From Actinorugispora endophytica (GTDB taxonomy: Bacteria; Actinomycetota; Actinomycetes; Streptosporangiales; Streptosporangiaceae), in NCBI RefSeq assembly GCF_004363075.1, contig NZ_SNYN01000024.1, forward strand, positions 1-64,000: 64,000 bases of DNA, given 5' to 3'. Shown one piece after another: positions 1-64,000 of this stretch. The position numbers were made by a program, and so were the translations under genes. Numbering within the stretch: position 1 is the first letter of the stretch; each line of letters opens with the position of its first letter. The notes under the pieces were generated by a model. It worked only from the letters and a program-made list of their open reading frames with translations, searched no databases and was not told the DNA's origin.

Positions 1-203
1 CGTTGTCCACGGGGAGCCCGGCGGGTTTGGGGGGCTGGGCGACTCGGCCGCGGGTGTCCTCGGGGTCTAACTTCAGCTGCGCCCTCAGGGTTCTCCTCGC
101 TTTCTGGGTCGCGCGGGGCCGTCGGGCCGCGCGCTCCGACGATCCACCACCACGAGCCACAGGAGTGTCCAAAAGCGAACACAAAGGGACGGTATTCGTG
201 ACG

Positions 204-899
204 TCACTCCCCGTGGGCGATGGCCTCCAGCCCGGCCATGTCCAGAATGGCGACGAACCGGCGCCCGGTCCGCACCAGTCCGCGCTCGCGGAACCTGGTG
301 AACTCCAGCGCCACGGCGGTCCTGGACAGGCCGACGAGCTCGCCGAGCTCCTTCTGGGCGAGGCCGAGCCGCAGGACCATCCCGCGCCGGGGGCCCCGGG
401 GGTCGCTGGTGACCTCGGCCGTCTCCTCCCCTCCGAGCTCGGCCAGGCGCAGCAGGGCCATCGCCAGCAGCCGCCCGGCGGGCAGCGACGTCTGCTCGGC
501 GCGCCGCTCGTCGCTCTCCTTCTGCCGGGCGACCAGGTGGCGGGTGAGGAACGGGTAGAGCTCCATCCCGCTGATCAGGGAGACGAACCGCTCCGCGGGA
601 AGGACGCTCGTCCGACACCCGCGCAGCGCGGTCACCGTGGTCGTCCGCGGCTGGCCGGTGACCACCGACATCTCCCCCAGCGCCTCTCCCCGCCCGCGCA
701 GGGCCAGCAGGGCCAGCGCCCCGTCGGGGCGGAGCAGGGACACCTTCACCTGCCCCGACAGCAGCAGGTGGACCGTCCTCCCCGGCTCCCCCTGCCGCAG
801 CAGGAACGCGCCCTCCTCGTGGGCGTACCGGTTCCCGGCCCGGACCAACCGGTCCCACTGGTCGTCCGCCAGGAACCCGCCGAAACCGTTTCGCTCCAC
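204..899 (-). CDS. Crp/Fnr-family transcriptional regulator
   Basis: 231 aa. An N-terminal cyclic-nucleotide-binding-like beta-roll (roughly residues 15-125, with GEALGEMSV in the position of the phosphate-binding cassette) is followed by a dimerisation helix and a C-terminal winged helix (about 160-225; LAQKELGELVGLSRTAV is the recognition region). It starts with GTG at 899, with AAAGG about 11 bases upstream. It acts as a cytoplasmic DNA-binding regulator; the effector cannot be told from sequence. No cysteine cluster of the Fnr type is present, so an oxygen-sensing Fe-S role is unlikely. It diverges from the UvrD-like gene at 1092. Its target sites are unknown, but a Crp-type box lies upstream of the catalase gene in this window. 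Confidence 0.9.
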   Translation of the reverse strand: MERNGFGGFLADDQWDRLVRAGNRYAHEEGAFLLRQGEPGRTVHLLLSGQVKVSLLRPDGALALLALRGRGEALGEMSVVTGQPRTTTVTALRGCRTSVLPAERFVSLISGMELYPFLTRHLVARQKESDERRAEQTSLPAGRLLAMALLRLAELGGEETAEVTSDPRGPRRGMVLRLGLAQKELGELVGLSRTAVALEFTRFRERGLVRTGRRFVAILDMAGLEAIAHGE

Positions 900-1091
900 G
901 AGGGACCTTTCTCGCCGTGCCGTCCGAGACGACGATCCCCTCTCCCCGCGCCGCCCGGTCGAAAACCGGTGACATGGCCGGATCCGGCCTTTCTGTCGTT
1001 GCCTGCTGCTAAATGATCAGAGCAGGAAGTGAAGGGGAAGCATGGAAGTGCGTGCTCCCCGCGAATGCGCGACAACGGGCGAAGGAGGCTC

Positions 1092-3236
1092 ATGCCGCAG
1101 CTGGCCATCGACTCCACGTGCCTTCCGCAGTACGACAAGCTGGACCGGCCCACGCGGGAGCGGTTCGCCGCGGTCACCCGCAAGTTCCGGGAGCTGTCGA
1201 TGCGGGCGCTGCTGGCCCACCCCGACCTGCGCATCCAGGCGCTCCCCGCAGGGCAGGACCCGCGGATCCGCACGTTCCGGATCAGCGACTCCTGGACGGG
1301 GGTGATGCTCGCCCCCGAGTCCGGCGAGACGTTCCTGCTGGTCCACCTGCTGCCCCGGGAGACCGCCGAGGGGTGGGCCGCCGACCAGCGGCACGACGTC
1401 AACACGGTGATGGGCACCCTGGAGCGGCGCGACGCCAGCGCCCTGGAGGAGCGCGCCGTCAAACCCCCGCCGCCCCGCGCGCCGGACCGGCCCGCCGAGC
1501 GCTCCCTGTTCGAAGGCGTCGGCGACGAGGCGCTGCGCCAGCTCGGCGTGGACGCCGAGATCATCCGGTTCAGCCGCACCCTCACCACCCGCGCCGAACT
1601 CGCCGACTGGGGGCCCGCCGTCCCCCAGGACCAGTTCGAGGTGCTGCTCCAACTGGCCGAGGGAATGCCTGTGGACCAGGTGATGCGCGAGGTCGTGCTG
1701 CCGCGCCGGGCGGTGTCGGGCGGCCCCGTCGCCGCCGACGACTACGACGCCGCCATCCGCAACACCCGGCACCGGGTCATGCTGGTCGACGATGACGACG
1801 ACATCGAGGAGGTGCTGAGCCGGGAGTTCGACGCCTGGCGGGTGTTCCTGCACCCCACCCAGCGGACACTGGCGTACCGGCCGGTGTTCAACGGCCCCGC
1901 GATGGTGTCCGGCGGCCCGGGGACCGGTAAGACGGTGGTGGCGCTGCACCGGGTCAAATACCTCGCCGAGCACCTGCCGCTCGGCGGCCGGGTGCTGCTG
2001 ACCAGCTTCACCAACGCCCTGGTGGAGTCGGTCAAACGGGACCTCGCGCTGCTCGTCGACGAGGGTTTGCGCGCCGACGTGGACGTGATCACCGCCGACA
2101 AGCTCGCCCTGGACGTGGTCCGCGCCGAGCGGCCCGACGTCGGCCTGCGCCGCGACTCCGACACGCGCGGCCTGTTCGCCAACGTCGTGGGAAAGCAGGG
2201 CCTGCCGTGGTCGGCCGACTTCGTGTTCCAGGAGTACCGGCACGTGGTGATGGCGCAGGGCATCACCACCGTCGAGGGCTACCTGGACCCCGACGCCCGG
2301 CGCGGGAGGTCGGCCCCGCTGACCGTGGACCAGCGGCGCGACATCTGGAACGCCATCGCGATGGCGCGCGCCTGGATGCGCCGCACCCGGCAGCTGCCGA
2401 CGGTGGAACTGCACGCCGAGGCCGCCCGCATCCTCGGCGAGCGCGCCGACAAGCCGTACACCAACGTCGTCGTCGACGAGGGCCAGGACCTGCACCCGGC
2501 GCAGTGGCGGACGCTGCGCGCCGCGGTGCCGCCCGGCCCCAACGACATGTTCATCGCGGGCGACAACCGCCAGCGCATCTACGACAACACGGTCTCCTTC
2601 AAGCAGCTGGGCATCCGGATCATCGGGCGCTCCTACCCCCTGCGGGTGAACTACCGGACCACCACCGAGATCCTGACCTGGGCCGACCGGATCATGCGCG
2701 GCGCGAGCGTGCACGAACTGGGGACGGCCGTGCCCGAGGCGCCCGGGTCCACGCGCTCGATCCTGCGCGGGAACCCGCCCGTGCTGCACGGTGCCGCCGA
2801 CACCGCGGCCGAACTCGACGCCCTGAGCGGGCAGGTCCGCGCCTGGCTCGCCGAGGGCATCGCACCGGGCGACATCTGCGTGGCGACCCGGACCCGCCGG
2901 ATCCTCAACGAGGTCGTCAGCTCACTGCGCCGCCACGGTCTGCCGGCGTCCCGCTTCAACCCCCAGCAGCACACCGTCGACGAGGCCTCCGACACGGTCC
3001 GTGTCACCACCATGCACGGCGTCAAGGGCCTGGAGTTCCGCGCCGTCGCGGTCTTCGGCGCTACCGCCGACGCCCTGCCCCTGATGGAGCGCGTCACCAG
3101 CCCCGAACTGGACGAGAACCAGCACCGGTCGGACCTGGCCGCGCAGCGCAGCCTCCTGTACGTGGCCTGCACCCGGGCCCGCGAGGCCCTCTACGTCAGC
3201 TGGCACGGCGCCCCGAGCCCGTTCCTGCCGGTGTGA
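1092..3236 (+). CDS. UvrD-like SF1 helicase with RelE-like N-terminal segment
   Basis: 714 aa. The first 110 or so residues (PQLAIDSTCLPQYDKL... DPRIRTFRI... VMLAPESGETFLLVHLLP) resemble the RelE/ParE-like toxin fold seen at the front of many actinobacterial UvrD-like proteins; this domain call is inference. The SF1 motor follows: Walker A GGPGTGKT with K280, motif II VVVDEGQDLHPAQW, motif III-like GDNRQRIYD, and C-terminal TTMHGVKGLEFRAV and LLYVACTRAR. All catalytic motifs look intact. I chose ATG 1092 because GAAGGAGG precedes it by 3 bases and the paralogue at 21511 begins with the same PQLAI sequence; an in-frame ATG 21 codons upstream has no ribosome site. It probably acts on nucleic acid, possibly in repair or defence. 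No partner gene is evident. Confidence 0.88.
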   Translation: MPQLAIDSTCLPQYDKLDRPTRERFAAVTRKFRELSMRALLAHPDLRIQALPAGQDPRIRTFRISDSWTGVMLAPESGETFLLVHLLPRETAEGWAADQRHDVNTVMGTLERRDASALEERAVKPPPPRAPDRPAERSLFEGVGDEALRQLGVDAEIIRFSRTLTTRAELADWGPAVPQDQFEVLLQLAEGMPVDQVMREVVLPRRAVSGGPVAADDYDAAIRNTRHRVMLVDDDDDIEEVLSREFDAWRVFLHPTQRTLAYRPVFNGPAMVSGGPGTGKTVVALHRVKYLAEHLPLGGRVLLTSFTNALVESVKRDLALLVDEGLRADVDVITADKLALDVVRAERPDVGLRRDSDTRGLFANVVGKQGLPWSADFVFQEYRHVVMAQGITTVEGYLDPDARRGRSAPLTVDQRRDIWNAIAMARAWMRRTRQLPTVELHAEAARILGERADKPYTNVVVDEGQDLHPAQWRTLRAAVPPGPNDMFIAGDNRQRIYDNTVSFKQLGIRIIGRSYPLRVNYRTTTEILTWADRIMRGASVHELGTAVPEAPGSTRSILRGNPPVLHGAADTAAELDALSGQVRAWLAEGIAPGDICVATRTRRILNEVVSSLRRHGLPASRFNPQQHTVDEASDTVRVTTMHGVKGLEFRAVAVFGATADALPLMERVTSPELDENQHRSDLAAQRSLLYVACTRAREALYVSWHGAPSPFLPV

Positions 3237-3297
3237 AGGTCCGGCACCCGGGCGTTCGGCCCTCCCGATGTCCGCGTGGCCCGGGCGACCCGGCCGC

Positions 3298-4158
3298 TCA
3301 GGACGTGAGGCCGTACCAGCGGGTGGCCGTGCCCGCGAGGACCTCGGCGCGCTCGGCCCCGGACAGGGCCGCGAGAAGCTCGTCGGCCGCCGCCACGACC
3401 TCGCCGTACGAGGCGGCCAGGGTGCACACGGGCCAGTCCGAGCCGAACATCAGCCGGTCGGGGCCGAACAGCTCCAGGGCGCGGTACGCGTAGGGGGCCA
3501 GGTCCGCCGGGGTCCAGGCGCGCGGGTCGGCCTCGGTGACCAGTCCCGACAGCTTGGCCGCGACGTTGGGGGCGGCGGCCAGCCCGGCGAGGCCGCGCGC
3601 CCACGCACCGCTCCCGGGGTCGGCCCGGCCCGCGATGTCGGGTTTGGCGAGGTGGTCCAGGACGAAGGCCACCCCGGGCAGCTCCCGCACGACGCGCACC
3701 GCCGCGGGCAGCTGCGCGGGACGCACCAGCAGGTCGTAGACCAGCCCCGCCCTCCCCACGGCGGCCAGGCCGTGCCGCACGTCCGGACGCAGCAGCCACT
3801 CGGGGTCGGCCTCGTCCTGGACCAGGTGGCGCACTCCGAGCAGCCGTTCGCCCCCGGGGCCCTCCCGCAGCCCGGCGAGCGCGTCGGCGACGTCGGGGGC
3901 GGTCAAGTCCACCCAGCCGACGACCCCCCGGACCAGGCCGCTTCCGGCGGCGACCGCCAGGAGCTCCCCGGTCTCGGCTTCGTCGGCCAGGGACTGCACG
4001 ACGACGGACGCGCCGATCCCGTGCGGTCCGGCCAGCGCGGCCAGCGCCGCCTCGTCGAACCGCCCGCGCAGGGGGTCGGCCCACGGCCCGTCCATCCACG
4101 CGTGCTCCCGGCGGCCGGTGTCCCACAGGTGGTGGTGGGCGTCGACGCGGATCGTCAT
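3298..4158 (-). CDS. Amidohydrolase-family lactonase, probable L-fucono-1,5-lactonase
   Basis: 286 aa amidohydrolase-2 TIM barrel. The N-terminal metal motif VDAHHHLWD is visible, as are HLVQDE near residue 95 and the late FGSDWPVCT, where the aspartate is the usual catalytic acid. The family includes L-fucono- and L-rhamnono-lactonases. It is the last gene of the minus-strand transporter operon, 76 bases after the permease. With L-fuconate dehydratase in the divergent operon, hydrolysis of the fuconolactone made by the aldo-keto reductase is the best role. I chose ATG 4158 because GGAGGAGAGG precedes it; a longer in-frame start at 4254 overlaps the permease end and lacks family similarity. 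Confidence 0.86.
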   Translation of the reverse strand: MTIRVDAHHHLWDTGRREHAWMDGPWADPLRGRFDEAALAALAGPHGIGASVVVQSLADEAETGELLAVAAGSGLVRGVVGWVDLTAPDVADALAGLREGPGGERLLGVRHLVQDEADPEWLLRPDVRHGLAAVGRAGLVYDLLVRPAQLPAAVRVVRELPGVAFVLDHLAKPDIAGRADPGSGAWARGLAGLAAAPNVAAKLSGLVTEADPRAWTPADLAPYAYRALELFGPDRLMFGSDWPVCTLAASYGEVVAAADELLAALSGAERAEVLAGTATRWYGLTS

Positions 4159-4234
4159 CGCGGTGTCCTCTCCTCCGTTCCAGCGGGCCCGCTGCGGGCC
4201 GGGGACCCCTTCACGGCCGCCCCGGCCCGCGGCG

Positions 4235-5254
4235 TCAGTCTTGAGCCCGGCCACTGGTGACGCGGGCGATCATCAGTGCGACCAGGATGATGGCTCCCTG
4301 CACCGCCTGGATCCAGAAGGACGAGACCTGGGCGATGGTGAGCATGTTGTTGACGATGCCCAGCAGCAGCACACCGGTCAGGGCGCCGAACATCGACCCC
4401 TTGCCGCCGTCCATGCTGATGCCGCCGATGACGGCCGCCGCGAACACGGTGAAGATCATGTTCTGGCCCTGGTTGGCGCTGATCGCGCCCACGTAGCCGG
4501 TCAGGATGAGGCCGCCGACCGCCGCGAGCACTCCGCCGACGACGTAGACGCCGATCATCACGCGCTCCACGCGGATGCCCGCCGCACGGGCCGCCTCGAT
4601 GTTGCCGCCGATGGCGTAGAGCGCCCGGCCCAGGCGGTGGTAGCGCAGCATGAACCCGGCGATGGCGAACGCGACCACCGCGAGCCACACCGACAGGGGG
4701 ACGCCGACGAACGTGGTGGTGGCCAGCGCGAAGAACGCGTCGGGCATGTCGAACAGCGTCTGGCCCTCGGTGACGCCCACGTGCAGGCCGCGCAGCACGA
4801 TGAGCATCGCCAGGGTCACGATGAACGCGTTCAGCCTGAACTTGACGATCAGGATCGCGTTGAACAGGCCCACGACGGCGCCGACCGCGATCACCGCGAC
4901 CAGTGCCACCCCGGCGGGCAGCTCGGTGCCGAACCCGACGGCGGCGGTGGCGGGCACGACCAGGAGCGCGCCGATCGCCGGGGCGAGGCCCGCGCTGGAC
5001 TCGATCGACAGGTCGAACTTGCCGGTGATGAGGATCAGCGCCTCCGCCAGCACCAGCATCGCCAGGGCCGCGGACGCCCCCAGGATGCTGACCAGGTTCG
5101 CCTGCGACAGGAAGCTGGGGCTGACGAAGGAGCCGACGACCAGCAGCACCAGGATGGCGGGGACCAGAGCGAGCTCCCGCAACCGCCCCCAGACGATGCG
5201 TCGACGCCCGGCACCGGCCGGGGCTGGCGCCTTGGTCGTCACGTCGGTAATCAC
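4235..5254 (-). CDS. Sugar ABC transporter permease, RbsC type
   Basis: 339 aa, about eight to ten hydrophobic segments. Family marks are GKFDLSIESSAGLAPAIGA, NAFIVTLAMLIVLRGL, YAIGGNIEAARAAGIRV and AAAVIGGISMDGGKGS, which match the BPD_transp_2 (ribose-type) permease family. It starts with GTG at 5254, so its GTGA overlaps the stop of the ATPase gene by four bases and the two are translationally coupled. It forms the membrane channel of the 6-deoxyhexose importer with the binding protein at 6848 and the ATPase at 5251. Confidence 0.93.
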   Translation of the reverse strand: MITDVTTKAPAPAGAGRRRIVWGRLRELALVPAILVLLVVGSFVSPSFLSQANLVSILGASAALAMLVLAEALILITGKFDLSIESSAGLAPAIGALLVVPATAAVGFGTELPAGVALVAVIAVGAVVGLFNAILIVKFRLNAFIVTLAMLIVLRGLHVGVTEGQTLFDMPDAFFALATTTFVGVPLSVWLAVVAFAIAGFMLRYHRLGRALYAIGGNIEAARAAGIRVERVMIGVYVVGGVLAAVGGLILTGYVGAISANQGQNMIFTVFAAAVIGGISMDGGKGSMFGALTGVLLLGIVNNMLTIAQVSSFWIQAVQGAIILVALMIARVTSGRAQD

Positions 5255-6777
5255 GCGGTAATCCCTTCGATCGAGGCGACCAGGTCCTGGTCGCGCCAGC
5301 CCGCAGCGTGCTCGGCGACGGTGTCGCCGTGGAACAGGACGACGACCCGGTCGCATCTGCGCAGGTCGTCGAGTTCGTCGGAGATGACGATGACCGCCGC
5401 GCCGGTCTCGCGGACCCGGTCGATGACGCCCAGGAGCGACTCCTTGGACTTGACGTCCACCCCGGCGGTGGGGTTGATCAGCACCAGCAGGCGCGGGTCG
5501 GTGGCCAGGGCGCGCGCCATGACGACCTTCTGCTGGTTGCCGCCGGACAGCGCGTCCACCGGCTGGGACGGCCCCTCGGCGCGGATGTCGAGGTCGGCGA
5601 TGGCCCGCTCGCCGTGTCCGGCCAGGGCGCGCGGCGCGATGACCCCGGCGGGGCCGAGCCGGCCGGCGATCGTCATGGAGCCGTTCTCGGCGATGGACAA
5701 CCCCGGAACCAGGCCCTGGTGGTGGCGGTCGCGGGGGACGCAGCCGACCCCGGCGGCCAGCGCGGCGGGGACGTCCCCGGTCCGGTAGGAGCGGCCGTCC
5801 AGGAGCAGTGTCCCGCCCTTGGCGGCGCGCAGGCCGACCAGGGACTCGGCGAGCTCGACCTTGCCGCTTCCGCTGCTGCCGGCCAGGCCCACGACCTCGC
5901 CCGCGCGCACGGTCAGGTCGACGGGGTTGAAGCCGTCGCCGGTGAAGGCGGAGAGCTCCAGGACGGCGGGCGCGTCGTCGGCCACGCGCGGCGCGGTGAC
6001 GCCCGCGCCCAGGTCCGCGGCCTCGCCGGTCATGGCCTTGACCAGCTCCGCCTTGCCGAGGTCGGCCACCGGGGCGGTCAGGATCCACCGCGCGTCGCGC
6101 AGGACCGTGACCTCCTGGCACACCTCGTAGACCTCCTGGAGGTGGTGGGAGATGAACAGGAAGGTCACCCCCGACTCCTGGAGGGCGCGCATCCGCTCGA
6201 ACAGCCGGTCGATCTCGGCGCTGTCGAGCTGGGCCGTGGGCTCGTCCAGGATGATGAACCGGGCGCCGAAGGACAGCGCGCGGGCGATCTCGACCATCTG
6301 GCGGTCCTCGACGGTGAGGTCGCGGACCTGCCGGTCGATGTCGACGTGCACGTCCCACTGCTCCATGAGCTCGCGGGACTCCGCGCGCAGCCGCCGCCAG
6401 TCGATGGCGCCGAACCGGGTGAGCGGCTGGCGGTTGACGAAGAGGTTCTCCGCCACCGTCAGCTCGGGGATGACGGTGGACTTCTGGTAGACGCAGGCGA
6501 CCCTGGAGCGCCAGGCGTCGCGGTCCGCGACGGACGGGGCCGCCTCGCCGCCGAACCGGACCTCCCCGGTGTCGGGGGACGCCAGACCGGTCAGCAGCGA
6601 GACCAGGGTGGACTTGCCCGCGCCGTTGCGTCCCACCAGCGCGTGCGACTGACCGGGCAGGACGCGCAGGTCGACGTCGCGCAGGGCGACGGTCGAACCG
6701 AACCGCCTGCCCAGGCCGAGGGTCTCGACGAGCGGGATCACCGCTGAGGGGTCCTCGGCGGTCTTGTCATGGGCCAT
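5251..6777 (-). CDS. Sugar ABC transporter ATP-binding protein, RbsA type (two ATPase domains)
   Basis: 508 aa, the usual length for a duplicated CUT2-class ATPase. Domain 1 has Walker A GRNGAGKST near residue 52 and a Walker B region FIILDEPTAQLD. Domain 2 has a degenerate nucleotide loop GSSGSGKVEL, a signature LSGGNQQKV and LLVLINPTAGVD in place of the LDEP box; degenerate second-domain motifs are normal in RbsA proteins. It energises import by the permease encoded just downstream. It is separated from the binding-protein gene by about 70 bases holding a GC-rich hairpin. Confidence 0.94.
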   Translation of the reverse strand: MAHDKTAEDPSAVIPLVETLGLGRRFGSTVALRDVDLRVLPGQSHALVGRNGAGKSTLVSLLTGLASPDTGEVRFGGEAAPSVADRDAWRSRVACVYQKSTVIPELTVAENLFVNRQPLTRFGAIDWRRLRAESRELMEQWDVHVDIDRQVRDLTVEDRQMVEIARALSFGARFIILDEPTAQLDSAEIDRLFERMRALQESGVTFLFISHHLQEVYEVCQEVTVLRDARWILTAPVADLGKAELVKAMTGEAADLGAGVTAPRVADDAPAVLELSAFTGDGFNPVDLTVRAGEVVGLAGSSGSGKVELAESLVGLRAAKGGTLLLDGRSYRTGDVPAALAAGVGCVPRDRHHQGLVPGLSIAENGSMTIAGRLGPAGVIAPRALAGHGERAIADLDIRAEGPSQPVDALSGGNQQKVVMARALATDPRLLVLINPTAGVDVKSKESLLGVIDRVRETGAAVIVISDELDDLRRCDRVVVLFHGDTVAEHAAGWRDQDLVASIEGITA

Positions 6778-6811
6778 GACCGACTCTTTCGTGTTTCACC
6801 GTTGGCGTGTC

Positions 6812-6839
6812 GGGGCGCTCCGGTGCGTCGGAGCGCCCC
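6812..6839 (-). terminator. Intercistronic hairpin between binding-protein and ATPase genes
   Basis: An 11-bp perfect inverted repeat (GGGGCGCTCCG / CGGAGCGCCCC) with a 6-nt loop lies immediately after the substrate-binding-protein stop. No U-run follows on the minus strand. Such a hairpin fits partial termination or mRNA stabilisation that leaves binding protein in excess over the membrane components; that role is inference. Confidence 0.6.
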
Positions 6840-6847
6840 CGGGGCGA

Positions 6848-7879
6848 TCAGTCGAGGGTGTTGCCCCACAGCTCGGGGTCGTCGACGTTGTCCGCGGTGA
6901 CCAGCGGGGTGGGCAGCTGGTCCTCCAGCATCCCGTTCTCCAGCTCCACGATCTCGCTGCCGTGGTCGGTGGGGCCGGGTTCGAAGGTCTCGCCCGCCAT
7001 CGCGGCCTTGACGTAGTGCATGGCCCATCCGGCGTAGCCGTCGGCCGGCTGGGAGAGGGTCGCGTCGATCTCCCCGGCGCGGATGGCGTCGAACTCCTGC
7101 GGGATGCCGTCGTTGGAGACGATGACGATGTGGTCGTCCTCGCCGCGCTCGTGCAGCATGTCCTTGCTCTTGAGGGTCTGCAGGGTGGGCGCGAGGTAGA
7201 CGCCGCCGGCCTGCATGTAGATGCCCTTGACGTCGGGGTTGGCGTTGAGCAGGCCGTCCAGCTGGGCGGCCGCGGTCTCGCCGTCCCAGTTGGCGGCGAT
7301 GTCGAGCACCTCGATGTCGGGGTACTCGGTGTCCATGCACTCCTGGAAGGCCTCGGAGCGCTCCCGGCCGTTCACCGAGGCGAGGTCGCCCTGGATCTGC
7401 ACGACCTTGCCCAAACCGATCTCGTCGCCGATGTACGCGCAGGCCTCGGCGCCGTAGGCCCGGTTGTTCGCCCGCACGATCATGTAGACCTCGCCCTGCT
7501 CGGGCGCCACGTCCACGGCCACGACCGGAACGCCCTTGCGCTCGGCCTGGTCGAGGCCCGCGACGATGGCCGCGCTGTCCAGCGGCGCGACGACCATGCC
7601 GCCGACCCCCTGGTTGAGGAGGTTGTTCATGTCGGTGATCTGCTGCGCGGGGTCACCGTTCGAGTTGACCGTGGGCAGCGCGTCGACGCCCTGCTCCTCG
7701 GCTTTCTCCGGCACGTAGGAGTTGTAGGACTGCCAGAAGGGCGAGGTGAGCATGGGCAGGACGACCCCCACCTGACCGCCCTCGTTCGGACCGGCCGCGG
7801 TGTCGGTGGTGCTGCCGCAACCGGTGGCCGCGAGCAGCGCGGCGGCCACCGAGGCGCCGAAGGCGAGTTTCACGCGCAT
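6848..7879 (-). CDS. Sugar ABC transporter substrate-binding lipoprotein (RbsB-like)
   Basis: 343 aa. A short signal peptide MRVKLAFGASVAAALLAATG ends at a lipobox ATGC, so the protein should be lipid-anchored at Cys21. The body is a periplasmic-binding type 1 fold (GVVLPMLTSPFWQSYNSYV, DMNNLLNQGVGGMVVAPLDS, IVSNDGIPQEFDAIRAGEI). ATG 7879 has AAAGGAG upstream; a longer in-frame start at 8017 would bury the signal peptide. As the first gene of the minus-strand operon it recruits the sugar, most probably L-fucose or a related 6-deoxyhexose given the catabolic genes beside it. Confidence 0.93.
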   Translation of the reverse strand: MRVKLAFGASVAAALLAATGCGSTTDTAAGPNEGGQVGVVLPMLTSPFWQSYNSYVPEKAEEQGVDALPTVNSNGDPAQQITDMNNLLNQGVGGMVVAPLDSAAIVAGLDQAERKGVPVVAVDVAPEQGEVYMIVRANNRAYGAEACAYIGDEIGLGKVVQIQGDLASVNGRERSEAFQECMDTEYPDIEVLDIAANWDGETAAAQLDGLLNANPDVKGIYMQAGGVYLAPTLQTLKSKDMLHERGEDDHIVIVSNDGIPQEFDAIRAGEIDATLSQPADGYAGWAMHYVKAAMAGETFEPGPTDHGSEIVELENGMLEDQLPTPLVTADNVDDPELWGNTLD

Positions 7880-8070
7880 GGTCTGCAATCTCCTTTGGGA
7901 GGGGGATGGGGTGCGGCCCGGGGAACAGGGGCGGTGTCGCCCGGCACGGGTTCTCTGCCGTCTCGGGGCGTGCCGGTGGAGGGCCGGGTGCGGTCCGACC
8001 GTTCCCGGTACCGGCACGCCCCGCGCACGACTCGCCGGTCACTGTGTGTCGTGGCGACGCTTCGGAACTA

Positions 8071-8081
8071 TTGTCGGACCA
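8071..8081. promoter_or_regulatory. FadR-type operator upstream of the transporter operon
   Basis: TTGTCGGACCA matches the known FadR-subfamily GntR consensus TNGT-N3-ACNA at every fixed position. It lies 192 bases upstream of the binding-protein start. Reading the minus strand, a CCGACA / TAGAGG pair at 18-bp spacing ends about 10 bases upstream of it, so bound regulator would sit close to the presumed transcription start. Confidence 0.65.
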
Positions 8082-8155
8082 GAACTCCGGACCTCTAGTG
8101 AAATATCCGGCAAAGTGTCGGGTTTCCACCGTTTTACAGCAAGGTAACAGCTAAT

Positions 8156-8166
8156 TGGTATGATCA
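8156..8166. promoter_or_regulatory. Imperfect FadR-type operator upstream of the GntR gene
   Basis: TGGTATGATCA matches TNGT-N3-ACNA except T for C in the right half. It lies about 160 bases upstream of the regulator gene and could support autoregulation. This is weaker than the other two sites. Confidence 0.35.
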
Positions 8167-8326
8167 CTTGTACTTCTGTGGGTGAGAGTGTGTCAAGAGC
8201 CACCCGAAATATTCGCCCTTCCTCTTCCACCGCCTCCCCGTCCGCGGGCGGCCGACCCGCCTCCCGCCCGACCGGAGTACAACGGAAGTCCCCAGCAGGC
8301 CACCCGCCCACCAAAGGACGAACCCC

Positions 8327-9052
8327 ATGACCAGTACCGCGGGCCGCGCCCCGGATGCGGAGACCGCCAAGATCTCGGTCGCCCAGCGCGCCATCGAGCA
8401 GATCAAGACGATGATCGCCGAGGGGGAGCTGCGCGCCGGGCAGCGCCTGCCCACCGAACGGGACTTCGCCGCCCAGCTGGGCATATCGCGCAGCTCGATC
8501 CGCGAGGCGATCCGCGCGCTGACGATCCTGGGCGTGCTGGAGATCCGGCACGGGGCAGGCGTCTACGTCACGAGCCTGCGCCCCGACGACCTGCTGGAGA
8601 CGTTCGGCGTGGTCGCCGAGATCTCCCGGGGCCAGACCCTGGTGGAACTGCTCCAGGTCCGCCGCGCCCTGGAGTCCGCCGCCACGGCCGCGGCCGCCGC
8701 CCGCATCACCGACGCGGAGCTGGCCGAGGTGCGCCGCCACCTCGAACGCATCGGGGAGGGCGGAAGCGTCGAGGAGATGGTGGCCGCCGACCGGGACTTC
8801 CACCAGGCCATCGTGCGCGCCGCGGGCAACGAGACCATGGCCGCCATCGTGGACGGCCTGTCGTCGATGACCTTCCGGGCCCGGGTCTGGCGCGGGCACC
8901 ACAGCTCCGGGGCGGTGTCCCGGCTCCACCAGGAGCACGAGCGGATCTACCAGGCACTGGCCGCGCGCGACCCCGAGGCCGCGCGGAGCACCGCCGCCAC
9001 GCACGTGCTGGAGGTGGAGACCTGGCTGCGCGCCAACCTCGGCGACGACTGA
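8327..9052 (+). CDS. GntR-family (FadR subfamily) transcriptional regulator of the fucose genes
   Basis: 241 aa. The N-terminal winged helix (residues about 15-85) shows RLPTERDFAAQLGISRSSIREAIRAL and LEIRHGAGVYV. The C-terminal helical FCD ligand domain contains D...H (DRDFHQAIVRAAGN), with later histidines in QEHERI and THVLEVE that typically bind metal. It sits between the divergent transporter and catabolic operons, and three FadR-type palindromes lie nearby, so it probably represses both until a pathway intermediate binds. It might share a transcript with the hydrolase gene, but a separate promoter follows it. Confidence 0.9.
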   Translation: MTSTAGRAPDAETAKISVAQRAIEQIKTMIAEGELRAGQRLPTERDFAAQLGISRSSIREAIRALTILGVLEIRHGAGVYVTSLRPDDLLETFGVVAEISRGQTLVELLQVRRALESAATAAAAARITDAELAEVRRHLERIGEGGSVEEMVAADRDFHQAIVRAAGNETMAAIVDGLSSMTFRARVWRGHHSSGAVSRLHQEHERIYQALAARDPEAARSTAATHVLEVETWLRANLGDD

Positions 9053-9056
9053 CCCC

Positions 9057-9086
9057 TTGACACTTCCGGACCCCTCAGAGTAGAAG
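9057..9086 (+). promoter_or_regulatory. Probable promoter of the catabolic operon
   Basis: A perfect -35 TTGACA at 9057-9062 is followed after 18 bases by TAGAAG at 9081-9086. The operator at 9087-9097 begins directly after the -10, an arrangement expected for repression by blocking the start site. Confidence 0.6.
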
Positions 9087-9097
9087 TGGTCCGACCA
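9087..9097. promoter_or_regulatory. FadR-type operator in front of the catabolic operon
   Basis: TGGTCCGACCA is an 11-bp near-perfect palindrome fitting TNGT-N3-ACNA exactly. Its outer bases are the same as in the site at 8071 read on the other strand (TGGTCCGACAA), so both operons likely answer to the GntR protein encoded between them. Confidence 0.75.
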
Positions 9098-9228
9098 ATT
9101 ATCTTGAACTTCTCCAAAAACCGCCCAATCAAGGCGTTCTGTCGCAACGTGACCCTTTGGCATGACAGCAATGTCCTACCAATCGCCGGGTTCGTTGCGG
9201 CACCACTGAAACGACGAAGGGTAGTGCT

Positions 9229-10080
9229 ATGCGGCTTCTCCGCGTCGGCCCCCACGGTGCCGAGCGTCCCGCCGTCCTGGACCCCGACGGATCGCTGTTC
9301 GACCTCACCGGGATCACCACCGACATCGACGGCGCCTTCCTCTCCGGCGACGGCCTGGAGCGGACCCGCGACGCACTGGCCGCGGGGACGCTCCCCCGCC
9401 TGGCCGACGAGCCCCGCCGCGTCGGCGCGCCGGTCGCCCGCCCCGGCAAGATCGTGTGCGTCGGCCTCAACTACGCCGACCACGCCGCCGAGAGCGGCGC
9501 GGAACCGCCCGCGGAACCCGTGATCTTCTTCAAGGCCTCCAACACCCTGGTCGGCCCCGACGACGAGGTGCTGATCCCGCGCGGCAGCACCAAGACCGAC
9601 TACGAGGTCGAACTGGCCGTCGTCATCGGCCGCACCGCCCGCTACCTCGACTCCCCCGACGAGGCCGCCGGCGTGATCGCCGGGTACTCCACCTGCAACG
9701 ACGTCTCCGAACGCGAGTTCCAGCTGGAGCGCGGCGGCCAGTGGGTCAAGGGCAAGTCGTGCGAGACCTTCAACCCGATGGGCCCCTGGCTGGTCACCCC
9801 CGACGAGGTCGGCGACCCCCAGGACCTCGCCCTGCGCACCTGGGTCAACGGCGAACTCGTCCAGGACGGCCACAGCGGGAACATGATCTTCGGCGTGCAC
9901 CACATCGTGTGGTACCTGAGCCGGTTCATGGTCCTCGACCCCGGCGACGTCATCAACACCGGCACCCCCGCCGGAGTGGCCCTGGGCCGCCCCGGACAGC
10001 CCTACCTGCGGCCCGGCGACGTCATGGAGGTCGAGGTCGGCGGCCTCGGCCGCCAGCGCCAGACCCTCGGGGCGGCGTGA
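9229..10080 (+). CDS. Fumarylacetoacetate-hydrolase-family enzyme, probable 2,4-diketo-3-deoxy-L-fuconate hydrolase
   Basis: 283 aa FAH fold. Seen are [15 protein letters not shown], the metal-binding E-x-E pattern in [35 protein letters not shown] and [15 protein letters not shown]. In the diketohydrolase route of L-fucose breakdown, a FAH-family enzyme cleaves 2,4-diketo-3-deoxy-fuconate to pyruvate and lactate; gene context makes this the best assignment. First gene of the plus-strand catabolic operon. Its stop shares one base with the start of the dehydratase gene. An ureidoglycolate lyase-like role cannot be excluded from sequence alone. Confidence 0.85.
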
Positions 10081-11393
10081 TGGCGACCATCACCGCTGTC
10101 GAGACGCGGGACCTGCGCTTCCCCACCTCGCGCGAGCTCGACGGCTCCGACGCGATGAACCCCGACCCCGACTACTCCGCCGCCTACGTCGTCCTGCGCA
10201 CCGACGAGGGGCCGGAAGGACACGGCTTCACCTTCACCATCGGCCGCGGCAACGACGTGTGCGTCGCCGCGATCGAGGCCTACGCCCCGATGATCGTGGG
10301 CCGGTCCGTCGAGGAGGTCGTGTCCGACCTGGGCGGCTTCGCCCGCCGGCTCGGCGGCGACTCCCAGCTCCGCTGGCTCGGCCCCGAGAAGGGCGTGATG
10401 AACCTGGCGCTGGGCGCCCTGGTCAACGCGGCCTTCGACCTCGCCGGCAAGCGCGCGGGCAAGCCCGTGTGGCAGCTGCTCTCGGAGATGACGCCCGAGC
10501 AGATCACCGACCTGGTCGACTGGCGCTACCTCAGCGACGCCCTCACCCGCGAGGAGGCCCTGGAGATCCTTCGGGCCGCCGAGAGCGGGCGGGCCGAGCG
10601 CACCGCCCGCCTCCTGGAGCACGGCTACCCGGCCTACACCACCACCCCCGGCTGGCTCGGCTACTCCGACGAGCGACTGGTGCGCCTGGCCGAGGAGGCC
10701 GTCGCCGACGGGTTCACGCAGATCAAGCTGAAGGTCGGCGCCGATGTCGAGGAGGACGTGCGCCGCATGGCGCTGGCCCGCGAGGCCGTCGGCCCCGACA
10801 TCCGCATCGCGGTCGACGCCAACCAGCGCTGGGACACCGCCGAGGCCATCGCGTGGATGAACCGGCTCGCCGAGTTCGACCCGTACTGGATCGAGGAGCC
10901 CACCTCCCCCGACGACGTCCTGGCGCACGCCGCGATCCGCGAGGCGGTCCGCCCGGTCAGGGTCGCCACCGGCGAGCACGCCCAGAACCGGATCATCTTC
11001 AAGCAGCTGCTCCAGGCGGGCGCCATCGACGTGCTCCAGATCGACGCCTGCCGGGTCGCCGGGGTCACCGAGAACGTGGCGATCCTGCTGCTCGCCGCCA
11101 AGTTCGGCGTCCCGGTCTGCCCGCACGCGGGCGGCGTGGGACTGTGCGAGGTCGTGCAGCACCTGTCGATGTTCGACTACGTCGCGGTCAGCGGCACCCT
11201 CGACGACCGCGTGATCGAGTACGTCGACCACCTCCACGAGCACTTCGTCGAGCCGGTCCGCATCACCGACGGCCGCTACCGGGCCCCGCTCGAGCCCGGC
11301 ATCACCGCCGAGGTCCGCCCCGACACGCTGCTCCGGTTCAGCTACCCCGACGGCCCCGTGTGGGCCGGACCCACCCCCGAGGAGACCCAGTGA
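10080..11393 (+). CDS. L-fuconate dehydratase (enolase superfamily)
   Basis: 437 aa. It resembles known L-fuconate dehydratases along its length: [48 protein letters not shown], then the mandelate-racemase-type catalytic set KLKVG (paired lysines), [22 protein letters not shown] and PHAGGVGL with the catalytic histidine. It removes water from L-fuconate to give 2-keto-3-deoxy-L-fuconate. It overlaps the upstream hydrolase stop by one base and its own stop overlaps the next gene's GTG, so the operon is tightly coupled. This is the most specific assignment of the cluster. Confidence 0.94.
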
Positions 11394-12184
11394 GCACCAC
11401 CGAGCAGGAGTTCACCGGCGTGCGGGCCCTGGTCACCGGCGGCGCCTCCGGCATCGGGCTGGCCACCGCGCGGCTGCTCGCCGACCGCGGCGCGACCGTC
11501 GTCTGCCTGGACCGCGACCTGACGGGCGCCGACGGCGCGGCCGCGCGCGGGGTGGCGGGCGACGACCGGCTGTGGGGCGTGCACGGCGACGTCGCCGACG
11601 ACGCCTCCGTGCGGGCCGCGGTCGAGGCGGCCGCCCGCGTCGGCGGCGGCCTGGACGTGCTCGTCAACAACGCAGGCATCGGGGCCCAGGGCACCGTCGC
11701 CGACAACGACGACGCCGAATGGGCGCGCGTGCTCGACGTCAACGTCGTCGGCATCGCGCGGGTGACCCGGGCCGCGCTGGGCCACCTGCGCGCCTCCGGG
11801 CGCGCGGCGATCGTCAACACCTCCTCCATCGCCGCGACCGCCGGGCTGCCGCAACGGGTGCTGTACTCGGCCACCAAGGGCGCGGTGCAGGCGATGACCC
11901 TGGCCATGGCCGCCGACCACGTCCGCGAGGGCATCCGGGTCAACTGCGTGAACCCCGGGACCGTGGACACCCCCTGGGTCGGGCGGCTGCTGGACGCCGC
12001 CGCCGACCCCGCCGCCGAGCGCGCCGCGCTGGAGGCCCGCCAGCCCACCGGACGCCTGGTGAGCACCGATGAGGTCGCCCGCGCGATCGCCCATCTCGCC
12101 TCCCCGCACGCGGGCGCGACCACCGGCACCGCACTGGCCGTGGACGGCGGCATGCAGGGACTGCGCCTCAGGCCCGCGCCGTGA
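11390..12184 (+). CDS. SDR oxidoreductase, probable 2-keto-3-deoxy-L-fuconate 4-dehydrogenase
   Basis: 264 aa classical short-chain dehydrogenase. Cofactor loop [12 protein letters not shown] motif, catalytic serine in NTSSIA and YSATK (Tyr-x-x-x-Lys), then [12 protein letters not shown]. Acidic residue after the second strand (CLDRD) favours NAD. GTG start at 11390 overlaps the dehydratase stop by four bases. In this pathway the SDR oxidises 2-keto-3-deoxy-L-fuconate at C4, making the substrate of the FAH-family enzyme; the step is assigned from context. Confidence 0.87.
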
Positions 12185-13194
12185 CCCCGGTCCGGCCCAC
12201 CGCGCTCCCCGAACGGCGCCTGGGGTCCAGCGGTGTCACCGTGAGCGCGCTGTCCCTGGGCGCCGCGGCGCTCGGAAACCTGTACTCCCCGGTCTCCGAC
12301 GCGGACGCCGACGCCACCGTGCGCACCGCCTGGGAACTGGGGATGCGGTACGTCGACACCGCGCCCCACTACGGGCTCGGCCGGTCGGAGGAGCGGGTCG
12401 GCCGGGCCCTGCGGGGCCTCCCCCGCTCGTCGTTCACCCTCTCCACCAAGGCCGGCCGGCGCCTGCGCCCGCTCGGCCCCGGCGAGCGCGCCGACCCGCA
12501 GGGGTTCGCCGACCCGCCGCCGCGGCAGCGGTTCTGGGACTTCGGCGCGGACGGTGTGCGGGCGTCCGTCGAGGAGAGCCTGGAGCGCCTGGGCCTGGAC
12601 CGGATCGACGTGGTCTACCTGCACGACCCCGACGGGCACGAGGAGCAGGCGTACGCCACGGCCTTCCCCGCGCTCGCCGAGCTCCGCTCCCAGGGCGTGG
12701 TCGGCGCGATCGGGGCCGGCATGAACCAGACCCCGATGCTCGCCCGGTTCGTCCGCGACCTCGACCTCGACGTGGTGCTGTGCGCGGGCCGGTACACCCT
12801 GCTGGACCAGTCGGCGCTGACCGAGCTTTTCCCGGCCTGCGAGCGGCGCGGCACCTCCGTGGTCATCGGCGGCGTCTACAACTCGGGCCTGCTCGCGGAC
12901 CCGTCCCCCGCCAGCACGTTCGACTACGGGCCCGCGCCCGAACCGCTGGTGCGCCGCGCCCGCGAGATGGCGCGGGTCTGCGCCCGGCACGGCGTGCCCC
13001 TGCGCGCCGCCGCGCTGCGCTTCGCCGCCGCGCACCCGGTGGTGGCCAGCGTCCTGGTGGGCTGCCGCACGGCCGAGGAGGCGCGCGACAACCGGCGCCT
13101 GTGGGACCAGGAGATCCCGGACGGGCTGTGGGACGAACTGGGGGTCCCCGCCCCTCCGGAGGCGTCCGCGCGGACGGGGGGCGGGGAGCGGTGA
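12181..13194 (+). CDS. Aldo-keto reductase, probable L-fucose (6-deoxyhexose) dehydrogenase
   Basis: 337 aa TIM-barrel AKR. The catalytic tetrad is visible as D in RYVDTAPHYG, the tyrosine in the same motif, K in LSTKAGR and H in VYLHDPD. The GTG start overlaps the SDR stop (GTGA). AKR-family L-fucose dehydrogenases open the non-phosphorylative pathway in several bacteria by making L-fucono-lactone, which the lactonase at 3298 would hydrolyse. Cofactor preference cannot be read with confidence. Confidence 0.85.
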   Translation: MTPVRPTALPERRLGSSGVTVSALSLGAAALGNLYSPVSDADADATVRTAWELGMRYVDTAPHYGLGRSEERVGRALRGLPRSSFTLSTKAGRRLRPLGPGERADPQGFADPPPRQRFWDFGADGVRASVEESLERLGLDRIDVVYLHDPDGHEEQAYATAFPALAELRSQGVVGAIGAGMNQTPMLARFVRDLDLDVVLCAGRYTLLDQSALTELFPACERRGTSVVIGGVYNSGLLADPSPASTFDYGPAPEPLVRRAREMARVCARHGVPLRAAALRFAAAHPVVASVLVGCRTAEEARDNRRLWDQEIPDGLWDELGVPAPPEASARTGGGER

Positions 13195-13523
13195 CGGAGG
13201 CGCGACGCTACGGGCACGTGGTGCGGCTGCGGCCGGAGCACCGGGAGGAGTACCTGCGGCTGCACCGCGAGGTCTGGCCGGAGGTGCGGGAGATGATCAG
13301 GTCCTGCAACATCCGCGACTACACCATCTACCTGCACGGTGACCTGCTGTTCAGCCACTACGTCCATGTCGGCGAGGACCACGCGGCCGACATGGACAGG
13401 ATGGCCGCCGATCCCCGGACCCGCGACTGGTGGCGCCTGACCGACCCCTGCCAGGAGCGCCTTCCGGGCACCCCCGAGGGCGAGCAGTGGCTTCGCCTGC
13501 CCGAGGTGTGGCATCTGTCCTGA
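13191..13523 (+). CDS. L-rhamnose/L-fucose mutarotase (RhaM family)
   Basis: 110 aa, the normal length of the family. RRYGHVVRLRPEHREEYLRLH, VWPEVREMI, NIRDYTIYLHGDLLFSHYV and the closing WLRLPEVWHL are typical; histidine and tyrosine of these stretches line the active site in known members. It interconverts sugar anomers so the right form reaches the dehydrogenase. GTG start at 13191 overlaps the AKR stop by four bases; last gene of the operon. Confidence 0.92.
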   Translation: MTEARRYGHVVRLRPEHREEYLRLHREVWPEVREMIRSCNIRDYTIYLHGDLLFSHYVHVGEDHAADMDRMAADPRTRDWWRLTDPCQERLPGTPEGEQWLRLPEVWHLS

Positions 13524-13720
13524 TGGGACACGCAACGGCCGATTTCACAATGGAGATCATTTCAAGCCCCGCCTTCCGGGGAGAGCACGCCCGGAGCCGG
13601 GCGGATCGGGCGGTAAAGTTCGTCGTGGCCGTCGGTGGACCGTCCCGCGGCCGCACCGTCGGTTCCCGAGGGGGCGTCGCCCCCTCCCCGTTCTCCCTAC
13701 TCTCAGGTTGGTCGACTCTC

Positions 13721-15427
13721 ATGCGCTTGGTGTTCACGAACGCCGATCAAGACACGTTCGACGAGTACCGGGCGCTGTTCATCCCCCGTGTGCTCCACTA
13801 CGGGCGCACGCGGGGACTCGGTGTGTCCCGGCGCGCGCTCGAACTGATCCTGGACTACAAGTACGGCGCGCCCGACGAGGGCGGCGACGGCCTGCTGGCC
13901 CGCTGGCACGGCGCCGACGTGGTGTCGCTGATGCTGGACTGGCTCCCGCGCGAGGGCGGCCAGACCCCGCCCGGGGTCGCGGACGTGCGCGCCACCCTGG
14001 ACGCCTGGCTCGGGTTCCTGAACGAGGAGGACCTGCTGGACGAGCGCTCCGAGCCCCGCTCGGAGCTGCTGGGCGTGGTGGACCGGCTCGCCGAGGCCTA
14101 CCGGCACGCGGTGGCGAATCCCGCCGAGCACCGGATCGCCGCGTACATGCACCGCCTGATGGACGACCTGGGCTACGACGTCGACGACGCCGACGACGTC
14201 GCCGAGTTCGAGAGTGAGGTCGAGTCCGGCGGGATCGCCGTCGACGAGGACCTCGTGGCGGCCATCGCCTCCGGCGAGGAGGAGGGGCCCAAGTCCCTCT
14301 TCGCGGGCCCCGGGCGGGCGGGCTACACCTGGCGCGCCCCCCGCCTGCTGGCCGACGACGAACTGGACGCCGCGATCGAGGCCGCGCCGACCATCGTCCG
14401 GCTGCGGGCGCAGGCCCCCGACGAGCTGGCCGAGGACTCGGCCGAGGCCTGGGACACCGCCTTCGAGGCCGTGGGCGACGCGCTCGCCGAGCGGCTGGAG
14501 CTCGACGAGGACGCGTTCACCGACTTCTTCGGGCTCGCCCCCGACGAGTTCACCGCGTCGGTGCTGACCTCGCTGTTCATCGAGCGGCTGGCGCTGCCCG
14601 TGTCGCTCGTCGTGGAGATGGTGGCCGAGTTGGGCGACCGGCTCGACGTCGACTCCCCGCTGACCGGTGTGGAGGAGGCCCGGTTCACCACGGCCGTGGG
14701 CCTGGTCCTGGACGAGTTGGAGAAGCTGGGCGCCGTCGAGCGCGAGGCCCCCGAGGAGGAGGCCGGACCGGTCGCCGAGCCGGAGTACCGGCTCACCCCG
14801 CTCGGCGAATGGGCGGGGTACGAGGAACTGGTCATCGAGGACTACACGATCCGCGACTTCGACGAGCTGATGGACGAGACCGCCGAGGTGCTGGTGGAGC
14901 GCGCCGCCGCCGGCGAGGCGTTCAGCGAGACGGACCTGGACGCGTGGATCTCGGCGCGCGACGCCGAGACGGCCCTGCGCGAACTGGTGGAGGTGGCGCG
15001 CCGCACCGACGACTCCACCCACCGCGCGGCCGTGCGCGCCGTCACCTCCGAGCACTCCGCGGCCGCCCGCGCCGTGTACGAGGACCTCCGCGACGACCCG
15101 GACTTCGGCCCCCAGGCCCGGGTCTGGCTCTTCGACGCGGGCTTCGCCAAGGAGAGCGACCTCGAGGCCGACGACCTGTCCTGGGTGATGCTCGACGGCA
15201 TCGCGGCCCTGGCCCGCATGGACCTGCTCGACGACGACCAGTTCGACGAGCTGCCCGCCGCGGGCCCCGACGGCACCTCCCTGTTCGACCTGGCCCTCGT
15301 GCTGCGCCACCCGGAGACGGCGTTCCTGCTGAGCTGGTTCGGCGAGAACCACCCCGACCCCAAGGCCCGCAAGGAGGCCCGCACGGCCCTCTACCGCTTC
15401 AAGAGCGGATCGGACTCCAGGGACTGA
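13721..15427 (+). CDS. Acidic protein of unknown function, pRiA4b ORF-3-associated type
   Basis: 568 aa, strongly acidic, no signal peptide or membrane segment. Starts MRLVFTNADQDTFDEYRALFIPRVLHYGRTRG. A winged-helix-like element near residues 330-365 ends in YRLTPLGEWAGYE; a helical-repeat-like C-terminus follows (ALRELVEVARR, ARVWLFDAGF, ETAFLLSWFGENHPDPKARKEAR). The LTPLG element recurs in the 235-aa gene at 15950, suggesting related accessory proteins. I chose ATG 13721 because upstream codons lose protein-like composition; no strong ribosome site is visible. Function unknown. Confidence 0.75.
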   Translation: MRLVFTNADQDTFDEYRALFIPRVLHYGRTRGLGVSRRALELILDYKYGAPDEGGDGLLARWHGADVVSLMLDWLPREGGQTPPGVADVRATLDAWLGFLNEEDLLDERSEPRSELLGVVDRLAEAYRHAVANPAEHRIAAYMHRLMDDLGYDVDDADDVAEFESEVESGGIAVDEDLVAAIASGEEEGPKSLFAGPGRAGYTWRAPRLLADDELDAAIEAAPTIVRLRAQAPDELAEDSAEAWDTAFEAVGDALAERLELDEDAFTDFFGLAPDEFTASVLTSLFIERLALPVSLVVEMVAELGDRLDVDSPLTGVEEARFTTAVGLVLDELEKLGAVEREAPEEEAGPVAEPEYRLTPLGEWAGYEELVIEDYTIRDFDELMDETAEVLVERAAAGEAFSETDLDAWISARDAETALRELVEVARRTDDSTHRAAVRAVTSEHSAAARAVYEDLRDDPDFGPQARVWLFDAGFAKESDLEADDLSWVMLDGIAALARMDLLDDDQFDELPAAGPDGTSLFDLALVLRHPETAFLLSWFGENHPDPKARKEARTALYRFKSGSDSRD

Positions 15428-15442
15428 GCGTCGGGCCCGCCC

Positions 15443-15484
15443 GCGCCTCCTCCGCCCCTGTCCCGGACGGGGCCGAGGAGGCGC
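15443..15484 (+). terminator. Hairpin terminator after the 568-aa gene
   Basis: A 16-bp inverted repeat (GCGCCTCCTCCGCCCC with GGGGCCGAGGAGGCGC, one internal C/C mismatch) with a 10-nt loop begins 15 bases after the stop. It has no U-run, as is common for actinomycete terminators. Confidence 0.6.
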
Positions 15485-15601
15485 GATGGCGTGCGCCCCG
15501 GACACGCGGACAGGGCGGGACGAGAAGGGCGACCGCACCGGACCGGTCGCGCCGGGGGTACCCGCGACCGGCTCGGCCCGGGGTGGGAGCCGCGCCGTCC
15601 G

Positions 15602-15760
15602 GTGGTCCCCGCGGTGGCCTACCGGCTGCTCGGGGAGGGCGGCGCGGCCGAGGGCGCTGCGGCCGGACACGTCACCCCCGAGGAGGTGGGCGCGCTGGAC
15701 GCGCTGGTCAACGCCTGCGACCGGACCGGCGTCCCCACGCGCGGGCGCCCGGAGCGGTGA
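15602..15760 (+). CDS. Possible small protein, unknown
   Basis: About 52 aa from GTG 15602 (VVPAVAYRLLGEGG... HVTPEEVGALDALVNACDRTG). Codons end almost always in G or C like real genes here and the residue mix is protein-like, which is unusual for chance frames in this DNA. No good ribosome site and no family recognised. It may be a remnant of a larger gene. The rest of 15485-15949 shows nothing else I can name. Confidence 0.3.
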   Translation: MVPAVAYRLLGEGGAAEGAAAGHVTPEEVGALDALVNACDRTGVPTRGRPER

Positions 15761-15949
15761 CCGGGATGCTTCGTGCCCCCGCTTCGGGACGCGGGCACCG
15801 GCGCGGTCCCGGACCGGGTTGTCCACAGACCGCCTTCCCGGCTGGCGCGGAACCGGTTCCGCGGCCTACCGTGGACCAACCGCGTCGCCCACGCCCGGGT
15901 GGCCTCCCTCGTCCCACGCGGTAGCCGCCACACGCGTGGGAGGGACCGA

Positions 15950-16657
15950 ATGGACGTCGGGGAGTTGGCGCGGGCCGCAGCGGAGGCGCCGCTGGTGCTG
16001 CGGGTGCGGGAGTTCCTGTGGTGGGTGGGGGACCGCCGGCGGCTGTCGCGCGAGCGGACGGGCCCCGCACCGCACGGCCGCGGGTACGCGTACCTGAGCC
16101 TGGGGGCGTGGGTCGGGGACGACGACGCCCCCGACGACCACCCCGACTCCGGGCTCCAGGACGGCGGCGCGCTTCTGGACTTCACGCTGGCCGCGCGGAT
16201 GCTCGAGATGGTGGTGGAGTGGCGGGACCGTGCCCCGGACGGGCGGCCCCGGGAGCACGGGTGGCTGCTGCCCGGCCCCGGGTACGCGGCCCTGCCGGAG
16301 GAGTCGTCGCGGGTGTGGCGCACCGGCGTGGAACTGCTGCCGGTGCTGTGGCGCCGGCACGACCCCCGGGTCGCCCCCCGGCTCGCCGGGACCGTGCCCC
16401 GGCGTTCGCTGGAGTCCCTGTCCGCGGCCGGGGACGACGGGATCGCGGTGCGCGCGCTCACCGGGGAGTGCGGGGGCGCGGAGGTGCCGGGGGCACGCTT
16501 CGCGACCGTGCTGACCCTGCTCGAGTCCCTCGGCCTGGTGCGGTTCGACTACACCCTGGACTCCGGCGAACGCTGCGTTCTCACCCCGTTGGGGCACCAC
16601 GCCCTGACCCTGCTGTCGGCTCCGGGGACGCGGGTCCCGGAGGGAGGCGCCTCATGA
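15950..16657 (+). CDS. Unknown protein with winged-helix-like C-terminus (pRiA4b ORF-3-associated type)
   Basis: 235 aa from ATG 15950, preceded by GGGAGGGA. N-terminus MDVGELARAAAEAPLVLRVREFLWWVG resembles the leading segment of larger actinobacterial proteins that carry a plasmid pRiA4b ORF-3 domain, but that domain is absent here. Near the C-terminus, VLTLLESLGLVRFDYTLDSG followed by VLTPLGHHAL looks like a winged-helix unit also present in the 568-aa neighbour. No catalytic motif seen. Function unknown. Confidence 0.72.
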   Translation: MDVGELARAAAEAPLVLRVREFLWWVGDRRRLSRERTGPAPHGRGYAYLSLGAWVGDDDAPDDHPDSGLQDGGALLDFTLAARMLEMVVEWRDRAPDGRPREHGWLLPGPGYAALPEESSRVWRTGVELLPVLWRRHDPRVAPRLAGTVPRRSLESLSAAGDDGIAVRALTGECGGAEVPGARFATVLTLLESLGLVRFDYTLDSGERCVLTPLGHHALTLLSAPGTRVPEGGAS

Positions 16658-16661
16658 GGCG

Positions 16662-16696
16662 GGCGGGGGCGGACGCGCGCCGCGTCCGCCCCCGCC
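16662..16696. terminator. Bidirectional hairpin terminator between convergent genes
   Basis: A perfect 16-bp GC-only-type inverted repeat (GGCGGGGGCGGACGCG and its complement) with a 3-nt loop fills the gap between the 235-aa gene and the convergent catalase gene, and could end transcription from both sides. Confidence 0.7.
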
Positions 16697-16707
16697 GCCC
16701 GTCGAGG

Positions 16708-18366
16708 TCAGCGTTCCACGAGGTGCCGTTCGTTGGGGACGCAGTGCGTCATGGTGAGCCCGGAGACGTCGCGGGGGCCGTTCCCGCCGAGGTTGGCCAG
16801 GCGCTTGCGGTCCTCGTCGGTCAGGGACTGGCCCCGCAGCGGCTCGAGATGCGAGACGTCGTCCGGCGCGATGCCCAGTCCCTCGCCCACGCGCAGCCCC
16901 AGCTCGTCCTCCACCAGCAGCAGGTGCCACACCATGCGCTCCTGGACCGGCCGAACGCACTGGGACAGCATGGTCGTGAAGTTCGCGACCAGGTCGTCGC
17001 GCTCCCACTCCTGCATGAGGCGGAAGCGCTGCCCCGCCTGCAGGTAGTCGTTGGTCCGGGGGATCCTCCTGCGGGTCAGCTTCCCGGTGATCTCCGGCCC
17101 CTGGTCGTCGCTGGTCGCGTACGGCGTCTCCCTCAGCCCGCCGGTGATCGACGGCTCGTAGTTGACGTGCGGGTTCTCCGCGCCCCCGTCCAGGGTGTAG
17201 GCCATCAGTCCGTCGCGCTGGTTCGTGTTCACCTCGGCGTTCCTGGCCTGGTTCACCGGGAGCTGGAGGTAGTTGGGACCGACTCGGTAGCGCTGGGTGT
17301 CGCTGTAGGAGAAGGTGCGGCCGACGAGCATCTTGTCGTCGGAGAAGTCCAGGCCGTCGACGAGCACACCGGTGCCGAAGGAGATCTGCTCGTTCTCCAG
17401 GAACTGGTCGGAGACGCTGCGGTCGAGCACGATGCGGCCCACGGGCTTGGGCGGGAACTCCTGCTCTGGCCAGGTCTTGGTGTCGTCGAGCGGGTCGAAG
17501 TCCAGCTCCGGGTGCTCGTCGTCGCTCATCATCTGCACCAGCAGCTCCCACTCGGGATGGTCGCCGCGCTCGATCGCCTCGCGCAGGTCGCGGGTGGCGT
17601 GGCCCAGGTCGGTGGCCTGGATGTTGGCCGCGTCCTCCGCCGTCATGCTCCGCACGCCCTGCTTGGGCATCCAGGTGTACTTGACCAGGCGCGTCTCGCC
17701 CGCGGCGTTCACCCACTTGTAGGTGTTCACCCCGAACCCCTGCATGTGCCGGTAGTCGGCGGGGATCCCGCGCGGGCTGAACAGGTTCACCAGCATGTGC
17801 ATGGACTCCGGGGTCTGCGACATGAAGTCGAAGATCCGGTTGGGGTCCTGGCGGAAGGTGACCGGGTCCGGTTTGAGCGCGTGGATGACATCGGGGAACT
17901 TGATCGCGTCCCGGATGAAGAAGACCGCCAGGTTGTTGCCGACGAGGTCCCAGTTGCCGTCCTCGGTGTAGAACTTGATCGCGAAGCCGCGCGGGTCGCG
18001 CGCCGTCTCCGCGGAGTCCCGGCCACCGATCACGGTGGAGAAGCGCAGCGCGATGTCGGTCCGTTTGCCCTGCCCCTGGAAGAGCTTGGCGCGGGTGTAG
18101 CGGTCGATCGGCTCGTCGCCCCACCTGCCGTACGACTCGAAGTACCCGAACGAGGTCGTTCCCCGGGCGTGCACCACGCGCTCCGGGATCCTCTCCCGGT
18201 CGAAATGGCTGATCTTCTCCAGGAACTGGTAGTTCTCCAGGGTCGCCGGCCCCCGGGCGCCAACCGTGCGCTGGTTCTGGTTGTCATAGACAGGGTGCCC
18301 CTGCCGGTTGGTCAGCGGGCGACGGTCGTCACCGGGCCGAGAGCCCTGGCTGGCTGTATCCGTCAT
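16708..18366 (-). CDS. katA: Monofunctional haem catalase
   Basis: 552 aa. Catalytic histidine in [15 protein letters not shown], the asparagine region [17 protein letters not shown], and the haem-ligand tyrosine motif [17 protein letters not shown] are all present, as is the C-terminal catalase immune-responsive segment. It converts hydrogen peroxide to water and oxygen in the cytoplasm. The length lies between small- and large-subunit clades; no flavodoxin-like C-terminal domain is present. I chose ATG 18366 (MTDTASQG), preceded by a G-rich ribosome site; a longer start at 18465 adds unrelated sequence. A Crp-type box lies about 190 bases upstream. Confidence 0.95.
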
Positions 18367-18551
18367 ACCGAGGATCCCCCACTTCGTGCGGTCGTCTCGC
18401 GGCGCCGTCGGCGTCCGTCGAAGCTCCTCGACTACCCGGGCCCGCCTCGGACAACCGGAGGTCAACCCTTTGTTGCCCCGCCATTGCCCGATCCTTGCCC
18501 CGGTCCGCCCGCCGACACCGGAAGGGACCGATCCAGACGGCCGAAGTATAT

Positions 18552-18565
18552 GTGACGCAAGTCAC
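18552..18565. promoter_or_regulatory. Crp-type box upstream of catalase
   Basis: GTGACGCAAGTCAC fits the Streptomyces Crp consensus GTG-N6-GNCAC exactly and, with the preceding T, nearly fits TGTGA-N6-TCACA. It lies in the 385-base divergent region between the catalase gene and the gene at 18752 and could serve either. Apart from this site I recognise nothing else in 18367-18751. Confidence 0.55.
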
Positions 18566-18751
18566 GCGACCGTTGTCCGACTCGTCATGGAAGCGCTCCC
18601 ACGTACTGGTGTCGACCTCTCCGTCTCCCCTCCGGCTCCGGGGAGGCACACGGGTGGACACCCAACGCCGGGAGAGGACGGGGGCATCCGTCGGGGCGCG
18701 GCTTCCGCCGTACGCTAATGCCATCGACCGAGCCGTTCTGGGGAGCTTTTC

Positions 18752-19822
18752 TTGGAATACCGCATCACCGCCGAGTTGACCCTCTCCGAGGGATCGGCCG
18801 AACTCGACGGCCTCCAGCAGCAGGGCGCCGCCGCGCTGCTCGCCGAGTGGCTCGACCGGGTTGCGACGGTGGAGGGCCCCGACGGCGTGGAGATCACACC
18901 CTACGATCACGAACTGGACGTCCACGCCACCGGCGCGGTGATCGAGCTGCTGGTGGACGCGCCCGCCCTGAGCTTCGCCGAGAACGGGGCCGAGGCGCTG
19001 CTGTACGAGATCCTGGACCGCACCGAGCTGCTCTCCGAGTGGAAGGTCGGCAAGTGCGAGGTCACGGTGAGCGACGCCGAACTCGCCGAGGCTCTCGAGG
19101 CCGGCGAGGAGGTCGCCCCGGCCCCCTCGGTCGAGATCGGCGTCCCCGCCGAGGAGGTGACCGCCCAGCGCCGCCGCCTGCTGTCGCTCAGCCCGCAGCT
19201 GCGCGCGTTCGACGCGCACGCGTTCGGTCCTCCTCCCGGGGAGGACGACGCCCGCGCCCTCGCCGCCGGAGCCCTCGTCGACAGGGCCTCCGCCCTGACC
19301 GAGGAGCTGTTCATGGACGTCGTGACGCTGGAGGACGACGCCGAGTCCCTGGACGAGGACGAGACCAACTGGACGGCGGACGACTCCGAGGAGCTGTTCG
19401 TCCTGCACGACCTGCCGGTCCGCTACCGGCACCACTACGACGTCATGTTCGCCAAGAAGTTCCTGCTCGCCTCGGCCGCCGTCTACGCCCGGCTGACCCG
19501 CCCCGGCTGGACACCGCCCACCTCGACCGCCGAGGCCCTGGCCCTGCACGTCCTCGTCGAGAACGCCAAGGACATCCTGGTCTCCCTCGCCGACGTGGGA
19601 GCCTCCGACGTCACCGCCATGTTCACCGCCTTCGGCGAGACCGCCCACAGCCGCCACGACCACGAGTGGCTCTACCTGGAGGACCTCGACGCGATCGACC
19701 CCGACGACTCCTCCGCCGACCCGCTGGGGTTCCTCTCCCGCAACGCCCACTCCTGGTTCGACCCGTACCCGGACCTGGAGGACGCGAGTCCGCACCCCTT
19801 TCTGATCGACGACGAGGGCTGA
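18752..19822 (+). CDS. Unknown actinobacterial protein, paralogue of the gene at 25468
   Basis: 356 aa from TTG 18752 with GGGGAG upstream. Acidic, soluble. It shares a scattered but ordered set of motifs with the 316-aa protein encoded at 25468-26418: EGPDGV near residue 42, WKVGKC near 97, LSPQLRAFDAHAFG near 150, PPTSTAEALAL near 255, and the closing D-P... WFDP ... HPF. The central region has LTEELFMDVVTLEDDAESL. No known catalytic motif. Together the two genes bracket a UvrD-like gene, a GMC oxidoreductase and small membrane genes. Function unknown. Confidence 0.75.
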   Translation: MEYRITAELTLSEGSAELDGLQQQGAAALLAEWLDRVATVEGPDGVEITPYDHELDVHATGAVIELLVDAPALSFAENGAEALLYEILDRTELLSEWKVGKCEVTVSDAELAEALEAGEEVAPAPSVEIGVPAEEVTAQRRRLLSLSPQLRAFDAHAFGPPPGEDDARALAAGALVDRASALTEELFMDVVTLEDDAESLDEDETNWTADDSEELFVLHDLPVRYRHHYDVMFAKKFLLASAAVYARLTRPGWTPPTSTAEALALHVLVENAKDILVSLADVGASDVTAMFTAFGETAHSRHDHEWLYLEDLDAIDPDDSSADPLGFLSRNAHSWFDPYPDLEDASPHPFLIDDEG

Positions 19823-19858
19823 GGAGCGGCGGACCGCCGCGGACGGCCCCGCCCCGGG

Positions 19859-20494
19859 CTACGACCGGGCGGCGGACCCGGTCGTGTCCCCTTCGTCCGC
19901 CCGGGCCTGCTGGACGAGCGCGAAGACGACCGCGGCGAAGAGGGCCACACCCGAGAAAACGCCGGACACGACGTCGATCCAGACCACCGGAGCGTCGAGC
20001 GCGCTCAGCACTGGACCGGCCGCCGCGAGGACGATCAGGACCCCGCCGAGCACGTGGAAGCGCGGGAGGTTCCAGATGCGGCCCAGCACGAAGAAGTGGG
20101 CGCCGACGACGAACGCGATCCAGGCGATGTTGAGCGTGTGGAGGTCCAGTACCTGGTTGAGCACGAACAGACCGCCGAACAGGGCGACGGCTTCGGCTCC
20201 CACCAGCAGCAGGTAGGGGCGCCCGGCGAACGGGCTGCGCCCGGCGCCGTCACGCGCCGGGTCCTCCCTGTCGGCGCCGGCGCGCGCCAGGCCCCTTCCG
20301 TGGAGTCTCAGGACAGCGACCACCAGCACCACCGCGCAGAGCACGCCGGCCACCCGCACACCGAGCGTCCAAGCGTCCCCGAGCCTTCCCGAGTTGGCGA
20401 TGATGAAGACGAGACCGAACATGATCGCGATCAGGGAGCCGCTGGCCACCCCTTGGGGGTTCTGCCCACCGGATGATGAGGATGTCATTCGCAT
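19859..20494 (-). CDS. Six-segment integral membrane protein, unknown
   Basis: 211 aa from ATG 20494 (GGAG 11 bases upstream); ATG 20488 is also possible. Hydrophobic segments: SLIAIMFGLVFIIAN, VRVAGVLCAVVLVVAVL, LLVGAEAVALFGGLFVL, IAWIAFVVGAHFFVLG, VLGGVLIVLAAAGPVL and VSGVFSGVALFAAVVFALV. The motif GAHFFVLGRIWN between segments four and five resembles small actinobacterial membrane proteins of unknown role. Its 5' end overlaps the 3' end of a DUF1707 remnant. No transporter or enzyme signature. Confidence 0.72.
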   Translation of the reverse strand: MRMTSSSSGGQNPQGVASGSLIAIMFGLVFIIANSGRLGDAWTLGVRVAGVLCAVVLVVAVLRLHGRGLARAGADREDPARDGAGRSPFAGRPYLLLVGAEAVALFGGLFVLNQVLDLHTLNIAWIAFVVGAHFFVLGRIWNLPRFHVLGGVLIVLAAAGPVLSALDAPVVWIDVVSGVFSGVALFAAVVFALVQQARADEGDTTGSAARS

Positions 20495-20685
20495 ACCATC
20501 CCATCTCCGGACTTCCGACGCGCCCTCGAACACCGCGAAAAGATATCCGGTTCGAGGCGCCCGTCGGGCTCGTCCGGCGTGATCCGGCCCTCGCCCGCGG
20601 CGTCCCGCAGGATCTCGGCCACACGGTCGCGGTCCGCGTCCGGGGCCCGTATCGACTTCGCCTGGTCCCCGTCCTCCGAGGTCAC
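20485..20685 (-). pseudogene. DUF1707 domain remnant
   Basis: From GTG 20685, IRAPDADRDRVAEILRDAAGEGRITPDEPDGRLEPDIFSR reproduces the first part of the DUF1707 (SHOCT-like) domain, whose usual form is IRASDADRDRVAEILREA...GRL...EFDERLE. After GRLEPD the expected aromatic-rich continuation is replaced by out-of-frame-like sequence and a stop overlapping the start of the membrane gene. I read it as a truncated or frame-shifted gene rather than a functional 66-aa protein. Confidence 0.6.
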
Positions 20686-20759
20686 AACGCTCCCGCCCCC
20701 CTCATCGTCTCCGCCCCCTCTCATGCCGGACGCGACGTGGGGGACGCCCCGACGTTCCC

Positions 20760-21104
20760 TCACGCCGGCTGGCGCTCGCCCCTCTCGGAGGTCTCGGAGG
20801 CGGTGCGGTCGATCCGCCCGGTGGCCGACGCCCAGCGCTCGAAGACCACCGTGCCCAGCGGGGGGACGCTCGCGACCAGCGCGAGGACGCCGGTCCACGG
20901 GCTCCAGCGGTGCGTGGCCCAGGTGACCAGGGCGATGACGCCGTAGAGCACGAACGCCGCCCCGTGCAGCCGCCCGAAGACCTGCACACCGATCTCGTTG
21001 AAGACGACCACGTACTTGAAGAACATTCCGGCCAGAAGCCCGATCCAGGTGACGGCTTCGACGGCGGCGATCACACGGAACGCGGTCAGGACGGGCTTGG
21101 ACAC
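20760..21104 (-). CDS. DUF3817 integral membrane protein
   Basis: 114 aa. FRVIAAVEAVTWIGLLAGMF, the KYVVVFNEIGVQVFGRLHGAAFVLYGV core and a third segment TGVLALVASVPPLGTVVFERW are the marks of DUF3817, a small three-segment membrane family common in actinobacteria. A ribosome site GGAGTCC precedes the ATG. The C-terminal RTASETSERGERQPA is a variable cytoplasmic tail. Role unknown. Confidence 0.88.
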   Translation of the reverse strand: MSKPVLTAFRVIAAVEAVTWIGLLAGMFFKYVVVFNEIGVQVFGRLHGAAFVLYGVIALVTWATHRWSPWTGVLALVASVPPLGTVVFERWASATGRIDRTASETSERGERQPA

Positions 21105-21510
21105 CTGGACTCCTCCTACGGTCTGGGGTTCCCGCAGCGCGCGGGGCCCGTTCCAGTCTGCTGCAGGAGGCGGAGTGGGTCGGCCGAGGGTTCCTCCCCC
21201 GCCGCGTCCGCAGGTTTCGGGCAGGAACTAATCAAGATTTCGGACCCAGTGTCGTCGAGAGAACCCCCAGCTCGGCGGAACCCGTCTCGGACCCCCTCCG
21301 AAACCTCCCCCGAGAGTCCCGCAATCGCCCTTCTGACCTGGCATTACACCGTGCCTGACACGTCCTTTCGACCGCCCGGTAATCACCTCCGGCGGAGTGT
21401 TTGCCGGAATCGCCGGAAGCGCATGTCTATGAGTAGACGCGGTGGTCGCAACGACCTTCTTCCCCACGCGACATCCCACGTCAAGGCCGATGACCGGAGG
21501 AAATCAGCCA
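21105..21510. other. Intergenic region before the second UvrD-like gene
   Basis: About 400 bases between divergent genes. Only minor elements are visible: a short GTCTA/TAGAC hairpin with a 4-nt loop at 21425-21438 and a strong ribosome site (GGAGG) 10 bases before GTG 21511. No gene or convincing -35/-10 pair seen. Confidence 0.4.
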
Positions 21511-23322
21511 GTGCCGCAACTCGCGATCGCCCCGACCTTTCTCAACGACTTCTCCCGTCTGGACTCCGGGATCCAAACCGCGATCCTGACCGTTATGCAG
21601 GCCTACATGGCCGGAGACCGAGAGCACTTGGAGGCTGTCCCGAACGCGACCGACCCGCGAGTCCGCGTCATGCAGATCGGCCCCAACTGGTCGGGGATCG
21701 TCGCCCCCTCGTCCGAGGGCGTCTACTGCCTCGTCGGTGTCCGCCGGCACGAGGAGGCCGTCTCCTTCGCCCGCGCCTACCGACCCGCGACCGGGCCCGG
21801 GATCGGCGTCGTGGAGATGTCCGGACCGTCCTCCCCCGCCATCGCCCTGCCGTCGGTGCGCGGTCCCGTCGAACTGGCGCACGACCTGAACCGGTCCTTC
21901 GCCGAGTGGCAGATCACCCTGCACCCCGACCAGCGCCGGTTCGTGGACGCGCGCTTCGCCGGATCGGCTCGGATCACCGGCGGGCCCGGCACCGGCACGA
22001 CGGTGATCGCGCTGCACCGCGCGGCACACCTGGCCGAACTGGACGCCGCCCGGTTCGGGCCCGCCACACGCCCGAGCGTCCTGCTCACCACCGTCAACAA
22101 GCTGCTCGCGCAGACCCTCGGCGACCGGCTCGACCGGCTCGTCCCCGACCCCGGCGTGCGCGCGCGCATCGACGTCGTCACCGTCGACCGTCTGGCTCGC
22201 GGCGTCGTGCACGAGCACACCGGCATCCTGCCCGAGACCCTGGGCAAGGAGGCCATCGGCGAACGGTGGCGGACGGCCGCCCGGACCGACGGCCTGCCGT
22301 ACTCGGGGCGTTTCCTCCTCGGCGAATGGGAGCAGGTGCTCCTCGCCCAGGACATCACCGACCTTTCCGACTACATCCGCTGCGAGCGCAGCGGCCGGAT
22401 GCTGCACCTGGCCCCCGAGCACCGGACGCACGTGTGGGAGGCCGTGCACCGCTACACCGCCGCCATGCGCACCGCGGGCGAGTGGTCCTACCCGCAGGTG
22501 GCGCAGGAGGCGGCCCGACTGCTGCGGACCGCCGGACCGCGCTACCGGCACATCGTCGTCGACGAGGCCCAGGACCTGCACCCCGCGCAGTGGCGGCTGC
22601 TGCGGGCCGCCGTCGCCGAAGGCCCCGACGACCTGTTCATCGTGGAAGACCCGCACCAGCGCGTCTACGACGACCGGGTCTCGCTGGCCTCGCTCGGCAT
22701 CAACGTCCGCGGGCGCGGCCACCGGCTGCGGGTCAGCTACCGGGTGACCCAGGAGACCCTGAACTGGGCGATGCCGATCCTGGGCCGGCCCGCGGCGGTC
22801 GGCCCGGACGGCGACGCCGACACCCTCGCCGGATACCGGTCGCTGCTGCACGGCCCCGAACCGGTGGTGCGCGGCTGCGCCGGCCGGACGGAGGAACTGG
22901 CCGCGCTGGGCGAGTGGGTCAGGGGGTGGCTGGAGGCCGGGGTGACGCCCTCCTCCATCGCGCTGGCCGGACGCAACCAGTGGGTGGTGCGGCACATCGC
23001 CAAGGAGCTGTACGCCAACGGCATCATGACCGCGCCGCTGGACTCCGCCGAAGGCGTCGACGCGGTGCGGGTCGGCACCATGCACAAGCTCAAGGGCCAG
23101 GAGTTCCGCTGCGTCGGCCTGGTGGGCCTGAGCGAGCCGCTGCTGCCGCCCAAGGCCGCGATCGACGCGACCGAAGGCGACCCGGTCGCGCTCGAACAGG
23201 TCTACCAGCAGGAACGCAACCTGATATTCGGCGCCTGCACCCGCGCCCGGGACGCCCTGTACGTGTCCTACGTGGGCGCCCCCAGCCACCTGCTGCCCGA
23301 GTCCGCGCGTTCGGCCCACTGA
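21511..23322 (+). CDS. UvrD-like protein with altered Walker A motif, paralogue of the gene at 1092
   Basis: 603 aa from GTG 21511 (PQLAIAPTFLNDFSRLDSG), matching the N-terminus of the paralogue. The RelE-like leader (about 110 residues) is followed by a much shorter linker than in the paralogue, then the SF1 core: VVDEAQDLHPAQW, EDPHQRVYDDRVSL, RLRVSYRVTQETLNW, MHKLKGQEFRCVGLVGL and LIFGACTRARDALYVSYVGAP. The phosphate loop reads GGPGTGTT: the invariant lysine is Thr163 (codon ACG at 21997-21999, one base from AAG). This should abolish or greatly weaken ATP hydrolysis, so the protein may be a pseudo-helicase, or the base may be a sequencing error. Other motifs look preserved. Confidence 0.87.
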   Translation: MPQLAIAPTFLNDFSRLDSGIQTAILTVMQAYMAGDREHLEAVPNATDPRVRVMQIGPNWSGIVAPSSEGVYCLVGVRRHEEAVSFARAYRPATGPGIGVVEMSGPSSPAIALPSVRGPVELAHDLNRSFAEWQITLHPDQRRFVDARFAGSARITGGPGTGTTVIALHRAAHLAELDAARFGPATRPSVLLTTVNKLLAQTLGDRLDRLVPDPGVRARIDVVTVDRLARGVVHEHTGILPETLGKEAIGERWRTAARTDGLPYSGRFLLGEWEQVLLAQDITDLSDYIRCERSGRMLHLAPEHRTHVWEAVHRYTAAMRTAGEWSYPQVAQEAARLLRTAGPRYRHIVVDEAQDLHPAQWRLLRAAVAEGPDDLFIVEDPHQRVYDDRVSLASLGINVRGRGHRLRVSYRVTQETLNWAMPILGRPAAVGPDGDADTLAGYRSLLHGPEPVVRGCAGRTEELAALGEWVRGWLEAGVTPSSIALAGRNQWVVRHIAKELYANGIMTAPLDSAEGVDAVRVGTMHKLKGQEFRCVGLVGLSEPLLPPKAAIDATEGDPVALEQVYQQERNLIFGACTRARDALYVSYVGAPSHLLPESARSAH

Positions 23323-23337
23323 CGGCCGCCGACCAGG

Positions 23338-23371
23338 GACGCCGCCCGGACCGACCGGTCCGGGCGGCGTC
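23338..23371 (+). terminator. Hairpin terminator after the second UvrD-like gene
   Basis: A perfect 15-bp inverted repeat (GACGCCGCCCGGACC and complement) with a GACC loop begins 15 bases after the stop codon. No U-run. Confidence 0.7.
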
Positions 23372-23478
23372 GACGTGTCCGGCGGGGCCGGCCGAGGGCG
23401 GTCGTCCCGATCCCGCGCGGGAGCTCAGGGGGCCGGAGGGCTTGCGCCGGCCTCCGCCCCGCGTGTTACATGGGGCGC

Positions 23479-23496
23479 ACCTACCGACCGGTAGGT
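23479..23496. promoter_or_regulatory. TetR-type operator palindrome upstream of the GMC oxidoreductase
   Basis: ACCTACC-GACC-GGTAGGT is a perfect 7-bp inverted repeat with a 4-base centre, of the TACCGACCGGTA form often bound by actinobacterial TetR proteins. It lies 84 bases upstream of the start at 23580, just after a possible -10 (TTACAT). No TetR gene is adjacent; the only one in the window is at 45351. Confidence 0.55.
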
Positions 23497-23579
23497 CCCG
23501 GTCGGCGCCGCGTTCCGAAGCCGCGGCCGCCATACCGCGCGGCCGCGCACCCCCTCCCGGACCCCAGGGAGTACACCTG

Positions 23580-25433
23580 ATGCCCCACGAGCACAACCGC
23601 AGCGGACACACCACCGGTCCGGCACCGGGGGAGCCCCTCCCGGTCGACGACCGGTTCGACTACGACGTGGCCGTCATCGGTTCGGGTTTCGGCGGTTCGG
23701 TCAGCGCCCTGCGCCTGACCGAGAAGGGGTACCGGGTCGGCGTCCTGGAGGCCGGACGCCGCTTCACACCCGAAACACTCCCCAGGAACTCCTGGGACCT
23801 GCGCAACTTCCTCTGGGCGCCCTCGCTGGGCCTGTTCGGGATCCAGCGCGTCCACATGCTGCGCGACGTCATGGTCCTGGCCGGGGCCGGTGTGGGCGGC
23901 GGTTCACTCAACTACGCCAACACGCTGTACGAGCCGATGGACGACTTCTACGCCGACCCCCAGTGGAGCGGCGTCACCGACTGGCGGGACGAGCTCGCCC
24001 CTTTCTACGACCAGGCGAAGCGCATGCTCGGGGTCCGCGCCAACCCCACCGTCACCGCCGCCGACTCCCATCTGAGGCGGGTCGCCGAGGACATGGGGGC
24101 GGGGTCGACCTTCCGCCTGGCGCCCGTCGGCGTCTACTTCGGCGACGGCCTGGACGGCTCGGCCACCGGACCCGTCTCCCCCGGGGCGGTCGGCGGCGAC
24201 CCCTACTTCGGCGGGGCGGGCCCCGCGCGGCGGGCCTGTCTGGAATGCGGCGAGTGCATGACCGGCTGCCGCCACGGCGCCAAGAACACGCTCACCGAGA
24301 ACTACCTGTACTTCGCCGAGCGCGGCGGCGCCCGGATCCACCCGATGACCACCGCCCTGCGGCTGCGCGAGCGCGCCGCCGACCGGGGCGGCGGCTACGC
24401 GGTGGACACCCTGGTCACCGGCGCCCGGCGCACGCGCGCCAACGCCCGGACCTTCACCGCCCGCCAGGTGGTGGTCGCCGCCGGGACCTACGGCACCCAG
24501 CGGCTGCTGCACACGATGCGCGACACCGGCCTGCTCCCCCGTATCTCCGACCGGCTCGGCACACTCACCCGGACCAACTCCGAAGCCCTGGTCGGCGCGA
24601 TGACCCGGGCCACGCGCCCCGCCGAGGACTTCACCCGCGGCGTGGCCATCACCTCCTCCATCCACCCCGACGCGCACACGCACGTGGAACCCGTCCGCTA
24701 CGGCAGGGGGTCCAACGCGATGGGGCTGCTGTCCACCCTCCAGGTCCCCGGCGGCGGGAGCGTTCCCCGCTGGCTGCGCTTCCTCGGCCTGGCGACGGCG
24801 CACCCGTACGTCTTCGTCCGGAGCCTTTCGGTCCGGCGCTGGTCCGAACGGACTGTCATCGGGCTGGTGATGCAGTCGCTGGACAACTCGCTGACCACCC
24901 GCACCGCGCGCGGCCTCCTCGGCGGGCGCAGGCTCACCTCCCGTCAGGGGCACGGCGCACCCAACCCGACCTGGATCCCGGCCGGCCAGGAGGTCGCCAC
25001 CCGGATCGCCGGGAGGATCGACGGCTTCCCCGGCGGAACCGTGGGCGACGTCTTCGACATCCCCATGACCGCGCACTTCCTCGGCGGCTGCCCCATCGGC
25101 GCCACCGGCTCCGACGGCGTGGTCGACCCCTACCACCGGCTGCACGGCCATCCGGGGATCCACGTCGTGGACGGTTCGGCCGTCTCGGCGAACCTGGGGG
25201 TGAACCCGTCCCTGACGATCACCGCCCAGGCCGAGCGCGCCATGTCCATGTGGCCCAACCGGGGCGAGGCGGACCCCCGCCCCGCCCCCGGAGCCCCCTA
25301 CCGGAGGGTGGAACCCGTCTTCCCGAAGAGCCCGGCCGTCCCGGCGGGCGCGTTCGCCGAACTGCGGTTCACCCCGCGGCGCTCCCTGCGGCTCGGCCCG
25401 GCCGCCTCCCCGAGGACTCCCGCCTCCGGCTGA
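23580..25433 (+). CDS. GMC-family FAD oxidoreductase, ChoD-like
   Basis: 617 aa from ATG 23580 (AGGGAG upstream). FAD-binding GSGFGGSVSALRLTEKG sits near residue 35, followed by VLAGAGVGGGSLNYAN. A cysteine cluster C-LE-C-GE-C-MTG-C with RHGAKNTLTENYL near residue 225 is typical of the mycobacterial ChoD-like branch rather than secreted cholesterol oxidases. HFLGGCPIG and a C-terminal HVVDGSAVSANLGVNPSLTI hold the GMC active-site region. No signal peptide. The substrate is probably a sterol or other alcohol; no steroid-catabolic genes lie nearby, so cholesterol itself is not established. Confidence 0.88.
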   Translation: MPHEHNRSGHTTGPAPGEPLPVDDRFDYDVAVIGSGFGGSVSALRLTEKGYRVGVLEAGRRFTPETLPRNSWDLRNFLWAPSLGLFGIQRVHMLRDVMVLAGAGVGGGSLNYANTLYEPMDDFYADPQWSGVTDWRDELAPFYDQAKRMLGVRANPTVTAADSHLRRVAEDMGAGSTFRLAPVGVYFGDGLDGSATGPVSPGAVGGDPYFGGAGPARRACLECGECMTGCRHGAKNTLTENYLYFAERGGARIHPMTTALRLRERAADRGGGYAVDTLVTGARRTRANARTFTARQVVVAAGTYGTQRLLHTMRDTGLLPRISDRLGTLTRTNSEALVGAMTRATRPAEDFTRGVAITSSIHPDAHTHVEPVRYGRGSNAMGLLSTLQVPGGGSVPRWLRFLGLATAHPYVFVRSLSVRRWSERTVIGLVMQSLDNSLTTRTARGLLGGRRLTSRQGHGAPNPTWIPAGQEVATRIAGRIDGFPGGTVGDVFDIPMTAHFLGGCPIGATGSDGVVDPYHRLHGHPGIHVVDGSAVSANLGVNPSLTITAQAERAMSMWPNRGEADPRPAPGAPYRRVEPVFPKSPAVPAGAFAELRFTPRRSLRLGPAASPRTPASG

Positions 25434-25467
25434 ACCGCGCCCGCGCGGGCCGACGGCCCCGTGCCGC

Positions 25468-26418
25468 TCACACCGGGACGGGGCTCCGGCCGTACGGGTG
25501 CACCGCGAACTCCGGGTCCACCGGATCGAACCAGGTGGACAGGGACCAGGGGTCATCCGGGTCCCCGAACGGGTCCGTCTCCGCGTCCAGCAGCGCCAGC
25601 CGCTCCACATGCGCGCTGTCGAGCGTGTTGGCCACCAGCGTGCCGAAGCAGCGGACCGGACCGTTCAGGAGCCGGTGGCAGACCAGGTGGTCGTGGCCGG
25701 CCCGGAACATGGCGCGCACCGCCAGCGCCTCGGCGAAACTGGTCGGCGGCTGCCAGAACGGCTGCACCAGCCGGTGTGCTCCGGTCCCCGCCACCAGCAG
25801 GAAGCGCCGCACGAAGGCCGGGTCGCAGCGGAACGCGACCGGTGCCGGCAGGGCGCCGAAGACGCGGGAACCGAACAGCTCCCCGGTCGTCTCGCCCTCG
25901 CGCAGGACCGCGAGGTCGCGGTAGAGCCCGTCGAGGACGGCCGCCGCCCCGACGAGAAGCGACCCGGCGAGCAGGCCGGTGAGATCGGGATCGCCCCCGT
26001 CCTCCTCCGCGCCGAACATCTCCGCGCCGAACGCCCGCAGCATGGGCGCGTGCGCCAGGACGTGCCGCCGGGCCGCGACCGGGGCGGGCGGCGCGTCCGC
26101 GGGTCCGGCGCTGCAACCGGCGACCTGCCACGACCGGGTCTCGGGCAGCTCCAGGAGCAGCCGCGCCAGCGCCAGCCGCATCCCGGTCTCCGCCACGGCC
26201 GCGGACGGCGCCTCCACGACCGCGTCGACGAGCACGCCTCGGCGGTGCTCCCTGGCCTCGGCCGCGCGCAGCAGAACCCGCACCCCGTCGGGGCCCTCGA
26301 TCGCGGCGATGGAGGAGACCCGCTCCAGAACGCGCCGGACTCCCCCGCCCGCCCGGACGGGATCGAGGTCATCCCGCCCCGCGGGGACCTCCACGCTGAT
26401 CCGCACCGTGTACCGCAT
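25468..26418 (-). CDS. Unknown actinobacterial protein, paralogue of the gene at 18752
   Basis: 316 aa from ATG 26418, preceded by GGGAGG. Shared landmarks with the 356-aa protein: MRYTVRISVEV start, IEGPDGVRV, SWQVAGC, APMLRAFGAEMFG, PPTSFAEALAV, then DAETDPFGDPD and STWFDP...AVHPYG at the end. Less acidic than its paralogue. No membrane segment or known active site. It lies 130 bases downstream of the Ro60 gene on the same strand and could share its transcript. Function unknown. Confidence 0.75.
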   Translation of the reverse strand: MRYTVRISVEVPAGRDDLDPVRAGGGVRRVLERVSSIAAIEGPDGVRVLLRAAEAREHRRGVLVDAVVEAPSAAVAETGMRLALARLLLELPETRSWQVAGCSAGPADAPPAPVAARRHVLAHAPMLRAFGAEMFGAEEDGGDPDLTGLLAGSLLVGAAAVLDGLYRDLAVLREGETTGELFGSRVFGALPAPVAFRCDPAFVRRFLLVAGTGAHRLVQPFWQPPTSFAEALAVRAMFRAGHDHLVCHRLLNGPVRCFGTLVANTLDSAHVERLALLDAETDPFGDPDDPWSLSTWFDPVDPEFAVHPYGRSPVPV

Positions 26419-26548
26419 GTTCCGCCTCCCGTCCTCCCGGGCCCCAGCGGCCCGGTCAGACAGTAGGGGAACCCCGCCGGACACCCTCCGGGTTTTCCAC
26501 AGGCGCCTTCCGGCCCGGGGGAACCACCGTGTCGGCGGCGGTTCCCGA

Positions 26549-28126
26549 TCAGGCCTGGCGCTCCCACGGCCAGCGGGCGGCGCGGCCCGCCTCGATGAGC
26601 GGGATCATGCCGAAGGCCGCGTCGGTCAACCCGGCGAAGGTGTACCGGCCGCCCTCGCCGGACGGGCCGTGGCCGTACCGGTACCCGGCGAGATTCCAGG
26701 TGTAGACGGGAACCTGCGCGGGGACCTCCCCCGTGGGGTCCTCCCCCCGCCGCCCCGCCCACGCCTGCTCGTCGGTGACGATGACGACCCGGTCGTGTCC
26801 CCTGTAGTTGTCCCTGACGGCGGCCGCCGTGTTGGTCCCGCCCAGGTTCCCGAAGCGCTCGACCACCCGCAGGAGCGCGTCGCCCCTGCGGATCCCGACC
26901 GGCGCGTGCGTGGTGCCGAACTGGACCAGGTCGGCGTCCTCCGCCCGGAGCGCCAGCGCGGCGCCGAACACCGCCGCGCTGTCGGCCGCGGTCAGCGTGG
27001 ACCGGTCGGAGCCGCCGAAGAACATCGACCCGGACCGGTCCACCAGGACGAGGGTGCGGCCGGGCAGCGCGGGCACGTTGGCCAGCGACGCCTGGAGCGC
27101 CCGCTCCAGCGCGGCTCCCCAGCGCAGCGACGGGGCGGCCCGGTGGGCGGCCAGGTAGCGCATCGGAAGCTGCCGGGAGCGCGCCACCTCCTCGGGGTCG
27201 GCGATCCGGGCGGCCACCGCTCGGGCGGTCTCGTCGTCCAGCCCCGCCTCGTCAAAGTTGCGCAGGTTGCGCAACCGGGCCATGGACCCCATGGAGGCCA
27301 GCACCGCCTTCCAGGCGGCCGCGTCCATCGGCCCCTGGAGCCATCCGGCCAGCGCCTCCCAGGTCATCCCGGCACGGCGCAGCACCTCGTCCGCGTCGGG
27401 CCGGTCCAGGACCGCGCGGCGCTCGGGCACCTCCAGCGCCATCAGCCCGGCGCGGGCCCGCAGCGTGTCCAGCCCGTCGGGGACCGGGTCGCCCCTGCCG
27501 TGGCGGCGGTCCAGCGCGTGCCGGAACAGCAGTCCCTGGCGGGTGTCCCTGGCGACCGGGTGCACGATGTCGATGACGTCTCCGAAACGGTAGGCCCGGG
27601 CGTCGGTGTCGTACTTGAGCAGCGCGCGCTCGGTGTAGAGGCGGGCCACGGCGTCGGCGACTCCGCGCTTGAGCGGCTTGGGGACGGCCCGCCCGTACCG
27701 GCCCGTCCAGTAGGCCAGCGCCTCTCCGGGCTCGTCGGGACGCAGCAGGACCGAGTCGACCAGCCGGCGGCTCCGCCCGTGCGCGCCCGCGGCGAGCCTG
27801 GCCCGTACGGCCTCGACCGCCCCGACCAGGGCGGCCGAGCGCAGTCCGACGTCTCCGCGCAGCCAGCGGAGCAGGCCGCCCAGCCAGTCGACGTCCTCCA
27901 CGGCGAGCCGGGCCACCAGCTCGCGGTAGCGCTGGTCGCGCTCCTCGGCTCCTTCGTAGGCGGTTCGCTCCCCCACCATGTTCGAGACCGCGAGCACGAA
28001 GAGTTCGGACCGGGCGTCGCGCCGGTGGCCGGGCGCGCCTTCGAAGGTCCGACCGGACGCGACGCGTTCGGCGGTGACGGGTGCGGTACCGGTCGTGGTG
28101 GCCGTGGCCCGGTTGAACTTGGCCAT
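26549..28126 (-). CDS. rsr: TROVE-domain RNA-binding protein, bacterial Ro60 orthologue (Rsr)
   Basis: 525 aa from ATG 28126 with GAGGAGG upstream. The N-terminal two thirds form the HEAT-repeat TROVE ring (SELFVLAVSNMVGE, WLGGLLRWLRGDVGLRSAA, RYLAAHRAAPSLRWGAALE). The C-terminal third is a von Willebrand A domain with an intact metal site D363-R-S-G-S and VVIVTDEQAW. Ro proteins bind misfolded RNAs in the ring cavity and Y RNAs on the outer surface, and act in RNA quality control under stress. Y RNA sequences lie immediately upstream on the same strand. No rtcB RNA ligase gene, a frequent partner, is nearby. Confidence 0.93.
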   Translation of the reverse strand: MAKFNRATATTTGTAPVTAERVASGRTFEGAPGHRRDARSELFVLAVSNMVGERTAYEGAEERDQRYRELVARLAVEDVDWLGGLLRWLRGDVGLRSAALVGAVEAVRARLAAGAHGRSRRLVDSVLLRPDEPGEALAYWTGRYGRAVPKPLKRGVADAVARLYTERALLKYDTDARAYRFGDVIDIVHPVARDTRQGLLFRHALDRRHGRGDPVPDGLDTLRARAGLMALEVPERRAVLDRPDADEVLRRAGMTWEALAGWLQGPMDAAAWKAVLASMGSMARLRNLRNFDEAGLDDETARAVAARIADPEEVARSRQLPMRYLAAHRAAPSLRWGAALERALQASLANVPALPGRTLVLVDRSGSMFFGGSDRSTLTAADSAAVFGAALALRAEDADLVQFGTTHAPVGIRRGDALLRVVERFGNLGGTNTAAAVRDNYRGHDRVVIVTDEQAWAGRRGEDPTGEVPAQVPVYTWNLAGYRYGHGPSGEGGRYTFAGLTDAAFGMIPLIEAGRAARWPWERQA

Positions 28127-28209
28127 AGCGCGCCTCCTCATACGGTGCTCGTCGGGAACAGGCACCGGCGGGGTCCGCTGAGCGGACGGCCGGTGTCGGG
28201 GGCGGGGTC

Positions 28210-28299
28210 GACAGCGGCCGCCGAGCCGCATCAGGGGAGGTCCGGCGGGACTCGGACCCGCGTCGTTCTCTTGGGGGGAGGCATCCGCTGTCCGCGCAC
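28210..28299 (-). ncRNA. Probable third Y RNA, diverged
   Basis: On the minus strand, GTGCGCG is followed by GACAGCGG-ATGCCTCC, and the strand closes with CCGCTGTC, giving a perfect 8-bp stem in the same position as in the two clear Y RNAs. A T-arm-like hairpin GCGGG-TCCGAGT-CCCGC (5 bp, 7-nt loop) lies inside, then an imperfect 7-bp stem CCGGACC/GGCTCGG. The D-arm is missing, and 16 of 23 bases match the conserved strand of the other copies. It ends 84 bases upstream of rsr. Confidence 0.6.
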
Positions 28300-28390
28300 C
28301 GGAAGGTGCACGGCTGAGACCCTAGCGGCCCCTCTCCTCCGCCCGCCATCCGTTTTCGCCCCGGCCGCGGGGAGACGCGGAAGGGAGGAA

Positions 28391-28535
28391 GGGGCGCCCG
28401 AGATCTGAGTCGGCGACGGTGCTTGCCCGATGCTCTACCGACTGAGCTACACCGGTCCTGGGACCGGCGGCGGGACTCGAACCCGCGACCGTCGGGTCCG
28501 GAAGAAGTATCCGTCGCCTGCGCACCGGGCGCCCC
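28391..28535 (-). ncRNA. YrlA-type Y RNA with complete tRNA-like module
   Basis: Read 5' to 3' on the minus strand: a 10-bp outer stem (GGGGCGCCCG/CGGGCGCCCC), an internal loop, an 8-bp stem GGCGACGG/CCGTCGCC, the conserved ATACTTCT loop, then a circularly permuted tRNA. The permuted order is 5-bp anticodon-like stem CCCGA/TCGGG, T-arm GCGGG-TTCGAGT-CCCGC (28470-28486), 8-bp acceptor-like stem closed by a CCAG loop (28450-28469), T8-A9 equivalents, and D-arm GCTC-AGTCGGTA-GAGC (28432-28447). YrlA-family Y RNAs are known to carry such a tRNA-like module and to lie beside rsr. Not a tRNA: the arm order is permuted and the acceptor end is sealed. Confidence 0.88.
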
Positions 28536-28544
28536 GGTTGTGCG

Positions 28545-28658
28545 AGGCTTTCCGAGTTCCCGGCGCCGATGGAGTCCTACGCCGCGATGAAACGGCGCTT
28601 TGGGTTCGAACCAAAATGGATTACCAGAAGTATCCATCGGCTTCGCACCGGAAAGCCT
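28545..28658 (-). ncRNA. Second Y RNA, tRNA-like module lacking the D-arm
   Basis: Minus strand: outer 10-bp stem AGGCTTTCCG/CGGAAAGCCT, internal loop beginning GTGCGAA, 8-bp stem GCCGATGG/CCATCGGC, loop ATACTTCTGG, a perfect T-arm TTTGG-TTCGAAC-CCAAA, and a stem CGCCG/CGGCG with an 8-nt loop in the acceptor position. Twenty of 23 bases of the conserved 5' strand equal those of the copy at 28391, and the stem differences are compensated on the other strand. Nine bases separate the two RNAs; the sugar kinase gene ends 46 bases upstream. Confidence 0.82.
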
Positions 28659-28703
28659 GCGCCGGGGACGCTACGGGACAGGCGTCCGGGCCGCAACCGG
28701 ATT

Positions 28704-30077
28704 TCAGCGGTGCTGGTCCCGGACCGCGAACAGGAAGTGCTCGGACACCTCCGAGCGCACCGTGCGCAGGCGCGCCTGGACGGCTCTGCGCAGCCTGCCG
28801 AAGCACTCCAGGACGGCCGCGTTGTCGCCGACCATCCCGCCCTTGGTCACGAGCGGCGCGCCGTCCAGCGGACCGCCGACGATGACGCCGTGCACCGCGA
28901 GCGGCAGCACCTCGCCGCCGACCTCGAAGGCGTGCACGCCCAGCTCGTCCAGCACCGCCGAGGTGACGTTGCCGCCGGTCACGAACAGGCCGCTGGGCCC
29001 GCCTGCGGGCCCCGCCTCGCGCTGGGCGTTCTCCACGGCGCGCACGACCAGTCCGGCGAGCACCTGCGGCAGGACGCGGCGACGTCCGACGGGCAGCGCG
29101 GCGATCCCGGCCGCGGACACGCCCAGCCGCAGGATCACCACGTCGGGGAAGACGTGGCTGGTGAGGGAGTCGGTCAGGACCCGGACGAGTTCGTCCCGCC
29201 GTTCGAAACCCCGGTCCTCCAGCGCCTCGGCGTCGACGTCGACGAAACAGGCCGGACCGGTGCGCGCGACCGCGTCCAGCTGGCGGCGGGTCAGGTCGGA
29301 GGCGCTGCCGACGACGGCCAGCAGCGGCCCGGCGACGTGGCCCCGGCCGCGCAGGCGCAGCGCCTCGGCCAGCAGCGCGCCGGCCGGTCCGGGGTCCGCG
29401 GCCAGCCACACGATGCCGTGCTCGCGGTGGGCCTGGGCCGCGGCCTGGGCCAGTTCGGTCAGGTACGGCTCGGTGAGGGCGTCGCACAGCACGACCGGCT
29501 CGTCGCCCGAGGCGAGTTCGGCGGCAAGCAGGTCTCTGGTGATCTGGCGGACCGGGACGTGCCGCACCGCGAGGCCGCTCTGGCGCGCGAACACCTCGGC
29601 GACGTCCCCGGTGGTGGCGGGGCTGAGCGGGTCGAGCGCCAGCTCGGTACGGTCCAGCGGCACCCCGTCCAGGAGCTGGACGCCGCCGGCGGTGGTGCGG
29701 CCCGAGGAGGGGAACGCCGGGACCAGCAGCACGCGCGGGCGCGTCCGCGGCGGACAGCGGTCCCGCAGCGCCCGCCAGGCGGCCTCCACCTCGGCGCCGA
29801 TGTTGCCTCGCAGGGTGGTGTCGATCCGCTTGACCACCAGCCCGACCGGCCAGACCGCCTCGACCACGTCGGTGACGAGGTCGACGGCCTGTTCGGCGGG
29901 CATGTGGCGGCTGTCCAGGTTGGCCACGACGACGTCGTAGTCCTCGGCCGCGCGGGTGACGTGTTCGGGGGCGACGGTCACGACGCGGTGACCCGAGCGC
30001 GCGAAACGGGCGCCGGTCGCGTTCGCTCCGGTGAGATCGTCTGCGATGACGAGAACCTGTGCCACCCGACTATTCAT
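28704..30077 (-). CDS. Four-carbon acid sugar kinase family protein (DUF1537)
   Basis: 457 aa. N-terminal domain begins VLVIADDLTGANATGARFA, with KRIDTTLRGNIGAEVEA near residue 85. The C-terminal nucleotide domain has GLFVTGGNVTSAVLDELGV, PLAVHGVIVGGPLDGAPLVTKGGMVGD. Family members phosphorylate four-carbon sugar acids such as D-threonate or D-erythronate with ATP. ATG 30077 is the best start, though its ribosome site is weak. It follows the Gfo/Idh/MocA gene by 92 bases on the same strand, and both may act in sugar-acid use; no PdxA2-type or aldolase partner is present. Confidence 0.88.
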   Translation of the reverse strand: MNSRVAQVLVIADDLTGANATGARFARSGHRVVTVAPEHVTRAAEDYDVVVANLDSRHMPAEQAVDLVTDVVEAVWPVGLVVKRIDTTLRGNIGAEVEAAWRALRDRCPPRTRPRVLLVPAFPSSGRTTAGGVQLLDGVPLDRTELALDPLSPATTGDVAEVFARQSGLAVRHVPVRQITRDLLAAELASGDEPVVLCDALTEPYLTELAQAAAQAHREHGIVWLAADPGPAGALLAEALRLRGRGHVAGPLLAVVGSASDLTRRQLDAVARTGPACFVDVDAEALEDRGFERRDELVRVLTDSLTSHVFPDVVILRLGVSAAGIAALPVGRRRVLPQVLAGLVVRAVENAQREAGPAGGPSGLFVTGGNVTSAVLDELGVHAFEVGGEVLPLAVHGVIVGGPLDGAPLVTKGGMVGDNAAVLECFGRLRRAVQARLRTVRSEVSEHFLFAVRDQHR

Positions 30078-30169
30078 AGTGCACTCGGGGGAGCGGTTCG
30101 CCGCGTCCGGGTCGGCGGGGCCGTCCCCGATGGAACCGCTCCCCCGAACCGCGCTCCCGAAGACCCTGG

Positions 30170-31249
30170 TCAGCCCGCCCGGACCCCCACCGCCTCGCCG
30201 GTGCGGGCGCTGCGCAGGGCCGCCTCGATGACGTCGAGCCCGTGCACGACCTCGTGCGGTTCGACGGGCAGCGGCTCGCCCTCCCCGACGGCGTCGCGCA
30301 CGCCCGCGTAGAAGGCGGGGTAGTCGCCCCGTTCGGAGGGGACGGCCTTGGTCTCGCCGTCCGTCCCCAGCCTCCCCCAGGCGGCCTCGGGTTCGACACC
30401 CCAGCCGGGGCCGCCGGGGCGCTCGCCCTCTCCCAGGCGCGCCTCCTGCCCGTCGAGCCCGTGCACGGTGAACGCCGCGCCGTCGCCCAGGACCCGGAAG
30501 CGGGGGCCGAGCTGGGCGGCCACGGCGCTCATCCACAGGTGCGAGCGGGTCCCGTTCTCGTGGGCGAGGGCGACGAAGGTGTCGTCGTCGGCGCCGACGC
30601 CCGCGCGCCGCGCGTCCAGTTCGGCGTAGACGGAGCGGACGGGGCCGAAGAGGTTGACCGCCTGGTCGATGAGGTGCGCGCCCAGGTCGTAGAGGAGCCC
30701 GGCCCCCTGCTCGACGGTCCCGCTCTCGCGCCAGGTGCCCTTGGCCTGGGGGCGCCAGCGCTCGAAACGGGACTCGAACCGGTGCACCCGGCCGAGCGCA
30801 CCGTCCTCGATCAGCTTCCACAGGGTGAGGAAGTCGCTGTCCCAGCGCCGGTTCTGGAACACGGTGAGCACCTGGCCGAGCCGCTCGGCCCGGGCCTGGA
30901 GCGCGCGGGCCTCGGCCGCGGTGACGGCGAAGGGCTTGTCCACGACGACCGCGAGTCCGGCGTCGAGCCCGGCTTCGGCCAGCGGCGCGTGCGTGTCGTT
31001 GGGCGAGGCGATGACGGCGATCTCGAACTCCCCCGCCCGCCGCCACAGCTCCCCTGCCGAGGCGATCACCTCGGTGCGCGGGTACCGCGCCCGTACGGCG
31101 GCGGCGCGCTCGGCGTTCCCGGTGACCACCGCCGAGAGCCGGAGTCCGGGTGTGGCGTCGATGAGCGGGGCGTGGAACACCTCGCCGCCCTTGCCGTATC
31201 CGATGAGCGCGACGTGCAGTTCCGGTCCGGTGCCGTGATCAGTGGTCAT
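30170..31249 (-). CDS. Gfo/Idh/MocA-family oxidoreductase
   Basis: 359 aa. N-terminal Rossmann domain with LIGYGKGGEVFHAPLI, VIASPNDTHAPLAEAGLDAG, and the catalytic lysine motif VVVDKPFAV near residue 103. The C-terminal alpha/beta domain contains NRRWDSDFLTL, GAGLLYDLGAHLIDQAVNLFG with the family's D/H pair, and RGDYPAFYAGVRDAV. Closest in style to the YdgJ/YhhX group of NAD(P)-dependent sugar or inositol dehydrogenases. Ribosome site GAGG lies 5 bases before the ATG. Substrate unknown. Confidence 0.92.
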   Translation of the reverse strand: MTTDHGTGPELHVALIGYGKGGEVFHAPLIDATPGLRLSAVVTGNAERAAAVRARYPRTEVIASAGELWRRAGEFEIAVIASPNDTHAPLAEAGLDAGLAVVVDKPFAVTAAEARALQARAERLGQVLTVFQNRRWDSDFLTLWKLIEDGALGRVHRFESRFERWRPQAKGTWRESGTVEQGAGLLYDLGAHLIDQAVNLFGPVRSVYAELDARRAGVGADDDTFVALAHENGTRSHLWMSAVAAQLGPRFRVLGDGAAFTVHGLDGQEARLGEGERPGGPGWGVEPEAAWGRLGTDGETKAVPSERGDYPAFYAGVRDAVGEGEPLPVEPHEVVHGLDVIEAALRSARTGEAVGVRAG

Positions 31250-31326
31250 GCCTCAATTATCAAAGACCCCCGGCCCGCCTCGACGGCGCCCTCCGTCCCG
31301 GCTCCGCGTCCGGATCCGTTGAATCC

Positions 31327-31394
31327 TTCGATGATCGTGACGCCGGCGTTCCACTTTGCCCGTTTTGTAGAACGCCGGCGTCACGATCATCGAA
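31327..31394. repeat. Long palindrome, hairpin family copy 1
   Basis: A perfect 25-bp inverted repeat (31327-31351 and 31370-31394) with an 18-nt loop lies between lon and the Gfo/Idh gene. Arms start TTCGATGATCGTGACG. The outer tip and loop length match the palindrome at 57509, and the tip also matches the one at 39885. Confidence 0.9.
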
Positions 31395-31419
31395 CAGTGT
31401 CCTGGTTTCGCAAGGAGTA

Positions 31420-31453
31420 CAGGGACCGTCCGCTCCACTGCGGGCGGTCCCTG
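31420..31453 (-). terminator. Hairpin terminator of lon
   Basis: A 14-bp inverted repeat (CAGGGACCGTCCGC with GCGGGCGGTCCCTG, one T/G wobble) and a 6-nt loop lie about 20 bases past the lon stop on its strand. Confidence 0.65.
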
Positions 31454-31473
31454 TCGACCGGTTCCCGGATCTG

Positions 31474-33885
<2,412 letters not shown>

Positions 33886-33895
33886 CAGACCCTCC

Positions 33896-33920
33896 TTGTT
33901 GAGTCACTATGACTCAACAA
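33896..33920. promoter_or_regulatory. HAIR-type operator (HspR) upstream of lon
   Basis: 9-bp arms TTGTTGAGT and ACTCAACAA flank a 7-base spacer. The core TTGAGT-N7-ACTCAA is the HAIR inverted repeat bound by HspR, except that the usual outer C/G pair is G/C. It sits 11-35 bases upstream of the lon start, touching the ribosome site. HspR control of lon is established in actinomycetes. No hspR gene is in this window. Confidence 0.85.
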
Positions 33921-33948
33921 AGAAGAGCCCGTCTTGTTCCTCGAACCC

Positions 33949-33966
33949 TGTTCGCCCACAGCGATC
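33949..33966. promoter_or_regulatory. ClgR-type box upstream of lon
   Basis: TGTTCGCCCACAGCGATC fits the corynebacterial ClgR consensus WNNWCGCYNANRGCGWWS at all positions. ClgR activates clp and lon genes in actinomycetes. The site is 64-81 bases upstream of the lon start, a suitable place for activation. Confidence 0.65.
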
Positions 33967-34146
33967 ATGCGGACACGAACCCTCCGCAGCTGAAAACGTC
34001 TCCCTGAACAGGGAATTCGTCCCACGTGACGAAACCGTTACGGCGCACACCGGCCAATTGTGTGGACATTCACTGGCAAAGCTACTTGCATCAGACGTCA
34101 CGAGGCCGGTCTACATCACGGACCGGGCGGCACTGGAGGTACGTGA

Positions 34147-35490
34147 ATGCCCAAGTCCCCGCACCCGCGCGCGACCGTCGCGGCGTCACTCTCACTGGTC
34201 TTCCTCACCGGTGGGTGCGCCTACCTGGAGGGCGGCGGATCCCAGTCGGCCGATCCGGACTCCCCCGAATGCGAGGCCTTCTCCCAGTGGCAGGGGAACG
34301 AGGGCACCGTCTCCGTCTACGCCTCCATCCGCGACGAGGAGGCCGAGCGCATGGAGCGCTCCTGGCAGCAGTTCGCCGACTGCACCGGGATCGACATCCA
34401 GTACGAGGGCAGCGGTGAGTTCGAGGCCCAGGTGCAGGTGAAGGTCGACGGCGGCAACGCCCCCGACATCGCCCTCTTCCCGCAGCCCGGCCTGCTCGCG
34501 CGCTTCATCGACGCCGGCGACGCGGTCCCCGCCCCGGACAGCGTCCGGACGCTGGCCGAGGAGGGCTGGAGCGAGGACTGGCTGAACTACGCCACCGTCG
34601 ACGGCGAGCTCTACGGCACCCCGCTCGGCGCCAACTTCAAGTCCTTCGTCTGGTACTCGCCGACCTACTTCAGCGAGAACGGCCACGAGGTCCCCCAGAC
34701 CTGGGACGAGATGATCGCCCTCAGCGACGCGATCGCCGCCGACGGCGTCAAGCCCTGGTGCGCGGGCATCGAGTCCGGCGACGCCACCGGCTGGCCCGCG
34801 ACCGACTGGATCGAGAACGTCATCCTGCGCGAGCAGGGTCCCGACGTCTACGACCAGTGGGTCGGCCACGAGATCCCGTTCAACGACCCCCAGATCACCG
34901 AGGCGTTCGACCGGGCCGACGAGATCCTGCGCAACGAGGACTACGTCAACGGCGGGCACGGCAACGTGCAGACCATCGGCACCACCTCGTTCCAGGACGC
35001 GGGCATGCCGATCCTGGACGACGAGTGCGGGATGTACCTGATGGGCTCCTTCTACGCCGCGCAGTGGCCCGAGGGAACCACGGTGGGCGAGGACGGCGAC
35101 GTCTTCGCGTTCAACCTGCCGCCGGTCGACCCGGAGGAGGGCACCCCGGTCATGGGCGGCGGCGAGTTCGTCGGCGCCTTCGCCGACCGGCCCGAGGTCG
35201 TCGCGGTCCGCGAGTACCTGGCCACCGCCGAGTACGCCAACAGCCGTGCCGCCGAGGGCGCCTGGTTCTCCGCCCACCAGGGCCTCGACCTCGACGGCCT
35301 GGAGGCGCCGACCGACCGCCTGGGCGCGGAGATCCTGCGCGACCCCGAGACCGTGTTCCGCTTCGACGGCAGCGACCTGATGCCCGCCGCCGTGGGCGCC
35401 GGCACCTTCTGGCGCGGCATGACGAACTGGATCAACGGCGAGGAGACCGACGTGACCCTCGACTACATCGAGGACTCCTGGCCGTCCTGA
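34147..35490 (+). CDS. Sugar ABC transporter substrate-binding lipoprotein (CUT1 class, alpha-glucoside type)
   Basis: 447 aa. Signal peptide ending in lipobox LTGGC (about Cys24), then a type 2 solute-binding fold: VSVYASIRDEEAERMERSWQQF, NAPDIALFPQPGLLARFIDAG, YGTPLGANFKSFVWYSPTYF, AAVGAGTFWRGMTNWI. The pattern resembles AglE-like alpha-glucoside binders. Ribosome site GGAGG lies 7 bases before the ATG. First gene of a three-gene importer operon. No ATPase is encoded here, so it probably shares a multi-importer ATPase of the MsiK type encoded elsewhere. Confidence 0.92.
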   Translation: MPKSPHPRATVAASLSLVFLTGGCAYLEGGGSQSADPDSPECEAFSQWQGNEGTVSVYASIRDEEAERMERSWQQFADCTGIDIQYEGSGEFEAQVQVKVDGGNAPDIALFPQPGLLARFIDAGDAVPAPDSVRTLAEEGWSEDWLNYATVDGELYGTPLGANFKSFVWYSPTYFSENGHEVPQTWDEMIALSDAIAADGVKPWCAGIESGDATGWPATDWIENVILREQGPDVYDQWVGHEIPFNDPQITEAFDRADEILRNEDYVNGGHGNVQTIGTTSFQDAGMPILDDECGMYLMGSFYAAQWPEGTTVGEDGDVFAFNLPPVDPEEGTPVMGGGEFVGAFADRPEVVAVREYLATAEYANSRAAEGAWFSAHQGLDLDGLEAPTDRLGAEILRDPETVFRFDGSDLMPAAVGAGTFWRGMTNWINGEETDVTLDYIEDSWPS

Positions 35491-35556
35491 CGAAGTCCGT
35501 CGGCCCGGGCCCCGGTTTCGACCGGCGCCCGGGCCGCCCTGATCGGAAGGGACGGA

Positions 35557-36537
35557 ATGGGTTTCTCCATTCTCGACGAGCTCCCCAAGCTCGTCTGGCT
35601 GCTGATCGGCGTCGCGGCCTTCCTCGCCGCCATCGGCTGTCTGCTGTTCTTCGTCGACCGCGGCCCCCGGACCAAGTACGAGTGGTGGCAGGCGTCGCTC
35701 TTCCTCGCCCCCGCTCTGATCCTGCTGCTCCTGGGGCTGGTCTACCCGGCGGTCCGGACCACGTTCCTGTCCTTCTCGGACAGCCGCGGCGAGAACTGGG
35801 TGGGGTTGCAGAACTACACCTGGATGTTCACGCAGCCCCTGATCCTGACGGTGCTGCGCAACACCCTGCTGTGGGTGGTGTTCGCCCCGGCCCTGGCCAC
35901 CGCAACCGGCCTGATGTACGCGATCCTGGTCGACCGCAGGCGGTTCGAGTCCCTGGCCAAGTCGCTGATCTTCATGCCGATGGCGATCTCGTTCGTGGGC
36001 GCCAGCATCATCTGGAAGTTCGTCTACGCCTACAGCCCCGCCGGGGACGACCAGATCGGCGTCCTCAACCAGGTCGTCGTGTGGTTCGGCGGCGAGCCGC
36101 AGCTGTGGCTGCTCAACCCGCCGTTGAACACGCTGCTGCTGATCGTGGTCCTGATCTGGGTGCAGGCCGGGTTCGCGATGGTGGTGCTCTCGGCGTCGAT
36201 CAAGGCGATCCCCGACGAGATCATCGAGGCGGCCCGGATCGACGGGACGAACGCCTGGCAGCAGTTCCGGCACATCACCCTGCCCTCGGTGTGGCCGACC
36301 CTGACGGTCGTGCTGATCACCATCTCGGTGCAGACCCTGAAGGTCTTCGACATCGTGCGCACCATGACCGGCGGCCAGTACGAGACCAGCGTCATCGCCA
36401 ACGAGATGTACGCGCAGGCGTTCCGGTACGGGGAGCTCGGCCAGGGCTCGGCGCTCGCGGTCTTCCTGTTCGTACTGGTCATCCCGCTTGTCATCGTGCA
36501 GATGCGCACCAACCGACGTCAGAGGGAGCAGCGATGA
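35557..36537 (+). CDS. Sugar ABC transporter permease, MalF/AglF type
   Basis: 326 aa with an extra N-terminal membrane segment and six core segments. The permease EAA loop reads EIIEAARIDGTNAWQQFRHITLPSVWP near residue 225. Ribosome site GGAAGGGA precedes the ATG. Its stop overlaps the start of the next permease gene by four bases (ATGA). Forms one half of the importer channel. Confidence 0.93.
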   Translation: MGFSILDELPKLVWLLIGVAAFLAAIGCLLFFVDRGPRTKYEWWQASLFLAPALILLLLGLVYPAVRTTFLSFSDSRGENWVGLQNYTWMFTQPLILTVLRNTLLWVVFAPALATATGLMYAILVDRRRFESLAKSLIFMPMAISFVGASIIWKFVYAYSPAGDDQIGVLNQVVVWFGGEPQLWLLNPPLNTLLLIVVLIWVQAGFAMVVLSASIKAIPDEIIEAARIDGTNAWQQFRHITLPSVWPTLTVVLITISVQTLKVFDIVRTMTGGQYETSVIANEMYAQAFRYGELGQGSALAVFLFVLVIPLVIVQMRTNRRQREQR

Positions 36538-37517
36538 CCTCGACTCCGACGCCCCCCGTGGGGGGGCTTCCCGCGAAGGCCCCGGGCAAGACGGTCGACC
36601 GCTCCCGGGAGTCCTCCGCCGCCCGGGTGCGCAAGCGGCTGTCGACCACGGCCGCGAGCGTCGTGGCGGTCGTCATCGCCACGGTGTGGACGCTGCCGAC
36701 GGCCGGGCTCCTCATCTCCTCGTTCCGCCCCGAAGAGGAGATCAAGAACACCGGGTGGTGGACGTTCTTCACCGACCCCCAGATCACCCTGCGGAACTAC
36801 GGCGACGTGCTGTTCGGGACGGCCAGCCAGGGCCAGCTCGCCAGCTACTTCGTGAACTCGTTCGTGATCACGGTGCCGTCCACCGTGTTCGTGGTGGTCC
36901 TGGCCGCGCTGGCCGCCTACGCCCTGGCCTGGGTGGACTTCCCCGGCCGGGACTGGGTGTTCCTGGGCGTGTTCGCCCTGCAGATCGTGCCCCTGCAGAT
37001 GTCCCTGGTGCCGCTGCTGAGCTTCTTCTCCGAGGGCGTCACCGTCGCCGGGGTGCAGCTCATGCCGGCCTGGGACCTGCAGGGCGCGCTGGCCTTCACG
37101 AACGTGTGGGTCGCCCACACGATCTTCGGCCTGCCGCTGGGCATCTTCCTGCTGCACAACTTCGTCTCCCAGCTCCCGCGCAGCCTCTTCGAGGCCGCGC
37201 GGGTGGACGGAGCCGGGCACGGCGTGCTGTTCCGCCGCGTGGTGGTGCCGCTGGTCGTGCCCGCCCTGGTGTCGCTGGCGATCTTCCAGTTCCTGTGGGT
37301 CTGGAACGACCTGCTGGTGGCGCTGATCTTCGCCGGGGGCGGCGTGGAGACCGCGCCGCTGACGGTGCGGCTGGCCGAGCTCGCGGGGACGCGCGGCGAG
37401 GAGTGGCAGCGCCTGACGGCCGGCGCGTTCGTGTCCATCATCGTGCCGCTGCTCGTGTTCTTCTCCCTGCAGCGGTACTTCGTCCGCGGCCTCCTGGCCG
37501 GAAGCGTGAAGGGCTGA
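36534..37517 (+). CDS. Sugar ABC transporter permease, MalG/AglG type
   Basis: 327 aa. A basic cytoplasmic N-terminus of about 40 residues is followed by six membrane segments; the EAA loop is LFEAARVDGAGHGVLFRRVVVPLVVP near residue 220. TAASVVAVVIATVWTLPTAGLLISSFRP is the first segment. Coupled by ATGA overlap to the upstream permease. The gene ends 15 bases before the convergent response regulator gene. Confidence 0.93.
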   Translation: MTSTPTPPVGGLPAKAPGKTVDRSRESSAARVRKRLSTTAASVVAVVIATVWTLPTAGLLISSFRPEEEIKNTGWWTFFTDPQITLRNYGDVLFGTASQGQLASYFVNSFVITVPSTVFVVVLAALAAYALAWVDFPGRDWVFLGVFALQIVPLQMSLVPLLSFFSEGVTVAGVQLMPAWDLQGALAFTNVWVAHTIFGLPLGIFLLHNFVSQLPRSLFEAARVDGAGHGVLFRRVVVPLVVPALVSLAIFQFLWVWNDLLVALIFAGGGVETAPLTVRLAELAGTRGEEWQRLTAGAFVSIIVPLLVFFSLQRYFVRGLLAGSVKG

Positions 37518-37532
37518 CCGGGGCGCGTCCGC

Positions 37533-38189
37533 TCAACGGACCAGGCCCGACTGGTAGGCGATGACCACCAGTTGGGCCCGGTCCCGGGCGTGCAGCTTCA
37601 CCATCGCGCGGCTGACGTGCGTACGGGCGGTCGCCGGGCTGACCACCAGCCGCCCGGCGATCTCGTCGTTGGACAGCCCCTCCCCCACCAGCGCCAGCAC
37701 CTCCCGCTCCCGGTCGGTGAGCCGCGCCAGGCCCGGATGGGGGGCGCGGCGCGTCACCGAGCCCGCGGTGAACGCCGAGATGACGCGGCGGGTCACCGAC
37801 GGCGACAGCAGCGACTCCCCCCTCGCCGCGAGCCGGACCGCGCGCAGCATCTCGGCGGGCTCGCTGTCCTTGATCAGGAAACCCGCCGCCCCCGCCCGCA
37901 ACGCGTCGAACACGTACTCGTCGAGCTCGAAGGTGGTGAGCACCACCACCCGGGTTCCGGCGAGCGCGTCGTCCGCGGCGATCTCGCGCAGCGCGGTGAT
38001 GCCGTCCATGACCGGCATGCGCACGTCCATCAGCACGACGTCGGGGTGCTCGCGGCGCACCAGCTCCACCGCCTCGCGCCCGTCCGCGGCCTCGCCCGCC
38101 AGCTCCAGGTCGTCCTCGGCGTCGATCAGCACCGAGAGCCCCACCCGGACCAGGGCCTGGTCGTCGGCCACCGCCACCCTGATGCTCAC
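37533..38189 (-). CDS. LuxR/NarL-type response regulator
   Basis: 218 aa. Receiver domain IRVAVADDQALVRVGLSVLI with phospho-acceptor aspartate in DVVLMDVRMPVMDG, VVVLTTFELDEYVFDAL and the lysine in GFLIKDSEP. C-terminal helix-turn-helix LTDREREVLALVGEGLSNDEIAGRL. GTG 38189 overlaps the kinase stop by four bases (GTGA), which fixes the start; an ATG at 38246 lies inside the kinase gene. Partner of the adjacent sensor kinase. Targets unknown. Confidence 0.94.
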   Translation of the reverse strand: MSIRVAVADDQALVRVGLSVLIDAEDDLELAGEAADGREAVELVRREHPDVVLMDVRMPVMDGITALREIAADDALAGTRVVVLTTFELDEYVFDALRAGAAGFLIKDSEPAEMLRAVRLAARGESLLSPSVTRRVISAFTAGSVTRRAPHPGLARLTDREREVLALVGEGLSNDEIAGRLVVSPATARTHVSRAMVKLHARDRAQLVVIAYQSGLVR

Positions 38190-39370
38190 CGCTCGCTCCT
38201 GTCCCCGGGCAGATGCGCCCGAACCGCGAATCCGCCGCCCGGACACGGCCCCGCCTCGACGGTCCCGCCGACCGCGCGGGCACGCTCGCGCATCCCCGCC
38301 AGTCCGTTGCCCTCGACGACGGGGTCGCCCAGCCGGGCCGGCCCCTCGTCGGTCACCTCGATCACGACGCCCTCCGGGGTGTGCGCCAGGTGGACCCGGG
38401 CGGGCGCGCCTCCGGCGTGCCGCACCACGTTCGTCAGCGACTCCTGCACGATCCTGTACGCGGCGTGGTCGACCGCGACGGGCAGCCGCACGGGCGCGCC
38501 CTCACGGGTCACCGAGCAGCCGCGCCCGGCCGCGGTGAGCGCGGCGACGAGGTCGTCGAGCCGGTCCAGCCCGGGGACGGGGGCGCGCGCGGCGTCCCCG
38601 CCCGGGTCCTGGAAGACCGCGAGCGTGCCCCGCAGCTCCTCCAGCGCGTCCTTGCTCGTCTTGCGGATCGCCTCCAGCGAGGGCACCGCCTGCTCCGGGC
38701 GCTTGTCCAGCACGTGCAGCGCCACCCCGGCCTGCATGCTGATCACCGAGAGGCTGTGGCCGACCACGTCGTGCACCTCGCGGGCGACGCGCAGCCGCTC
38801 CTCGTAGGCGGAGCGGCGGCGCTCCTGCTCCCGCTCGTGCAGCACGCTCTCCCTGCGGACCCGCACGGCCGCGCCGAAGGCTGCGGACGCGCACAGCAGG
38901 GTCAGGGTCACGGTCGCGTCGGTGAGCAGCTCCCCGTTCAGCGCCCCCAGGTAGGGCTCGTCGAGGTTGGGCGCGAGCACCAGCGGGACGGCCAGGGGCG
39001 CCAGGGCGGCGTACCGGCGCAGCGGGTAGGCCGCCGCCACGGAGAAGAGCACGACCAGCGGCATCACCCTGACCATGCCCGCCGCCCCGCCCGCGAGCGC
39101 GACCGCCGCCCCCGACGCGGCGACCGCCAGGGCCGTACGCGGCCGGAACCGCCGCACCGCCACCCCCGCGGCGCCCGCGGCCGCGCCCAGCCACACGAGC
39201 GGGGACATCTCCCGCGGCCCCCAGTCCGCGGCCAGCCACGCGCCGGGCTCCGGCGGGCCGGGCCTGCCCATGACGGCGTGGCCGTGGGTGGCGCCGAGGG
39301 CCGCCAGCGCCAGCAGGACCGCGAGCGACACGCTCCCGGCCAGCCTCCTGGCGGTCTCCCTGTTCATCAC
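38186..39370 (-). CDS. Sensor histidine kinase (HisKA_3 type)
   Basis: 394 aa. About five N-terminal hydrophobic segments with very short loops (SVSLAVLLALAALGA, PLVWLGAAAGAAGVAV, ALAVAASGAAVALAGG, PLVVLFSVAAAYPL, TVTLTLLCASAAFGAA). Then a dimerisation helix with the phospho-acceptor in REVHDVVGHSLSVISM, and an ATPase domain with IVQESLTNVVRHA and GNGLAGMRERA. It lacks an obvious sensory domain, as in membrane-stress kinases of actinobacteria. Confidence 0.93.
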   Translation of the reverse strand: MMNRETARRLAGSVSLAVLLALAALGATHGHAVMGRPGPPEPGAWLAADWGPREMSPLVWLGAAAGAAGVAVRRFRPRTALAVAASGAAVALAGGAAGMVRVMPLVVLFSVAAAYPLRRYAALAPLAVPLVLAPNLDEPYLGALNGELLTDATVTLTLLCASAAFGAAVRVRRESVLHEREQERRRSAYEERLRVAREVHDVVGHSLSVISMQAGVALHVLDKRPEQAVPSLEAIRKTSKDALEELRGTLAVFQDPGGDAARAPVPGLDRLDDLVAALTAAGRGCSVTREGAPVRLPVAVDHAAYRIVQESLTNVVRHAGGAPARVHLAHTPEGVVIEVTDEGPARLGDPVVEGNGLAGMRERARAVGGTVEAGPCPGGGFAVRAHLPGDRSER

Positions 39371-39522
39371 GTCCGTCCTCCCGCTTCCCGGTTGCGACCA
39401 TAGTCGGCTCCGGCCGCGCGGTCGACGGCCCGGACGCGTAGTGCCGGTACGCGCTGCCGCGTAGTCGGGAAGCCGCGCCCGGGGCGACGACGGAGCGGGG
39501 AGCGCCGCGCGATGGTGGAGCC

Positions 39523-39867
39523 ATGAACACCGGTCTGGCCGCGTTCGCGGCCGAAATCGCCGTCCCCGCCCTTCGCTGGGGGGGCGGGCGGTGGGGCGAC
39601 GCCCCGTCCGCGCTCCCCCTGGCCTTCCACTTCGCAGGAGTCCTGATGTTCCTTCTTCTCGCCCTCCTCGTCGGCGTCCTGTTCTTCGTCGCGCGCAGGA
39701 AGGGCCGCGGACCGTGGGCCCCGCAGCCCAGGGAGGCCCCGGAGGTCGGCGCCCAGCGGCTGCTGGCGGAGCGGTTCGCCAGGGGCGACATCGGCGTCGA
39801 CGAGTTCATGGAGCGGGCCAGCGTGCTCAACTGGACGCCGGGGGTTCCCCCCGGGGCCGGGAAGTAA
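39523..39867 (+). CDS. SHOCT-domain small membrane protein
   Basis: 114 aa. One hydrophobic segment LMFLLLALLVGVLFFVARRK near residue 40, followed by a SHOCT module AQRLLAERFARGDIGVDEFMERASVL. SHOCT units are short oligomerisation-type helices found at ends of membrane proteins. It diverges from the histidine kinase gene and could be its target or partner, but this is only positional. The gene ends 18 bases before a 38-bp palindrome. Confidence 0.82.
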   Translation: MNTGLAAFAAEIAVPALRWGGGRWGDAPSALPLAFHFAGVLMFLLLALLVGVLFFVARRKGRGPWAPQPREAPEVGAQRLLAERFARGDIGVDEFMERASVLNWTPGVPPGAGK

Positions 39868-39884
39868 CCGCTGGCCGCGAACGG

Positions 39885-39968
39885 CCGTTCCTCTCGTTGA
39901 TCTTGACCTTTCCGGGGTCTCGACCGCCTCCGAGACCCCGGAAAGGTCAAGATCAACGAGAGGAACGG
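39885..39968. repeat. Long perfect palindrome, hairpin family copy 2
   Basis: Perfect 38-bp inverted repeat (39885-39922 and 39931-39968) with an 8-nt loop, between convergent genes. The arm contains TCGTTGATCTTGACC, matching the tip TCGATGATCGTGACG of the copy at 31327. It could end transcription in both directions; it has no U-run. Confidence 0.9.
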
Positions 39969-39993
39969 GTCCCGGCCCCGCCTGGCGGCCCGG

Positions 39994-40863
39994 TCAGTCC
40001 CCCGCGCGCAGGGCGGCGCGGGCCGCTTCCAGCACCGTGGTCCGGTATGCCGCGCCGAACAGGCACACGTGCACGAGCAGCGGGTGCAGCTGGTGCAGCG
40101 GGATGCGGCCCCGCCAGCCCGCGGCCAGGGGCGCGGCGTGGTTGTAAGCGTCGCGGACCCGGTCCAGGTGCGCCAGCCCGAACAGCGACAGCATCGCCAG
40201 GTCCGCCTCGCGGTGGCCGCCGTGCGCGGCCGGGTCGACCACCACCGCGCCGTCGTCCTGCCAGATCACGTTGCCGTTCCACAGGTCCCCGTGGATCCGG
40301 GCGGGCGGTTCGGGCTCGCCCGCGAGCCGTTCGAGCACGTCGAGGACCTTCTCGACGAGCCGCACGTCGGCCGGGGTGAGCGCGCCCCTGTCGGCGGCGC
40401 GGCGCAGGTAGGGGATGACGCGGTACTCCGCGTAGAACTCCGGCCACGACCGCGTCCGCGTGTTGTCCATCGGCAGCGGTCCGATGAAGCCGTCCCAGTC
40501 CGCCCCGAAGGAGTCCGCCCCCGCCAGGTGCATGGCGGCGAGCTGGTGGCCGAACCGCTCGGCGGCCTCGGGGGTGGGCGGGCGCTCGTCCACCCAGGGC
40601 AGCACCAGCGTGCGCTCGTCCCAGCCGGCGACCCCGGGCACCGGGGAGCCGAACGACCGCCCCAGCCAGTCCAGGCCCAGCGCCTCGGCGCGGAAGAGCC
40701 CGTCCAGGCGGCCGCGCCCGTCCGCCGCGGCCTTGACGAACAGGAGCGTCCCGTCCGCGAGCCCGACGCGGTGCAGCTCCCATTCGTGGCTCGTCCCCAG
40801 CAGGGCGTCCGAGACGGCCTCGCGGCCGGTCAGTTCGACGACCCGGGTTGCGACGGGGTCCAC
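39994..40863 (-). CDS. Fructosamine kinase family protein
   Basis: 289 aa, normal for the family. LFVKAAADGRG near residue 45 carries the ATP lysine; HGDLWNGNVIW is the catalytic loop with Asp and Asn; VVDPAAHGGHREADLAMLSLF is the DFG-equivalent region. Bacterial members phosphorylate ribulosamine or erythrulosamine adducts on proteins, starting their removal. GTG 40863 has GAGGAGG at 4 bases. It follows the phosphatase gene at 40887 by 23 bases; ribulosamine kinases are often paired with low-molecular-weight phosphatases that act on deglycation intermediates, so joint function is likely. Confidence 0.9.
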   Translation of the reverse strand: MDPVATRVVELTGREAVSDALLGTSHEWELHRVGLADGTLLFVKAAADGRGRLDGLFRAEALGLDWLGRSFGSPVPGVAGWDERTLVLPWVDERPPTPEAAERFGHQLAAMHLAGADSFGADWDGFIGPLPMDNTRTRSWPEFYAEYRVIPYLRRAADRGALTPADVRLVEKVLDVLERLAGEPEPPARIHGDLWNGNVIWQDDGAVVVDPAAHGGHREADLAMLSLFGLAHLDRVRDAYNHAAPLAAGWRGRIPLHQLHPLLVHVCLFGAAYRTTVLEAARAALRAGD

Positions 40864-40886
40864 GCGCCCTCCTCGGTCGATCCGGG

Positions 40887-41402
40887 TCAGTCCGTTCGGA
40901 GCAGCGCGACGAGGTCGACGGTCAGGCCCTTGGCCGCGAACTCGATCATGTTGAGCACGGTGGTGAAACCGTCGTCGCCGCCGTAGTAGGGGTCGGGCAC
41001 CTCCGGGTTGGGGCCGACCCCCGGGGCGAAGGAGCGGAACAGCCGGACGCGCGCCGCCGCCCCGTCGTCGGGGGCGAGCCCGCGCAGGTCGTCGAGGTTG
41101 TCGACGTCCATGGCCAGGACCAGGTCGCGTTCGGCGAACCACTCCTGGTCGAACCGGCGGGCGACGTGCCCGCCCGGGTAGCCGTGCGTCCGGAGGGCCG
41201 CGGCGGCCCGGGGGTCCATGTCCGCGCCGACGTGCCAGTCGCCCGTTCCCGCGCTGTCGACGCGCACCGCGTCGGCGATCCCGGCCCGCTCCAGGTGCGC
41301 GACCAGGATCTTCTCCGCCATCGGGGAACGGCAGATGTTGCCCAGGCACACCACGCAGACGCGGTACGGACCGGCGGGGTCACGGGGTTCGGGCAGGCTC
41401 AT
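40887..41402 (-). CDS. Low-molecular-weight protein-tyrosine-phosphatase family
   Basis: 171 aa. N-terminal active-site loop CLGNICRS (C-x5-R), DSAGTGDWHVG, and the general-acid aspartate in VPDPYYGG near residue 139 are all intact. It sits just upstream of the fructosamine kinase gene, possibly as one transcript. In such pairs the enzyme may act on sugar phosphates on proteins rather than phosphotyrosine. Confidence 0.92.
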   Translation of the reverse strand: MSLPEPRDPAGPYRVCVVCLGNICRSPMAEKILVAHLERAGIADAVRVDSAGTGDWHVGADMDPRAAAALRTHGYPGGHVARRFDQEWFAERDLVLAMDVDNLDDLRGLAPDDGAAARVRLFRSFAPGVGPNPEVPDPYYGGDDGFTTVLNMIEFAAKGLTVDLVALLRTD

Positions 41403-41459
41403 GGGTTCAACCGTAGCCGAGAACCCGGCGGGCGCGGGGTTCCGCCCGCCCGCGCCTCC

Positions 41460-41891
41460 TCACCCCCTGGGCAGGCGCACCACGGTGACGAAGAAGTCGT
41501 CTATCTGGCGGACCACCCGGATGAACTGGTCGAAGTCCACGGGCTTGGCGACGTAGGCGTTGGCGTGCAGCTGGTAGCTGCGGATGATGTCCTCCTCGGC
41601 CTCGGAGGTGGTGAGCACGACGATCGGGATGCGCGCCAGGTCCTCGTCCTGCTTGACCTCCTGGAGGACCTCGCGTCCGTCCTTGCGGGGCAGGTTGAGG
41701 TCGAGCAGGATCAGGTGCGGGCGCGGAGCGTCGGCGTACTCGCCCTCGCGGCGCAGGAAGCGCAGCGCCTCCACACCGTCGGAGACCACGTGCAGACGGT
41801 TTCCGACCTTGTGCTCCTGGAACGCCTCCTTGGTCATGAGGACGTCGCCGGGGTCGTCTTCGACCAGCAGCACCTCGATGGGTTGCACCAT
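41460..41891 (-). CDS. Single-domain response regulator, Rcp1 type
   Basis: 143 aa, receiver only. [20 protein letters not shown], phospho-acceptor in [28 protein letters not shown] and [13 protein letters not shown] prefer ATG 41891 with GAGG 6 bases upstream over a TTG at 41906. It follows the histidine kinase gene by 29 bases. With no output domain it probably relays phosphate or binds a partner protein. Confidence 0.9.
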
Positions 41892-41920
41892 GCGAACCTC
41901 GCTCAATCCTCAGAACCTTC

Positions 41921-43592
<1,672 letters not shown>

Positions 43593-43603
<11 letters not shown>

Positions 43604-44810
43604 GGGTGACGAGCAGCATCGCGACGTCGTCCTGGAGCGGGCCGCCGTTGTGCTGCTCGGCCTCGTTGACGAGGCGTTCGGGCAGTTCGCCGACCGGGAC
43701 GCCCGCGGCGAGGACGCCGCCGACGATGCGGGCCAGCCCGGTGACCCCGAGCCGCTCCGTGCCGTCCCCGCCGTCGTAGGCGTCGACCAGGCCGTCGGTG
43801 TAGAGCATGAGGGTGGCGCCGCGCGGGAAGTGGAAGCACTCGACCTCCGCCTCGGGCTCGGGGAACATCCCCAGCGGCGGGCGTGGAACGGCCCGCACCT
43901 CGGTGACCTCGTGGGTGAGCACCAGAGGCGGGGGGTGGCCGAACAGCCTGATGCGCGGCGCCTCGGACCCCTTGTCGAGGCTGATCTGGCAGAGCGTGGC
44001 GTACATCTCCTCCTGGGTGCGCTCCGAGACCAGGATCTCCTCCAGCGTGGGGAGCAGCTGCTCCTCGGCGACGCCGCCCATGACCAGGGCGCGCCAGGCG
44101 ATCCGCAGGTGCACGCCCAGGGCGGCCTCGTCCGGGCCGTGCCCGCTGACGTCACCGATGATGACGTGCGTGGTGCCGTCCTTGTCCACCGCGTCGAAGA
44201 AGTCCCCTCCGACGAGGGCGCGCTTGCGGCCCGGCCGGTAGAAGGAGCGGGGGGCCAGGGGGGAGCGGTCGAGCAGGAGCTGGGGCAGCAGGCCGCGTTC
44301 CAGGCGCATGTTCTCGCGGGCGTGGAGTTCGGCGTCGCGCAACTGGCGCGCGTTCTCGTCGGAGCGCTGGCGCTCCACCGAGTAGCGCAGGCTCCGGGCC
44401 AGCAGGGAGCCGTCGACCTGGCCTTTGACGAGGTAGTCCTGGGCTCCCGCGGCCACCGCGGCGACGCCCTCGTGCTCGTCGTCCAGCCCGGTCAGGACGA
44501 CCACGGCGGCGTTGCCCGCGGAGGTGAGGACCTCGCGCAGCAGCTCCATGCCGGAGGCGTCGGGCAGGTTGAGGTCCAGGAGGACGCAGCCGCGGAACGT
44601 CGGCAGGTGCCGTCGGGCGGCGGCGAGCGTCTCGACCCAGGTGATGTTCGCGCTCAGCGCGGTCTCGCCGAGGAACTCCTCGACAAGGAAGGCGTCTTGG
44701 GGGTCGTCCTCGATGAGCAGGACGTCGACCGGCTCATCGGGTTCCCGAATGAGCGCGGCCCCCGCCTCTGGGGGGTCCGGCGGCTCGTGCCCTGTTTTCC
44801 TAGTGTCCAC
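43593..44810 (-). CDS. Receiver-linked PP2C-type serine phosphatase (RsbU/SpoIIE family)
   Basis: 405 aa. N-terminal receiver domain (VDVLLIEDDPQDAFLVEEF, phospho-acceptor in CVLLDLNLPDASG, DYLVKGQVD), a short coiled linker (SDENARQLRDAELHARENMRLE), and a SpoIIE-type phosphatase with metal aspartates in LVGGDFFDAV, IIGDVSGHG, LYTDGLVDA and DDVAML. It likely dephosphorylates an anti-sigma antagonist when its receiver is phosphorylated, perhaps by the kinase encoded next. No STAS or anti-sigma gene is adjacent. Confidence 0.93.
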
Positions 44811-45350
44811 ACATCGCCTCTACGTCGACCAGATTCTTCAGCGCCCAGAAGCGGATTCCTCGGGGCTCCCGGCGCCCGGGGGTTCCCTCCGTCCGATATC
44901 GGCGTGCCGGGTGCCTGGCGGGGCGAGCTCACCGGGGGTCGCGGTCGTCCGGTCCGGTGCTCCGTCGCCCGGACCGGGTCGCGGACAGTTCGTGCCACCC
45001 GAACGATAATGGCCCGGCTCCTCGGACCGCCAGCGGCGGGGGCGGGGGACCGTCCACCATCCGGTTCGAGGACTCACCGGCTGCCGGGCTCATGGGACAC
45101 CGCGTCGTCCATCGTGGCCAGAATACCCGCCCGCCCGCCCGGACACGGGGGCGCGGGTCGGACTGCCGTGGCCGGTATCGGCGGACCGATTCACCTCCGG
45201 CGCTTTTCATGACGGAACGTCACGAACCCCCGCGCGAAGGTGATCCCGGCGCCGCGGCGCCGGGCCCGCGTCCGGTCTCCGCGCCGGGATCCGGGGACTC
45301 GCCCGCCGCGGCACCGCCGCGGCGCCGCGTCCCGTGCCACGATAGACGCC
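44811..45350. other. Divergent intergenic region without recognised elements
   Basis: About 540 bases between the phosphatase gene and the TetR gene. Frames here lack protein-like composition or ribosome sites. I see no clear operator, RNA or repeat. Confidence 0.4.
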
Positions 45351-45983
45351 ATGCCCAAGATCTCCGCCCCGACCATCGCCGCGCACCGCGCCCGGGTCCT
45401 CCAGCGGGTCCTGGACGCGGTGGCCGAACTCACCCGCGTCCAGGGGATCGACGAGATCTCCATGACCGATGTGGCCGTCGCCTCCGGCGTCACCCGCACC
45501 GCCCTGTACAACTACTTCCCCGACAAGCCCGCGCTGCTGCTGGCCTTCACCGAGCGGGTCACCGCCGACTTCATGCGGCGCTGCCAGGAGGACCTGCCCC
45601 GTGACATGTCGGCGGCGCGGCGGCTGGCCCGGTTCGTCCGCTTCCAGCTGGAGGGCGTCGTCGAGCACCCGCACCCGGCTGCGGCCGAGCTCGGCGCGAG
45701 CCTGGGGCCGCACGTCCACCAGGCGCTCGCCGACCACGTCGCGCCGATGCAGCGGCTGCTGACGGAGATCCTGCAGGAGGGCCTCGACGCCGGCGAGTTC
45801 GACGGGGTGCCGCCGGAACCCACCGCCAAACTGATCCTGGCCCTGATCGGCTCCCAACGGGTGCCGCTGCTGCGCGGCGAGGCCGATCTCGCCCAGGCGT
45901 ACTCCCTGGTGACCGGTTTCACCCTGCGCGCTCTGGGAGCGGACCGCGAGGAGGCCCTGGTGGCCGCCTCGCTCCCGGAGTGA
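45351..45983 (+). CDS. TetR-family transcriptional regulator
   Basis: 210 aa from ATG 45351. N-terminal helix-turn-helix: RVLDAVAELTRVQGIDEISMTDVAVASGVTRTALYNYFPDKPALLLAF. The C-terminal domain (LARFVRFQLEGVVEHPHPAAAELG, MQRLLTEILQEGLDAGEF) resembles TetR_C members of moderate size. It stands alone between unrelated genes, so its target is not evident. Confidence 0.9.
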   Translation: MPKISAPTIAAHRARVLQRVLDAVAELTRVQGIDEISMTDVAVASGVTRTALYNYFPDKPALLLAFTERVTADFMRRCQEDLPRDMSAARRLARFVRFQLEGVVEHPHPAAAELGASLGPHVHQALADHVAPMQRLLTEILQEGLDAGEFDGVPPEPTAKLILALIGSQRVPLLRGEADLAQAYSLVTGFTLRALGADREEALVAASLPE

Positions 45984-46024
45984 CGGTCCCGGCTCCGGGC
46001 CGGACACGGCCGCCCGTGAGCGGA

Positions 46025-46960
46025 TCAGCGAGCGGCCGCGCCCCGCGCCAGGGTGGCCGCCAGCGCCGCCGCGGCCATCGTCCCGGTGAACGCCGCGGCC
46101 ACCGAGAGCGCCCTGCGGCGCTGGAACCGGAACCGGGCGCGGGCCACGGCCCGCTCGCGCTCGGCCGCGCCGAACCGCCCCGCGCACAACCTCGGGTCGA
46201 GCTCCAGCCGGTACCACAGCCGCGGCCAGGGACGCAGGTCGCGCACCGGGACGGCGCGCACCGACGCGTCGGTGAGCCGCCTGGCCAGGCCGCCGACCGA
46301 ACGGCGCGGCTTCGGCCGCGCCTCGCTCGGGACCTCGGGCAGCACGACCGGTTCGGGCCCCGTGTAGCGCAGCTCCCCGGGAGCATTGTGCAGCAGCTCC
46401 GCCAGCAGCTGGGCGCAGGCGCGGGCGTCCCCCAGCGCGGTGTGCTGCCCGGTGGGCCAGTCCCCGCCGAGGGCGTGGCTGGCGCGGGCCAGCGAGTAGC
46501 GGTCCAGTCGGACCTGGGAGCGCAGCGTGCGCAGCGTGCACAGCCCCGGGAGCCCCGAGGGGAGCCCGGCCGGGACGAACTCGCCGGCGAGGAAGGCGTC
46601 CTCGAAGTCGAGGTTGTGGCCGACCAGGACCGCGCCGGAGAACAGCGCGCTCAGCTCCCCCACGAGTTCGGCCGCGCGCGGGGCCCCCACCACGTCGCCG
46701 TCGGCGATGCCGTGGAACTCCTGGCCGGTGACGACGACGCGCGGGTCGACGAGCGTGGTGAACTCGCGCAGCACCGTGCCGTCCCCGCGCATGCGCACAA
46801 CGGCGATCTCGCAGACCCTGGCCCCCTGGTCGGGGTGCAGACCGGTGGTCTCGACGTCGACCACGGCGTACTCCAGGTCGAGCGCGCGGCGCCCGTCGCG
46901 GCACCGGGTCAGCGCCCCCATTCGCACTGCCTCGCGGCTCGCGCGCTCCTCGTACAGCAC
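46025..46960 (-). CDS. DEDDh 3'-5' exonuclease with C-terminal membrane segment
   Basis: 311 aa from GTG 46960 with GAGGAG 8 bases upstream. DnaQ-like fold: D35 and E37 in AVVDVETTGLH, the third aspartate in GHNLDFEDAF, and H/D in GQHTALGDARA, so the nuclease should be active. After residue 195 a basic linker leads to a hydrophobic stretch ALSVAAAFTGTMAAAALAATLA near the C-terminus that would anchor it to the membrane. Such an anchor is unusual for this family. The substrate could be DNA or RNA ends; role unknown. Confidence 0.88.
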   Translation of the reverse strand: MLYEERASREAVRMGALTRCRDGRRALDLEYAVVDVETTGLHPDQGARVCEIAVVRMRGDGTVLREFTTLVDPRVVVTGQEFHGIADGDVVGAPRAAELVGELSALFSGAVLVGHNLDFEDAFLAGEFVPAGLPSGLPGLCTLRTLRSQVRLDRYSLARASHALGGDWPTGQHTALGDARACAQLLAELLHNAPGELRYTGPEPVVLPEVPSEARPKPRRSVGGLARRLTDASVRAVPVRDLRPWPRLWYRLELDPRLCAGRFGAAERERAVARARFRFQRRRALSVAAAFTGTMAAAALAATLARGAAAR

Positions 46961-47183
46961 GTGTTCGTCTCCTCACCTCGTCCGGCCCACCGCCTCGCGC
47001 ACCCGAGGACGGACCAAGGCCTGACCTTACCCGCAGCCAGTGACGGGCTCTCCTGCCCGATCGGCGCGCCCGGCGCGTTCCGCCGAGCCGGTCACAGACA
47101 TCGGGGGACGGGGCCGAAGTCACACATTTCATCGATGAGGATGGGATGACCCTTTTCGTTTCGCTTCTGGTTACGGAGTCCTG

Positions 47184-48149
47184 ATGCCCAAGACCGTCTC
47201 GCCCTCCCACGTCCCACTCGTCGAGGTGGTCCGCTCGGGATTCCGTGAGGGCGTGCACTACGGAACCGTCGTGGGACTGACCTCGGACGGCGCGGTGGGA
47301 TACGCCCGCGGCCCCGTGGAGGCGGCCGTGTTCCCCCGATCGGCCGCCAAGCCCTTCCAGGCGCTGGGCTCCCTCCGCGCCGGCGCCCGGATCTCCGGTG
47401 CGCAGGTGGCGATCGCCGCCGGCAGCCACAGCGGCCAGGACATCCACGCCGACAACGTCGTCCGGACCCTCGCCGACGCCGGACTGGGCGTCGACGACCT
47501 GGGCTGCCCCGCCGACTGGCCGCTGGACCGCGGGGTCCGCGACGCCCTGCTGCGCGCGGGCGGCGCGCCCCGCAGGGAACTCATGAACTGCTCCGGCAAG
47601 CACGCCGCGATGCTGGACGCGTGCGTGCGCGGGGGCTGGAGCACGGCCGACTACCTCTCCTCCGAGCACCCCCTCCAGGTGCTGATCCGCGAGACCGTCG
47701 AGGAGGTGTGCGGCGAGCCCGTCGCGCACACCGCCGTCGACGGGTGCGGCGCCCCTCAGTTGGCCGTGTCGCTGACCGGCCTCGCGCGCGGCTTCCAGGC
47801 GATGGCCCGCGCGCCGGAGGGCTCGCACGAGCACACGGTGCTGGCCGCCATGCGGAGGTTCCCCGAGTACGTGGCGGGCCCGGGCCGGGTCGACACGGTC
47901 CTGATGCGCTCGCTGCCGAGAGCCGTCTCCAAGATCGGCGCGGAGGGCGTCATCGTGGTGGCGGCCGCGACCGGCGAGACCGTCGCGGTCAAGATCAGCG
48001 ACGGCGACCCGCTGACCCGCGCCCGCACCATGGTCGCGCTGCGCGCCCTGGCCGAACTCGGCGTCTCCGTCTCGGCGGTGTCCGAACTCCTCAGCGAGGA
48101 CGTCTACGGCGGCGGGGCCCCGGTGGGCACGATCCGGCCGCTGGACTGA
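47184..48149 (+). CDS. Type II (Rhizobium etli-like) L-asparaginase
   Basis: 321 aa. PLVEVVRSGFREGVHYG, FPRSAAKPFQALGSL with the serine-lysine pair, AAGSHSGQDIH, MNCSGKHAAML and VDGCGAPQLAVSL are the marks of the thermolabile R. etli AnsA-type family, distinct from the bacterial type I/II drug enzymes. It hydrolyses L-asparagine to aspartate and ammonia. GGAG precedes the ATG by 5 bases. A TCATCGATGA palindrome lies about 50 bases upstream without known role. Confidence 0.92.
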   Translation: MPKTVSPSHVPLVEVVRSGFREGVHYGTVVGLTSDGAVGYARGPVEAAVFPRSAAKPFQALGSLRAGARISGAQVAIAAGSHSGQDIHADNVVRTLADAGLGVDDLGCPADWPLDRGVRDALLRAGGAPRRELMNCSGKHAAMLDACVRGGWSTADYLSSEHPLQVLIRETVEEVCGEPVAHTAVDGCGAPQLAVSLTGLARGFQAMARAPEGSHEHTVLAAMRRFPEYVAGPGRVDTVLMRSLPRAVSKIGAEGVIVVAAATGETVAVKISDGDPLTRARTMVALRALAELGVSVSAVSELLSEDVYGGGAPVGTIRPLD

Positions 48150-48288
48150 GAGCCACCGGAAACAGAGCCGCCCCGGCCGGTGTTGTCGATCACGGGAGGA
48201 CGGGAACCCGCCGGGCCGCGCCCCGGTTGGTACGTTCGGCCCGGACGCGCGCGGGAGCCGCGCGCGACGCAACGACCTGCGGAGCGCT

Positions 48289-49500
48289 ATGAAGACAATC
48301 GTCGTCGCCGGTGCCGGGGCGGCCGGCCTCACCACCGCCGAGTCACTGCGGGAGGCCGGCTTCGACGGGACGGTCACCCTGGTCGGCGAGGAGCGGCACC
48401 GCCCCTATTCGCGTCCTCCGCTGTCCAAGGAGGTCCTCACCGGAAAGGGATCGCCCAAGAGCCTGCCGCTGCGCGAGGAGTCGGCGTTCGACGCCCTGGG
48501 ACTGGACCTGCGCCTGGGCGTGCGGGCCACCGCGCTGCGCCCCTCCGAACGGGCGGTGGAGCTCTCCGACGGCACCGTCCTGACCGCCGACGGCGTGGTC
48601 GTGGCCACCGGGGCCCGCGCCCGGCGGCCCGCCGGCGGCCTCGCCGGGACGCACGTGCTGCGCACCCTCGACGACGCCGAGGCCGTGCGCGCCGGAATCC
48701 TGGAGCACCGGCGCGTCGTGGTGATCGGGGCGGGCTTCATCGGGGCCGAGGTCGCCGCCAGCGCGCACGCGATGGGCGCGGACGTCACCCTGGTCGAGGC
48801 CGCGGCCGCCCCGCTGACCCGGGTCATGGACCCCAGGGTGGGCGCGGTCCTCGCCGAGCTGCACCGCGACAACGGCGTCGACCTGCGGCTGGGCGCACCG
48901 GTGAGCGGGATCGAGGGTGACGGACGAGTGGAGCGGGTGCGCCTGGCCGACGGCACCGCCGTGGAGACCCCCCTGGTGGTGGCGGGCCTGGGCGTGCGCC
49001 TGAACACCGAGTGGCTGGCCGGGTCCGGGGTGGAGCTGGACGCCGAGCTGGGCGGGGTCCGCTGCGACGAGTACTCGGCGACGTCGGTGCCCGGCGTGTA
49101 CGCCGTCGGCGACCTGGCGAGCTGGCCGCACCCCCGCTACGGCGGCCGGATCCGCCTGGAGCACTGGACCAACGCGGGTGAGCAGGCCCGGGTGGCGGCG
49201 CGCAACCTGCTGGCCGGGAACGGCACGCGCGAACGCCACACCCCGGTGCCCTACTTCTGGTCGGACCAGTACGGGATGAAGGTCCAGCTCCTGGGCCAGG
49301 CCGCTCCCGCGGACAGCGTGGAGGTCGTGCACGGCTCCCCCGAGGACCGCAAGTTCGTCGCCTTCCTCGGGCGCGACGGTCTCCTCGTGGGCGTCCTGGG
49401 GCTGCGCTCCACACCCAAGGTCATGCGCTACCGGCCGCTGCTGGCGGAGACCACCACCTGGGAGGACGCCCTGGCCGCCGCCGGGCGCCCGGTTCGGTGA
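48289..49500 (+). CDS. FAD-dependent ferredoxin reductase
   Basis: 403 aa. FAD-binding GAGAAGLTTAESLREAGF, SRPPLSKEVL, VVATGARARRP, NAD-binding VVIGAGFIGAEVAA, then GVYAVGDLASWPHPRYGG and EHWTNAGEQARVAARNLL followed by the reductase C-terminal domain. These are the marks of P450- or dioxygenase-linked ferredoxin reductases. It converges on a [3Fe-4S] ferredoxin gene with one base between stops, an unusual arrangement for a functional pair. No cytochrome P450 is in the window. Confidence 0.93.
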   Translation: MKTIVVAGAGAAGLTTAESLREAGFDGTVTLVGEERHRPYSRPPLSKEVLTGKGSPKSLPLREESAFDALGLDLRLGVRATALRPSERAVELSDGTVLTADGVVVATGARARRPAGGLAGTHVLRTLDDAEAVRAGILEHRRVVVIGAGFIGAEVAASAHAMGADVTLVEAAAAPLTRVMDPRVGAVLAELHRDNGVDLRLGAPVSGIEGDGRVERVRLADGTAVETPLVVAGLGVRLNTEWLAGSGVELDAELGGVRCDEYSATSVPGVYAVGDLASWPHPRYGGRIRLEHWTNAGEQARVAARNLLAGNGTRERHTPVPYFWSDQYGMKVQLLGQAAPADSVEVVHGSPEDRKFVAFLGRDGLLVGVLGLRSTPKVMRYRPLLAETTTWEDALAAAGRPVR

Positions 49501-49501
49501 G

Positions 49502-49693
49502 TCAGCCCTCGACCCTGATCGCCTGCTTGGGGCACATCCGCACGGCCTCCTCGACCCTGTCGCGGAGCTCCTCCCCCGGGGTCTCCTGGAGGACGTACAG
49601 GTAGTCGTCGTCCCGGACCTCGAACACCTCCGGCGCGATCCCCACGCACACGGCGTTGCTCTCGCACCGGTCGAAGTCGACGTTCACCCTCAT
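49502..49693 (-). CDS. [3Fe-4S] ferredoxin, P450-type
   Basis: 63 aa. Cluster ligands C10 and C16 (DRCESNAVCVGIAPEVF) and C54 before proline (RMCPKQAI), the three-cysteine pattern of actinobacterial [3Fe-4S] ferredoxins that feed electrons to cytochromes P450. GAGGAG precedes the ATG by 6 bases. The reductase gene convergent with it is the likely electron source; the final acceptor is encoded elsewhere. Confidence 0.92.
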   Translation of the reverse strand: MRVNVDFDRCESNAVCVGIAPEVFEVRDDDYLYVLQETPGEELRDRVEEAVRMCPKQAIRVEG

Positions 49694-49783
49694 GTGCCGC
49701 TCCTCACTCCCTCGGTGACGGGACCGAGCCTAGCGTCAGAGCCGCGGTCGGACGGTCGCCGACCGTGACCGGCCTCCGCTGCG

Positions 49784-49821
49784 GGGCGGCCATCCCGGCG
49801 TGTACCCGGCGATGGCCGCCC
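49784..49821. terminator. Hairpin terminator after proline iminopeptidase gene
   Basis: A perfect 11-bp inverted repeat GGGCGGCCATC/GATGGCCGCCC with a 16-nt loop starts 6 bases past the iminopeptidase stop on the minus strand. Confidence 0.6.
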
Positions 49822-49827
49822 GTTCGG

Positions 49828-51672
<1,845 letters not shown>

Positions 51673-52734
51673 ATGCCGAGTACCAATGACACACGCGTCG
51701 TCAGCTACCAGCCGCTCGTCGCCCCGCACGACATCCTGGCCGAACTGCCGTTGGGCCCCGAGCGCACCGCGCTGGTCGAGGGCGCCCGCGCCGAGGTCAA
51801 GCGCGTGCTCGACGGGGAGGACGACCGGCTGCTCGTCATCGTGGGCCCGTGCTCGGTGCACGACCCCGTCTCCGCTCTGGAGTACGCCCGCCGCCTCAAG
51901 GCGCTGATCCCGAACGTCGGCTCCGAGCTGTGCGTGGTCATGCGGGTCTACTTCGAGAAGCCGCGCACCACGCTCGGCTGGAAGGGCCTGATCAACGACC
52001 CGGGCCTGGACGAGAGCTTCGACGTGCACCGCGGCCTGCGCGCCGCCCGCAAGCTGCTGCTGGACATCGGCTCGCTCGGCATCGCCTCGGGCACCGAGTT
52101 CCTCGACCCGATCACGCCCCAGTACATCGCGGACGCCGTGGCCTGGGGCGCTATCGGCGCGCGCACCACCGAGAGCCAGGTGCACCGCCAGCTCGGCAGC
52201 GGGCTGAGCATGCCCGTGGGCTTCAAGAACGGCACCGACGGCGACGTGCAGGTGGCCGTGGACGCCTGCCGCGCGTCCGCCGGTCCGCACACCTTCTTCG
52301 GCGTCGACCCCGACGGCCTCGGCGCGGTCGTGACCACCTCGGGCAACCAGGACTGCCACGTCATCCTGCGCGGCGGACGCTCGGGCCCCAACTACGGCGC
52401 CGCCGACGTGAACGCCGCGCTCGACGTCGTCGAGGCCGCGGGCCTGCCGCGCCGCATCATGATCGACGCCAGCCACGCCAACAGCGGCAAGGACCACCTG
52501 CGCCAGCCGGGCGTGGCCGAGGCCATCGCGGCCCAGGTCGCCGAAGGCCAGACCGGCATCACCGGCGTGATGCTGGAGAGCTTCCTCGTGGCGGGCGCGC
52601 AGGAGCTCGGGGACCCGGCCACGCTCACCTACGGGCAGAGCATCACCGACAAGTGCATGAGCTGGGAGACCACCGAGGGCGTCCTGACGGGCCTGGCCGA
52701 GGCCGTGCGCAGCCGCCGCAAGACCGTGGGCTGA
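51673..52734 (+). CDS. 3-deoxy-7-phosphoheptulonate (DAHP) synthase, class I
   Basis: 353 aa. VIVGPCSVHDPVSALEYA, MRVYFEKPRTTLGWKGLINDP, GARTTESQVHRQ, MPVGFKNGTDG, ILRGGRSGPNY and DASHANSGKDH are the AroF/G/H signatures with the metal and phosphoenolpyruvate residues intact. It makes the first intermediate of aromatic amino acid synthesis. ATG 51673 has AAGGA 4 bases upstream; an ATG six codons earlier is possible. Most actinomycetes rely on the unrelated class II enzyme, so a class I copy is less common but known. Confidence 0.95.
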   Translation: MPSTNDTRVVSYQPLVAPHDILAELPLGPERTALVEGARAEVKRVLDGEDDRLLVIVGPCSVHDPVSALEYARRLKALIPNVGSELCVVMRVYFEKPRTTLGWKGLINDPGLDESFDVHRGLRAARKLLLDIGSLGIASGTEFLDPITPQYIADAVAWGAIGARTTESQVHRQLGSGLSMPVGFKNGTDGDVQVAVDACRASAGPHTFFGVDPDGLGAVVTTSGNQDCHVILRGGRSGPNYGAADVNAALDVVEAAGLPRRIMIDASHANSGKDHLRQPGVAEAIAAQVAEGQTGITGVMLESFLVAGAQELGDPATLTYGQSITDKCMSWETTEGVLTGLAEAVRSRRKTVG

Positions 52735-52758
52735 GCGCTCCCGCGCCGCACGTCTTCC

Positions 52759-52789
52759 GAGGCCGCGCCCCTTCCGGGGGCGCGGCCTC
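52759..52789 (+). terminator. Hairpin terminator of the DAHP synthase gene
   Basis: A perfect 13-bp inverted repeat GAGGCCGCGCCCC/GGGGCGCGGCCTC with a TTCCG loop, 24 bases past the stop. Confidence 0.75.
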
Positions 52790-52816
52790 CCGGTTCTGGG
52801 CTCCGGCACGGCGCAC

Positions 52817-52825
52817 TGCTAGGCT
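52817..52825 (+). promoter_or_regulatory. Extended -10 promoter of the glycine operon
   Basis: TGCTAGGCT combines the extended TGN with TAGGCT, a common actinomycete -10, and lies about 16 bases before the start of the glycine riboswitch. No good -35 is present, which is acceptable for an extended -10. Confidence 0.55.
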
Positions 52826-52840
52826 GGGGACACTCGACGA

Positions 52841-53034
52841 CCCCGTGCGGGAGAGCGTCCGCAGCAGCCAGCGCGGACCGCCGAAGGAGCAACCCCTCCC
52901 CAGAGAACCTCTCAGGCGCTACGGACCGCACGGGCAAGAGCACTCTGGAAAGCAGGAGCCTGTGACAGGCGCCTCGCCGAAGGTGCAAGCCGCCCGCGCG
53001 GCGAAGCTCTCAGGCAAAGATGACAGAGGGGGAG
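52841..53034 (+). ncRNA. Tandem glycine riboswitch
   Basis: Two glycine aptamers in series. The first runs from GTGCGGGAGAGCGTC through CGCCGAAGGAGCAA to AGAGAACCTCTCAGGC. The second runs from AGAGCACTCTGGAAAGC through CGCCGAAGGTGCAAGC to GAAGCTCTCAGGCAAAGATGACAG. These are the conserved elements of the gcvT motif. After it, GAGGATGG (53032-53039) can pair with CCATCCTC (53062-53069) just before the gcvT ribosome site, a possible expression platform. Glycine binding should turn on the cleavage operon. Confidence 0.95.
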
Positions 53035-53083
53035 GATGGCAATTGGTAGCTTCGTTCGCGTCCATCCTCTTCCAGGAGTGCCC

Positions 53084-54199
<1,116 letters not shown>

Positions 54200-54325
54200 C
54201 AGGCCTCCCGCACATGGTGTGTACCGTCCGCCACCGCCGAGCAGCGGCGGGGCGGAGCCGGTCGGGGTGGCGCACGGCAGCGGGCGCCCCTGCTGAATAA
54301 TGGACAACACTCCTGGAGAGTTGAA

Positions 54326-54706
54326 TTGAGCGTTCCCGCGGAGCTGGGCTACACCAAGGAGCACGAGTGGGTGGCCATCAGCGACGACGTCGCCACCATC
54401 GGCATCACGGCCTTCGCGGCCGAGGCCCTGGGCGACATCGTCTACGTTGAGCCCCCCGAGGTGGGGTCGACCGTCACCGCAGGCGACAGCTGCGGCGAGG
54501 TCGAGTCCCACAAGTCGGTCAGCGAACTGTACTCGCCGGTCAACGGGGAGGTCGTCGATGTCAACCAGACAGCGGTGGACAACCCCGAGCTGATCGGCTC
54601 CGACCCCTACGGCCGGGGCTGGCTGTTCAAGGTGGAGCTCTCCGAGGAGCCCGCCGATTTGCTCACCCCGGAACAGTACACGCAGCTCACCGAAGGCGAA
54701 GGTTAA
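54326..54706 (+). CDS. gcvH: Glycine cleavage system H protein
   Basis: 126 aa from TTG 54326 with GGAGAG 6 bases upstream. [33 protein letters not shown] and lipoylated lysine in [15 protein letters not shown] are clear. It carries the aminomethyl group between P, T and L proteins. Second gene of the riboswitch operon, 126 bases after gcvT and six before glyA. Confidence 0.96.
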
Positions 54707-54712
54707 CTTTTC

Positions 54713-55984
54713 ATGACCGCCGAGAGCACCATGCTCAACCAGACGCTGGCCCAGCTCGACCCCGAGGTCGCGGCCGCAGTCGATTCCGAACTCGCCCGCC
54801 AGCGCGACACCCTGGAGATGATCGCCTCCGAGAACTTCGCCCCCCAGGCCGTCCTGGAGGCGCAGGGCACGGTCCTGACCAACAAGTACGCCGAGGGCTA
54901 CCCCGGCCGCCGCTACTACGGCGGCTGCGAGCACGTCGACGTGGTCGAGCAGCTCGCGATCGACCGCGCCAAGGCGCTGTTCGGCGCCGACCACGCCAAC
55001 GTGCAGCCGCACTCGGGCGCCCAGGCCAACACCGCCGTGTACTTCGCGCTGCTCAAGCCGGGCGACACCATCCTGGGCCTGGACCTGGCGCACGGCGGGC
55101 ACCTGACCCACGGCATGAAGCTCAACTACTCCGGCAAGATCCTCAACGCCGTGGCCTACCACGTGCGCGAGTCCGACGGCACGGTGGACTACGACGAGGT
55201 CGAGTCGCTGGCCAAGGAGCACCAGCCCAAGATGATCATCGCGGGCTGGTCGGCGTACCCGCGCCAGCTGGACTTCGCGCGCTTCCGCGAGATCGCCGAC
55301 CAGGCGGGCGCGCTGCTCATGGTGGACATGGCGCACTTCGCGGGCCTGGTGGCGGCCGGCCTGCACCCCAACCCGGTGCGGTACGCCGACGTCGTGACCA
55401 CCACCACCCACAAGACGCTGGGCGGGCCCCGCGGCGGGCTCATCCTGGCGAAGGCCGAACTCGGCAAGAAGATCAACTCGGCGGTGTTCCCCGGCATGCA
55501 GGGCGGTCCGCTGGAGCACGTGATCGCGGCCAAGGCCGTGGCGCTCAAGGTCGCGGCGAGCGAGGAGTTCGCCGACCGCCAGCGCCGCACCCTCTCGGGT
55601 GCGAGGATCCTCGCCGAGCGGCTGACACGGCCCGACGCCACCGAGGTCGGCGTGAACGTCCTCACCGGCGGCACCGACGTGCACCTGGTCCTGGTCGACC
55701 TGGTCGGGTCCCGGCTCAACGGCCAGGAGGCCGAGGACCGGCTGCACGAGATCGGCATCACGGTCAACCGCAACGCCGTCCCCAACGACCCGCGGCCGCC
55801 GATGGTCACCTCGGGGCTGCGCATCGGCACGCCCGCGCTGGCCACACGCGGTTTCGACGACGCCGACTTCGCCGAGGTCGCCGACATCATCGCCGAGGCC
55901 CTCAAGCCCGAGTTCGACGCCGGTTCGCTGCGCGCCCGCGTCAGCGCGCTCGCCGCCAAGCACCCGCTCTACCCCAACCTGTAG
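54713..55984 (+). CDS. glyA: Serine hydroxymethyltransferase
   Basis: 423 aa. [68 protein letters not shown] and the PLP lysine in [14 protein letters not shown] are all present. It interconverts serine and glycine with tetrahydrofolate. In this operon it takes the methylene-THF made by glycine cleavage to build serine. The N-terminus is a few residues longer than usual; [13 protein letters not shown] could be the true start. Confidence 0.97.
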
Positions 55985-56019
55985 CGCGGTCCTCGGGGGC
56001 CTTCGCCTTCCGGGGTGTC

Positions 56020-56049
56020 AAGGGGGCTCGGCCACAAGCCGGCCCCCTT
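56020..56049 (+). terminator. Hairpin terminator after glyA
   Basis: AAGGGGGCTCGGC pairs with GCCGGCCCCCTT (one bulged T), followed by a pyrimidine-rich stretch containing TTT. It lies 36 bases past the glyA stop and 46 before sdaA, so sdaA may receive reduced read-through. Confidence 0.6.
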
Positions 56050-56094
56050 CGTCTTTCGGTCCGCCCTCGACCAGGGCGCGAGGAGGGGATCGCG

Positions 56095-57504
56095 ATGTCG
56101 ATCAGCGTGTTCGACCTTTTCACGGTGGGGATCGGGCCTTCCAGCTCGCACACCGTCGGCCCGATGAAAGCCGCCCGCGCGTTCGTCGACGGACTGCGCG
56201 CCCAGGGCCTCCTGGCGGACGTCGCGCGCGTGCGCGCGGAGCTGTACGGCTCACTGGCGCTGACCGGCAAGGGGCACGGCAGCGACTCGGCGGTCGTCCT
56301 CGGCCTTCTCGGCCAGGCCCCTGACGGCGTGGACGTGGACGCCGTCCCGCGCCTGCTCTCGGACGTCGCCGAAAGGGGGCGGCTGGCGCTGGGCGGCGAG
56401 CACGAGATCGCGTTCGCCCCGGGGGACGACGTGGTCTTCCGGCGCCGGGAGAGTCTGCCCGGCCACCCCAACGGGATGCGGTTCACCGCGTTGGACGCCT
56501 CGGGCTCCGAACTGCGCGCCGAGGTCTGCTACTCGGTGGGCGGCGGCTTCGTGGTGGACGAGAAGGCCGTCGGCTCCGACCGGATCAGGACCGACGACAC
56601 GCCGCTGCCCCACCCGTTCGCAACGGCCTCGGAACTGCTGGAGCTGTGCCGCGGGACCGGCATGTCGGTGAGCGCCCTCATGCTCGCCAACGAGACCGCG
56701 TTCGGCCGCTCCGCCGACCAGGTGCGCGCCGGGCTCCTGGAGATCTGGCGGGTGATGCGCCAGTGTGTGCGGCGCGGCGTCACCACCGAGGGGACCCTGC
56801 CCGGCGGGCTGCGGGTGCCCCGGCGCGCGCACCGGCTGTACCGCCAGCTCGGCGGGGCCTGCGACGCGTCGGGACTGCTGCGCCCGGACACCGCGCACGA
56901 GACCGACCCGATGCGCGGCAGCGACTGGGTGACCCTCTACGCGCTGGCCGTGAACGAGGAGAACGCCGCGGGCGGCCGGGTGGTGACCGCGCCCACCAAC
57001 GGCGCGGCCGGCATCGTGCCCGCCGTCCTGCACTACTACACGCACTTCAGCCCGGGGGCCGGGGACGAGGGCGTCGTCCGGTTCCTGCTCACCGCGGGCG
57101 CGATCGGCATCCTGTTCAAGGAGAACGCCTCCATCTCCGGCGCCGAGGTGGGCTGCCAGGGCGAGGTGGGGTCGGCCTCCTCGATGGCCGCCGGAGGACT
57201 GGTCGAGGCGCTGGGCGGCACTCCCGAGCAGGTGGAGAACGCCGCCGAGATCGCCATGGAGCACAACCTCGGCCTGACCTGCGACCCCATCGGCGGCCTG
57301 GTCCAGGTGCCGTGCATCGAGCGCAACGCCCTGGCCTCGGTCAAGGCGATCGCCGCCGCCAGGATCGCGCTGCGCGGCGACGGCAGCCACTTCGTCTCCC
57401 TGGACAAGGTCATCGAGACGGTCCGCACCACGGGCCGCGACATGTCCGACAAGTACAAGGAGACGAGTCGCGGCGGGCTGGCCGTGAACGTCATCGAGTG
57501 CTGA
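56095..57504 (+). CDS. sdaA: L-serine dehydratase, iron-sulfur type, single chain
   Basis: 469 aa, alpha and beta domains fused. [29 protein letters not shown] opens the beta domain. The alpha domain contains the cluster and substrate region: [66 protein letters not shown] and [23 protein letters not shown]. It deaminates serine to pyruvate with a [4Fe-4S] cluster. Together with gcvTH and glyA it drains glycine to pyruvate. Confidence 0.96.
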
Positions 57505-57508
57505 CCGA

Positions 57509-57574
57509 TCGACGGTCCTGACGTCAGCGCCCTGCGGTGTCCGTTTCGGGGGGCGCTGACGTCGAGATCATCGA
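57509..57574. repeat. Long imperfect palindrome, hairpin family copy 3
   Basis: 24-bp arms (57509-57532 and 57551-57574) with 20 of 24 positions paired plus two wobbles, and an 18-nt loop, right after the sdaA stop. Read on the minus strand the arm starts TTCGATGATCTCGACG, as in the copy at 31327, and the loops share CCGTTT. Confidence 0.8.
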
Positions 57575-57718
57575 AGGCGGCGGCTGCGCGGATCCGGCGG
57601 TCAGGCCCCGGTGCGGGACGGGGGCACGAGTGGTCGGGTTCCCGGAGCGGGCGAAGCGGCCCGCTTCCGTCCTCCCGGACGTCGGAACCGGCCTCACCGG
57701 CCGTGGAAACCCGGTGAA

Positions 57719-57816
57719 TGAATAATTATTCAGCCCTGTATGTCGCCTAATGAGACTCAACTAGGACTTTGTCCGTATCGCCCATCCCCTTACCTCCGAT
57801 AAGTGAATGTTATCGG
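57719..57816. other. AT-rich palindrome island in the sdaA-epoxide hydrolase gap
   Basis: In otherwise GC-rich DNA, a 14-bp palindrome TGAATAATTATTCA (57719-57732) and a 7-bp inverted repeat CCGATAA/TTATCGG (57796-57816) flank about 60 bases of moderate GC. No gene is recognised in 57575-58209. It could be a regulatory region or a recombination scar. Confidence 0.5.
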
Positions 57817-57983
57817 CGGTGAGAAAAGGCTTCGCGGCGCAATCGAGGCGAGCAGGATCGCTACGGCAGCCGGCGGTGGAACGGTCCGGAAATCACGGAA
57901 AGGCCGTGGGAGCGCCGGTGGGGCGGTCGACCGCGCTTTCCTCCACCAACCGTCGGCCTCCCGGGGGAGAGCCTCGCGCGGCG

Positions 57984-58035
57984 AAACCGCGGAAGGACCG
58001 CGCCCTCCGACGAAAGCGCGGTCCTTCCGCGGTTT
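57984..58035. terminator. Strong hairpin in the sdaA-epoxide hydrolase gap
   Basis: A perfect 20-bp inverted repeat AAACCGCGGAAGGACCGCGC and its complement with a 12-nt loop. The right arm ends in TTTT, so on the plus strand it resembles an intrinsic terminator, although no gene lies close upstream. Confidence 0.6.
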
Positions 58036-58209
58036 TCCGTCCGCGCCGGCGTTGTCCGTCATCGGCGCGGTCCATGAGGCCTTCGAACGCATCCCCCGTT
58101 CCCCCGCTGGCCACAGGTCGATCCCAACGCTGCGGCCGGGCCGCTGACCGGCTTGTCGCCCCTTCCGTCTGTACCCGGTCCGCTCCCCGCACGGGTGCCG
58201 GGGGATCGT

Positions 58210-59445
58210 TCAGGGCCTGCGGTCGTGAAAGGTGCGGCGGAGGTCGGTCACCCAGGCGTCGGGGTTCTCCCAGGGGATGAAGTGACCGCCGTGGTCGTGG
58301 GCGTTGACGTTGACGTGGTTGAACCAGTCACTCTGCGGACCGGCCCTGAACGCCTGGACGCGCTCGGCGGCGGTGTGGACGCCGGGCGGGTTCTCGTAGG
58401 TGACGAAGGTGAGGCCGACCGGGGCCCGCACGATCGGGGTGAGGTCGTGGGAAGGAGTCCAGGGGTAGCGGTTGGCGTTGGCGTAGTAGCGCATCGACGT
58501 GGCGATGGAGTTGTTCGCCCAGTAGATCGTGGCGTGGGTGAGCAGGTCGTCCTTGGTGAAAACGGATTCGATGTCGCCGCCGTTGTCGCTCCAGGCGTTC
58601 CAGCGCTCCAGCAGCCAGGCGAGCAGTCCGGCGGGTGAGTCGCTCAGCCCGTGGGCCAGGGTGGCGCCGTCGAGCATGTGCACGGCGAGATGGCATGCCG
58701 AACGGTGGTCCAGCTCGACGATCCGGGCGCGGACATCGGCGGGCTGATCGTCGGTGAGGGGGCGGTTCCGGGCGAAGTCCCAGGCCCGGGGGCCGCTGAA
58801 GAAGTCGAGCGGTAGTCCCGAGCCGATGTGGATGCCGTACAGCTCGTCGGCGTACTTGTGACCGAGCTGACTGGAGACGATCCCACCGATGTCGCAGCCC
58901 CCGGCGGCGTACTTCTCGTACCCCAGGGCCTCGGTCATCAGGGTGTGCCAGAGGTCGGAGACCTTCCAGAAGTTGACGTCCGGAAAGCCGGCGAGCGGGC
59001 CGGGGAACCCGAAGCCGGGCAGAGACGGCACGATGACGTCGAAGGCGTCGGCGGGGTCACCGCCGAACGCGGCCGGGTCGGCGAGCGGGTCGATCACCTT
59101 CGACCAGTGCCAGAACGTCCACGGCCAACCGTGGGTGAGGATCAGCGGGATCGGGTGGGGGCCGCGGCCGGGCTTGCGCATGAAGTGCACCGGGACACCG
59201 GCGACGCTCACCTGGTAGTGCTCGTGGACGTTGATGGCGGCCTCGGCCCTGCGCCAGTCGTAGCCGTCCCGCCAGTAGGCGACCAGCTCACGGAGATAGC
59301 TGTCGGGGACGCCGTAGGACCAGTCCTCGTTCCCCTCGTCCAGCGGTGGACGGGTCAGGGTGAGGCGGGTCCGCAGGTCATCGAGAACCTCGTCGGGGAC
59401 GTGGATCGGAACAGGCTCCAGGGGAAAGGCGTGTGGGGCGTTCAT
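58210..59445 (-). CDS. Epoxide hydrolase family protein (EHN type)
   Basis: 411 aa from ATG 59445 with AAGGAG 7 bases upstream. The N-terminal epoxide-hydrolase segment (FPLEPVPIHVPDEVLDDLRTRLTLTRPP) precedes an alpha/beta hydrolase core: LILTHGWPWTFWHWSKVI for the oxyanion hole, AAGGCDIGGIVSSQLG with aspartate nucleophile, a lid, and the C-terminal histidine in DHGGHFIPWENPDAW. It resembles microsomal-type epoxide hydrolases; the natural substrate is unknown. No signal peptide. Confidence 0.9.
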   Translation of the reverse strand: MNAPHAFPLEPVPIHVPDEVLDDLRTRLTLTRPPLDEGNEDWSYGVPDSYLRELVAYWRDGYDWRRAEAAINVHEHYQVSVAGVPVHFMRKPGRGPHPIPLILTHGWPWTFWHWSKVIDPLADPAAFGGDPADAFDVIVPSLPGFGFPGPLAGFPDVNFWKVSDLWHTLMTEALGYEKYAAGGCDIGGIVSSQLGHKYADELYGIHIGSGLPLDFFSGPRAWDFARNRPLTDDQPADVRARIVELDHRSACHLAVHMLDGATLAHGLSDSPAGLLAWLLERWNAWSDNGGDIESVFTKDDLLTHATIYWANNSIATSMRYYANANRYPWTPSHDLTPIVRAPVGLTFVTYENPPGVHTAAERVQAFRAGPQSDWFNHVNVNAHDHGGHFIPWENPDAWVTDLRRTFHDRRP

Positions 59446-59748
59446 CGCGTGGCTCCTTACCGGGATGTGGCGCCGGCCTGCCGGGCGGCGAGCCGTGATG
59501 TCTTCCGCCAGGATTCTCCAGCCACCGATCCACCGGCAAACGACGGGCTCGGCGAACCCGGAGGTTCCGGCGGCCACCGGTGCCGGCCCGGCCGGACACC
59601 CCCGGACAGCGCGAGAACGGTCGGACCGGTGCCGGGGCACGCCGATCCACATGCTCCCCACGGCAGTTCGGTCGGCGGGCCGCTGCTGTGGCCCTCCGGC
59701 CAGCCGCGGCCGTACTGCGACAACTGGCGCGAGGGCCCGGAGTCCCCT

Positions 59749-60159
59749 CTACCGCGGGGCCGTCTCGCTCTCCCCCATCGACACGACCTCCCAGAGGTGG
59801 CCGTCGGGGTCCTGGAAGCCCCAGCCGTACATGCCCCCCTCGTCCATGGGGTCGTTCGACGCCTTCCCGCCGGCCGAGAGTGCCCGGCCGACCATGTCGT
59901 CCACCTCTTCCCTGCTCCCCGCGGAGAGCGCGAGGATGGCCTCGGTCCGGGTGGTCGCGTCGCAGAGCTCCTTCTTGGTGAAGGTGCGGAAGTAGTCCTC
60001 GACGAGCAGCATCACGAAGATGTGGTCGCTGACGACCACGCAGGTGGCGTTCTCGTCGGTGAACCGGGGATCGAAGGTGAAACCGAGCGTCGTGAAGAAG
60101 TGCACGGACCTCTTGAGGTCCTTGACGGGCAGGTTCACGAAGATCTTCTTGTCTGCCAT
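59749..60159 (-). CDS. VOC-superfamily (glyoxalase-like) protein
   Basis: 136 aa. KKIFVNLPVKDLKRSVHFFTTLGFTFDPRF starts the first beta-alpha-beta unit, and MYGWGFQDPDGHLWEVVSM ends the second. The DGHLWE glutamate is a usual metal ligand, but histidine ligands at the other positions are not clear, so catalysis is uncertain. Lactoylglutathione-lyase-like proteins of this short type are often annotated as resistance or extradiol dioxygenase relatives without proof. Confidence 0.88.
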   Translation of the reverse strand: MADKKIFVNLPVKDLKRSVHFFTTLGFTFDPRFTDENATCVVVSDHIFVMLLVEDYFRTFTKKELCDATTRTEAILALSAGSREEVDDMVGRALSAGGKASNDPMDEGGMYGWGFQDPDGHLWEVVSMGESETAPR

Positions 60160-60486
60160 TCCGCCAAGGTAACAACGGGATGCGGCGCCGTCGGTGACGC
60201 GGACGGCGGGTACACGCGGTCTTGGGCAAGTCTTCAGGGAGGGATGACGGCGCCCAGCGGGAGCGGCGGTCGTCGGTCCGGCACTCGTCCGCCACTCCAG
60301 CCGAAGCCCTCGACCCCGTCCCGTCGCGACCACCACGCGACGGGAAGAGGACCTCGGAGCGCCGACGCCGGGATCATCCGCAGGCACCCCCGGCCCGCGC
60401 GCGGAGCACCCATCCCAATGCCGCGAACCCTCTGATCCCGGCGTATATCTGGACTACCGTGGACACGGCACTTCGAGGAGGCGCGG

Positions 60487-61179
60487 ATGGGCGAACGACT
60501 GGTTCTGTGGGACATCGACAAGACACTGCTGGACGTGGAGGACGTGGGATGGTCGGTGTTCTCCACCGCGTTCAGCGCCTTCACCGGGCTCCGGGAGCAC
60601 GTCGACACGCGCGGTCCCGGGCGCACCGAGTGGCAGTGGTTCATCGACACCCTCGAGGCCAACGGCCTGGCGGACAGGGCCGAGGAGTTCCCGCGGTTCC
60701 TGCGGCTCCAGGACGCCGAGTTCCGGCGCCGGGCCCATGAGCTGCGCACCCGCGGCCGGGTGCTGCCCGGCGCGCGCGAGGCCCTGGAGCGCTGCGCCGC
60801 CTCACCCGACGTGCTGTCCTCCCTGCTCACCGGCAACGCCATCGGCAACGCCCGACACAAGATGGGGGCGTTCGGTCTGGACGGCCTCGTCGAGATCGAA
60901 CTCGGCGGCTACGGCGACGACCACCGGGCCCGCCCCGAACTCGTCGGTGTCGCGCGACGCCGCGTCCACGAGGCGACCGGGCTCGAGTTCACCCCCGACA
61001 CCACGGTCCTCGTGGGCGACACCCCCAACGACGTCCGCGCCGCCCTGGAGGGCGGCGCCCGCATCGTCGCGGTCGCCACCGGTTTCTGCGACGCGGCCAC
61101 CCTGCGCGCGGCCGGAGCCTCCACGGTCCTGGACGACCTGTCCGACACCGACGCGGTCATGGAGGCGCTGCTCGCCTGA
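60487..61179 (+). CDS. HAD-superfamily phosphatase
   Basis: 230 aa. Motif I LVLWDIDKTLLD with nucleophile and acid aspartates, motif II in LSSLLTGNA, and motif IV VLVGDTPNDVRAALEGG. The helical cap lies between residues 20 and 85. Similar to phosphoglycolate-phosphatase-like enzymes; substrate not known. In motif I the second aspartate is followed by K-T rather than G-T, which is tolerated in this branch. Confidence 0.9.
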   Translation: MGERLVLWDIDKTLLDVEDVGWSVFSTAFSAFTGLREHVDTRGPGRTEWQWFIDTLEANGLADRAEEFPRFLRLQDAEFRRRAHELRTRGRVLPGAREALERCAASPDVLSSLLTGNAIGNARHKMGAFGLDGLVEIELGGYGDDHRARPELVGVARRRVHEATGLEFTPDTTVLVGDTPNDVRAALEGGARIVAVATGFCDAATLRAAGASTVLDDLSDTDAVMEALLA

Positions 61180-61198
61180 CCCCGGCGCCCGGCACGGA

Positions 61199-61234
61199 AG
61201 CGGCGCCGGGGCCTCCACGGCTCCCGGCGCCGCT
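61199..61234. terminator. Bidirectional hairpin terminator
   Basis: A perfect 12-bp inverted repeat AGCGGCGCCGGG/CCCGGCGCCGCT with a 12-nt loop lies between the convergent HAD and DUF6286-type genes. Confidence 0.65.
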
Positions 61235-61254
61235 CCCTGGGCGGATCTCCGGAG

Positions 61255-61854
61255 TCAGGCGCGCCGCACCCGCACCCGCACCTTCAGCTCGTCGGCCAGC
61301 GCCAGTTCCGCGCCCCTCTGCTCCACGGCCGCCCGGACCAGCGAGGGCAGCGCGCCGCACGGTTCCGGTCCGACCCCCACCCGCACCCGCACCCGGCGGC
61401 GGCCCAGGGCGACGCGCGCGTCGCGCACCCCCTCCACCCCGCACGCCGCCACGGCCAGCTCCCGGATCAGCACCGCTTCGGACAGGTTCCCCGCGAACAC
61501 CGGGTCACCGACGCGCAGCGTCCGCCGGTACCCCCGTCCCGGCACCAGCGCCAGCGAGATCAGCACCAGTCCGATCAGCGCCAGAACCCCCGAGGCCACC
61601 CGCACGGCGGGGTCGCTCCAGCGCGCGGTGGAGGCGTGCTCGGACACGCCGTCGAAGGACAGCGGGCTGAGCGAACTCCCCGCGAGCGCGGCGATGACCT
61701 CCGCCGCCGCCACCCCCGCCACCGCCACGAGAACCGCGCCGGCACCGAGGACCCGCCAGGAGCGGCAGGGCCGGAAGGTGTGCACGGTCGCGCCGCCGGT
61801 CCGCTCGGCGGAGACCTGGTCCGGGCGGCCCAACGCCTCTTCTACCGTCGTCAT
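61255..61854 (-). CDS. DUF6286-type membrane protein
   Basis: 199 aa. A cytoplasmic N-terminus, two membrane segments (VLGAGAVLVAVAGVAAAEVIAAL and AVRVASGVLALIGLVLISLALV), then a soluble domain of about 95 residues ending in basic VRVRVRR repeats. This layout matches DUF6286 proteins that usually accompany Asp23/Gls24 envelope-stress genes in actinobacteria. Here no Asp23 gene is adjacent, so the gene looks isolated. Confidence 0.7.
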   Translation of the reverse strand: MTTVEEALGRPDQVSAERTGGATVHTFRPCRSWRVLGAGAVLVAVAGVAAAEVIAALAGSSLSPLSFDGVSEHASTARWSDPAVRVASGVLALIGLVLISLALVPGRGYRRTLRVGDPVFAGNLSEAVLIRELAVAACGVEGVRDARVALGRRRVRVRVGVGPEPCGALPSLVRAAVEQRGAELALADELKVRVRVRRA

Positions 61855-62120
61855 GCCTGTCCCCCAATCCCGAAATCGTCGGCCACGGCCCGCCGACGCT
61901 CCCGACTCACTCCCGTCTCTCCCCCGATGGTGGGCCGGGACCCACTGCCCTACCCGAATCCGGGCCCTCCGACCACGGGACCGGAGGCGTGTTTCCCGCG
62001 CGCCCGCCAGCGGGCGCGCGCCCGTGCGGGAGCGAGCGCCGACTCGCGAAGGCCCACCTGCCGCGCCGCCGCTCGACGGTCACGCGGCGCGGGCCCGGAA
62101 CGGTCCGGGGGGGGCACGCC

Positions 62121-62978
62121 CTAGCGGAACACCACCGTCTTTCCGCCGTTCAGCAGGACCCGGTGCTCGGCGTGCCAGTTCACCGCGCGCGCCAGCGCCA
62201 CCGACTCGAGGTCCCGGCCCATCGCGGTGAGCTGCTCAGGGCTGTAGGTGTGGTCCACCCGCGCGACCTCCTGCTCGATGATCGGCCCCTCGTCCAGGTC
62301 CGCCGTCACGTAGTGCGCCGTCGCCCCGATCAGCTTCACCCCGCGCACGTGCGCCTGGTGGTAGGGGCGCGCGCCCTTGAAGCTCGGCAGGAAGGAGTGG
62401 TGGATGTTGATGATCCGCCCCGACATCTTCTGGCACAGGTCCTCGGACAGCACCTGCATGTACCGGGCCAGCACCACCAGGTCCACCCCCATGGAGTCGG
62501 TCAGCTCCAGCAGCCGGACCTCCTGCTCCGCCTTGTTCTCCGGCGTCACCGGCAGGTGGTGGAACTCCACACCGTAGGACCGGGCCAGGAACTCCAGGTC
62601 CGGGTGGTTGGACACCACTCCCACGATCTCGGCGTTCAGCAGTCCGCTGCGCTGGCGGTAGAGCAGGTCGTTCAGGCAGTGGCCGAACTTGGAGACCATC
62701 ACCAGCACCCGCGGGCGCGCGTCGCGCCGCCACAGGTCCCAGTCCATCCGGAACTCCCCCGCCAGCGCCGAGAACACCCCCCTCAGCGTGTCCTCCCCGA
62801 CCTCGGGATCCTCGGCCAGGAACTGCACCCGCATGAAGAACCGACTCGTGTAGTGGTCGCCGTACTGCTGACTCTCCTCGATGTTGCAGTCGTTCGCGGC
62901 CAGCAGGTTGGCCACCGCCGCGACGATTCCACGGCTGTCCGGGCACGACAGTGTCAACACGAATTCACGATCACTCAT
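62121..62978 (-). CDS. purU: Formyltetrahydrofolate deformylase
   Basis: 285 aa from ATG 62978 (MSDREFVLTLSCPDSRGIVAAVANLL, an ACT domain). The catalytic formyltransferase-like domain has NIHHSFLPSFKGARPYHQA with Asn-His and the late aspartate in HYVTADLDEGPIIEQ. It hydrolyses 10-formyl-THF to formate and THF, balancing one-carbon units, which links in function to the glycine cleavage genes upstream but not by operon. Confidence 0.95.
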   Translation of the reverse strand: MSDREFVLTLSCPDSRGIVAAVANLLAANDCNIEESQQYGDHYTSRFFMRVQFLAEDPEVGEDTLRGVFSALAGEFRMDWDLWRRDARPRVLVMVSKFGHCLNDLLYRQRSGLLNAEIVGVVSNHPDLEFLARSYGVEFHHLPVTPENKAEQEVRLLELTDSMGVDLVVLARYMQVLSEDLCQKMSGRIINIHHSFLPSFKGARPYHQAHVRGVKLIGATAHYVTADLDEGPIIEQEVARVDHTYSPEQLTAMGRDLESVALARAVNWHAEHRVLLNGGKTVVFR

Positions 62979-63151
62979 GGCACAGGGGACTTTCGTCAAG
63001 GGAACGCGGCAGGGCGTCTTCCGGCAGGAATCTCCAGGGTAACCGGGCACCCCCTGACCAGCGGGCACAAACCCGCGTTCCGTCCGCAGCGGTGTGGTCT
63101 ACTCCTCCCATAACATGAATAACTTTCACGAAACTGTGGAATGCTCAGCCC

Positions 63152-64000
63152 ATGAGCAGCGTTCGCGAACGTTACGAAGCGGCGACCTCCCACCTGCGGG
63201 CGCCCTTCGCCATCGTCGATCTGGCCGCCTTACGCGCCAACGCGGCCGACCTGGCCCGCAGAGCGGGCGGCACGCCCATCCGGATCGCCAGCAAGTCCAT
63301 CCGCTGCCGCCACCTCCTGCGCGAGGCCCTCTCCCTCCCGGGCTTCGCCGGAGTCATGGCCTACACCCTCGGCGAGGCACTCTGGCTCGCCTCCGAGGAC
63401 CTCACCGACGACATCCTCGTCGCCTACCCCACCGCCGACACCGACGCCGTCGCCCGGCTCGCCGCGGACCCCGACGCCGCCGCCAGGATCACCCTCATGG
63501 TCGACGACAGCGCCCACCTCGACCTCATCACCGCGGCCGCGCCCGCGCGCTCCGCCCCCGTCAAGGTGTGCATCGACATCGACACCAGCTGGCAGCCCCT
63601 CGGCCCCCGCACCCGCATCGGCGCGTACCGGTCACCGGTCCGCACCCCGCGCCAGGCGGCCGACCTCGCCCTCGCCATCACCCGCCGCCCCGGCCTCCAC
63701 CTCGACGGCATCATGGCCTACGAGGCCCAGATCGCCGGGATCGGCGACGCGCCTCCCGGCCGGCCCCTCTACGGCGCCACCCTGCGCTGGGTCCAGCAGC
63801 GGTCGCGCCTCGAACTCGCCCGCCGCCGCGCCGCCGTCGTCAAGGCCGTACGCGCCGTCACCGACCTGCGCTTCGTCAACGGCGGCGGAACCGGAAGCCT
63901 GCACACCACCAGCCGCGAACGCGCCGTCACCGAGGTCGCCGCCGGGTCGGGCCTCTACCAGTCCCGGCTCTTCGACCACTACCGGTCCGTCGACCGCAGC
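63152..64000 (+). CDS. PLP-dependent alanine-racemase-fold protein (amino acid deaminase/aldolase type), 3' end beyond window
   Basis: 283 codons visible from ATG 63152, open at the window end. The N-terminal barrel reads FAIVDLAALRANAADLARRAGG, IRIASKSIRCRHLL with the PLP lysine, GVMAYTLGEALWLAS, VCIDIDTSW, GIMAYEAQIAG and FVNGGGTGSLHTT. This layout matches D-threonine-aldolase/D-serine-deaminase-like proteins of about 400 residues. Leucine codon 27 is TTA (63230-63232), very rare in this DNA. The ribosome site is weak. Substrate cannot be determined. Confidence 0.86.
   Translation, partial: MSSVRERYEAATSHLRAPFAIVDLAALRANAADLARRAGGTPIRIASKSIRCRHLLREALSLPGFAGVMAYTLGEALWLASEDLTDDILVAYPTADTDAVARLAADPDAAARITLMVDDSAHLDLITAAAPARSAPVKVCIDIDTSWQPLGPRTRIGAYRSPVRTPRQAADLALAITRRPGLHLDGIMAYEAQIAGIGDAPPGRPLYGATLRWVQQRSRLELARRRAAVVKAVRAVTDLRFVNGGGTGSLHTTSRERAVTEVAAGSGLYQSRLFDHYRSVDRS

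What the first reader, a model, noticed from the sequence alone, without database searches (positions are those of the whole stretch)
28391..28535. Y RNA containing a sealed, circularly permuted tRNA
On the minus strand the order is T-arm, acceptor 3' strand, CCAG loop, acceptor 5' strand, T8-A9, D-arm. The T-loop (TTCGAGT) and D-loop (AGTCGGTA) are canonical, and the acceptor stem is 8 bp. An anticodon-like 5-bp stem opens into an 8-bp and then a 10-bp stem. YrlA Y RNAs are known to mimic tRNA, but this copy keeps every tertiary-contact base I can check, so it may be bound or modified by tRNA enzymes.
Basis: partly seen in the sequence, partly recalled or inferred. Interest (0 to 1): 0.85.

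Follow-up and report, generated by a model that had tools for sequence, protein, structure and literature searches.

The report
Y RNA built around permuted tRNA
The window holds a bacterial Y RNA of the known YrlA kind, whose working end is a tRNA cut open at the anticodon loop and sealed at the acceptor end, beside its Ro60 partner gene; relatives in other actinomycetes go further and carry a whole tRNA including the anticodon arm, which I did not find described.

Summary
Window 28391-28535 (-) is a Y RNA with a sealed, circularly permuted tRNA body, 264 nt upstream of a Ro60 (TROVE) gene on the same strand. It is a divergent YrlA (Rfam 44.8 bits, E 1e-8, below the 69-bit cut-off). Permutation, tRNA mimicry and modification by tRNA enzymes are published for YrlA, so this copy is ordinary in kind. 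It is one of three tandem units; unit 1 lacks the D arm and unit 3 looks degenerate. No Dus enzyme was found in this genome, so dihydrouridine is not expected; TruB is present. The new part lies in relatives: beside the window's form (Y stem in place of the anticodon loop) there is a second form in which the tRNA is opened between positions 28 and 29 and keeps a full anticodon arm (Y32 U33 NNN R37 A38, 4-5 nt before the T stem), with two Ro60 lineages. Its triplet is hypervariable and does not follow the tRNA body, so decoding is unlikely; a tRNA mimic, perhaps a decoy, fits better. I found no description of this form in the literature I could search.

The parts
28391..28535 (-). Unit 2: the whole Y RNA of the finding, 145 nt
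   Evidence: Rfam RF02553 44.8 bits E 1e-8; model R2 110.6 bits, trained partly on it
28526..28535 (-). outer stem, 5' strand (pairs with 28391-28400)
   Evidence: 10 Watson-Crick pairs; outer stem covaries in 62 units
28391..28400 (-). outer stem, 3' strand
28504..28518 (-). Y stem 5' strand GGCGACGG and conserved ATACTTC motif; presumed Ro60-binding region (inferred)
   Evidence: GG-W-TACTTC invariant in A1 and A2; note the units were picked by this motif
28412..28419 (-). Y stem 3' strand CCGTCGCC
   Evidence: covariation
28492..28496 (-). tRNA positions 39-43 (anticodon-stem 3' strand)
   Evidence: covaries with 27-31
28487..28491 (-). variable loop CGGTC (44-48)
   Evidence: 15:48 covaries G-C/A-T in relatives
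28470..28486 (-). T arm
   Evidence: sequence
28450..28469 (-). acceptor stem, 8 bp, sealed by CCAG
   Evidence: sequence; stem covaries
28432..28447 (-). D arm
   Evidence: sequence
28426..28430 (-). tRNA positions 27-31 (anticodon-stem 5' strand)
28546..28657 (-). Unit 1: second Y RNA-like unit with outer stem, Y stem, T arm and acceptor hairpin, no D arm
   Evidence: model R2 33.6 bits, E 1.6e-5 in the window; coordinates
28206..28296 (-). Unit 3: degenerate Y RNA-like unit with Y stem, T arm, remnant anticodon-like hairpin CTC-CCCCCAA-GAG, no D arm
   Evidence: model R1 31.9 bits, E 1e-7 in 801 nt; R2 E 5e-5 in the window
26549..28126 (-). Ro60 (TROVE) protein gene, 525 aa
   Evidence: Pfam TROVE 43.8 bits, E 2.5e-11, above cut-off; Ro60 vWA 20.5 bits, below cut-off

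Best explanation
Unit 2 is a YrlA-class Y RNA. The Ro60 protein encoded just downstream holds the stems (inferred). The other end folds like a tRNA elbow: T arm, sealed acceptor and D arm, with the Y stem taking the place of the anticodon loop. As in the published Rsr-Y RNA-PNPase work, this tRNA-shaped end most likely docks a tRNA- or RNA-binding protein, chiefly PNPase, so that Ro60 and the exonuclease act together on structured RNA; the tRNA core is probably also seen by TruB. Shown here: structure, covariation, gene context, presence of TruB and PNPase genes. Inferred: transcription, Ro60 binding, PNPase docking, modification. The neighbouring units and the relatives' arrays show that the tRNA-like end is modular: the window form, T-arm-only, anticodon-hairpin-only, and complete-tRNA forms.
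For: Rfam YrlA match; Ro60 gene downstream on the same strand and the only TROVE gene found in the genome; Y RNA units just upstream of Ro60 in most of the relatives read; covariation of the helices and of 15:48 (G-C 17, A-T 6 of 24); model for the window's form 110.6 bits versus 85.9 for the anticodon-arm form; TruB and PNPase present; RYPER and modification described for bacterial Y RNAs in PMC8394870.
Against: No expression data. The Rfam score is below the family's cut-off. No sigma-70-like promoter found, which says little in an actinomycete. The PNPase link is carried over from Deinococcus. The lowest-energy fold differs from the tRNA form at the anticodon-like stem.
Confidence: 0.88

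Rival explanations
1. The tRNA-shaped units are decoys: they occupy tRNA-attacking enzymes such as anticodon nucleases, and Ro60 keeps or recycles them. Arrays vary in module and, in relatives, in anticodon triplet because the attackers vary.
For: PMC7790460 (discussion) suggests YrlA may competitively inhibit an anticodon nuclease; anticodon-arm units keep U33/R37/A38 while 34-36 vary; several different units per array.
Against: No test here; the window copy has no anticodon loop; triplet variation could be plain drift.
Confidence: 0.2
2. The units are permuted tRNA genes that are spliced and opened to give working tRNAs.
For: All tRNA parts are present in the relatives' anticodon-arm form; RtcB is in the genome.
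Against: Acceptor ends are mostly sealed by loops of 3-6 nt; triplets include AGG, not a normal bacterial anticodon, and do not follow the tRNA body; the window copy has no anticodon loop at all; RtcB lies elsewhere in the genome.
Confidence: 0.02
3. Chance tRNA-like sequence, or the junction of two tandem tRNA genes.
For: Tandem identical tRNA genes do give the same order of arms and partial model matches.
Against: ARAGORN finds no tRNA in the window; Y and outer stems flank the body and covary; Ro60 is adjacent.
Confidence: 0.01

Closest known systems
YrlA Y RNA (Rfam RF02553; Salmonella YrlA, PDB 6CU1)
   Same: Order of arms, sealed acceptor, Y stem in place of the anticodon loop, Ro60 gene adjacent
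   Different: Below the Rfam cut-off, a covarying outer 10-bp stem, its own Y-stem motif (GGWTACTTC), three units in tandem, no rtcBA genes at the locus
Deinococcus radiodurans Y RNA in RYPER (Rsr-Y RNA-PNPase)
   Same: Y RNA beside a Ro60 gene, PNPase present in the genome
   Different: The link to PNPase is not tested here
Circularly permuted tRNA genes (algae, archaea; from general knowledge)
   Same: Reversed order of tRNA halves
   Different: Ends sealed by short loops, Y stem attached, no sign of maturation to tRNA

Membership tests
YrlA (RF02553) | Covariance-model match at the gathering score (69 bits) | tested here: not met
   44.8 bits, E 1e-8, full length 1-114: a clear relative, but below the curated cut-off
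YrlA (RF02553) | Permuted T arm, acceptor, D arm with sealed acceptor and Y stem at the anticodon position | tested here: met
   Sequence and covariation
YrlA (RF02553) | Encoded next to a Ro60/Rsr gene | tested here: met
   TROVE gene 26549-28126
YrlA (RF02553) | Bound by Ro60 and PNPase | not testable with these tools
   PNPase gene present; binding needs an experiment
YrlA (RF02553) | Substrate of tRNA-modifying enzymes (DusA, TruB) | tested here: inconclusive
   TruB present, no Dus found; modification itself not testable
Permuted tRNA gene | Complete tRNA with an anticodon loop | tested here: not met
   Window copy has the Y stem there; model R1 shows three mismatched pairs at the anticodon hairpin

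The most novel reading that the evidence does not exclude
In related actinomycetes a class of Y RNAs carries a complete circularly permuted tRNA, opened between positions 28 and 29 of the anticodon stem, with a full anticodon arm whose loop keeps Y32, U33, R37 and A38 but whose triplet is free. It occurs beside two Ro60 lineages, sometimes in the same array as the window's form and as anticodon-hairpin-only units. Bacterial Ro60 would thus present whole or partial tRNA mimics in arrays, possibly as decoys. The form may have arisen by reading across tandem tRNA genes.
Probability: 0.6. Interest if true: 0.68.

Novelty: new member of a known kind. Interest (0 to 1): 0.42.

Why it matters
The window RNA extends YrlA-type tRNA mimicry to a divergent actinomycete array and shows, by covariation of the 15:48 tertiary pair, that the tRNA elbow itself is under selection. 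The relatives' anticodon-arm form would matter more: it would make it directly testable whether Y RNAs act as mimics of whole tRNAs, for example as decoys for enzymes that attack or modify the anticodon arm.

Tried and rejected
Folding energy as proof (z -1.38): too weak. Isotype of the body against the anticodon: own isotype is top in 4 of 47, shuffled mean 2.1; mean rank 8.5 against 10.1, P 0.011 without correction for relatedness; too weak to claim a decoding identity. Model R1 hits in genomes that seemed to lack Ro60 were first suspected to be false: five such loci were read in wider context and all five have a second, classical Ro60 gene. Partial R1 hits at positions 19-97 that were checked are tandem tRNA genes, so the tally of 133 of 299 genomes is an upper bound. 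Primary papers on YrlA (Chen 2014, Wang 2018, Sim and Wolin 2018) are not in the library.

Full report
What is there. From 5' to 3': outer stem strand, Y stem strand with ATACTTC, tRNA positions 39-43, a 5-nt variable loop, T arm, 8-bp acceptor stem sealed by CCAG, T8-A9, D arm, A26, positions 27-31, and the closing strands. Rfam matches it to YrlA over the full model at 44.8 bits, E 1e-8, below the family's 69-bit cut-off. ARAGORN sees no tRNA. A TROVE-domain (Ro60) gene starts 264 nt downstream on the same strand and is the only TROVE match found in the genome.

Is the structure real. Energy alone does not prove it. Eighty loci with relatives of the Ro60 gene were fetched, and 106 of 299 genomes of the same family have a relative. 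Most of the loci read carry one to five units with the motif GGWTACTTC in the 1.1 kb upstream of Ro60. On a MAFFT alignment of 21 units of the window's form, not fitted to the structure, 95.6% of cells pair, against 33-56% when partners are slid, and 19 pairs have two-sided changes. The Levitt pair 15:48, which was not used for selection, is G-C in 17 and A-T in 6 of 24. The outer stem covaries from its fourth pair outward; pairs 1-3 were fixed by the anchors used. Caveats: units were chosen by motif; units of this form were required to have at least 4 of the 5 anticodon-stem pairs, so that stem is partly conditioned; shuffles do not remove relatedness.

The array. Two further units lie in the window: unit 1 (28546-28657) with outer stem, Y stem, T arm and acceptor hairpin but no D arm, and unit 3 (28206-28296), a degenerate unit. 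Their match E-values in the whole window are 1.6e-5 and 5e-5.

A second form in relatives. Of 126 distinct units with a T arm, 53 have a 7-nt-loop hairpin (three inner Watson-Crick pairs and at least 4 of 5 pairs required) exactly 4 or 5 nt before the T stem; other spacings give 0 or 1. The loop letters were not used for selection, yet position 32 is C/T in 51, 33 is T in 48, 37 is A/G in 45 and 38 is A in 49 of 53, while 34-36 vary freely. In 46 distinct such units with a D arm, the two bases after position 26 pair with 43 and 42 in 44 and 42 cases, against 32 and 21 when shuffled. So the tRNA is opened between 28 and 29. 15:48 is G-C in 27 and A-T in 18. The alignment count agrees. The inner three pairs were a selection criterion and carry no independent weight for the 46. 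Some units lack a T arm and hold only an anticodon-like hairpin: in 9 of 41 such units the best hairpin has a 7-nt loop.

Two Ro60 lineages. The model of the second form found loci in genomes without a close relative of the window's Ro60. The five of these that were read in wider context have a Ro60 gene of another lineage with TROVE and a strong vWA_Ro60 match. There 13 parsed units have T33 in 13, A/G37 in 13 and A38 in 13; the D-arm pattern in that script misplaced 27-28, so its pair counts are not used, though reading the sequences by eye shows CT against AG and CC against GG in the units looked at.

Which form is the window copy. It is the classical YrlA arrangement.

Function. Published work on YrlA and bacterial Y RNAs: tRNA mimicry, tethering of Rsr to PNPase, and modification by DusA and TruB (PMC8394870); circular permutation against tRNA (PMC11472068); a suggestion that it may compete with an anticodon nuclease (PMC7790460). 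The genome has PNPase, TruB and RtcB away from this locus; no Dus was found. The best reading is a YrlA-type Ro60 partner. In the second form the triplet does not follow the tRNA body clearly, so a structural mimic is favoured over decoding.

Origin. Pairs of identical tRNA-Asn genes 4-5 nt apart in genomes of another family of the class, when read across the junction, give the same order of arms and match the model in part. This suggests how a sealed permuted tRNA could arise; it is not proof.

Novelty. The window RNA is a divergent new member of YrlA. I found no description of the anticodon-arm form in the library searched, but the key papers are not held, so this remains open.

Noticed in passing
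L009:2819-2931, L026:2672-2786, L040:2755-2868 and others in alignment A1: Y RNAs of relatives with a complete permuted tRNA including an anticodon arm, opened between positions 28 and 29.
   Followed up: yes
L179, L180, L181, L183, L184: A second Ro60 lineage (TROVE plus vWA_Ro60) with Y RNA units upstream that have a different stem (GGGTCGAAG...TCGGTTAT) but the same anticodon-arm form.
   Followed up: partly
L195:1455-1607, L196:1473-1624: Tandem identical tRNA-Asn genes 4-5 nt apart; read across the junction they have the order of arms of a sealed permuted tRNA.
   Followed up: partly
L012, L013, L017, L029, L103 upstream of Ro60: Short Y RNA units whose only effector appears to be an anticodon-like stem with a 7-nt loop (CTGCAAA, CTGTCAA, CTTTCCA, CTCTCAA).
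   Followed up: partly
own genome (G000): No dihydrouridine synthase (PF01207) match, while 13 of 14 control genomes match.
   Followed up: no
window 52838-53036: Tandem glycine riboswitch aptamers on the + strand.
   Followed up: no
window 28704-31046 (-): Upstream neighbour of the array: open frame whose C-terminal part matches SBD_N and NBD_C (four-carbon acid sugar kinase-like).
   Followed up: no
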